Assembly (NCBI GenBank): GCA_027014115.1
Contig: JALWEJ010000056.1
Coordinates: 1-35,512, forward strand
DNA length: 35,512 nt
DNA from: Desulfurellales bacterium
GTDB lineage: Bacteria; Campylobacterota_A; Desulfurellia; Desulfurellales; Hippeaceae
Direction of reading: 5' to 3'
Numbering within the stretch: position 1 is the first letter of the stretch; every line of letters starts with the position of its first letter. The notes beneath the pieces are model-generated. The model did not search any database and was not told the DNA's origin. It saw only the letters and a program-made list of their open reading frames with translations. Position numbers and translations under genes: made by a program. Positions 1 through 35,512 of the stretch are shown here, one piece after another.

Positions 1-965
1 CCGGAGAACCGCTCAGAATAATATATGACGGCTTAGAAGAAATTGACGGTAAATCTGTGCTCGATATTAGAAAAACCTTAAAAGAGAAATACGATTTTAT
101 CAGAACATCGCTAATGTGGGAACCAAGAGGACATGCAGATATGTATGGTTGCATTCTCACAAAACCCTTCAGCAAAAATGCCGACTTTGGCATAATTTTT
201 CTACACAATGAAGGCTACAGCACAATGTGCGGACACGGTATCATAGCAATAGCAAAAGCGGTAGTTGAGTTTGGTCTTGTTGAAAAAAGGGAACCTATTA
301 CAGAAATAGGCATAGATTCACCCGCCGGTTTTGTAAAAGCATATGTAAAGATAGAGAATAACAAGATTGTTGATATATATTTTCATAATGTGCCGTCGTT
401 TGTTTATTCTATAAACGACAGCATAGAGGTTGAGAATATAGGCTCTGTCAATTTTGATATAGCATTTGGAGGGGCTTTTTATGCTTTTGTTGATGCAGAC
501 AGCATAAATTTAAGCCTAAAGCAGGAAAATGTAAGAAAAATTATTGATGCCGGTATAAAAATAAAACAGGCAGTTATGAAAAAAAGAACAATACAACATC
601 CCTACGAAGAGGATTTGAGCTTTCTATACGGTGTTATCTTTACATCAAAGTCGAAAAATCCCAATATCTACAACAAAAATGTCTGCATCTTTGCAGACGG
701 ATAGGTTGACAGAAGTCCTACAGGCACAGGCGTAAGTGCTCAAGCAGCCCTTTATTATAAAAAAGGAAAGCTTAAAATAAATGAGGAAATTACAATTGAA
801 AGTATTATAGATTCAAAATTTACAGTTAAAGTTTACGATACAACAAGATTTGCAGACTACGATGCCGTTATTCCAGAGGTTCACGGAAATGCCTACATTT
901 GTGCAAAAAATGAATTTCTGATAGATAAAAACGATAATCTGAAACACGGTTTCTTTTTAAGGTAG
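1..965 (+). pseudogene. trans-3-hydroxy-L-proline dehydratase (proline racemase family), 5' end outside window, in-frame TAG
   Basis: The frame is open from base 3 and the true start lies upstream. The product reads as a proline racemase superfamily protein: a GEPLRI segment at the N-terminal side, EPRGHADMYG, and the MCGHG motif whose Cys (codon 228-230) is the usual first catalytic residue. The second catalytic site reads DRSPTGTG, with Thr (codon 720-722) instead of Cys. In this family Cys/Thr pairs mark trans-3-hydroxy-L-proline dehydratases, which make delta-1-pyrroline-2-carboxylate, rather than racemases or epimerases. A TAG at 702-704 interrupts the frame just before VDRSPTGTG; relatives carry Gln or Glu there. 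The same frame then continues with full family similarity to a normal TAG at 963-965, so the lesion is one codon. Without readthrough the product lacks the second half of the active site. The reductase gene follows 7 bases later and is also broken. Confidence 0.85.
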
Positions 966-972
966 GAAGATT

Positions 973-1948
973 ATGCAAAAGATTCTTGTTTTATCAAAAA
1001 ACGACATAGAAAAACTTGTCGATATGAAAGAGCTGATAGAAAATATGAAAGATGCCTACAAAATGCTCAGCTCAAATGAGGCAAAAATACCAAACAGAAT
1101 TCATCTTACCTCGACAAAACACCAATCAACAGCACTGTTTATGCCCTTTTATGCTGACAAAATAAACAGCTTTGGATTCAAATTTGTCTGCGTAAGCAGC
1201 AGCAACCCTAAGAATGGACTGCCGTTAATTCACGGTTTTGTAACCCTCATAGATGCACAGACAGGCAAATTGTTGTCTATAATGGAAGGAAGCAGTCTAA
1301 CAGCCTACAGAACAGCAGCAGGAAGCGGTGCTGCTGTTGATATATTTGCAAAAGAAGATACCAAGACAGCTGCGGTTTTCGGCTCAGGTGCCCAAGCAGA
1401 AACCCAACTTGAAGCAATATGCTCAAAAAGAGAAATAAATACAATTTACGCATATGCTCAAAATGCAGAAAAACTTCAAAAATTCGCTCAGAAAATGTCA
1501 AAAAAAATTGAATATCGAGGTTATTCCAACCTATAATCAATCTTTCTTAAGTAAAGCAGATATTATATCCACAGCTACAACATCTAAACAGGCCGTTTTT
1601 GATGAGCGTTTTTTAAAAGATGATGTCTTTATAGGTGCAATAGGTGCATACAAACCCGAAATGTGCGAAATACCATCCTCGGCTTTCAAAAATAGTCTCG
1701 TAGTTGTTGATTCAAAACAAAGCTGTCTTGAAGAGGCAGGGGATATAATCAATGCGATAAATGCAGGCATTATCTCTGAAAATGACCTGATAGAGATAGG
1801 CAAATTGATACCAAGCAGCAAAGAACGCAAAAAAGGCAAAAAAACCATCTTTAAATCTGTTGGAAACGCCGTACAGGATTTGAAGGCAGCAGAATATTTC
1901 TACAAAAAGGCTTTAGAGAAGAAAGTAGAAAAATACATAGAGCTGTAA
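973..1948 (+). pseudogene. Ornithine cyclodeaminase/mu-crystallin family reductase (probable delta-1-pyrroline-2-carboxylate reductase), frameshifted
   Basis: The frame from ATG 973 encodes the N-terminal part of an ornithine cyclodeaminase/mu-crystallin family protein, including an EGSSLTAYRTAA motif and a Rossmann GSGAQAETQ loop. It runs off-frame at an eight-A run (1500-1507). Similarity resumes one frame over (LNIEVIPTYNQSFLSKADII) and continues to TAA at 1946-1948. Removing one A restores a continuous protein of about 324 residues, the usual family length. Enzymes of this family paired with trans-3-hydroxyproline dehydratase reduce delta-1-pyrroline-2-carboxylate to L-proline with NAD(P)H, and the upstream neighbour supports that role. 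An AGGAAG ribosome site precedes the start. The lesion may be real decay, slippage-rescued expression, or a homopolymer sequencing error. Confidence 0.85.
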
Positions 1949-1951
1949 AAC

Positions 1952-1982
1952 AAAAAAGGGGAGTTAAACTCCCCATATTTTT
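1952..1982. terminator. Bidirectional intrinsic terminator between convergent genes
   Basis: A perfect inverted repeat, GGGGAGTT (1958-1965) and AACTCCCC (1967-1974), is preceded by six A and followed by a T-rich tract (1978-1982). It therefore has a U-tract in both orientations and sits exactly between the rightward reductase gene and leftward cydB. The stop codon of cydB overlaps the right-hand T-run. Confidence 0.85.
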
Positions 1983-3006
1983 AATATGTTTCTACCTCTG
2001 GGTCTTTTAGGTCATCTTCTGTAATGGGTGCACTGAATATTTTGTAAGACCAAATCTGATAGGCTATAACAATAGGAACAAATATCACAGCAACGATAAA
2101 CATAAGTTTTAGAGTGTATGGACTTGAGGATGAGTTATATGCAGTCAAACTGTATGCACTATCTATGCTTGATGGTATAAGATTTGGGAAAAGTCCTACT
2201 ATACCCGTAAATACAACGGTTAAAATCATAAGACATGATGCATAAAAAGCCTTAATATAAGAAGTTTTTGAAAACACTTTAATCATAAGTAAAGATAAAA
2301 CAGCAACAGCCGGAACTATAAACCATACGGGATTTGAAAAATAGTTGTCATACAGTTTTGTGGCAAACTTTGTATAAACAAGAAATGCTACAGCCACAAT
2401 AAGCAGAACAGCCCAATTTTTATCAGCAAAGGATTTTGAACGCTCAGATACATTTCCGGTTGCTTTTATGGCAAGCCACAAAGCACCGTGCTGCAGAAAC
2501 ATTAAAACAAAAAAGATACCGGTCAGCAGTCCGTAGGGGTTAAGCAGTGTAAACAGTGTTCCGTGGTATCCGTTTGCATCCATAGGCAGACCTTCAAATA
2601 TATTACCGAATGCAACACCAAACAGCAAAGCGGGCATCAGCGAGAAAAAAAATATAACAAAATCCCAGAGCTTTGCCCAGCCTTCAGAATTTATTTTTCC
2701 TCTAAACTCAAACGAAACACCTCTTAAAATCAAGGCAAACAGTATGAAAAACAGAGGTGTATACAGATAGCTGAACATATAGGCGTATGTTGTAGGAAAT
2801 GCCGCAAATGTAACACCACCTGCAGTTATGAGCCAAACCTCATTGCCGTCCCATACAGGACCAACTGTATTTATGACCATCCTTCTTTCAATATCGTTTT
2901 TTGCAACAAAGGGATGCAGAATACCTGCCCCAAAGTCAAACCCATCAAGCATAAAATATATAGCCCACAACAGACCCCATAAGGCAAACCATACAATATT
3001 CAACAT
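1981..3006 (-). CDS. cydB: Cytochrome bd quinol oxidase subunit II
   Basis: This 341-residue membrane protein begins with the characteristic CydB N-terminus (WFALWGLLWAIYFMLDGFDF, then GAGILHPF), followed by GPVWDGNEVWL near residue 50 and multiple hydrophobic helices. CydB is the structural partner of CydA in the quinol-oxidising, oxygen-reducing bd oxidase of the cytoplasmic membrane. The start has a GGAGGG ribosome site. One base separates it from the upstream cydA stop, so the two are co-transcribed and probably translationally coupled. Length is normal for the family. No short CydX-like reading frame follows; the terminator begins at once. In a sulfur-respiring anaerobe the likely role is oxygen removal and microaerobic survival. 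Confidence 0.96.
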   Translation of the reverse strand: MLNIVWFALWGLLWAIYFMLDGFDFGAGILHPFVAKNDIERRMVINTVGPVWDGNEVWLITAGGVTFAAFPTTYAYMFSYLYTPLFFILFALILRGVSFEFRGKINSEGWAKLWDFVIFFFSLMPALLFGVAFGNIFEGLPMDANGYHGTLFTLLNPYGLLTGIFFVLMFLQHGALWLAIKATGNVSERSKSFADKNWAVLLIVAVAFLVYTKFATKLYDNYFSNPVWFIVPAVAVLSLLMIKVFSKTSYIKAFYASCLMILTVVFTGIVGLFPNLIPSSIDSAYSLTAYNSSSSPYTLKLMFIVAVIFVPIVIAYQIWSYKIFSAPITEDDLKDPEVETY

Positions 3007-3007
3007 A

Positions 3008-4348
3008 TTATTTCCCTCCTTCTACAGCCGTTACACTTGCTGCTTCTGGTCCTTCTTTTGCGTATTTTATCAAAAGATAGATATCAATTATTCCCAAAAT
3101 GCTGTAAAGAACAACAAAACCTGCAAGTGACATTATAATTTGAGGGATTGTAACAGCCAAAGATGTAGCCTGTGATGTTTTCATCAAACCATAAACAATC
3201 CACGGCTGTCTTCCAACTTCGGCAACAACCCAACCGAATTCTATAGCTATGTATGGAAACGGTATAGCCCATACCATAGCCTTCAAAAACCATTTCTTAT
3301 CAATCAAATTATCTTTTCTAATAAACAGAAATGCCAAAAGAGCAACAAGAACAAACAGAGTCCCCAATCCAACCATACTCCTAAACGATGCAAATGTAAT
3401 TAAAACCGGAGGTGTATCACCTTTTGGAAAATCGTTAAGACCTTTAACCGTTGCATTGGGATCGTGATATGCAATCATACTGAGTGCTTTTGGTATACCA
3501 AACAATTCGACTGCATTCTTATGATGCTTTTCGTCAGGCACAATAAACAGATACATCGGTGCACCTTTTTCACTATTCCAAACAGATTCCATTGCAGCCA
3601 ATTTTGTAGGTTGCGTTTTAGCAACCTCAGCAGCATGCATATCACCTATAATAAACACAACTATTGTTGCAAAAACACCAAATGCCGCACCAATTTTGAA
3701 GGCTTTTTTAAACAAATCCACCTCATTGTTTCTAAGCAGATGATAAGCCGAAACACCCATCACAAAAAAAGCTCCGACAACATAACCGGCAGTTACTGTA
3801 TGCAAAAATTTCAATATTGCATACGGTTGAGTTGCTGCAGCCATGAAGTCTGTAAACTCCGCTCTTCCGTTTCTAACAACAAATCCGACAGGGTGTTGCA
3901 TCCATGCATTGGCAATGAGAATCCATAGTGCAGAGACACTTGTTCCAAAAGCCACAAGCCACATAGATGCTGCATGCATAACTTTTGAAACTTTTTTCCA
4001 TCCGAAAATCCATACACCCAAGAATGTAGACTCCAAGAAAAATGCCAGAGTGGCTTCGATAGCCAAGGGTGGACCAAAAATATCACCAACAAATTTTGAA
4101 TACCTAGCCCAGTTCATACCAAATTGGAATTCCAACGTAATACCTGTAACCAAGCCTAATGCAAAGTTAATCAAAAAAAGCTTTCCAAAGAATTTTGTCA
4201 TCCTAAGATAGGTTTCATCACCGGTTTTGACATACTTTGTTTCCATTATGGCAACCAGAACGGATAAGCCCAGCGTCAAAGGAACAAAGATAAAATGAAA
4301 CAAAGCTGTCATTGCAAATTGTAAACGTGCAAGAAACACTGCATCCAT
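3008..4348 (-). CDS. cydA: Cytochrome bd quinol oxidase subunit I
   Basis: The start is taken at ATG 4348, giving 446 residues, because a GGGAGG ribosome site lies just before it; a TTG six codons upstream would place that site inside the gene. The N-terminus (RLQFAMTALFHFIFVPLTLG) contains the His expected to bind the high-spin heme. The conserved GRQPW motif occurs in the C-terminal half (EVGRQPWIVYG). About nine hydrophobic segments are visible. The length fits the short Q-loop class of CydA rather than the longer Escherichia coli type. The protein carries the quinol-oxidising site and three hemes, and with CydB reduces oxygen to water. A strong sigma70-like promoter lies 42 bases upstream. 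Confidence 0.97.
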   Translation of the reverse strand: MDAVFLARLQFAMTALFHFIFVPLTLGLSVLVAIMETKYVKTGDETYLRMTKFFGKLFLINFALGLVTGITLEFQFGMNWARYSKFVGDIFGPPLAIEATLAFFLESTFLGVWIFGWKKVSKVMHAASMWLVAFGTSVSALWILIANAWMQHPVGFVVRNGRAEFTDFMAAATQPYAILKFLHTVTAGYVVGAFFVMGVSAYHLLRNNEVDLFKKAFKIGAAFGVFATIVVFIIGDMHAAEVAKTQPTKLAAMESVWNSEKGAPMYLFIVPDEKHHKNAVELFGIPKALSMIAYHDPNATVKGLNDFPKGDTPPVLITFASFRSMVGLGTLFVLVALLAFLFIRKDNLIDKKWFLKAMVWAIPFPYIAIEFGWVVAEVGRQPWIVYGLMKTSQATSLAVTIPQIIMSLAGFVVLYSILGIIDIYLLIKYAKEGPEAASVTAVEGGK

Positions 4349-4389
4349 AATAACCCTCCCTTGCAATAAATTAAGATATCATTAGTTTT

Positions 4390-4417
4390 ATTTTATATCC
4401 ATTAAATAAATTGTCAA
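4390..4417 (-). promoter_or_regulatory. Promoter of cydAB
   Basis: On the minus strand TTGACA (4412-4417) and TAAAAT (4390-4395) are separated by 16 bases, a near-consensus housekeeping promoter directed at cydA. The -35 box is embedded in a short inverted repeat, TTGT-TG-ACAA, which could be an operator. No FNR-type TTGAT-N4-ATCAA site is evident. The rest of the 4418-4531 interval is AT-rich with no other feature that I can support. Confidence 0.7.
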
Positions 4418-4543
4418 CAAAATTTTATATTTTTTTAAAGATATAAATTATTAAACCATAATTTTTATAATTTTAATAAAACACAATAAACAAATTATAT
4501 AAATTTACGGATTATAACTATAGATAAAACTAAAAATAAAAAA

Positions 4544-4619
4544 TGGAGCGGATGACGGGTCTCGAACCCGCGACCCCAAGCTTGGGAAGCTTGTGCTCTA
4601 CCAACTGAGCTACATCCGC
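4544..4619 (-). tRNA. tRNA-Gly (anticodon CCC)
   Basis: On the minus strand the sequence folds as a complete cloverleaf: acceptor stem GCGGATG paired with CATCCGC, a D-arm with AGCTCAGTTGGTAGAGC, anticodon stem CAAGC/GCTTG around loop TTCCCAA (anticodon CCC), a T-arm with GGTTCGAACC, discriminator U and an encoded CCA end. It reads GGG glycine codons. It lies between the sulfur-reductase operon and cydAB, on the same strand as both. A T-rich stretch (complement of 4532-4543) follows immediately and may end the transcript. Confidence 0.97.
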
Positions 4620-4628
4620 AAGAAGAAA

Positions 4629-4660
4629 CTCAGGCTTCTATTGTTTAACAAAAGCCTGAG
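4629..4660 (-). terminator. Hairpin between the reductase operon and tRNA-Gly, probable terminator
   Basis: A perfect 9-bp stem, CTCAGGCTT (4629-4637) with AAGCCTGAG (4652-4660), encloses a 14-base loop. In the minus direction it is followed by TTTCTTCTT, a moderate U-tract, and it lies just after the membrane-anchor stop codon. A promoter-like pair ends right at its upstream edge, so the hairpin could instead be the leader of the tRNA precursor. Confidence 0.6.
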
Positions 4661-4688
4661 ATAATAGATTAAGCTAACTAACCTGCAA
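4661..4688 (-). promoter_or_regulatory. Possible promoter of tRNA-Gly
   Basis: On the minus strand TTGCAG (4683-4688) and TATTAT (4661-4666) lie 16 bases apart, overlapping the stop codon of the membrane-anchor gene. Transcription would begin within the first arm of the 4629-4660 hairpin and run into the tRNA. Confidence 0.45.
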
Positions 4689-5547
4689 GCCCATGAGGAT
4701 ACTGGAATACACCAGCCCAAACTATGAGATATCTAAGCAAAAATCCACCAAGAAGCACTAAACCGGATGCAAATACTGCAAGACCTCTTGAATTTTCTTT
4801 CATGGATGCATAAGCCTCAAGAATCAAAGGCATAATAAGTCCGAAAATAAGGAAACCTATAGTAAATATCGGATTACCCAAAAGCAGATGTGCGCTCTTT
4901 ACAACAGCCAAGTTTCCGCCTCTTGCGAAATCGAAATATGCAAAAAGAATCAACAGCTCAAGAGATATCAAGAAAATATCAAAGCTCTCTATAGCATGAA
5001 AGAAGTGTTCGGATTCATGGTCGTTTTTGCCTGCCAAAACCCACATAAGTATTGCACAACCTGTTGAAAATGCAGAAACAGTAAACAAAACAGGTAGAGC
5101 AGGTGTGTGCCAGAAAGGTATACCAACATTGGCATTGAGCAGCAAACCTGTATATGTTGTAACTCCAAATCCGCAGAACATTGCCAAATAGCCCATCCAT
5201 TTTTTAAATGTTGTAGATTCGAAAAATGCAGCTACCATATAAAGAACACCGAATATATAAGCACCCATAATTACAACCATACCCCTTGCAATCCAGGAGT
5301 GACCTATACCTTTAATCCAGAAAGCCAATAAAAATCTGAAAGGATCAATCAAATCCAAAACAAGGAATAAAAGCCCAAAGCTCAAAATAGCCATTCCCAA
5401 AACAGTTACACCTATACCAAACCATTTTCCTTTATTAAATCTCAACTCGCCTAAAATTCCCAAAGCCATAGTTGCGCCGCCGAGACCTCCAAAAAACAGG
5501 TAGATGGCAATAAACCAGCCCCATGTATGTTGCTGTACTAAATCCAT
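4678..5547 (-). CDS. NrfD/PsrC-family membrane anchor subunit of sulfur-compound reductase
   Basis: This 289-residue, almost entirely hydrophobic protein has about eight membrane segments and the family features FGGLGGATMA near the N-terminus, LDLIDPFRF, and a HTPALPVLF loop. NrfD/PsrC proteins bind quinol and pass electrons through the iron-sulfur subunit to a periplasmic molybdoenzyme. It is the last gene of a three-gene operon with the ferredoxin subunit (11 bases upstream) and the molybdopterin subunit. The start has a GGAGG ribosome site. The acceptor, whether polysulfide, thiosulfate, tetrathionate or elemental sulfur, cannot be settled from this subunit alone. Confidence 0.9.
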   Translation of the reverse strand: MDLVQQHTWGWFIAIYLFFGGLGGATMALGILGELRFNKGKWFGIGVTVLGMAILSFGLLFLVLDLIDPFRFLLAFWIKGIGHSWIARGMVVIMGAYIFGVLYMVAAFFESTTFKKWMGYLAMFCGFGVTTYTGLLLNANVGIPFWHTPALPVLFTVSAFSTGCAILMWVLAGKNDHESEHFFHAIESFDIFLISLELLILFAYFDFARGGNLAVVKSAHLLLGNPIFTIGFLIFGLIMPLILEAYASMKENSRGLAVFASGLVLLGGFLLRYLIVWAGVFQYPHGLAG

Positions 5548-5558
5548 ACTTTCCTCCT

Positions 5559-6164
5559 TTATTTTATATAGTAAACCTTAGGTTTGGTTGCAAGATATTC
5601 ACCCAAAGGTTTAGCCTCTCCGCTGTTTACAAGTTTTGCAATCTCAGAATTAGGATCATCCAAGTCTCCGAAGATCCTTGCATGACCAACACATGTTGCA
5701 GCACAACTTGGCTCCATACCCTCTTCAAGCCTGTCAACACAGAATGTACATTTATCAACATGAACTTGATGATGCCTTGCATCCTCACCGAAATAGAATT
5801 CGTCTTTTTCCAAATCCTCTTTTTCGTATTCGTATCTGGCATCATAAGGACATGCTTCTATACAATATCCGCATCCCAAACACAAATCGTAATCTATAAG
5901 CACAATACCGTCTTTATTTGTAAATGTCGCACCTGTTGGACAAACGCTCTGACAGCCTGCATTTTCACAATGCATACAAATAGTGGGGAAAAACTTTCTT
6001 TTCACCTCAGGGAACTTGCCGTCTTCAAGTTCTGTTACCCTTGTTCTCCATTTTCCGCCTTCTTCGGCCCAAAATGGTGTCTGGTTCCACTGGGAGCAAG
6101 CTGCCATACAAGCTTTACAGCCCAAGCATGTTTTAACATTCATCACCATACCGTATCTAGCCAT
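5559..6164 (-). CDS. Four-[4Fe-4S] ferredoxin electron-transfer subunit (PsrB/PhsB type)
   Basis: The start is placed at ATG 6164 (201 residues) because GGAGG lies 5 bases before it; an upstream TTG frame would include that site. The protein has the four Cys clusters of the DmsB/PsrB/PhsB family in order: CLGCKACMAAC at residues 13-23, CMHCENAGCQSVC, CLGCGYCIEAC, and CTFC with a later CAATC. These hold four [4Fe-4S] clusters that wire the membrane quinol site to the molybdenum site. There is no signal peptide, which is usual because the subunit is co-exported with its Tat-dependent partner. The gene sits between the anchor and catalytic subunits, 12 bases from the latter. Confidence 0.93.
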   Translation of the reverse strand: MARYGMVMNVKTCLGCKACMAACSQWNQTPFWAEEGGKWRTRVTELEDGKFPEVKRKFFPTICMHCENAGCQSVCPTGATFTNKDGIVLIDYDLCLGCGYCIEACPYDARYEYEKEDLEKDEFYFGEDARHHQVHVDKCTFCVDRLEEGMEPSCAATCVGHARIFGDLDDPNSEIAKLVNSGEAKPLGEYLATKPKVYYIK

Positions 6165-6176
6165 TGTATCCTCCAA

Positions 6177-8963
6177 CTATATTTTTCTTATCCTGAGCGT
6201 AAACTGGCAGCTCATAGCGCCAGCCGTTACAGGTCCAAGTCTGTATGGTATCAATCTTCCCATATCAACACCCTTTCCGGATGCATATGTCAATAGTTTA
6301 TTTTCTACGCCAAAATCACTCATGGTATACAAAGTATCCGGTCTTACAAGCTCAGTTAGATGAACGAAAGATTTAATCTTCTGGCCGGAAACAGTGTTTT
6401 CAACCTCTATCTTGTCTCCCTCTTTCAACCCAAGCTCTTTGGCTTTTTTCGGATTAATCCAGAAGCCGAAATTCTCTGCCGGGTATCTTTCGGTTATAGC
6501 CATAAGTAGAGGGTTGTCGGCTGTTGTAAGATATGTATGCTGCGGAGTTTTTCCAAATGCAAAGAAGAATTCGTTATCCTTTGGTTTGAATTCTTGATCT
6601 GCGCCTTTTCTGTATTCAACGGGTATGTATTTCAAGACAGGATTCCAATGTTCATCATAACCGTATGCATCATTAAAATGAGCAAATAGCGTTGAATATA
6701 TTTCAACCCTTCCTGAGAATGTAGGAACAGGTAATTTATACGGCATACCTGCCTCTTCCATTAATTCTTTATGGTCTTTGAGCTTGATTACGCCATTTTT
6801 CTCAAGCGCCGCTTCAAGTTGCTCAGGTTTCATGCCAAGCTTTTTGCCGACCTCTTTCAATGCTATGTCGCCAAATGCTTTATACAGCTCTTTCTCGCCC
6901 TTCCAGGCTTTTTTAAGCTCTTTGGCAACAGTACCAAACTTCCATCCAGTAAATGAGCTTACTATACCTGCTGCTGTTTGATAAGAACCACCCATAGCTT
7001 TTGAAATGATTGTGAAAATCTCTCCGCCGCCTTTAACCTCACCAATTTGACTTACTGCCGGAAATCTCTTTCTTATTATCATATCCGGGTTAGGTCCGTC
7101 GGGCATTATTTCACTTTCTTTTTCAAGATATGTTTTGTCAGGTAAAATAACATCTGCATACTTGGCTGTATCAGACGGCAAAATTTCTGTTGCAACAACA
7201 AGCTTCAAGTTCGGATTTGTGAATGTTTTAACCCATGTTTTGTATCCGTAGTAATCCTTCATTGGATTCGTCGAATAAATATAAGCCATTTTCATCTTAT
7301 AAGGCTTGCCGTTCCAAGACAACTTACCCTCAACAGCCTCTTGAAAACCTGCATTTGTAAACAGCGAAAAAGGTATACCTTTTTCGCCTTTTTGTTTTCT
7401 GTAATCAAAATATGCTCTCGAGAAGTGAGGATAGCCTCTAAATAGAGGGAATTTACCCGAATACATCATACCTTCGAGCTTACCCATCATTCCAATTAGA
7501 CCAGGTCCCATAGCAGCTGCCATAGTTAACGCCATAGGATTGTTAAGTTTCCCGGACTCATAGGCTTCTGTAAATTTCTCTATACCTTCTCTCATCTCAG
7601 GCGTATAAATCCAACCGCCTTTCTTGTCTATCGCACCAATAAGTGAATTCAATATCGCAGCTGCTTTTCTTGCTTGAACCGTTGTTTCATACCTTGCATC
7701 CATCCATCCAAGATAAACGGTTGCAGGTCTTATGTTTGAGAATTTATCTATAATCTCTTCTATCTGCTTTTCGGGAATATCGCAAATTTCAGCAGCCCAT
7801 TTGGGTGTTGCATCCTTAACAGATTCCCACAAATAATCAAAAGCTGTTTTTACAGATTTGCCCTTATATGTAAGTCCCTTCGGAGCAAATAGAGCCGGTT
7901 TTAGTTTTTTGTTCTTTTTAAGGTTGTCGTTTGTAAATCCTTCAACCTCAACAACCTTTTCTGTAGTTTCATCATAAACATAGTATTTTTCTGATATCGG
8001 CAGTGCTTGAGGGTTATGGTTTTGGCCCAAAGCCCTTGGCATACCATTGTCATCAAACAACAAGAAAGGTGCATTTGTATATCTTCTTAAGAATTCATCT
8101 TCATAGCCTTTCTCTTTTATAACACCCCTTAAAATAGCCATAACAAAAGGCAGATCTGTTCCGGGTTTTATGGGAACCCACATATCAGCCTTGGCGGCAA
8201 GTTCACCCTGTCTTGGGTCAACAGCAATAAGTTCCAGGCCTTTTTCCTTACCCTTTGTAAACCTTACGGCTCTTGATACCGATATACCGGCTATTGCAGC
8301 ATTTGAACCTATTGTCATCATAAGTTTTGCATTATCCGTATCTACCAAAATTTCATCGTGAGATGTCATTGTTCCAACCGTCACATTGGTTCCAGCATGC
8401 TCTGCCATAACGCACTGCTGCATAGGAGAACCAATCATATTGGGAGAACCAATGGAAGCCAAAAAGGCAAATGAACCAAGTCTTTCGTAGGCACAGGCTC
8501 TTTGTCCTGCAAAGATAGAAAACTCATGAGGCTGTATGTTGTTTTCCTTTACCTTTTTTGCTATGTAATCATAGGCTTCTTTCCAGGTTGCCTTTCTGAA
8601 TTTCCACTCACCCCTTTTTGAACCCTCAACCCTTATTAAAGGATGTGTGATTCTGTCGGGGTTGTAAACAGTCCTTATACCCGACTGTCCCCTTGCACAA
8701 ATTCTTCCTCTATTAAGAGTAGATTTTTTGTTTCCGTCAATCTTAATAGGTTTTTTAAAATCTCCGTCAACTCTTGTCCTTACAACAATATCGCATGCTG
8801 TTGAACAATAGCTACAGATGTTCGGATAGTACTTGATACTTCCTTTAGGCTTTTCTACATTAGGGGTATACAAACCTGCTTTAGCGGTAGGCTTAAAAAA
8901 CATTAAACCGCCGCCCACCAATGAAGAAAGCTTGAGGAAGGACCTTCTATTCAAAGAAATCAT
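6177..8963 (-). CDS. Molybdopterin oxidoreductase catalytic subunit, polysulfide/thiosulfate/sulfur reductase type, Tat-exported
   Basis: The start is ATG 8963 (928 residues), preceded by GGAGG; an upstream TTG is discounted. The N-terminus has a twin-arginine signal (NRRSFLK, residues 5-11, then a hydrophobic stretch), so the protein is exported folded. A [4Fe-4S] motif follows: Cys50, Cys53, Cys57 and Cys89. A candidate molybdenum ligand is Cys184 in MQQC after GSPNMIGSP. Further DMSO-reductase family blocks are visible, including SDTAKYADVILPD and a C-terminal molybdopterin dinucleotide-binding region. About 930 residues is longer than Wolinella PsrA or Salmonella PhsA (around 760) and nearer to SreA or TtrA sizes. 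It is the first gene of the operon. I infer sulfur, polysulfide, thiosulfate or tetrathionate reduction; arsenate reduction is a weaker alternative. Confidence 0.88.
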   Translation of the reverse strand: MISLNRRSFLKLSSLVGGGLMFFKPTAKAGLYTPNVEKPKGSIKYYPNICSYCSTACDIVVRTRVDGDFKKPIKIDGNKKSTLNRGRICARGQSGIRTVYNPDRITHPLIRVEGSKRGEWKFRKATWKEAYDYIAKKVKENNIQPHEFSIFAGQRACAYERLGSFAFLASIGSPNMIGSPMQQCVMAEHAGTNVTVGTMTSHDEILVDTDNAKLMMTIGSNAAIAGISVSRAVRFTKGKEKGLELIAVDPRQGELAAKADMWVPIKPGTDLPFVMAILRGVIKEKGYEDEFLRRYTNAPFLLFDDNGMPRALGQNHNPQALPISEKYYVYDETTEKVVEVEGFTNDNLKKNKKLKPALFAPKGLTYKGKSVKTAFDYLWESVKDATPKWAAEICDIPEKQIEEIIDKFSNIRPATVYLGWMDARYETTVQARKAAAILNSLIGAIDKKGGWIYTPEMREGIEKFTEAYESGKLNNPMALTMAAAMGPGLIGMMGKLEGMMYSGKFPLFRGYPHFSRAYFDYRKQKGEKGIPFSLFTNAGFQEAVEGKLSWNGKPYKMKMAYIYSTNPMKDYYGYKTWVKTFTNPNLKLVVATEILPSDTAKYADVILPDKTYLEKESEIMPDGPNPDMIIRKRFPAVSQIGEVKGGGEIFTIISKAMGGSYQTAAGIVSSFTGWKFGTVAKELKKAWKGEKELYKAFGDIALKEVGKKLGMKPEQLEAALEKNGVIKLKDHKELMEEAGMPYKLPVPTFSGRVEIYSTLFAHFNDAYGYDEHWNPVLKYIPVEYRKGADQEFKPKDNEFFFAFGKTPQHTYLTTADNPLLMAITERYPAENFGFWINPKKAKELGLKEGDKIEVENTVSGQKIKSFVHLTELVRPDTLYTMSDFGVENKLLTYASGKGVDMGRLIPYRLGPVTAGAMSCQFTLRIRKI

Positions 8964-9012
8964 AACCAACCTCCATCAGGTATTCTTAACTTCAACTTCA
9001 TTCTATCGGTGC

Positions 9013-9041
9013 ATTATATATAAAAAATTATTCTTTCGCAA
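9013..9041 (-). promoter_or_regulatory. Promoter of the sulfur-compound reductase operon
   Basis: On the minus strand TTGCGA (9036-9041) and a perfect TATAAT (9013-9018) are spaced by 17 bases, giving a leader of about 45 bases before the catalytic-subunit start. A TGTGATCT half-site lies just upstream at 9056-9063, but its partner half is not conserved. Confidence 0.65.
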
Positions 9042-9122
9042 GTAAATGATATAATTGTGATCTATGTATAGTAAATAATAAGTATTACTTAATTAGATAA
9101 ATATAGATTAATAAAAGTTGAT

Positions 9123-9143
9123 AGGACTGCAATATACAGCCCT
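9123..9143 (-). terminator. Weak hairpin after the sensor-like gene
   Basis: AGGACTG (9123-9129) and CAGCCCT (9137-9143) form a 7-bp stem with one G-U pair and a 7-base loop, about 20 bases past the stop of the upstream minus-strand gene. The U-tract is poor, so termination is uncertain. Confidence 0.35.
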
Positions 9144-9161
9144 TTTCAAGAAATACATAAA

Positions 9162-10190
9162 TTATTGCTTAAAGCCTATTCTTAAACCACCCCAATGTTT
9201 GCCGTCAAAGGATATCGGTGTAGATATGTCAAACATTAAAACACCAACATCTCTCGGGTATGGCTGGAGTAGAAAATCTCTTGTACTTCTTGCAGCCGAA
9301 AGCCCCGTGAAGTCGTTAAATATTCTCATTGACCTGTTGCCGAGTAAATCTTTTTTGTAATCACCTGTTAGCGGTTTGTCATACTTTGTATTGTGCGACG
9401 GAAGATATCCGTTATCATCAACCAAAACAACAAACACAAATTTTTTGTTCATTTCAAGCACTTTGTCTTCAATGGGCTGTATATATTTTTTGGCAAAATC
9501 GGTAAATTTTGTTGTATATTTTTGAGGATTTGTATCACTAACCTCAACATAGTTTCTATCCCATAAATCCTCTTTTGATATATCGCCTTTCTCAACAGCT
9601 TCAACCATTGCCTTTTCTATTTCTTCTTTTGCATTTTTCAATATGTTGTGTATATTTTTAAAATTCTCATCATCGCTTATTTTAAAAGGTATGATATCCC
9701 ACTCACCGTCTTGATACATGTATGAACCGTCTTCGGATTTTACCATATCAACCTTTTTGAATTTATAGCTGTTTTTTAATGCTGAATCAAGATAGACAGA
9801 AAAAAGATGCGGATAAGGACATATTGATAAACCGAGCATAGCTCCACCGACACCTGTTGGACAATACATGCAAGCATCACGGTAAATTTTTACTGCAACC
9901 TCATCATTATTAGAAATCAATTCATATTTATTTGAAAAATTCAAGCACTCATTTAGATTCTCATACACCTTTTTAAAAAAATCCTCATTCAGCTCCATGT
10001 CATCTAAAAAAGGAAAAAAGCCCTTTTGCATCTGATGCAAAATTAATCTTTGAGCAGCCGTTTTCATTGAAGGAGTTAGCATAGCTTTACTCATTATACC
10101 CAAATCAAATGTAGCTGCCATTGTGCTTGCCCATAAAAGCTGAGCACCTGTAAGCTTTTCAAATCTTTCTTGTTTTTCTCGCTTACCCAT
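9162..10190 (-). CDS. Soluble two-part sensor-like protein with chemoreceptor-type C-terminal domain and N-terminal CxxC motif
   Basis: This 342-residue protein has no signal peptide and no membrane segment. Its C-terminal part (about 225-342) resembles the C-terminal cytoplasmic sensing region found in some methyl-accepting chemotaxis proteins: VDDNGYLPSHN, then NRSMRIFND, TRDFLLQPYPRD and KHWGGLRIGF. The usual HAMP and signalling hairpin are absent, and no other output domain is visible. The N-terminal part contains Cys107, Cys110 and Cys124 in a C-x2-C-x13-C arrangement that could bind metal or act as a redox switch; I do not recognise this domain. It has a GGGAGGAG ribosome site and its own promoter, and lies directly upstream of the sulfur-reductase operon on the same strand. 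A sensory role is inference. Confidence 0.6.
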   Translation of the reverse strand: MGKREKQERFEKLTGAQLLWASTMAATFDLGIMSKAMLTPSMKTAAQRLILHQMQKGFFPFLDDMELNEDFFKKVYENLNECLNFSNKYELISNNDEVAVKIYRDACMYCPTGVGGAMLGLSICPYPHLFSVYLDSALKNSYKFKKVDMVKSEDGSYMYQDGEWDIIPFKISDDENFKNIHNILKNAKEEIEKAMVEAVEKGDISKEDLWDRNYVEVSDTNPQKYTTKFTDFAKKYIQPIEDKVLEMNKKFVFVVLVDDNGYLPSHNTKYDKPLTGDYKKDLLGNRSMRIFNDFTGLSAARSTRDFLLQPYPRDVGVLMFDISTPISFDGKHWGGLRIGFKQ

Positions 10191-10228
10191 TTTATTCTCC
10201 TCCCATAATCCTATGCATATTCACTATT

Positions 10229-10257
10229 AACATACATTTTAGAAAAAAAACTGTCAA
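10229..10257 (-). promoter_or_regulatory. Promoter of the sensor-like gene
   Basis: On the minus strand a perfect TTGACA (10252-10257) and TATGTT (10229-10234) are spaced by 17 bases, about 40 bases before the start codon. The 10258-10339 interval up to the ugd stop contains no clear terminator. Confidence 0.5.
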
Positions 10258-10339
10258 ACAAAAATTTAAACAATAATTACTTCTTAGAAAACATTTTTAC
10301 AAACCCAAACCACTTTGACTATCAATGAGTAAATACGCA

Positions 10340-11674
10340 CTATTTTACACCTATTTGATAATACTCAAAACCAAAATCATCCAAGAGATGTTTGTTGTAT
10401 TGATTTCTTCCGTCAAAGATTACAGGATTTTTTAGTCTCTGTTTTATTTCGCAGAAATCGGGGCTCCTAAATTCCTTCCATTCCGTAACAAGCAGCAAAG
10501 CATCAGAATTATCCAAAGTATCATACTTATTGCTGCAGTATTCCACACTATCCACATCGTTTAGCCAGAAATTCTTTGCATTATCCATAGCCTCAGGGTC
10601 ATAAGCTTTTATATTGGCACCAAGCTCAACAAGTTTTCTTATTGTTGTAATAGATGGTGCTTCTCTCATGTCATCGGTCTGCGGTTTAAATGCCAACCCC
10701 CATACTGCAAATGTTCTGTTTTTTAGGTCTGTTCCAAATTTTGCAATAATTTTTTCGACAAGTTTCAACTTTTGTCTATCATTAACATCGCTTACGGCTT
10801 TGATAATCTTCGGTTCATAACCGTTATCCAGAGCAATTTTCTCAAGAGCCTTTACATCCTTTGGAAAACAGCTTCCACCCCATCCAATACCGGGGTATAT
10901 AAAATGATAACCTATCCTTTTGTCGCTTCCTATACCGATTCTGACCATATTCACATCAGCACCAACAAGTTCACATATATTGGCTATTTCATTCATAAAA
11001 GATATCTTGGCTGCAAGCATCGCATTTGCGGTGTATTTTGTCATTTCTGCACTCTTTACATCCATGGCAATAAACCGCTCATGATTCATAGTAAACGGTC
11101 TGTAGAGCTCCTTCATTATGCTCATGGATTTTTCTTTGTCCGCACCGACAACAACCCTATCAGGCTTCATAAAATCACTTACAGCATCACCCTCTTTCAA
11201 GAATTCCGGGTTGCTTACAACATCAAACTCAAAAGGTATATTTTTACCAAACCGTTCCCGTAGTTTGTTTTCTATGGTTTTTCTAACCTTATCAGCCGTC
11301 CCTACAGGCACAGTGGATTTATCAACAACAATCAGCTCATGTTCCATATACATACCTATCTCTTCTGCAACCTCAAGCACATACTGTAAATCGGCACTTC
11401 CATCTTCTGACTGTGGGGTTCCTACGGCTATGAAGATTATTTGACTGTTTTTTACAGCCTCTTCTATATTGGTTGTAAATTTGAGCGTGCCTTTTTTATG
11501 ATTTTTCTTTACAAGCCTCTCAAGTCCCGGCTCATATATGGGAATAATGCCATTTTTCAGATTATCTATCTTCTTTTTATCAACATCCACACATAGAACA
11601 TCATTGCCCATTTCGGCAAAACATGTTCCAGTAACAAGACCGACATAGCCTGTTCCAATCATGCCCAATTTCAT
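10340..11674 (-). CDS. ugd: UDP-glucose 6-dehydrogenase
   Basis: This 444-residue protein has the full UDP-glucose/GDP-mannose dehydrogenase layout: a GTGYVG nucleotide-binding loop at residues 7-12, VGTPQSEDG, the STVPVGT segment, and the catalytic Cys269 in GGSCFPKD, followed by WGLAFKPQTDD. It oxidises UDP-glucose to UDP-glucuronate with two NAD+ for surface polysaccharide or lipopolysaccharide sugars. Its ATG overlaps the stop codon of the upstream tandem-HD gene (ATGA), indicating translational coupling. GalU, encoded at 25261-26127, would supply UDP-glucose. Confidence 0.96.
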   Translation of the reverse strand: MKLGMIGTGYVGLVTGTCFAEMGNDVLCVDVDKKKIDNLKNGIIPIYEPGLERLVKKNHKKGTLKFTTNIEEAVKNSQIIFIAVGTPQSEDGSADLQYVLEVAEEIGMYMEHELIVVDKSTVPVGTADKVRKTIENKLRERFGKNIPFEFDVVSNPEFLKEGDAVSDFMKPDRVVVGADKEKSMSIMKELYRPFTMNHERFIAMDVKSAEMTKYTANAMLAAKISFMNEIANICELVGADVNMVRIGIGSDKRIGYHFIYPGIGWGGSCFPKDVKALEKIALDNGYEPKIIKAVSDVNDRQKLKLVEKIIAKFGTDLKNRTFAVWGLAFKPQTDDMREAPSITTIRKLVELGANIKAYDPEAMDNAKNFWLNDVDSVEYCSNKYDTLDNSDALLLVTEWKEFRSPDFCEIKQRLKNPVIFDGRNQYNKHLLDDFGFEYYQIGVK

Positions 11675-12855
11675 ACAAACAGTCTCCTTATGCCCTCATA
11701 GTATTCATCTTTCTGTTTTTTTATTTTATCCAAATCCAAATCAAGTGTTATATTCAATATATCTTTGTCAAACTCCATTGTCTTTAGAATATCCCTTGCC
11801 TCGTCGTTTGAATATGCAGCTCTGTATGGTCTATCCTGCAGCAGTGCTGCAAAGGTTGAAGATACAGCAATTATTTTGTCACATTTACTCAATTCCGTAC
11901 TACAGAACGGATATGAACTTTTTTGTCCATGCTTGTGGTGATAAATTGCAGCATTTTTGATACTTCTTTTAACTTCAAGCATATCGAGAAACATTTTTGT
12001 GTAGTATGTGTGAGATTTTATTATATTAAATTCGTCATCTTCAAGTTTAGTCGGCGAATTTATCAAATCCTCAGGAATAAACACATTTCCAATATGAGCA
12101 AACAAACTTGCAAGTATAAGAGAAGAGATATTCAAAGAAAGCTTATACCCCAAAGCTGCTGCAATATTTTTTGTTAAAACGGAATAGCCGTCAAAAAACA
12201 TAGATAGATTATCTACGGCATAGGCTGTAAAATATGCAAATCGCTTTATAAAATCATTTTGCTCTGTTTCGTATATGTGCTCTTCTACTATTTTTAGAAG
12301 CTCTCTATCAAGATTATCACTCTTTAGAGAATACCAAAACTCTTCACAAGCCGAGAGCCTCTTGAAGGCAGCTAAGGCATCTTTATCAAACAGTTTACTT
12401 TTTTGAGCAACAAAATCGTAAAGCTCCAGAAATGCAAACGGGTTTGACAAGCTTCTGTATGAAACTTCTATATTATCAGCCAAAAAAAGTATATTGCCCA
12501 AAACGGCAGGATTTATTTCGTTTGGTGTATGGTGAAGACCGATTGCATTTGAAACATCAAGATGCAGATTAAAGTACCTTGCAATTTTTGAAGAAACGAC
12601 AGCATGTTTTGTAAGCTGTTCAAAATTTTCATTAATAATTTGTCTAAATGTCTCTATCCTTGAAGCATCAGACAAAACCCCCACATCGTGAATAAACCCA
12701 GACTGCAGTATAAAACTCAAACCCTGTTTATTAAATCCCAACTCTTCTGCCAACCTATAGGCAATATATGTTACTCTTCTTTGATGATATGTGTCACTGC
12801 CGCTTGATATATCTGAAAACATAGACAATACATACAAAGCTTTGTTTATATTCAT
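11671..12855 (-). CDS. Tandem HD-domain protein with degenerate HD-GYP second domain
   Basis: The start is ATG 12855 (394 residues), preceded by GGGAG; an upstream in-frame start lacks a ribosome site. The first HD domain (about 20-160) keeps the metal-binding pattern: His24, His56-Asp57, His84, His108-His109 and Asp127. The second (about 220-390) aligns clearly with HD-GYP domains (PEDLI, YHHKHG, DRPYR), but the HD dyad reads Ala253-His254 and the GSGYP segment reads KSSYP. HD-GYP proteins hydrolyse c-di-GMP or related dinucleotides. Here activity, if any, should reside in the first domain, with the second acting as a partner or sensor. No receiver domain or membrane segment is seen. It is coupled to ugd by a 4-base overlap. 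Confidence 0.8.
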   Translation of the reverse strand: MNINKALYVLSMFSDISSGSDTYHQRRVTYIAYRLAEELGFNKQGLSFILQSGFIHDVGVLSDASRIETFRQIINENFEQLTKHAVVSSKIARYFNLHLDVSNAIGLHHTPNEINPAVLGNILFLADNIEVSYRSLSNPFAFLELYDFVAQKSKLFDKDALAAFKRLSACEEFWYSLKSDNLDRELLKIVEEHIYETEQNDFIKRFAYFTAYAVDNLSMFFDGYSVLTKNIAAALGYKLSLNISSLILASLFAHIGNVFIPEDLINSPTKLEDDEFNIIKSHTYYTKMFLDMLEVKRSIKNAAIYHHKHGQKSSYPFCSTELSKCDKIIAVSSTFAALLQDRPYRAAYSNDEARDILKTMEFDKDILNITLDLDLDKIKKQKDEYYEGIRRLFV

Positions 12856-12888
12856 AACAACTCCCAAAAAAACATTTTTATCTTCTAA

Positions 12889-12918
12889 ATTATACAAAAA
12901 CAACTGCCTCAAATCCAA
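12889..12918 (-). promoter_or_regulatory. Promoter of the tandem-HD gene and ugd
   Basis: A perfect TATAAT (12889-12894) on the minus strand is preceded at 18 bases by TTGGAT (12913-12918). It lies about 30 bases before the start codon, in the short divergent interval shared with der. Confidence 0.55.
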
Positions 12919-12926
12919 TTCTTTCG

Positions 12927-12955
12927 TTGAAATTATGTATATATGATAGTAATAT
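12927..12955 (+). promoter_or_regulatory. Possible promoter of the der operon
   Basis: TTGAAA (12927-12932) and TAATAT (12950-12955) are spaced by 17 bases on the plus strand, 34 bases before the der ATG. The -10 box is weak, so this is tentative. It is divergent from the tandem-HD promoter. Confidence 0.45.
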
Positions 12956-12989
12956 GGTTTGTGTAAAAAATTTTTATGAAAGGTAGATT

Positions 12990-14282
12990 ATGAGCAAAGT
13001 AGCAATAGTCGGAAAACCCAATGTCGGAAAATCAACACTGTTTAATACGCTTATTAAAAAAAACAGAAGTCTTGTTCTTGATGTGCCGGGTACAACAAGG
13101 GATAGGGTATTTGAATACGGAACAATTGATGACAAAGAAGCTCTGTTTATCGATACAGGCGGTTTTGAAAGCGAAGGAGAATTTGCAAAAAGCATAAACG
13201 AACAGATTATGCTCGCCATAGATTCAAGCGATGTTGTAGTGGTTGTGTTTGATGCAACAACACCCTTAAGCATACAGGATGAAGAAATTATGCGCTATGT
13301 ATTAAAGAGCAAAAAACCCTACATCCTGACAATAAACAAAAGCGACATAAACAACAGGGAATTTATTTATGACTACTACAAATTCGGTGAGGCAGTCGAA
13401 ATTTCAGCTGCACACAGGAGAAATTTAAGTTCCTTAAAAGCAAAACTCTCACGTTATATAGAAGAGGAACCAAAAGAGGCATACAATGCAAAAATAGCCA
13501 TAGTAGGACGTTCAAATGTTGGAAAATCAAGCCTTTTAAACGCCATTCTCAACGAGGAAAGAAGTGTTGTAAGCAGTACCATCGGAACAACAACAGATTC
13601 CACAGATACTCCGTATGAATTTGAAGGCAGCAAATATCTCCTTGTAGATACAGCCGGTATAAGAAGAAAACGAACAAAAAAATCATTGGATAAACTTGCA
13701 TCCATATTTTCCATTTTTTCAATCGATAGAGCTGATATAGCCGTACTTGTTTTGGATGCAAAAGAGGGTGTTACAGCTTTAGATAAACAAATCGGCAATT
13801 TGATAGTAAAAAAACACAAAGGCATTGTAATTGCTCTAAACAAATGGGATTTGGTGAAAAACAAAGAAGAGTTTAATAAATACGAAAAATCCATCAAAAA
13901 CGAAATGCCGTTTTTAAATTTTGCCTCAGTCATACCAACAAGTGCGACTGAATATAAAAATACAATCAGACTTATAAGAAATATAAAAGAGATAAATGAT
14001 ACATGCTCAGAAAGAATAAACACAGCAGCACTAAATGATGCATTAAATAAAATCATCAAAGCCAATGCACCCTTTTCAAAAAGAGGCAAAGAGCTTAAAC
14101 TAAAATACATGACACAGGTAGAAACAAATCCACCCCATTTTGTAATATTTACAAACAGGGTTGAAGACATAGAGGAAAATTACAAAAGATATATAAAAAA
14201 CAGCATGTATAGAATATTCGAATTCAAAGGGTGTGCGATAAAGATAACATACAGGAATGCCAAAAATGAAGAATTTGAATAA
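12990..14282 (+). CDS. der: Ribosome-assembly GTPase Der (EngA)
   Basis: This 430-residue protein has the two consecutive GTPase domains that define Der. The first has GKPNVGKST, DVPGTTRDR, DTGGFE and NKSD; the second has GRSNVGKSS, DTAGIRRK and NKWD. A C-terminal KH-like domain follows. Der acts in late assembly of the 50S ribosomal subunit. Length is normal. An AAAGGTAG ribosome site precedes the ATG. It is the first gene of a five-gene operon and overlaps nth by 17 bases. An eight-A run at 13056-13063 remains in frame here, useful for comparison with the frameshifted run at 1500-1507. Confidence 0.97.
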   Translation: MSKVAIVGKPNVGKSTLFNTLIKKNRSLVLDVPGTTRDRVFEYGTIDDKEALFIDTGGFESEGEFAKSINEQIMLAIDSSDVVVVVFDATTPLSIQDEEIMRYVLKSKKPYILTINKSDINNREFIYDYYKFGEAVEISAAHRRNLSSLKAKLSRYIEEEPKEAYNAKIAIVGRSNVGKSSLLNAILNEERSVVSSTIGTTTDSTDTPYEFEGSKYLLVDTAGIRRKRTKKSLDKLASIFSIFSIDRADIAVLVLDAKEGVTALDKQIGNLIVKKHKGIVIALNKWDLVKNKEEFNKYEKSIKNEMPFLNFASVIPTSATEYKNTIRLIRNIKEINDTCSERINTAALNDALNKIIKANAPFSKRGKELKLKYMTQVETNPPHFVIFTNRVEDIEENYKRYIKNSMYRIFEFKGCAIKITYRNAKNEEFE

Positions 14283-14889
14283 AATAGTAGAAAGAATCAA
14301 AGAACACTACCCAAACCCAAAAATTGAGATAGAATTTAAAAACCCGTTTGAGCTGCTTGTGGGTCTTGTGCTTTCAGCAAGATGCACAGATAAAACAACA
14401 AACAAAATAACGAAAGAACTTTTTGAAAAATACCCGACACCGAAAGATATGGACAAAGCAGAGATTGAAGATGTAAATGAGCTTATTTTGTCATGCAGTA
14501 TGCACAACACAAAAGCAAAGAATCTTAAAAAAATATCCAAAATACTCCGTGAAAAATACAACTGCAGAGTGCCAGATGATTTTGAGGCTCTTGTATCTCT
14601 GCCAGGCGTTGCTGACAAAACAGCCAATATGGTTTTGTCGTTTGGTTTTAATATACCAGCTGTTGGTGTAGATACGCATGTATTGAGAGTTTCAAACAGG
14701 ATTGGCATATCGAACTCAAAAAAACCCAAAGATGTTGAAAACGACATAAAAGATAGTGTTAAACAAGATGACTGGATAGTATTTTATGCAGGTCTCATTC
14801 TGCATGGACGCTACATCTGCAAAGCAAAAAAACCGCTTTGTGATGAATGCTTTTTGAAAGATATATGTCCAAAAATCGGTGCTGTGTGA
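14266..14889 (+). CDS. nth: Endonuclease III (DNA glycosylase/AP lyase)
   Basis: The protein shows the helix-hairpin-helix LPGVADKTAN, whose Lys is the expected catalytic residue, and the catalytic Asp in VGVDTHVLRV. At the C-terminus is the C-x6-C-x2-C-x5-C [4Fe-4S] motif (CKAKKPLCDECFLKDIC). It removes oxidised pyrimidines and cuts abasic sites in base-excision repair. I chose ATG 14266 (207 residues) because the AGGA ribosome site ends 9 bases before it; the ATG at 14257 would directly abut that site. The gene overlaps der by 17 bases and is followed after one base by the next gene. Confidence 0.95.
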   Translation: MKNLNKIVERIKEHYPNPKIEIEFKNPFELLVGLVLSARCTDKTTNKITKELFEKYPTPKDMDKAEIEDVNELILSCSMHNTKAKNLKKISKILREKYNCRVPDDFEALVSLPGVADKTANMVLSFGFNIPAVGVDTHVLRVSNRIGISNSKKPKDVENDIKDSVKQDDWIVFYAGLILHGRYICKAKKPLCDECFLKDICPKIGAV

Positions 14890-14890
14890 C

Positions 14891-15274
14891 ATGTTAGAAA
14901 AAAAAGGATATCCATACAAATTTGATGAAAACGCATGTAAAATAAAGTGTAAAGCCTTATGCTGTGTGGGTGAGGGTTTTGTATTTCTCGATAAAGACGA
15001 GATAAAAAGTATAGCACAATACCTAAATCTTGATACGGAAACATTCAAAAAACTCTACACAAAAAAAGCAGTATACGGACACAAAACCGTTTTGATTGAT
15101 TTAAAAATAAAAGGTAGACTCCAGTGTGTTTTTTTGGACAGCGACAATAAATGTGAAGTATATCCAGTTAGGCCAAAACAGTGCAGAGCTTTTCCTTTTT
15201 GGGAACATCTTAAAAACAGAAAAAAAGATGAGCTTAAAAAACTCTGTCCGGGTATAGTCTATGCAGATAAGTAG
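14891..15274 (+). CDS. YkgJ-family Cys-cluster protein
   Basis: From ATG 14891 this is a 127-residue protein with eight Cys: Cys16, Cys20, Cys24, Cys25, Cys79, Cys88, Cys98 and Cys119. The arrangement C-x3-C-x3-CC, then C-x-FL-x5-C-x-VYP, then RPKQCRAFPF, is characteristic of the YkgJ family (CxxxCxxCC), putative zinc- or iron-cluster-binding proteins of unknown activity. A GTG four codons upstream is in frame but would overlap the nth stop and has no better ribosome site. Placement one base after nth and overlapping the next gene by 14 bases indicates tight co-translation. Confidence 0.8.
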   Translation: MLEKKGYPYKFDENACKIKCKALCCVGEGFVFLDKDEIKSIAQYLNLDTETFKKLYTKKAVYGHKTVLIDLKIKGRLQCVFLDSDNKCEVYPVRPKQCRAFPFWEHLKNRKKDELKKLCPGIVYADK

Positions 15275-16046
15275 TGTCGGATTATACATAAAACTCTCAT
15301 TAGAGGATATAAAATCACTGCTTAAACTCGGTGAAAAGATAGATGTCAAAATTGTAGAAAAATTGGACAGCCGTAATTATATGGTGCAAGTTAAAAACAA
15401 GGTGCTAAGGGCATATTCGTCAGTTGAGTTTCAACAAAACGACAAAGCAACCCTCATAGTTGAAAAAATGAAACCTGCAGTTATTCTGAAGCTCATAGAA
15501 AATAAGCCGAAAGAATTTATAAAAACAAACAAAATTGCAATCGATATAAAAAAACTCGATATGAAACATAAAATAGACTCAAAAGAGATGCAAATGCAGA
15601 ATATAATAAAAAATGAAACAGATACCATAAAAGAAAACATAAAAAATGCCGTTTTGATGTTTAAGGACACAGTACAAACAATCAAAAACGAACAACAGCA
15701 AAACAATTTTTTCATTCAAGTGCCTATAAAAGTCCAGGATGAGAAAGAGGATAAAATCTATCTAAGAGAAGAACAAAAATCGAATAAAACAACAGACAAA
15801 AAAAAGGGCATAAGGGTTGTTTTGTATGCATCACCGAGACAGCTTGGCGATATAAAAATAGATATGCTTTATACAGACAACCACATAAAGTGTATGCTGC
15901 TTTGTTCTGACAAACATGCAGAAAACATTCTCAAAAACAGTATTGATGAAATAAAAAAGCTGCTTGGCGAAAATGTATCTGTAGGTGTTGATTTATTAAA
16001 GGAAAAAGCAGCTTTTTTTAAAAAACAGATTGATCTGAAGGCTTAA
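15261..16046 (+). CDS. FliK-like protein of unknown function
   Basis: This 261-residue, Lys-rich protein has no signal peptide or membrane segment. The N-terminal 75 residues form a beta-rich segment (GEKIDVKIVEKLDSRNYMVQ). The middle (about 95-190) is polar and low-complexity. The C-terminal 75 residues (LGDIKIDMLYTDNHIKCMLL and a following helix with LKNSIDEIKKLL) resemble the C-terminal domain of flagellar hook-length control protein FliK. This architecture is typical of FliK-like proteins, but identity is low and no flagellar gene is nearby. It overlaps the preceding gene by 14 bases and precedes bcp by 14 bases, so it belongs to the der operon. Confidence 0.55.
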   Translation: MQISSVGLYIKLSLEDIKSLLKLGEKIDVKIVEKLDSRNYMVQVKNKVLRAYSSVEFQQNDKATLIVEKMKPAVILKLIENKPKEFIKTNKIAIDIKKLDMKHKIDSKEMQMQNIIKNETDTIKENIKNAVLMFKDTVQTIKNEQQQNNFFIQVPIKVQDEKEDKIYLREEQKSNKTTDKKKGIRVVLYASPRQLGDIKIDMLYTDNHIKCMLLCSDKHAENILKNSIDEIKKLLGENVSVGVDLLKEKAAFFKKQIDLKA

Positions 16047-16060
16047 AAAAAGGGGGATAT

Positions 16061-16534
16061 ATGTTGGAAGTTGGCAAAAAGGCAGTTGATTTTTGTCTTT
16101 TGGATGAAAATGAAAAAGAGTGCTGCCTTAAGGATTTCAAAGGTAAATGGCTTGTTTTATACTTTTACCCGAAAGACAATACAAGCGGCTGCACAAAAGA
16201 GGCTGTGGGTTTTAGTGAAAAAATGGAAGAGTTTAAAAAATTGAACTGCTCAATTGTGGGTATAAGCCCAGATACTCCAAAAAAACACAAAAATTTCATA
16301 GAAAAATACAACCTAAGAGTAAAACTGCTTTGTGACCCTGAGCATAACACATTGGAAACATACGGTGCATGGGGTAAAAAGAAGATGTACGGAAGGGAAT
16401 ATTTCGGTGTTATAAGAACAACATATCTGATAGACCCAGACGGCATTATTGTCCATATTTGGAATAAAGTGAAAGTTACGGGACATATCGATAATGTTTT
16501 GGAAACATTAAAGGAAAAACTAAAAACAGCTTAA
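16061..16534 (+). CDS. bcp: Thiol peroxidase of the BCP/PrxQ class, 1-Cys variant
   Basis: This 157-residue AhpC/TSA protein has the peroxidatic motif PKDNTSGCTKEA with Cys44 as the attacking residue. The resolving Cys that many BCP proteins have five residues later is Val49 here. Other Cys (12, 21, 22, 63, 91) could resolve the sulfenate, or an external thiol could do so. It reduces hydrogen peroxide and organic peroxides in the cytoplasm. A GGGGG ribosome site lies 5 bases before the ATG. It is the last gene of the der operon. Confidence 0.93.
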   Translation: MLEVGKKAVDFCLLDENEKECCLKDFKGKWLVLYFYPKDNTSGCTKEAVGFSEKMEEFKKLNCSIVGISPDTPKKHKNFIEKYNLRVKLLCDPEHNTLETYGAWGKKKMYGREYFGVIRTTYLIDPDGIIVHIWNKVKVTGHIDNVLETLKEKLKTA

Positions 16535-16536
16535 AT

Positions 16537-16565
16537 TTGTAAAAAAAGCAAAAGTTTTGTAGAAT
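16537..16565 (+). promoter_or_regulatory. Possible promoter of the secreted-protein/protease locus
   Basis: TTGTAA (16537-16542) and TAGAAT (16560-16565) are spaced by 17 bases, 31 bases before the TTG start of the large secreted protein. No hairpin terminator separates it from bcp. Confidence 0.45.
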
Positions 16566-16596
16566 GGCTTAGATAGTTAATATACAGGGGTTTGCT

Positions 16597-19215
16597 TTGA
16601 AGTATTTAAGGGCTGTCTTTCTATTTATAGTTTCGATATTTATATTGAATTCTTCCTCATTTGCCTACAATTCAGCCGGTAATGTATGGCTTGAGCCGTC
16701 AAGCTCCAAAATATATACAAATTCAGATTTTGATATGCACATAAAGGTTGATACAGGCTCAAATCCTTTAATAGGCTACCAGATGGAAATTACCTATGAC
16801 CCCTCCGTTATCGAGATTGACACACAAAAAAACGGCGGTGTTGATGTCGGTAGTGAAGGATTTTTGTTAATCACAAGCTTGGACAGCGCACAAGGAAATA
16901 TTGCTGTAATGGGCTCCAACATTTCAGGCTCAGGTCCAAGCAAAAATCTTGATTTGCTTGTTATTCACTTCAAAGCATTAAACAAACCCGCAGCAACATT
17001 TGTGGGCATAAAAGTCAAATATTTAAAAGACAAAAACGGTATCATGAAAAATGTCCAAGGATTTCAAACAAGCATCAGTATAAAAGAAAAACCTCATATA
17101 ACAAACAATACAAAAGCAGTACAAAAAACCTTACTGCAGACAACAAAAAACGAGAGCTCTCAAACACCCACACAAGATAATAAAACAACGAAACAGAAAC
17201 AGGATAATAATACAGAACCGCTGCAAACAGAAAAACAATCCATACAAAACGATAACCAAACAGACAGCAAAAAAGAAACAGCACCAAAACCCGAAATAGA
17301 ATCATTTAAAGCAGAACCGGATAGCGGGATAGCTCCTTTGGGTGTAAATTTTTCCTGGCAGCTGTCAAACATGGACAACAAAACGGTAAGCTGTTTTGTT
17401 GATGTAGATTCAGACGGTACATTCGAATACAAAAACAGCAGCTGCAAAAACACTTCAAATTTTACATATATATACAAAAATCCCGGATTATATAAACCAA
17501 CATTAACATTAAAAGACAGCTCTGGTTTGATAATCAAAAAAACCCAAAGTATAGATGTAAAACCTTTAAGAAAATACAAACTCACGGTATCTGTAAACAA
17601 TAAAGATGAGGGGGTTGTTACAAGCACGCCCAAAGGTATTAACTGCGGTGCAAACTGTTCTTTTCAATACACGGAAAATTCAAAAGTAACACTCAATGCA
17701 AAAGAACTCACAAGTTCAATTTTTACACAGTGGGAGGGTGACTGTTCTGACTGTAAAAACAAAAAATCCTGCATAATAACAATAAATACAAACAAGCAGT
17801 GTCAAGCCGTATTCAATTCACCTCCTGTAATTACTATGTTTGAGGTAAACCCTCAAGAAGCATTTGTTGGGGATTTGGTTGACTTTATCTGCAGTGCAGA
17901 AGATAAAGACAGCAACCTATCAAAATACACAATAGACTTTGGAGACGGACAGACCAAAACAAATACAGATGGTAAATTTTCGCATACATACAAAAATGCC
18001 AAAACATACTCAGTTATATGTTCGGCTGAAGATGCAGACTCAATATCAACAAGCAAAAATTTAGAAATCACAATAAAAGAAAAACAAGCTCAAAAAGAAG
18101 AAAAAGTGAGTAAACAGCAAAAAAAAGAACAACCGATATTTTATAATCTTGATGTCTATATTACAGGAGGCGGTTTAGGCTTAATTTCAATATCTCCAAA
18201 AACGGATAACTATGAATTTGAAAAAAACACTACTGTTTCACTGGAAGCAAAAGCCGATAGTAACTCAATTTTTAAAGAATGGCAAAAAGACTGCGAAGTT
18301 TGCGATAATAATACAACATGCACAATAATAATGGATTCCGACAAAATATGTTATGCGGAATTTGAACAAAAACCCAAAGAAAAAAAGAACAAAAAACCAA
18401 AAGCGGAAATCATCAAAAGATATAAAAAGGTGGCTGTAGAAAATCCTGTAACATTAGACGGCAGTGCAAGTTTTGACCCTGAAAAAGCTCCGTTAAAATA
18501 CAGATGGGAGATAGTTTCAAAACCTAAAAACAGCAGTGTCCAAATTAAAAACATCTCATCAAGCGCAACATTCACACCCGACAAAGAAGGTTATTACACA
18601 ATACAATTAACTGTTGATGATGGAGAATATCAGGATTCAGACAACTTAACAATCGAGGCGATAGACTTGGCACAAGATAATAGGGTTTTAGTGAATTCAA
18701 TAGACAATTCAACATCAATAGACATTTTTCTTCCTCAAAATTCTCACGGCAAACTCTTAAATAGGGTCATAATCGGAAAAACAAGAAAAGATGCCGTAAG
18801 CGGCGTAAACTTCCCTTTTGGCACAATATCGTTTACACTTAAAACAGACAAAACCGGACAAACTGTAAACATCATACTTGAATTTGGCGAAAAACTACCA
18901 AAAAATCTTGCTCTATATAAGGTAGATGATAACAGTCATTATACAAATATTCCAAAGGATTTGTGGAGCAAGGTTGACGACTACACTGTATCTTTAAAAT
19001 TGACAGACGGCGGAATGTTTGATTTGGACGGAATGGAAAACGGATATATAGAAGATCCTGTTGCTTTGGCATCAGTAGAAAGCGAGAATAAAAAGTCAGG
19101 TGGCGGCGGGTGTTCAATATCAAACAACTCCCCAGAAAACGGTCTAACATTGATAATTATACTTATGCTTTCATTGATATGGTTTATTTTCAGACGGCGA
19201 AAAACATTCAGATAG
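16597..19215 (+). CDS. Large secreted PKD-repeat protein with C-terminal GGGGC/membrane/RRR sorting tail
   Basis: The start is TTG 16597 with an AGGGG ribosome site 6 bases upstream; the product has 872 residues. A signal peptide spans about 1-23. Next come a cohesin-like beta domain (about 26-165), a Gln/Thr/Lys-rich linker (166-230), a PKD-like domain (232-323), a Cys-containing InlB-B-type repeat (326-408), a second PKD domain (409-495, IDFGDGQT), a second such repeat (514-591), and a PKD/Ig-like domain (600-690). A region with GGMFDLDGMENGYIEDP (about 692-822) recalls the choice-of-anchor U module. The tail has GGGGC at 835-839, a hydrophobic stretch at 849-865 and RRRK. This layout suggests a surface protein processed near the Gly-Cys site. 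The overlapping downstream protease gene supports that. Ligand or function is unknown. Confidence 0.82.
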   Translation: MKYLRAVFLFIVSIFILNSSSFAYNSAGNVWLEPSSSKIYTNSDFDMHIKVDTGSNPLIGYQMEITYDPSVIEIDTQKNGGVDVGSEGFLLITSLDSAQGNIAVMGSNISGSGPSKNLDLLVIHFKALNKPAATFVGIKVKYLKDKNGIMKNVQGFQTSISIKEKPHITNNTKAVQKTLLQTTKNESSQTPTQDNKTTKQKQDNNTEPLQTEKQSIQNDNQTDSKKETAPKPEIESFKAEPDSGIAPLGVNFSWQLSNMDNKTVSCFVDVDSDGTFEYKNSSCKNTSNFTYIYKNPGLYKPTLTLKDSSGLIIKKTQSIDVKPLRKYKLTVSVNNKDEGVVTSTPKGINCGANCSFQYTENSKVTLNAKELTSSIFTQWEGDCSDCKNKKSCIITINTNKQCQAVFNSPPVITMFEVNPQEAFVGDLVDFICSAEDKDSNLSKYTIDFGDGQTKTNTDGKFSHTYKNAKTYSVICSAEDADSISTSKNLEITIKEKQAQKEEKVSKQQKKEQPIFYNLDVYITGGGLGLISISPKTDNYEFEKNTTVSLEAKADSNSIFKEWQKDCEVCDNNTTCTIIMDSDKICYAEFEQKPKEKKNKKPKAEIIKRYKKVAVENPVTLDGSASFDPEKAPLKYRWEIVSKPKNSSVQIKNISSSATFTPDKEGYYTIQLTVDDGEYQDSDNLTIEAIDLAQDNRVLVNSIDNSTSIDIFLPQNSHGKLLNRVIIGKTRKDAVSGVNFPFGTISFTLKTDKTGQTVNIILEFGEKLPKNLALYKVDDNSHYTNIPKDLWSKVDDYTVSLKLTDGGMFDLDGMENGYIEDPVALASVESENKKSGGGGCSISNNSPENGLTLIIILMLSLIWFIFRRRKTFR

Positions 19216-19649
19216 CACTTGAGGATTATCTTGAGTTTATAGGTTTGAAGTATAAATCATTGGATATCAACAGGTTTGTTTTTTTCATTCTGTTTTCACA
19301 ACCGGTCTATCTGTTTCTTTTTTTGTTGGACAAACCCTCAATCAACTTAAGCATAAATCTCATCTCAAAACAGTTGGTTGTATCAACACTGGAAGAGCTG
19401 CTCTTTAGGGGCATACTGCTTGGGTTTTTCATGCTTTATCTGACAAAAAAATGCTGCAGGACAGATTTTGCAAACATTGCAGCTGCTTTTGTTTTTGCAC
19501 TATCTCATATATTCAGCCACACATCCATTTGGGCTTTTGCCACATTTTTTCCGGCTTTGATTTTTGGATATTTAAGACAAAAACAAGGGCTAACATCGGC
19601 AGTACTGCTGCATTTTCTATACAACGTGGAATATTTTATGTTTTTTTAA
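19179..19649 (+). CDS. CPBP/CAAX-type glutamic intramembrane protease, probable sorting enzyme for the upstream protein
   Basis: The gene encodes 156 residues from ATG 19179; an alternative GTG at 19110 would add 23 residues, and neither has an obvious ribosome site. It overlaps the end of the upstream gene by 37 bases or more, implying coupling. Several hydrophobic segments carry the three CPBP (Abi/CAAX) motifs: EELLFRG with Glu72-Glu73 and Arg77, FALSH with His110, and HFLYN with His145 and Asn149. All predicted catalytic residues are present. Small proteases of this class serve C-terminal sorting systems such as JDVT-CTERM/MrtJ, usually next to their one substrate. The neighbouring GGGGC-tailed protein fits that arrangement. 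The precise subfamily is inference. Confidence 0.8.
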   Translation: MVYFQTAKNIQIALEDYLEFIGLKYKSLDINRFVFFILFSQPVYLFLFLLDKPSINLSINLISKQLVVSTLEELLFRGILLGFFMLYLTKKCCRTDFANIAAAFVFALSHIFSHTSIWAFATFFPALIFGYLRQKQGLTSAVLLHFLYNVEYFMFF

Positions 19650-19673
19650 GCTTATGGAAACTTTTTTGCTAAG

Positions 19674-19690
19674 ATACCGATAGGTATTTT
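19674..19690 (+). terminator. Small hairpin with T-run, weak terminator candidate
   Basis: ATACC (19674-19678) and GGTAT (19683-19687) form a 5-bp stem with a GATA loop, followed by four T. It lies between the protease gene and the next secreted-protein gene. The stem is short, so this is tentative. Confidence 0.3.
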
Positions 19691-19712
19691 TATGTCTGTT
19701 TTAAGGGGTGTT

Positions 19713-21308
19713 ATGAAAACAAAAAAAATTGCTGCGGTTTGCATTATTTTGATACTCACAGCCGTACAGTCATTTGCATTTACCATAAACGGAAAAATCA
19801 CCGATGAAAACAACAACCCCATACCGTATGCTTTTATTGAGGCAATTACACCCGAATATCAAATGGTATCTTATGCTCTATCCGATAAAAACGGAAACTA
19901 CAAAATAGACAACGACACATATGAAGGAAAAGCCTATGCATACGCTCAAGCCTTGGGTTATATTGGTGAATATTTCTATGAAAACGACAACAAAACAAAT
20001 CTAACAGACAGAATGGGTCTTATATCCTCAAACAGTCAGGTAAACTTTACAATGAAAAAGGGTTTTCAAAGGGTTGAGGGTGTGCAGGTAATAGTATGGA
20101 ACGACAAACTTGATGTCAATTTCCAAGTATACAAAGGATACAGAGACCTTTTGGAGAATGTATTCCTAAAAAAGCCTGATGGAACCGTTGTCACTTTGGA
20201 TTTAGAAAAAGGTTTTGTAGACGCCTCAACGCAGTGTTTCAAAAGTGCAAAATGGTGGGATTACACATTTGATGACAATCCTATACAATACGGCAGATAC
20301 AAATTCACATTTGTGTTTTCTGACGGATACAGCTCTACATATACAAAATATTTAAAAAAGGTTGATAATCTGGAGAGTGTTGATAACAGCACAATCAATT
20401 TAACAATAGACGATTCGGGCACAGCAGATATAAGCTGGTATGCAAAAAGCAATCAATACTACAGGTTGAAAATAAAAGGGGAAAATGACAACAGATACTA
20501 TTTCAGTATTCCTGCATGGCTTGGACTAAACGGCATAAAACTATCATCAAACGACATGCCGTGCCTTGAGGTTGGCAAAAACTACAAATGGGCTGTCTCA
20601 ACATACGATACATTCCCCTACCCTCCAAGTATTGTAGTAAGCCCTGTAAATAAAGGCTACCAAAGCTATATTGTAAAACAGTACAATCCAAAAAATCTAA
20701 AAAACAGGCTTTTATGGTTTGGTGTCTGGGACTTTATGGGCAAGCTTAATCTCGGATTCAATGTTAGGCAAGCATCGAGAAAAAATATAACAAAGGCTTA
20801 TGTGACTGCACCCGACGGTGCTGTTTATACATTTGACCTATCGAAAGACTGGAAAGACCTATCCACAGAAACAGATACAAACGAGGAGTTCAGCACAACA
20901 AAAAACATTCAACCTTTAAGCGGAACATACATACTGAATGTGGAATTTAAAGATACAGACAATGAAACAGCCACTTATGATTTTGAAGGTGATACATCCG
21001 ACATAACACCAATAGATAATAGTTCAATGAAAGCCGTTGTAGATAAGTTTAACGGCATACTGTTTGAATGGAAACTGCCCGATAACGGCGAAAATCAATT
21101 TTATGATGTTAGAATAAGAAGCCTTGACAACAAAAAAGAATATTTGAGAAAAATGGTCAAGGGTCAGGATTTCCTATATGCTGCACCGTGGGAGCTAACA
21201 TCACTTACACCCTCCAAAAAGTATATTTGGCTTATTCGCATATGGTCATCCAACTATTCCAAAGGGTGGGAAAGCTCTACTCATACATTTACCTATGAAT
21301 CAAAATAG
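19713..21308 (+). CDS. Secreted protein with N-terminal carboxypeptidase-regulatory-like domain
   Basis: The start is ATG 19713 (531 residues), preceded by AAGGGG; an upstream in-frame ATG at 19692 precedes that site. A signal peptide covers about 1-22, ending QSFA. Residues 24-110 look like a carboxypeptidase regulatory-like beta-sandwich (INGKITDENNNPIPYAFIEA). The remaining 400 residues are beta-rich, with two similar halves: FLKKPDGTVVTLDLEKG near 155 resembles YVTAPDGAVYTFDLSKD near 360. I see no enzyme motif, membrane anchor or C-terminal sorting tail, so it is probably periplasmic or released. It follows the protease gene on the same strand and overlaps mobA by 14 bases. I do not recognise a function. 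Confidence 0.65.
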   Translation: MKTKKIAAVCIILILTAVQSFAFTINGKITDENNNPIPYAFIEAITPEYQMVSYALSDKNGNYKIDNDTYEGKAYAYAQALGYIGEYFYENDNKTNLTDRMGLISSNSQVNFTMKKGFQRVEGVQVIVWNDKLDVNFQVYKGYRDLLENVFLKKPDGTVVTLDLEKGFVDASTQCFKSAKWWDYTFDDNPIQYGRYKFTFVFSDGYSSTYTKYLKKVDNLESVDNSTINLTIDDSGTADISWYAKSNQYYRLKIKGENDNRYYFSIPAWLGLNGIKLSSNDMPCLEVGKNYKWAVSTYDTFPYPPSIVVSPVNKGYQSYIVKQYNPKNLKNRLLWFGVWDFMGKLNLGFNVRQASRKNITKAYVTAPDGAVYTFDLSKDWKDLSTETDTNEEFSTTKNIQPLSGTYILNVEFKDTDNETATYDFEGDTSDITPIDNSSMKAVVDKFNGILFEWKLPDNGENQFYDVRIRSLDNKKEYLRKMVKGQDFLYAAPWELTSLTPSKKYIWLIRIWSSNYSKGWESSTHTFTYESK

Positions 21309-21891
21309 AGACATTGCGTTTTGCCTTCTTTCCGGTGGCAAAAGTTCACGCTTCAAAAAAGATAAAGCCACTGAGCTGTTAAAAAACAAAAGGCTCATAG
21401 ATTATTCTATAGATCTGCTTTTGAAGTATACAGATACAATATACATATCATGCCCGTATTTGAAAGATAAATATAGGATAACAGATGATCCCACAGGCTT
21501 TAAAATTAAAAAAATAAGGGACAAAAAACCGTTTTTAGGACCGCTTTGCGGAATCTATTATGTTATGGAAGAAACAAATCATGAATATTATCTGTTTCTT
21601 GGTGTGGATATGCCGTTCTTAACAAAAAAAATGATTGATATACTGATAAGCTCAGCTCAAAATAATGTATTTGCATCTGTTTTTGCATATAACAACAAAA
21701 TTACGCCACTGCCTATAATGATATCCAAAAATTATGCAATGGAATTTTTTAAAAAAAACAAATGTGACAATAAAGGCATAAAAGACATTCTGTCCTACAA
21801 ACAGCCACACATAGAAAACTGGGGCAACTACAACAATCTTATCAACATCAACACGCAGGATGATTTTAAAGAAGCACTCTTACAACTATGA
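21295..21891 (+). CDS. mobA: Molybdenum cofactor guanylyltransferase
   Basis: This 198-residue protein has the MobA nucleotidyltransferase signature LLSGGKSSRFKKDKA at the N-terminus, KKPFLGPLCGIYYVM near residue 80 and GVDMPFL near 103, with a closing NINTQDDF. It transfers GMP from GTP to molybdopterin to give the guanine-dinucleotide cofactor used by DMSO-reductase family enzymes, which fits the molybdoenzyme at 6177-8963. The start overlaps the preceding secreted-protein gene by 14 bases. The stop overlaps the convergent DUF3783-like gene by 6 bases, with no terminator visible between them. Confidence 0.92.
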   Translation: MNQNRDIAFCLLSGGKSSRFKKDKATELLKNKRLIDYSIDLLLKYTDTIYISCPYLKDKYRITDDPTGFKIKKIRDKKPFLGPLCGIYYVMEETNHEYYLFLGVDMPFLTKKMIDILISSAQNNVFASVFAYNNKITPLPIMISKNYAMEFFKKNKCDNKGIKDILSYKQPHIENWGNYNNLININTQDDFKEALLQL

Positions 21892-22302
21892 TTCTTGCAT
21901 TCTCGTTTTTTTAAGCTCTCTATCTTCCTTTTCAAGCTCTTCCAAAAGTTCAGAGAGTTTCCAATTTTGCGATGTGGGTGTCAAAACCGCCCACAGATTG
22001 GAAACAAGCCTCAACGAATAAATCTTTTTCATAAATTCCGCGATCTCTTTTTCTAAAAATCCGCTCATAATAAGCGCTCTTTTAGGATAGAGAGTGTTTT
22101 TGTATCCGTATTTGTCATCTTTTGAGAATATTTCTTGCAAACTGCTTTTGCTATCTTCTTGTTTTGCAAAAACAACCTTCAGCAATGCATTATGTTCTTT
22201 TGATGTTAGAAGTATGCTCTCCTGTTCAAATTCCTCAAAACCGGATACTAAAAGAGCATAATCCCCAAACAGTTTTTTATCGGTATCATTCAATTTTTTC
22301 AT
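21886..22302 (-). CDS. DUF3783-like small protein
   Basis: This 138-residue, charged, soluble protein ends in a segment WAVLTPTSQNWKLSELLEEL followed by a Glu/Lys-rich helix, which resembles the DUF3783 family C-terminus. The N-terminal half contains a VVFAKQED strand and no recognised motif. An AGGTGG ribosome site precedes the ATG, and only 13 bases separate it from the upstream degenerate-GGDEF gene, so the two are probably co-expressed. Function is unknown. Confidence 0.55.
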   Translation of the reverse strand: MKKLNDTDKKLFGDYALLVSGFEEFEQESILLTSKEHNALLKVVFAKQEDSKSSLQEIFSKDDKYGYKNTLYPKRALIMSGFLEKEIAEFMKKIYSLRLVSNLWAVLTPTSQNWKLSELLEELEKEDRELKKTRMQES

Positions 22303-22315
22303 TTAGACCACCTTT

Positions 22316-23218
22316 TTAAGAATTGAGAGTGATTCTCATAATTGCATTAGAAGGCGTGTCTTCTTTTCTTATTTGGGTTAAACCATAGAGAAAACTAATC
22401 TTGAATTTATCTTCTCCCTTTTGAAATACAACCTTGTTTAAAATCTGTTTTATCTTTTCTACAAGTTTCTTAGCATCCTCAACATCGGTATTGTGCAGCA
22501 ATATCCTAAAACTTTCATCATCGCATCGACATAAAACATCACTTGCCCTAATGCTTTCATGTATAAGGTTTGCCAATGACTTAACAATAGCATTCTCAAC
22601 AGATTGCGAAAACTTCTTTCTGATTTGGGCAATATTTTTCATCCTAAACAACACAAGAGTTGTCGGTGTGTTGTACCGTTTTGTTGTATACATCTCGCCA
22701 TCAAATGCCATTTCAAAATATCTGCAGTTGCCAAGCATCGTTACCGAATCTTGTATACTCAAATCATCTACGCTCTTAAGAGAATCCTCTAAAGAATCTA
22801 TATTTTCTTTAATCTCACCAACCTGCTTCATAAAATTTGAGTATTGGCTTAAAAACTTATCCATTTTTTTGCTTAATGTATCTTTGTTTTCCAAACCATC
22901 ATTCTTAATCTCATCAATGGAATCATCAAGGGCTTTTTTTCCTTCATTTAGATGTATAATCAATTTTTCTGTTGTGTTCTCCATTGTTGTGTATATATCG
23001 TTAATCTTTTCGCTCTTTGCTCGAATGGATTTTTCTGCTAATTTTTCAAAAGCCAATGCCTTGTCGGCATTGAGACAGTCATTTTCATCAAAACCTTTTT
23101 TCTTTGCGAACTTAAAAAACAATTTCTTGTATGTGGTTGGAAAAAGAACTATATTTTTTTCTTCTGCATACTTTAAAACTTCACTCTGTATTTCAGAGGC
23201 ATCTTTCTGCTTCAACAT
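22316..23218 (-). CDS. Degenerate GGDEF-domain protein with retained RxxD site
   Basis: The start is ATG 23218 (300 residues) with GGGAGG just upstream; an earlier in-frame start lacks such a site. Residues 1-145 are helical and coiled-coil-like without membrane segments. Residues 150-300 are a GGDEF-fold domain. The signature that should read GGDEF is DDESF at 243-247 (RCDDESFRILL), so diguanylate cyclase activity is unlikely. The RxxD motif that forms the c-di-GMP inhibitory site is intact (Arg234-Ala-Ser-Asp237) at the correct spacing. The protein could be a c-di-GMP receptor. It is followed by the DUF3783-like gene. Confidence 0.75.
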   Translation of the reverse strand: MLKQKDASEIQSEVLKYAEEKNIVLFPTTYKKLFFKFAKKKGFDENDCLNADKALAFEKLAEKSIRAKSEKINDIYTTMENTTEKLIIHLNEGKKALDDSIDEIKNDGLENKDTLSKKMDKFLSQYSNFMKQVGEIKENIDSLEDSLKSVDDLSIQDSVTMLGNCRYFEMAFDGEMYTTKRYNTPTTLVLFRMKNIAQIRKKFSQSVENAIVKSLANLIHESIRASDVLCRCDDESFRILLHNTDVEDAKKLVEKIKQILNKVVFQKGEDKFKISFLYGLTQIRKEDTPSNAIMRITLNS

Positions 23219-23239
23219 AAAACCTCCCTGCACAGTTTT

Positions 23240-23268
23240 ATAATAAAGCAAAATAGAGTAAAAATCAA
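23240..23268 (-). promoter_or_regulatory. Promoter of the degenerate-GGDEF gene
   Basis: On the minus strand TTGATT (23263-23268) and TATTAT (23240-23245) are spaced by 17 bases, about 22 bases before the start codon. I see no terminator between pgeF and this promoter, so readthrough is possible. Confidence 0.55.
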
Positions 23269-23296
23269 TTTTAATTAATATTGACAATTTTTAAGA

Positions 23297-24007
23297 TTAA
23301 CTAAGAAGTGCGCCCCCGATATTTCTTCCGCAAACTTTGTCTCTTCTATATGAAAAGAATGACTCATGCTCAAAAGTGCAAATACCAAAAGATTCTATGT
23401 TTCTATGGTTTATACCGGAGTGTATAAGCTGATTTATATTTGCTGTCTCCAAATCAAGAAACAGCTTGTCTTTAGTTTGTATCACTTCGGCACTGTAAAA
23501 CTTTTTTGCCACATCCTCTTTTATCTCATAACAGTTTCTGCAGATATGAGGACCTATGGAAACAATTATATCATAGAGACTGCTGCCTCTTTTTGCAAAA
23601 ATCTCACACGCTTTTTTTGATATTTTCAAAGAAGTGCCGCGCCATCCGGCGTGTATGGACATAATCATTCTTTTTTTTGTATCCATCAAAACTATTGGTG
23701 TGCAGTCTGCAAATCTAACACCAATAAACACACCTTTTTGATTGGTATACATACCGTCTGCATCATGATATTTACCGCTATATTCCAATATTATATCCGA
23801 ATGAATCTGGTTCATTATCGAAACCTTATCTGCTGCAGAAATATTTTTTACTGCATCAAGATTTCTTTCAACATCTTCTCTTGCATCGCCAACATTAAAA
23901 CTTGTATTCAACTCATCAAACGGTGGTTTGCTAAATCCTCCGTATCTATCAAAAAAGAGACATCTTGCCCCGTATTTTAAAAAACGCTCATCCTCAACAA
24001 AACCCAT
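23297..24007 (-). CDS. pgeF: Peptidoglycan editing factor PgeF (YfiH/laccase-domain family)
   Basis: This 236-residue protein has the YfiH/DUF152 pattern: QIHS, RFADCTPIVL and HAGWRGT supply the His, Cys and His metal ligands, followed by IGPHICRNCYEI. Family members hydrolyse wrongly built peptidoglycan precursors or act on purine nucleosides; the cell-wall editing role is the better-known assignment. The ATG directly abuts the serS stop codon. It is the last gene of the glcD-glcF-galU-serS-pgeF series. Confidence 0.92.
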   Translation of the reverse strand: MGFVEDERFLKYGARCLFFDRYGGFSKPPFDELNTSFNVGDAREDVERNLDAVKNISAADKVSIMNQIHSDIILEYSGKYHDADGMYTNQKGVFIGVRFADCTPIVLMDTKKRMIMSIHAGWRGTSLKISKKACEIFAKRGSSLYDIIVSIGPHICRNCYEIKEDVAKKFYSAEVIQTKDKLFLDLETANINQLIHSGINHRNIESFGICTFEHESFFSYRRDKVCGRNIGGALLS

Positions 24008-25267
24008 TTACCTTATCTCTTTGTCTCCGAAATAGGGAATAAGTTTTTCCGGTATTTTTATGCTGCCGTCTTCCTGCTGATAATTCTCCAAAACAGCAAC
24101 AAGACAGCGTCCGACAGCAACACCTGAACCGTTCAGCGTATGAGGAAAATATGTCTTTCCCTCTTTGCCTTTATATCTGATAGATGCCCTTCTTGCCTGA
24201 AAATCAAGCGTATTTGAGCATGAAGAAATCTCTCTGTACTGGTTTTGTCCTGGCAGCCAAACCTCAATATCGTAGGTCTTTGCAGCAGAAAAACCGATAT
24301 CACCGCTTGAGAGCACAACAACACGATACGGCAGACCAAGAAGCTGCAGCACCCTTTCTGCACTGTTTGTCAAAGCCTCCAAAGCATCAAATGACTCTTC
24401 CGGCTTTGTAAACTGAACAAGCTCAACCTTGTTAAACTGATGCTGCCTGATTATGCCCTTGACATCTTTGCCGTAGCTTCCAGCCTCTTTCCTAAAGCAG
24501 GCTGTATAGGCTGCATACTTTATCGGTAAATCATCTTCTTTTAAAATCTCTTCACGATGAAGATTGACAAGCGGAACCTCAGCAGTAGGTATCAAATACT
24601 GACCGCCTGTTTCGTAAGCTTCATCCCTGAATTTTGGAAACTGACCTGTCCCAACCATTACATTTTCATTAACAATATATGGAGGGATAATCTCTTTGTA
24701 GCCGTGCTCTTTTGTATGCAGATCAAGCATAAAATTTATCAAAGCCCTCTCAAGGCGTGCTCCGAGCCCTTTGTAGACAACAAAACGGGAGCCTGAAAGC
24801 TTTGCACCCCTTTCAAAATCAAGCATATCAAGCTCTGCTGCAAGTTCAAAATGCTCTTTGGGTTTAAAGCCAAACTCTTTTATATCTCCCCACTTTCTTA
24901 TCTCTACATTGTCGCTTTCGTCTTTTCCTATAGGTGTCGAATCATCAATCATGTTGGGCACAAGCAGCCATATATTCATAAACTCTTCATGCTTTTTATT
25001 GTATTCTTCTTCTGTTTTCTTTATCTTGTCCGCTGTTTCGTTCACCTTTTTTATCAAATCATCGGCTTGTTCTTTTTTTGCTTTTCTTTTACCTATCTCT
25101 TTCGAAAGCTTGTTTCTTGATGCCAAAAGCTCATCCAACACCGATTTATTTTTTCTTATTTCTTTGTCCATTTCAACCAGCTTATCAACATCTATATCAT
25201 AAAATCTATCCTGCAATTTCTTCTTTAAAAGCTCTGGATTTTTTCTCAAAACAGCTAAATCTAACAT
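24008..25267 (-). CDS. serS: Seryl-tRNA synthetase
   Basis: This 419-residue class II aminoacyl-tRNA synthetase has an N-terminal charged coiled-coil arm (about 28-100) that contacts the tRNA-Ser extra arm. Motif 2 reads [11 protein letters not shown] and motif 3 [18 protein letters not shown], with TAEVPLVN before motif 2. It charges tRNA-Ser with serine in the cytoplasm. The start overlaps the galU stop by 7 bases. Length is normal. No T-box leader is expected or seen, because the gene lies inside an operon. Confidence 0.97.
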
Positions 25268-26127
25268 CCCATAACCCCTTTCAAATACTCTTTAAACTCC
25301 TGACCTATCTCTTTGTCATTTAGAGCAAATTCAACAGTGGCTTCCAAAAAGCCGAATTTACTTCCGCAGTCAAATCTTTTGCCTTCAAGCGTTTTACCGT
25401 AGATTACCTCTTTTTTACTCAAAGATAAAATAGCATCTGTAAGCTGTATTTCACCTTTTGCGCCCACCTGTGTTTTTTCAAGCTCCTCAAATATCCTGTG
25501 CGTAAATATGTATCTGCCTATGATTGCAGTATTACTCGGTGCCTGCTCTGGCTTTGGTTTTTCTACAAAATTATCAAGCTTGTAGAGCCCGTCTTCTATC
25601 TCCTTGCCGCTGACTATGCCGTATTTTGAGACATCCTCTTTTGGCACCCCTTCAAGCCCTATAACAGAGCAGTGGTATCTATCAAAAACATCTATAAGCT
25701 GTTTTGTTCCGCTTGAGGAGTTTTCAATCACATCATCTGCTAAAATTACGGCAAAAGGCTCATCGCCCACAACATCCTTTGCCCTTAAAACGGCATGTCC
25801 AAGCCCTTTGGGCTCCTTCTGTCTCAAATATACAAAATCCGCCATATCGCTTATCTGCCTCATCTCTTCAATAATCTCATCTTTGCCGTGAAACTTCAGA
25901 TGATACTCAAGCTCAAACGATATATCAAAATAATCCTCAATAGCTCTTTTTCCTCTTCCTGTTACAAACACTATCTGTTCAATACCGGCATCGACTGCAT
26001 CCTTTACAGCATAATGAATCAAGGGTTTATCCACCAAAGGCAGCATCTCCTTCGATGAGGATTTTGTAGCAGGCAGAAACCTTGTTCCGAAACCGGCAAC
26101 CGGTAAAACAGCTTTTCTTACTCTCAT
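25261..26127 (-). CDS. galU: UTP-glucose-1-phosphate uridylyltransferase
   Basis: This 288-residue protein has the GalU N-terminal signature [20 protein letters not shown], then [27 protein letters not shown], and a C-terminal [12 protein letters not shown]. It makes UDP-glucose from glucose-1-phosphate and UTP, the substrate of Ugd encoded at 10340-11674 and of polysaccharide assembly. An AGGAGA ribosome site precedes the ATG, 9 bases after the glcF stop. Confidence 0.96.
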
Positions 26128-26136
26128 ATCTATCTC

Positions 26137-27396
26137 CTAAACAGTCAAAGCTTTTTCAATCAATTCAAGTGTATGGATTGTTTTTATATGATCATCACCG
26201 TGCTTATGAAGAGCCTCGGATAACTGCATTATGCAGGCAGAGCACCCTGTCACAAGATAATCGGCTTTGGAGTTTTCTATATTTCTAACCTTTCTTGAGG
26301 CTATTTTCATTGATGTTTCCCTATAATCTATACTGAATGTTCCGCCGTTTCCACAGCATCTATCAGCCTCTTTCATCTCCGAAAAATTACTTGCTTTTTT
26401 GATAAAAAATCTCGGTTCCTCTTTTATATTCTGTGCCCTTTTGAGATGGCACGGGTCATGGTAGGTTGTCTTTAGGTTTGTATTGTTTATACTTTCTGCA
26501 ATATTTGTGTAATCGTAGAGATATTTTACCGGATCTATTATTTTTTCTGCGATATCTCTCGCTTTTTTTTCATACTCTTTATCTTCAAGATACATAAAAA
26601 GCTTGACATAGTCGTTTTTTATCATGCTTGCACATGTAGGCTCCATAACAGCTATAAACTCGATATCCAGATTTTCAAACAGATCAAGGTTTTTCTTTGC
26701 AAGATATGCCGCATCCTCAAAATTACCGGCAAAATAGACAGGTGCTCCACAGCAGAGCTGTTTTTTGGGTACATTGAATGTTATGTTTAGCTTTTTAAGT
26801 ATACTTACAAATGCATCTCCAATTTCTGTATATGTGTAATTTATAAGACACCCGGGAAACAAAGCCAAAGTCGCCTTACTATCAGAATATTCGGCATACT
26901 TCTGCATAAAGCTCTTTTTTGAGAGTTTTGGTATAAGCCTGCCCTTTTCCATAACAGGGGTTTTTATCTTTGTTTCAAGTGATGCTCTCGATGTATCGCT
27001 GTTTTTTTTGAACATAAATGACGAAAACATAGCTGCATTTTTGAATGCGAAGTCCATCATCTGTCTGTTTTTTAAAACCCTTGCCATAATCTTTTTATAC
27101 AACGGTAGACCGTGATGCTTTATAACCTCATGTCTTGCTATTTCGACTATCGTGTCTGTTTCTGAATTGTTGGGGCATGCCTCAACGCAGGTTGTACAAA
27201 GCAGACACTTATAGAGATAATCCTTTGCTTCGTGTTCTTTGAAGCCTATATTACCCTTTATAAGTTCGCTCAAAAGCGTTATATGCCCTCTTGCCACATA
27301 AGGCTCTGATTTTTCTTCTTTGAATACAGGGCAGACACTTCTGCATATACCGCATTTTACGCATGATTCCCATGTTTTATTTAATCTTTTGTCCAA
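26137..27396 (-). CDS. glcF: GlcF-type iron-sulfur subunit of 2-hydroxyacid dehydrogenase
   Basis: This 419-residue protein has two N-terminal ferredoxin motifs (CVKCGICRSVC, CLLCTTCVEAC) and two Cys-rich CCG domains (CCGAPVYF and DRCCGNGGTF, each preceded by a further conserved Cys). These are the features of GlcF and related electron-transfer subunits that partner FAD-linked GlcD-type dehydrogenases. It carries electrons from glycolate or D-lactate oxidation toward quinones or other carriers. One base separates its start from the glcD stop. The substrate cannot be fixed from sequence. Confidence 0.9.
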   Translation of the reverse strand: MDKRLNKTWESCVKCGICRSVCPVFKEEKSEPYVARGHITLLSELIKGNIGFKEHEAKDYLYKCLLCTTCVEACPNNSETDTIVEIARHEVIKHHGLPLYKKIMARVLKNRQMMDFAFKNAAMFSSFMFKKNSDTSRASLETKIKTPVMEKGRLIPKLSKKSFMQKYAEYSDSKATLALFPGCLINYTYTEIGDAFVSILKKLNITFNVPKKQLCCGAPVYFAGNFEDAAYLAKKNLDLFENLDIEFIAVMEPTCASMIKNDYVKLFMYLEDKEYEKKARDIAEKIIDPVKYLYDYTNIAESINNTNLKTTYHDPCHLKRAQNIKEEPRFFIKKASNFSEMKEADRCCGNGGTFSIDYRETSMKIASRKVRNIENSKADYLVTGCSACIMQLSEALHKHGDDHIKTIHTLELIEKALTV

Positions 27397-27397
27397 T

Positions 27398-28774
27398 CTA
27401 CAGCCTCATCTTTTTAGGATTTAGTATATTTTTATCATCAAAAGCCTTTTTTATGGCTCTATAGAGCTCAATGGCATCGTATCCGACCTGTTTTTCAAGG
27501 TAATCCTGTTTTGTTATACCAACACCGTGCTCACCGGTTATTGAGCCCCCCAAAGACAGACAGGCATCAAACACATCGTCCATTGCTTTATACGCCCTTT
27601 TTGTCTCATCTTCACTGTCTGTGTTATACATAATATTCGTGTGTATATTGCCGTCTCCGGCATGACCGAAACTTACAATTGTCAGATTGTATTTTTTTGA
27701 TATTTTTTGTGTTTCTTTAATCATCTCTGCAAGTTTTGTGATGGGGACAACAATATCTTCATTCAGCTTTCCGTCTGCTATTCTCTTGAGGGTCGGCGAA
27801 ATTGACCGCCTTGCTGTCCATATCTCATCCGCCTCTTTTTCATCCTTTGCAACCCTGAATGAGATAACACCTTCTGTATTTCGACAAATATCTTCTATTT
27901 TTTTGACATTTTCCTGTGTTTCATGTACTGCACCGTCAACCTCAATAATCAATACGGCATCTGCCGAAAGAGGCAAACCGATATGCATGGCATCCTCAAC
28001 AGCAATAATTGCATCTTTGTCTACAAATTCTATCGATGTAGGTATAATTCTGCTTTTCATAATACTGCTTACCGTTTTTGCTGCCACACCCATATCTTCA
28101 AACACTATCTCCATTGTCTCTTTATGCTCTGGTATCGGGTAGAGTTTGAGTAAAGCTTTTGTTACAACAGCCAGTGTCCCCTCGCTCCCAACAATTAAAT
28201 CAACTATATCGTATCCTGCAACATCTTTTATATTTTTAGAACCCGTTGTCAAGGTTGTGCCGTTTGGCAAGACTATCTCAAGAGCTTTTACCCAATCCTT
28301 AACAACACCGTATTTTACAGCCCTTGGGCCTCCTGCATTTTCTGCTATATTTCCGCCTATGGTGGAAAATTTCCAGCTAGAGGGGTCTGGCGGAAACATA
28401 AGTCCATAGGGTTTTAAAAACTCCTGCAAATCGTAGTTTACAACACCGGATTCTACCCATACCATCATATTGTCTTGGTCAAGTTCTATGATTTCATCCA
28501 TTTTTTCAAGCGATAAGGCTATACCGCCTTCAACATTAAGCGCACCGCCTGTAAATCCGCTCCCCCACCCTTTCGGCACAATGGGAATCGAATATTTGTA
28601 TGCTGTTTTCATTATTTGAGAAATCTCATCCGTATTAACAGGCAGCACAACAACATCGGGCAGATACATCTTCTGTGTTGCATCGTATGAGTATTGAACC
28701 CTGCTTAGTTTATCGTCGAGAAATCTTTCACCCAAGAGAGATTTAAGCTTCTTAAAGCCTCTTTTTCTCACCAT
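27398..28774 (-). CDS. glcD: GlcD-type FAD-linked 2-hydroxyacid dehydrogenase (glycolate or D-lactate)
   Basis: This 458-residue protein has the PCMH-type FAD domain with PKGWGSGFTGGAL near residue 67 and TIGGNIAENAGGPRAVKYG near 140. The C-terminal FAD-linked oxidase domain has GHAGDGNIH and GEHGVG, typical of GlcD and D-lactate dehydrogenases. It oxidises a 2-hydroxyacid and passes electrons to GlcF. It is the first gene of a five-gene minus-strand operon with a strong promoter, and a GGAGA ribosome site precedes the ATG. Glycolate, D-lactate and 2-hydroxyglutarate remain possible substrates. Confidence 0.93.
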   Translation of the reverse strand: MVRKRGFKKLKSLLGERFLDDKLSRVQYSYDATQKMYLPDVVVLPVNTDEISQIMKTAYKYSIPIVPKGWGSGFTGGALNVEGGIALSLEKMDEIIELDQDNMMVWVESGVVNYDLQEFLKPYGLMFPPDPSSWKFSTIGGNIAENAGGPRAVKYGVVKDWVKALEIVLPNGTTLTTGSKNIKDVAGYDIVDLIVGSEGTLAVVTKALLKLYPIPEHKETMEIVFEDMGVAAKTVSSIMKSRIIPTSIEFVDKDAIIAVEDAMHIGLPLSADAVLIIEVDGAVHETQENVKKIEDICRNTEGVISFRVAKDEKEADEIWTARRSISPTLKRIADGKLNEDIVVPITKLAEMIKETQKISKKYNLTIVSFGHAGDGNIHTNIMYNTDSEDETKRAYKAMDDVFDACLSLGGSITGEHGVGITKQDYLEKQVGYDAIELYRAIKKAFDDKNILNPKKMRL

Positions 28775-28796
28775 ACTTTCTCCTTAGTTGGGTGTG

Positions 28797-28825
28797 ATTA
28801 TATGAAATTGAATATACATAATCAA
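28797..28825 (-). promoter_or_regulatory. Promoter of the glcD-glcF-galU-serS-pgeF operon
   Basis: On the minus strand TTGATT (28820-28825) and a perfect TATAAT (28797-28802) are spaced by 17 bases, about 22 bases before the glcD start. The -35 box is one arm of the palindrome at 28820-28832. Confidence 0.7.
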
Positions 28826-28832
28826 ATTGATT
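28820..28832. promoter_or_regulatory. 13-base palindrome AATCAAATTGATT in the glcD/hemB divergent region
   Basis: A perfect inverted repeat centred on one A. Its left arm is the -35 box of the glcD promoter. It could bind a dimeric regulator, or simply reflect two back-to-back TTGATT -35 elements. Confidence 0.4.
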
Positions 28833-28853
28833 GTGTTTTTTGGAATTTTTTTA

Positions 28854-28881
28854 TTGAATAAAAAAAATATGTGTGTAAATT
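28854..28881 (+). promoter_or_regulatory. Possible promoter of hemB
   Basis: TTGAAT (28854-28859) and TAAATT (28876-28881) are spaced by 16 bases on the plus strand, about 30 bases before the hemB ATG. Both boxes are imperfect; TTGATT at 28827-28832 with a T-rich -10 near 28852 is an alternative. Confidence 0.35.
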
Positions 28882-28911
28882 TTAAATAAACCTTCATTAC
28901 AAGGAGGAGCC

Positions 28912-29892
28912 ATGTTTTTTCCAAATATTAGGTCAAGAAGACTGAGAGTGTCAAAAAGTACAAGGGATATGGTTGCAGAAACCAGCCTCAGTACAAATGA
29001 TTTTGTATATCCCATCTTTATAAAAGAAGGCATAGAGAAAAAAATCAGCATTAAATCGATGCCGGGTATTTTTCAACTGCCGCTTAAAGATGCAGTCAAA
29101 GAAGCAAAAGAAGCATATTCTCTCGGCATAAAATCTGTTATACTCTTCGGCATACCACAAAAAAAAGACGAAATTGGCAGTCAAGCCTATGCAGAAGACG
29201 GTATAATCGCAAAATCAATATATGAAATAAAATCTGCTATCCCCGATATGATAGTTACAGCAGATGCCTGTCTGTGTGAATACACCTCACATGGACACTG
29301 CGGAATCTTGGATAAAAACGGCAGTGTGTTAAACGACCCAACACTTGAGCTTTTAGAGAAAGAGGCTTATGTGTATGCCAAAATGGGCGCAGACATAATA
29401 GCCCCAAGCGGAATGATGGACGGCATGGTAAAAGCAATCAGAAAGTCGCTTGATAATAACGGCTATTATGAAAAGGCAATAATGTCATACGCCGTCAAAT
29501 ACTCATCGGCTTTTTACGGACCATTTAGGGATGCAGCCGAATCAGCCCCAGCTTTCGGTGATAGAAAAACATATCAGATGGATTTTAGAAATGCCAAAGA
29601 GGCACTTAAAGAGTGTATGCTGGATATTGAAGAAGGAGCAGACTACCTCATGGTTAAACCGGCACTCTCCTATCTTGATGTCATAAGGCTTGTTAAAGAC
29701 AACTTCCCCTACATGCCGCTTGCTGCATATAATGTCAGCGGAGAGTATTCTATGATAAAAGCAGCCGCAAAATTGGGCTGGATTGACGAAAAGGCAGCTG
29801 TGATTGAAAGCTTAACATCCATAAAAAGAGCCGGTGCAGACATAATAATCACATACTTTGCAAAAGATATGGCAAAAACAGTGGAGGTGTAA
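28912..29892 (+). CDS. hemB: Porphobilinogen synthase (delta-aminolevulinate dehydratase)
   Basis: This 326-residue protein has the zinc site of the Cys-rich class (Cys120, Cys122, Cys130 in [13 protein letters not shown]) and both active-site lysines: Lys196 in [17 protein letters not shown] and Lys249 in MVKPAL. It condenses two 5-aminolevulinate molecules into porphobilinogen for heme, siroheme and cobalamin. Heme is needed by cytochrome bd encoded in this window. A strong AAGGAGGAG ribosome site precedes the ATG. The next gene begins 2 bases after its stop. Confidence 0.97.
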
Positions 29893-29894
29893 AG

Positions 29895-31190
29895 ATGAAA
29901 AGAATCCTTGTTTGTGACGATAGTGAATTTATTAGAAAATTGGTTAAAAGAGAGCTTGAAAGCAGGTATGATATGGAAATATTCAATGACGGTGCGGAGG
30001 CTTACGAGCATCTGAAAGAAGGTGATACAAATTTCGATTTTGCTATCATTGACGGTGAAATGCCTGGTATGACAGGTTGGGAGTTGGTTGAGAAAACAAA
30101 ATCGGAACTTGGATTGGAGGATTTACCAACAGTCATACTAACTGCAAGTGACAGTGATTATTTTAAACACAAGGCTTTTGATTCTGGTGTTTTTGATTAT
30201 TTAAAAAAACCTTTTAAAAGCGGTGAACTTTTTAACTATATAAATGAATATTTTGAAGGTAAGTTGAATAGAGGCACTGTTCTTGTTGTTGAAGATTCAA
30301 AAGTACAGAACAAAACAATGTCACACCAGCTCAAACTCAAACATATCACACCGATAAGTGTATTTACAGGGGAAAATGCTCTAAAAACATTAATGGACAA
30401 CAAAGAAATTGATGCAATTCTGCTTGATATAAACTTACCCGGAGCAAATGGATTCCATATAACAAAAGCGCTGAAGAATGATGAGCGTTTTTCTTGGATA
30501 CCCATAATAGGCATAACAGCTGCCGAAAATGAGGACAGAGTAGATATTATGAACAAAGCCTTTCAAAGCGGTGTTGATGATTTTATATCAAAACCATATA
30601 TACTTGTTGAATTTATAGCAAGAGTTACATCCGCTATAAAAAGCTCAAAACTTATCCAAAAACTAAAAGAGGAATCCGAGATAGACTCTTTAACAAAACT
30701 TTACAACAGAAGAACATTCTTTAGACTCCTGGAGCATTACTTCGAAACCTCCAAGCGGTACGGAAACGAACTATCATTTATTATGATTGATATAGACAAA
30801 TTCAAAAACGTAAACGATGTATATGGTCATGCAGGCGGAGATATGGTTTTGAAAGAATTAGCAAGAATACTTCAGCAGCTGATAAGAAAATCTGATATAG
30901 TGGGAAGATTTGGTGGTGAGGAGTTTGGTGTGATTATGCCAAACACAAACATAAACGATGCTTCAGCCGCAGCAGAAAAGCTAAGAGAAGCGATACAGAC
31001 CCACACCACACAGTTTGATTCACAAGACATAAAAATAACAATCTCTATCGGTGTATCCGAATTTGATGAAAAGGACAACATTGAAAAACTAATAAAAAAA
31101 GCCGATGATGCCCTCTATAAAGCAAAAGAGCTCGGAAGAAACAGAGTGTGTTTATGCGACAACAAAAACAACTCTATTTCACAGTTGTGA
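29895..31190 (+). CDS. PleD-like response regulator: two receiver domains and GGEEF diguanylate cyclase
   Basis: The first receiver (1-118) has Asp53 as phospho-acceptor and Lys105. The second (about 127-245) has Asp178 and Lys233, so both look phosphorylatable. The C-terminal GGDEF domain (about 262-425) has an intact GGEEF at 340-344 and an I-site RxxD (Arg331 to Asp334) for product inhibition. It should make c-di-GMP from GTP on phosphorylation. It has no membrane segment. It starts 2 bases after hemB and is probably co-transcribed. No cognate kinase gene is adjacent; the atypical kinase at 33808 is the nearest. Confidence 0.94.
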   Translation: MKRILVCDDSEFIRKLVKRELESRYDMEIFNDGAEAYEHLKEGDTNFDFAIIDGEMPGMTGWELVEKTKSELGLEDLPTVILTASDSDYFKHKAFDSGVFDYLKKPFKSGELFNYINEYFEGKLNRGTVLVVEDSKVQNKTMSHQLKLKHITPISVFTGENALKTLMDNKEIDAILLDINLPGANGFHITKALKNDERFSWIPIIGITAAENEDRVDIMNKAFQSGVDDFISKPYILVEFIARVTSAIKSSKLIQKLKEESEIDSLTKLYNRRTFFRLLEHYFETSKRYGNELSFIMIDIDKFKNVNDVYGHAGGDMVLKELARILQQLIRKSDIVGRFGGEEFGVIMPNTNINDASAAAEKLREAIQTHTTQFDSQDIKITISIGVSEFDEKDNIEKLIKKADDALYKAKELGRNRVCLCDNKNNSISQL

Positions 31191-31198
31191 TAATCGGT

Positions 31199-32251
31199 TT
31201 ACATCGCCTCCATTAAAGGCGTAAATGCTATAACCTCAACATCTGTTTCTTTAACAAGTATCATATTTTCAAGTCTTATACCAAGCCTGCCGGGTATGTA
31301 AATACCCGGTTCTATTGTAAATATCATATTTGGTTCAACAACCATTTCGTTTTTCATATTTATATACGGAAACTCATGAACATCAATACCGATACCGTGG
31401 CCGAGAGAATGTATGAAAAATTTATCCAAATCATATTTTTTCAGCTCTTTTTTTGCCCTTTCTTCCAATTCTTTCACCTTTGTTCTGCCTGGAGCTATCA
31501 TTTCTGTTGCAAAAAGCTGAGCATAGAACACTGCATTAAACAACTTTTTCTTTTCATCGTCTTTTGCGCCGATTAAAAAAGAATAGGTCATATCGGAATT
31601 GTAGCCATCTATACAAGCCCCAAAATCTATCACAACAAATTCACCGTTTTTTATCTTTTTATCCGTAGGCACATGGTGTGGATGTGCAGCGTTTTCTCCA
31701 CTTGCAACTATAGTTTCAAAAGATTCTTTTTCAGCCCCTGCTTTTCTTAATTGATAACTGAGTTCATCTGCAATCTCTTTTTCTGTTTTTCCATCTGTTA
31801 GATACGGATAAACCTTTAAAAATGCATTTCGTGCTGCATAAGCCGCTCTTTTTATGGTGTTTATCTCATCTTTTTCTTTAATCATTCTTACAATTTTTGT
31901 TTGATTAGTAAAATCTTTAACTTCAAATCCCGATAAATCCTTTTCATGCTGAATTTTTGTTGTTAAAAAATCCAATCCAACAGATTTGATATCCTCTTTT
32001 TCTAAGTATGTAACAACATCTGCCATGCCGTTTTTTGTTACAACAACATGTTCTTTTAAAATTTCTTCTGCTTTTTGGGCATACAAAGGAGAAACAAACA
32101 ATTCGAAACTATCTTTTGTTACAACCAACACACCCTCTATATCCTTTATGCCTGTAAAATAGTATATATCAGATTGGTCAAACAGAACAATGGCTTCTGT
32201 ATTGATAATATCCATTTTTTCTCTTATTTTCATCAATCTTGATTTAATCAT
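31199..32251 (-). CDS. M24-family Xaa-Pro aminopeptidase/dipeptidase
   Basis: This 350-residue protein has a creatinase-like N-terminal domain (1-120) and a pita-bread M24 domain with all five metal ligands: Asp209, Asp220, His285 (LGHGIG), Glu314 (TIEPG) and Glu328 (RLENM). It cleaves peptides at Xaa-Pro bonds in the cytoplasm; PepP and PepQ activities cannot be told apart here. A GGAGA ribosome site lies inside the 3' end of the upstream diguanylate cyclase gene, 3 bases away. The gene converges on the PleD-like gene with an 8-base gap and no visible terminator. Confidence 0.92.
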   Translation of the reverse strand: MIKSRLMKIREKMDIINTEAIVLFDQSDIYYFTGIKDIEGVLVVTKDSFELFVSPLYAQKAEEILKEHVVVTKNGMADVVTYLEKEDIKSVGLDFLTTKIQHEKDLSGFEVKDFTNQTKIVRMIKEKDEINTIKRAAYAARNAFLKVYPYLTDGKTEKEIADELSYQLRKAGAEKESFETIVASGENAAHPHHVPTDKKIKNGEFVVIDFGACIDGYNSDMTYSFLIGAKDDEKKKLFNAVFYAQLFATEMIAPGRTKVKELEERAKKELKKYDLDKFFIHSLGHGIGIDVHEFPYINMKNEMVVEPNMIFTIEPGIYIPGRLGIRLENMILVKETDVEVIAFTPLMEAM

Positions 32252-32254
32252 TAA

Positions 32255-33700
32255 TCATTCTCCTTCAACAGTACAATTTCTTTTCTCTTTTGCTTTATAC
32301 AAAGCCTTATCAGCTCTTTCTATAATGGACTCTATAGTATCTTTCTCTTTAAACTGAGTTATACCTAAGCTCACAGTAATACTAAATGTCTGATCTTTAT
32401 ACTTAAACTTTAATGCGGCAACTGCCTCTCTTATTTTTTCTGCAACAACAAAAGCACTCTCTTTCGTGGAGTTTGGAAGTATGACTATAAACTCCTCGCC
32501 ACCGTATCTTGTCAATATGTCAACGCCCCTTATAACCGACTGGACTGTGGAGCAGAATTTTTTCAAAACGGCATCCCCCACAAGATGGCCGTATGTGTTG
32601 TTGACATTGCTGAAATGGTCTAAATCAGCCATTATGATGGATACTGGATGCTGATAACGTACAGCTCTTTCCATCTCCTGCTTTAGAAAATGTATTAACC
32701 CCCTTCTGTTGTAAACACCAGTGAGCTGGTCTATTATCAGATTGTTTTTTGCCTCATTTATCTGGTTTTTTAGTGTTTCTATAACAACCTTTGCCTCTTC
32801 CATTTTTTTTGAATACTCTTCAATCTCGTTTTTCATATTTATTGTTGTGTCTTTTATTTTTATTGCTATGCCTATAAGCCGTTTACTCAGCTCATCAACA
32901 TCAAGACTACCCTTTTCCATAGCTTCGTTAATCTCGTCAATATGCCCTTGAAATGCTCCAACATAATCGTTGGAGGATGAACTGAATGTCGTTATTGTGT
33001 AAATAAGTGCTTTGAGAGCTTTGTTTAGCTTAAGATGCAGAGATTGAATATACTCTTCTTCGATTTCTTCTTTTTCTTTTATGAGTTCCTTAATCTCTTT
33101 TCTTACTTCCTCATTGTCAATTTTATAGGGATTGACTGAAATCCTGTCCTGCAAGTCCTTAACCTTTTCAAGAAATCTCCTTGCATCCAAAGAATCGCTT
33201 TCGATGTAAAGCAGCGAAAACAGTATGTCAACTATATCTCTATACACAACATCCTTTGTATCTTTTTTTGAGGAATAGCCAAGCCCGACAAGCAGCTCTT
33301 TTGTTGCAGAAAGTGATTCTATATCAAGTTTCTCTTTTAGAGTAAGCTTAACATCTTCAAGTGTCTTTTTCCATTTATTGGAATCTTCAAGATTTTTTGT
33401 GAGACTAATGAGCATATTTATATTACCCAAAACCAATCTGTTAAATTTTTCTTTCTTGCTTGATACATACTCATCATACTCTATTACAAAATCGGCTATG
33501 TCGTTTCTTAGATTCATCAGCTTTTCTGTATTTTCTTCATATTTAATCTGCTTTGCACTGTCTTTAAAGGTATCTATTTTGGAATCTATATCTTCATCAT
33601 GTATCTTTAGGGCATTAAGTATATGAACTATCACCATGACAAGATTTTCGATATATGTGGAACAAGTTGTTTTATTCTTCTGTTTTTTTGCAAGCAGCAT
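32255..33700 (-). CDS. Diguanylate cyclase with long N-terminal helical region
   Basis: This 481-residue protein has about 320 residues of helical, coiled-coil-prone sequence rich in Glu and Lys, with no receiver, PAS or membrane segment that I recognise. A GGDEF domain follows (about 322-475) with intact GGEEF at 400-404 and an I-site RGVD (391-394). It should synthesise c-di-GMP; the N-terminal region probably drives dimerisation or partner binding. A GGAGGG ribosome site precedes the ATG. It is co-transcribed with the M24 peptidase gene. Confidence 0.9.
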   Translation of the reverse strand: MLLAKKQKNKTTCSTYIENLVMVIVHILNALKIHDEDIDSKIDTFKDSAKQIKYEENTEKLMNLRNDIADFVIEYDEYVSSKKEKFNRLVLGNINMLISLTKNLEDSNKWKKTLEDVKLTLKEKLDIESLSATKELLVGLGYSSKKDTKDVVYRDIVDILFSLLYIESDSLDARRFLEKVKDLQDRISVNPYKIDNEEVRKEIKELIKEKEEIEEEYIQSLHLKLNKALKALIYTITTFSSSSNDYVGAFQGHIDEINEAMEKGSLDVDELSKRLIGIAIKIKDTTINMKNEIEEYSKKMEEAKVVIETLKNQINEAKNNLIIDQLTGVYNRRGLIHFLKQEMERAVRYQHPVSIIMADLDHFSNVNNTYGHLVGDAVLKKFCSTVQSVIRGVDILTRYGGEEFIVILPNSTKESAFVVAEKIREAVAALKFKYKDQTFSITVSLGITQFKEKDTIESIIERADKALYKAKEKRNCTVEGE

Positions 33701-33762
33701 AAAAACCCTCCGTTATTTTACAAAAAACAGTTTGACAAACAAGACACAAGCAATTACTCTAT

Positions 33763-33790
33763 ATTATAGCAAACAGCTGCTATTTGTCCA
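33763..33790 (-). promoter_or_regulatory. Promoter of the diguanylate cyclase/M24 peptidase operon
   Basis: On the minus strand TGGACA (33785-33790) and a perfect TATAAT (33763-33768) are spaced by 16 bases. Two inverted repeats lie in the same divergent interval: ATAGCA/TGCTAT (33766-33783) over the -10 region and GTTTG-A-CAAAC (33730-33740). Either could be an operator. A rightward promoter for the kinase gene is not clear. Confidence 0.6.
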
Positions 33791-33807
33791 ATTTTTAGGT
33801 GGTGTGA

Positions 33808-35112
33808 GTGGTTAAAACCGAAAGGTTTATCTCTATAGAACAAACAAATCTTATATTACTAACAATAAGATTAATCTCTGTAACAGGAGGCATCTTTTGG
33901 GCAATCATGCCCCAGCTTTACACCGTAAACTGCAACAAACTGTATCTGATTTTTATATACAATGTAATAATAGCAATATACGCGCTGTTTTTCATTGTAC
34001 GCTTCTTCGTACAAAAAAAGGATGACAAAACCTGTTTTTTTTGTTTGTTTACATTCTTGTTTGACGAATTGGTTATTTCATACTTTATCTACGCAACAGG
34101 CGGAGAAACAAGTCCGTTTTATTCCGGCTATTTCGTAATAATTAGTTTTACAGCATTTATTTTAGGGACAAGAATGGCTATAATAACGGCACTGTTTGGA
34201 GGTGTATCTTTTGTTTTTGCAAACTCCTATTACGGAATAGGCTTATACAATATACTGGAGTATGTATACAAAATAGCACCGTTTTTTATAATAGCCTACC
34301 CCACTGGCATACTCAGTGATATTGCAGAAAAACATATAAAAGAGATTGATACATTAAACGACACACTTAATGCCAAAAACAAAGAGCTTGAGGAATCTTT
34401 AAACAAGATTGAATCGATGCAAAAACAACTTCTAAAAAGAGAAAAGGAAAAGGTATTCTTAGAGCTTACAGAAAATGTGGCACACAGATTTAGAAACCCG
34501 CTTATGAGCATAGGCGGAATGGCAGACCTTATTGAAAAGAAAATAAAAAATACAGACAACGAATCAAACATAAAAAAATATGTAGAACACATAAAAATAG
34601 AAAGCAAAAAATTATCAATACTACTTGACAACCTCCTGCAGATGAGTGATACAAGTATTGAATTGAAATTTGCATCCATCCAAAAAATAACAAATAAAGT
34701 CCTTGAAGAACTGCAGGACAAAATCAATAGCTACAACATAACCATAAAAAAGGATGTTGATGAAAAAATACCCCCAACAAGAATAGATGAGAGAAAACTC
34801 TACATTGCCTTAAGAAATATTATTGACGAGAGTCTGGAATCTATGAAAAGCGGAGGAACACTAACCATTAAAGTCATTCATTCAAAAGAAGAAAAAGACG
34901 GCATGATTGAAATATCGATAAAAGATACAGGTCTCGGAATACCCAAAGAAATTTTGGAAAATATTTTTCAACCCTTTAAATCCGGTGGTGATGTCAAAAA
35001 AGGCGTTGCACTCCCTATTGCAAAACATTCCATTGAACTTATAGGTGGGGTTTTGCAGATTGAAAGCAAGGTTGGAGAAGGAACCGTTTTTAAAATTCTG
35101 TTACCGGTATAA
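33808..35112 (+). CDS. Membrane histidine kinase with atypical catalytic boxes
   Basis: This 434-residue protein starts at GTG 33808 with AGGTGG upstream. About six membrane segments fill residues 12-170, followed by a coiled coil (171-215). The H-box has His226 in VAHRFRNPLMSIGG, where the residue after His is Arg rather than the usual Glu or Asp. The ATPase domain keeps DTGLGIP (Asp373), but the N-box reads NIIDESLESM, with Glu341 where Asn normally binds magnesium, and the G2 box reads GVALPIA instead of GxGLGL. Kinase activity may therefore be reduced or absent. No response regulator is adjacent. The next gene, amrS, has its ribosome site overlapping this stop codon. Confidence 0.85.
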   Translation: MVKTERFISIEQTNLILLTIRLISVTGGIFWAIMPQLYTVNCNKLYLIFIYNVIIAIYALFFIVRFFVQKKDDKTCFFCLFTFLFDELVISYFIYATGGETSPFYSGYFVIISFTAFILGTRMAIITALFGGVSFVFANSYYGIGLYNILEYVYKIAPFFIIAYPTGILSDIAEKHIKEIDTLNDTLNAKNKELEESLNKIESMQKQLLKREKEKVFLELTENVAHRFRNPLMSIGGMADLIEKKIKNTDNESNIKKYVEHIKIESKKLSILLDNLLQMSDTSIELKFASIQKITNKVLEELQDKINSYNITIKKDVDEKIPPTRIDERKLYIALRNIIDESLESMKSGGTLTIKVIHSKEEKDGMIEISIKDTGLGIPKEILENIFQPFKSGGDVKKGVALPIAKHSIELIGGVLQIESKVGEGTVFKILLPV

Positions 35113-35124
35113 GGAGTTTTTGTC

Positions 35125-35512
35125 ATGAAAGAAGCATATCTTTACAAACAATTGGAAAACAAAAAAGTTAGATGCGATTTATGCAGTTTTAGATGTGTTA
35201 TAGAAAACAATGAAAGAGGTCAGTGTCATGTAAGAGAGAACAGGGGTGGAAAACTGTATTCGCTTGCGTTTGGAAAAGCAGTTGCAAAATCGGTTGATCC
35301 GATAGAAAAAAAACCGCTTTTTCACTTTATGCCAAATACAAAATCATTTTCCATTGCAACAGTAGGGTGTAATTTTGCATGCCTCTACTGTCAAAACCAC
35401 GAAATAAGCCAATACCCTTTAGAAAACTCAGGAGCTGTTGCTGGTGAAGAATATCCGCCCGAAAAAATTGTTGAGGATGCAGTAAATTCAGGCTGCAAAT
35501 CCATAGCATACA
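35125..35512 (+). CDS. amrS: AmmeMemoRadiSam system radical SAM enzyme, N-terminal part (cut by window edge)
   Basis: The frame is open from ATG 35125 to the window end, giving 129 residues. AAGGAG lies 8 bases upstream. The N-terminus has Cys17, Cys20, Cys24 and Cys34 (CDLCSFRC, then GQCHVREN). The radical SAM cluster motif is C-x3-C-x2-C at Cys82, Cys86 and Cys89 (VGCNFACLYCQN). This matches AmrS, related to the pyruvate formate-lyase activating enzyme family and usually encoded with AmrA (AMMECR1) and AmrB (MEMO). Those partners are not inside the window. Its substrate is not known. It is probably co-transcribed with the preceding kinase. Confidence 0.88.
   Translation, partial: MKEAYLYKQLENKKVRCDLCSFRCVIENNERGQCHVRENRGGKLYSLAFGKAVAKSVDPIEKKPLFHFMPNTKSFSIATVGCNFACLYCQNHEISQYPLENSGAVAGEEYPPEKIVEDAVNSGCKSIAY

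Follow-up and report, generated by a model that had tools for sequence, protein, structure and literature searches.

Within the window, which here means the whole 35,512-nucleotide stretch that was analysed, the forward strand carries two overlapping genes, one for a multidomain protein with a C-terminal sorting tail (hereafter the substrate) and the other for a small intramembrane protease. They comprise the following features:

16597..19215, + strand: substrate, a multidomain surface protein of 872 aa, predicted to be secreted, with a TTG start
16597..16668 (end approximate), + strand: N-terminal hydrophobic signal, probably a Sec signal peptide (hydropathy; presumed cleavage site)
16669..17100, + strand: cohesin-like N-terminal domain (AlphaFold model, pLDDT 64, compared with 2jh2)
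17300..18654 (limits approximate), + strand: PKD domains alternating with divergent InlB B-repeats (PF18911, 6e-22; PF18998, 8e-15; PF22352, 2.5e-11)
18799..19071, + strand: choice-of-anchor U domain (NF041766, 100.3 bits, cut-off 32)
19096..19200, + strand: JDVT-CTERM sorting tail, consisting of SGGGGC, the transmembrane helix and the start of RRRK (NF033191)
19111..19113, + strand: codon of the signature Cys839, the putative modification and cleavage site, invariant in six aligned tails
19141..19191, + strand: C-terminal membrane helix of 17 residues (849-865; hydropathy peak 2.72)
19192..19203, + strand: RRRK, the basic cluster that follows the membrane helix (sequence)
19179..19649, + strand: MrtJ-type CPBP intramembrane protease, 156 aa (NF033192, 66.7 bits, cut-off 75; PF02517, 48.5 bits)
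19392..19409, + strand: EExxxR catalytic motif, EELLFR, residues 72-77 (homologue alignments)
19506..19508, + strand: second conserved motif, His110 (invariant in homologue alignments)
19611..19625, + strand: HxxxN motif, HFLYN, residues 145-149 (homologue alignments)

The substrate has the N-terminal signal peptide expected of JDVT-CTERM carriers, as judged from hydropathy and sequence only. The modest-confidence model of its N-terminal domain retrieved the cohesin-like modules of 2jh2 as the best match in the PDB (E=6.5e-4, TM 0.60), and all four weak PDB sequence matches of this domain are scaffoldins. The choice-of-anchor U domain occurs as a single copy in the genome and, across the 25 genomes of the class, is restricted to tail proteins. 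The C terminus reads ...KKSGGGGCSISNNSPENGLTLIIILMLSLIWFIFRRRKTFR and shows the typical JDVT-CTERM anatomy of a Gly-rich signature with an invariant Cys, followed by a membrane helix and a basic end. The JDVT-CTERM model gives this tail 26.7 bits when run on the whole protein and 32.2 bits in a six-frame scan of the genome, with a cut-off of 27; neither the MYXO-CTERM nor the Synerg-CTERM model matches it. A search of the genome for further tails with GGGGC, a membrane segment and an Arg-rich end recovered just this one, so that the notion of many GGGGC-tailed proteins, which the initial annotation had named as fatal to its proposal, was rejected. The seven other DNA matches that could encode GGGC fall in reading frames of 9-51 codons, none of which has a membrane segment downstream of the Cys.

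The protease gene overlaps that of the substrate by 37 bases in another frame. Its start is most likely ATG 19179, because the homologues align from this codon; GTG 19110 is merely the mechanical start of the open reading frame. The catalytic residues of the EExxxR, H and HxxxN motifs are invariant in both homologue alignments, and we classify the protein by sequence as a CPBP/Rce1-like glutamic intramembrane protease. Among all Mrt and CPBP models MrtJ gave the top score, which falls 8 bits short of the curated equivalog cut-off of 75, while the proteases of the sister species (G001, 77.2 bits) and of a more distant member of the class (G024, 113.9 bits) exceed it. For this reason we call the window protein MrtJ-type: it lies at the margin of the model and does not formally pass it. 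It is also devoid of Q and PSL residues that are nearly invariant in the other aligned homologues. The AlphaFold prediction for the protease (pTM 0.54) found no counterpart among solved structures, not even Rce1, and was uninformative. This is the single CPBP protein found in the 99%-complete genome; as the genome thus has one CPBP protease and one tail, the pairing of enzyme and substrate is unambiguous. The overlap of the genes and the single tail also fit the definition of MrtJ, whose gene lies next to that of its one JDVT-CTERM target.

These results uphold most of what the initial annotation had read from the DNA, namely a predicted secreted multidomain protein ending in GGGGC, a membrane segment and RRRK (an 872-aa frame, its hydropathy and its sequence), overlapped by a small CPBP protease with all three catalytic motifs (EELLFR, H110 and HFLYN). 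Its assignment of the two to a one-substrate pair of the JDVT-CTERM/MrtJ kind likewise stands, with MrtJ as the best Mrt model and a single CPBP protein and tail in the genome: the models for JDVT-CTERM, choice-of-anchor U and MrtJ all match beyond what chance would give (E=3.7e-6, 8e-29 and 2.3e-18, respectively).

As summarised in PMC11980579 from Haft 2024, MrtJ/JDVT-CTERM (NF033192/NF033191) is sporadic in beta- and gammaproteobacteria. To the extent of that summary, the window pair shares with it the GGGGC, helix and basic tail, the small CPBP protease, the single substrate and the neighbouring genes; it differs in a protease below the curated cut-off, a host class related to Campylobacterota and a sister species in which the pair is unlinked. 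MrtX/MYXO-CTERM of Myxococcus xanthus is similar in its Cys signature, helix, Arg-rich end, CPBP protease and the presence of a type II secretion system (T2SS) in the genome, but MrtX serves dozens of substrates (PMC11980579) and the window protease one; on the MrtX model the latter scores 29.3 bits (cut-off 180) versus 66.7 on MrtJ. MrtS/Synerg-CTERM also uses a CPBP protease, and its model gives 49.7 bits (cut-off 130), well below the MrtJ score. Rhombosortase/GlyGly-CTERM of Vibrio cholerae resembles the pair in its Gly-rich signature, helix, basic end and T2SS link (PMC6219818), whereas its enzyme is a rhomboid serine protease (PMC6219818) and that of the window a CPBP glutamic protease.

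We surveyed 25 genomes of the class, a search of the phylum giving the same 25, with G000 being the genome of the window and G001 a sister species in the same genus. Their small size and AT-richness, together with a PhsA-like reductase, point to Desulfurellia as the class, assigned by NCBI to Campylobacterota. Relatives of the protease emerged with an alignment as the query, a scan with the single sequence having given none, and were present in 5 of the 25 genomes (G000, G001, G003, G006 and G024). Strong tails, defined as matches of 55 bits or more (every other match being below 21), number one each in these five genomes and two in G022. Accordingly, all five protease genomes have a tail and 19 of the 25 lack both (Fisher p=1.1e-4; phylogeny is left out of account, so the test is indicative only). 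G022 (87% complete) encodes two GGGGC-tailed proteins (L027 1-384 and L028 2-619), with no MrtJ detected; the start of its contig bearing L028 reads like adapter-derived sequence. On NF033191 the substrate orthologue of G001 scores 33.2 bits, above the cut-off of 27, and the tail of G024 passes clearly at 46.2 bits. A D-x-T stretch is kept in the G001 tail and is absent from the weak-scoring tails of the window and G003/G006.

In G024 the protease and substrate genes overlap as in the window, and in G003 the protease lies upstream of the substrate with ~430 bases between them. The pair of G006 is found at contig ends, and the flanks sum to about the same gap, which suggests a comparable arrangement. 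The substrate locus of G001 retains its flanks, with PrxQ on one side and CarboxypepD-like and MobA-like genes on the other and no protease between, while the protease is on another contig with different neighbours. Physical linkage is therefore common but not required. Conservation of the gene pair in relatives, which the initial annotation had proposed to examine, thus holds for the overlap in G024 and the adjacency in G003 and fails in G001; its term "dedicated" fits the only CPBP protein and only tail of the genome, and sits less well with the unlinked genes of G001 and the two tails of G022 with no detected protease. The G001 protease (L017 4448-4942; L026) is found beside LexA-like and Y-family DNA polymerase-like genes. 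In both the window and G001 the substrate locus also adjoins a gene for a secreted protein (538 aa, window 19692-21308; 56% identity) with a carboxypeptidase-regulatory-like domain and no sorting tail, which is possibly a functional partner of the substrate. A promoter and terminator scan yielded nothing above chance.

Outside the class, three gammaproteobacterial loci (L064, L068, L073) and one of Sulfurovum (L069) encode tails with GGGC or GGGGC close to MrtJ proteins whose scores exceed the cut-off. Because the same tails accompany passing MrtJ proteins, GGGGC is the normal JDVT-CTERM signature, and the suggestion that the tail might define a variant is not supported, since ordinary JDVT-CTERM tails have GGGGC as their conserved core. 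The overlapping or adjacent gene order of G024 and G003 recurs in Sulfurovum (L069) and Simiduia (L073). The paired substrates have the tail in common and are otherwise unrelated in their bodies (cohesin/PKD, PQQ-like propeller, M4-metallopeptidase-like). At five further loci from Gammaproteobacteria and Nitrospira (L063, L066, L067, L070, L071) MrtJ-like genes have no GGC-tailed gene in the retrieved neighbourhood, and their substrates may be unlinked. In the phylogeny a branch with 100/100 support separates the four proteases of the window's family from the rest. In the larger tree the G024 protease clusters with a protein from Granulosicoccaceae (95/89), which hints at a separate acquisition, though union with the window's family is not rejected (AU p=0.36) with long branches and about 110 columns. 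A non-sister placement of the window and G001 proteases, as might follow from replacement, was not supported (AU p=0.35).

The genome of the window further contains a full type II secretion operon, recognised by gene order and sizes from gspC to gspN (G000:C54, L103); the sister counterparts of its GspD, GspE and GspG pass the family cut-offs. A scan with PF03934 (GspK) had missed this system, and the GspD alignment together with the DNA revealed the full operon. T2SS genes are found in all six tail genomes and about six others, and thirteen of the 25 have neither (p=0.005, ignoring phylogeny and indicative only); in these counts G024 was scored by its gspE-to-M genes and G011 by a partial GspD match. 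Lgt is also present in the genome of the window, its gene being split over two contig ends.

Based on these observations we consider it highly probable that the two genes form a C-terminal sorting cassette of the myxosortase kind, in which one enzyme serves one substrate and which is closest to MrtJ/JDVT-CTERM. To judge from its anatomy, the substrate would leave the cytoplasm through Sec and stay anchored in the inner membrane through its C-terminal helix, RRRK remaining on the cytoplasmic side. The Cys that follows GGGG would lie on the outer side of the inner membrane and could be lipidated by a general enzyme, perhaps Lgt, whereupon the MrtJ-type protease, as its intact catalytic residues and the precedent of MrtX suggest, would cut just after the Cys and free the helix. 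The T2SS might then move the protein, folded and anchored by its lipid, to the cell surface, where contacts through the cohesin-like and PKD domains would let it act as an adhesin or scaffold. By analogy with MrtX, which cleaves its tail in a Cys-dependent manner and for which lipidation and T2SS export have been proposed (PMC11980579), cleavage at the Cys and lipid attachment are plausible. We counted for this reading the family matches, the uniqueness in the genome, the joint presence of protease, tail and T2SS in genomes of the class, the recurring gene order, the shared tail on otherwise unrelated substrates, the presence of Lgt and the precedent of the related protease MrtX, and against it the sub-threshold protease, the unlinked genes of G001, the tails of G022, the T2SS of genomes without tails and the protease model that matches no solved relative.

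Many CPBP proteins have unrelated roles, and the tail could be a plain C-terminal membrane anchor, with the protease serving elsewhere (e.g. in peptide maturation or immunity) and its adjacency incidental, as the unlinked pair of G001 might suggest; given the co-occurrence of protease and tail across the class, the finding of such pairs in other lineages as well and the ranking of MrtJ above all other Mrt models, this appears very improbable. We regard as unlikely, to a lesser degree, that the protease cuts the tail with no lipid on the Cys, leaving the substrate released or held by another contact. The cassette has no dedicated acyltransferase, and for MYXO-CTERM the lipidating enzyme is unidentified and lipid-independent cleavage not excluded (PMC11980579); the Cys is nonetheless invariant in all aligned tails and is required for MrtX cleavage (PMC11980579).

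A further possibility, which we entertain only tentatively, is that the window's family is a lineage-specific variant with its own protease-tail recognition, distinct from that of beta- and gammaproteobacterial MrtJ. The 100/100 branch, the missing Q and PSL residues and the loss of the D-x-T stretch that G001 keeps would favour this, while G001 passes both cut-offs, GGGGC is unchanged, and the tree has long branches from about 110 columns, with a union of the family and G024 not rejected (AU p=0.36). In the same tentative vein there may be a class-specific MrtJ branch that recognises GGGGC without the later D-x-T, with the protease gene unlinked in some species and always alongside a T2SS. 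Returning to the sorting cassette, the comparisons identify the window pair as a slightly divergent copy of the described MrtJ/JDVT-CTERM system, with a tail that is not new in kind.

We found no earlier reports of MrtJ/JDVT-CTERM in the group of the window, and the described beta- and gammaproteobacterial range is widened to a Campylobacterota-related class. With a single CPBP protease, a single tail and a single T2SS the genome offers a minimal case, and near relatives devoid of all three are natural controls. Divergent pairs escape curated cut-offs, as that of the window illustrates. Elsewhere in the window (6177-8969, - strand) lies a gene for a large molybdopterin oxidoreductase, with the PhsA thiosulfate reductase as its best match (346 bits, cut-off 694); its product is perhaps a polysulfide or thiosulfate reductase, and the host probably belongs to a sulfur-respiring lineage.
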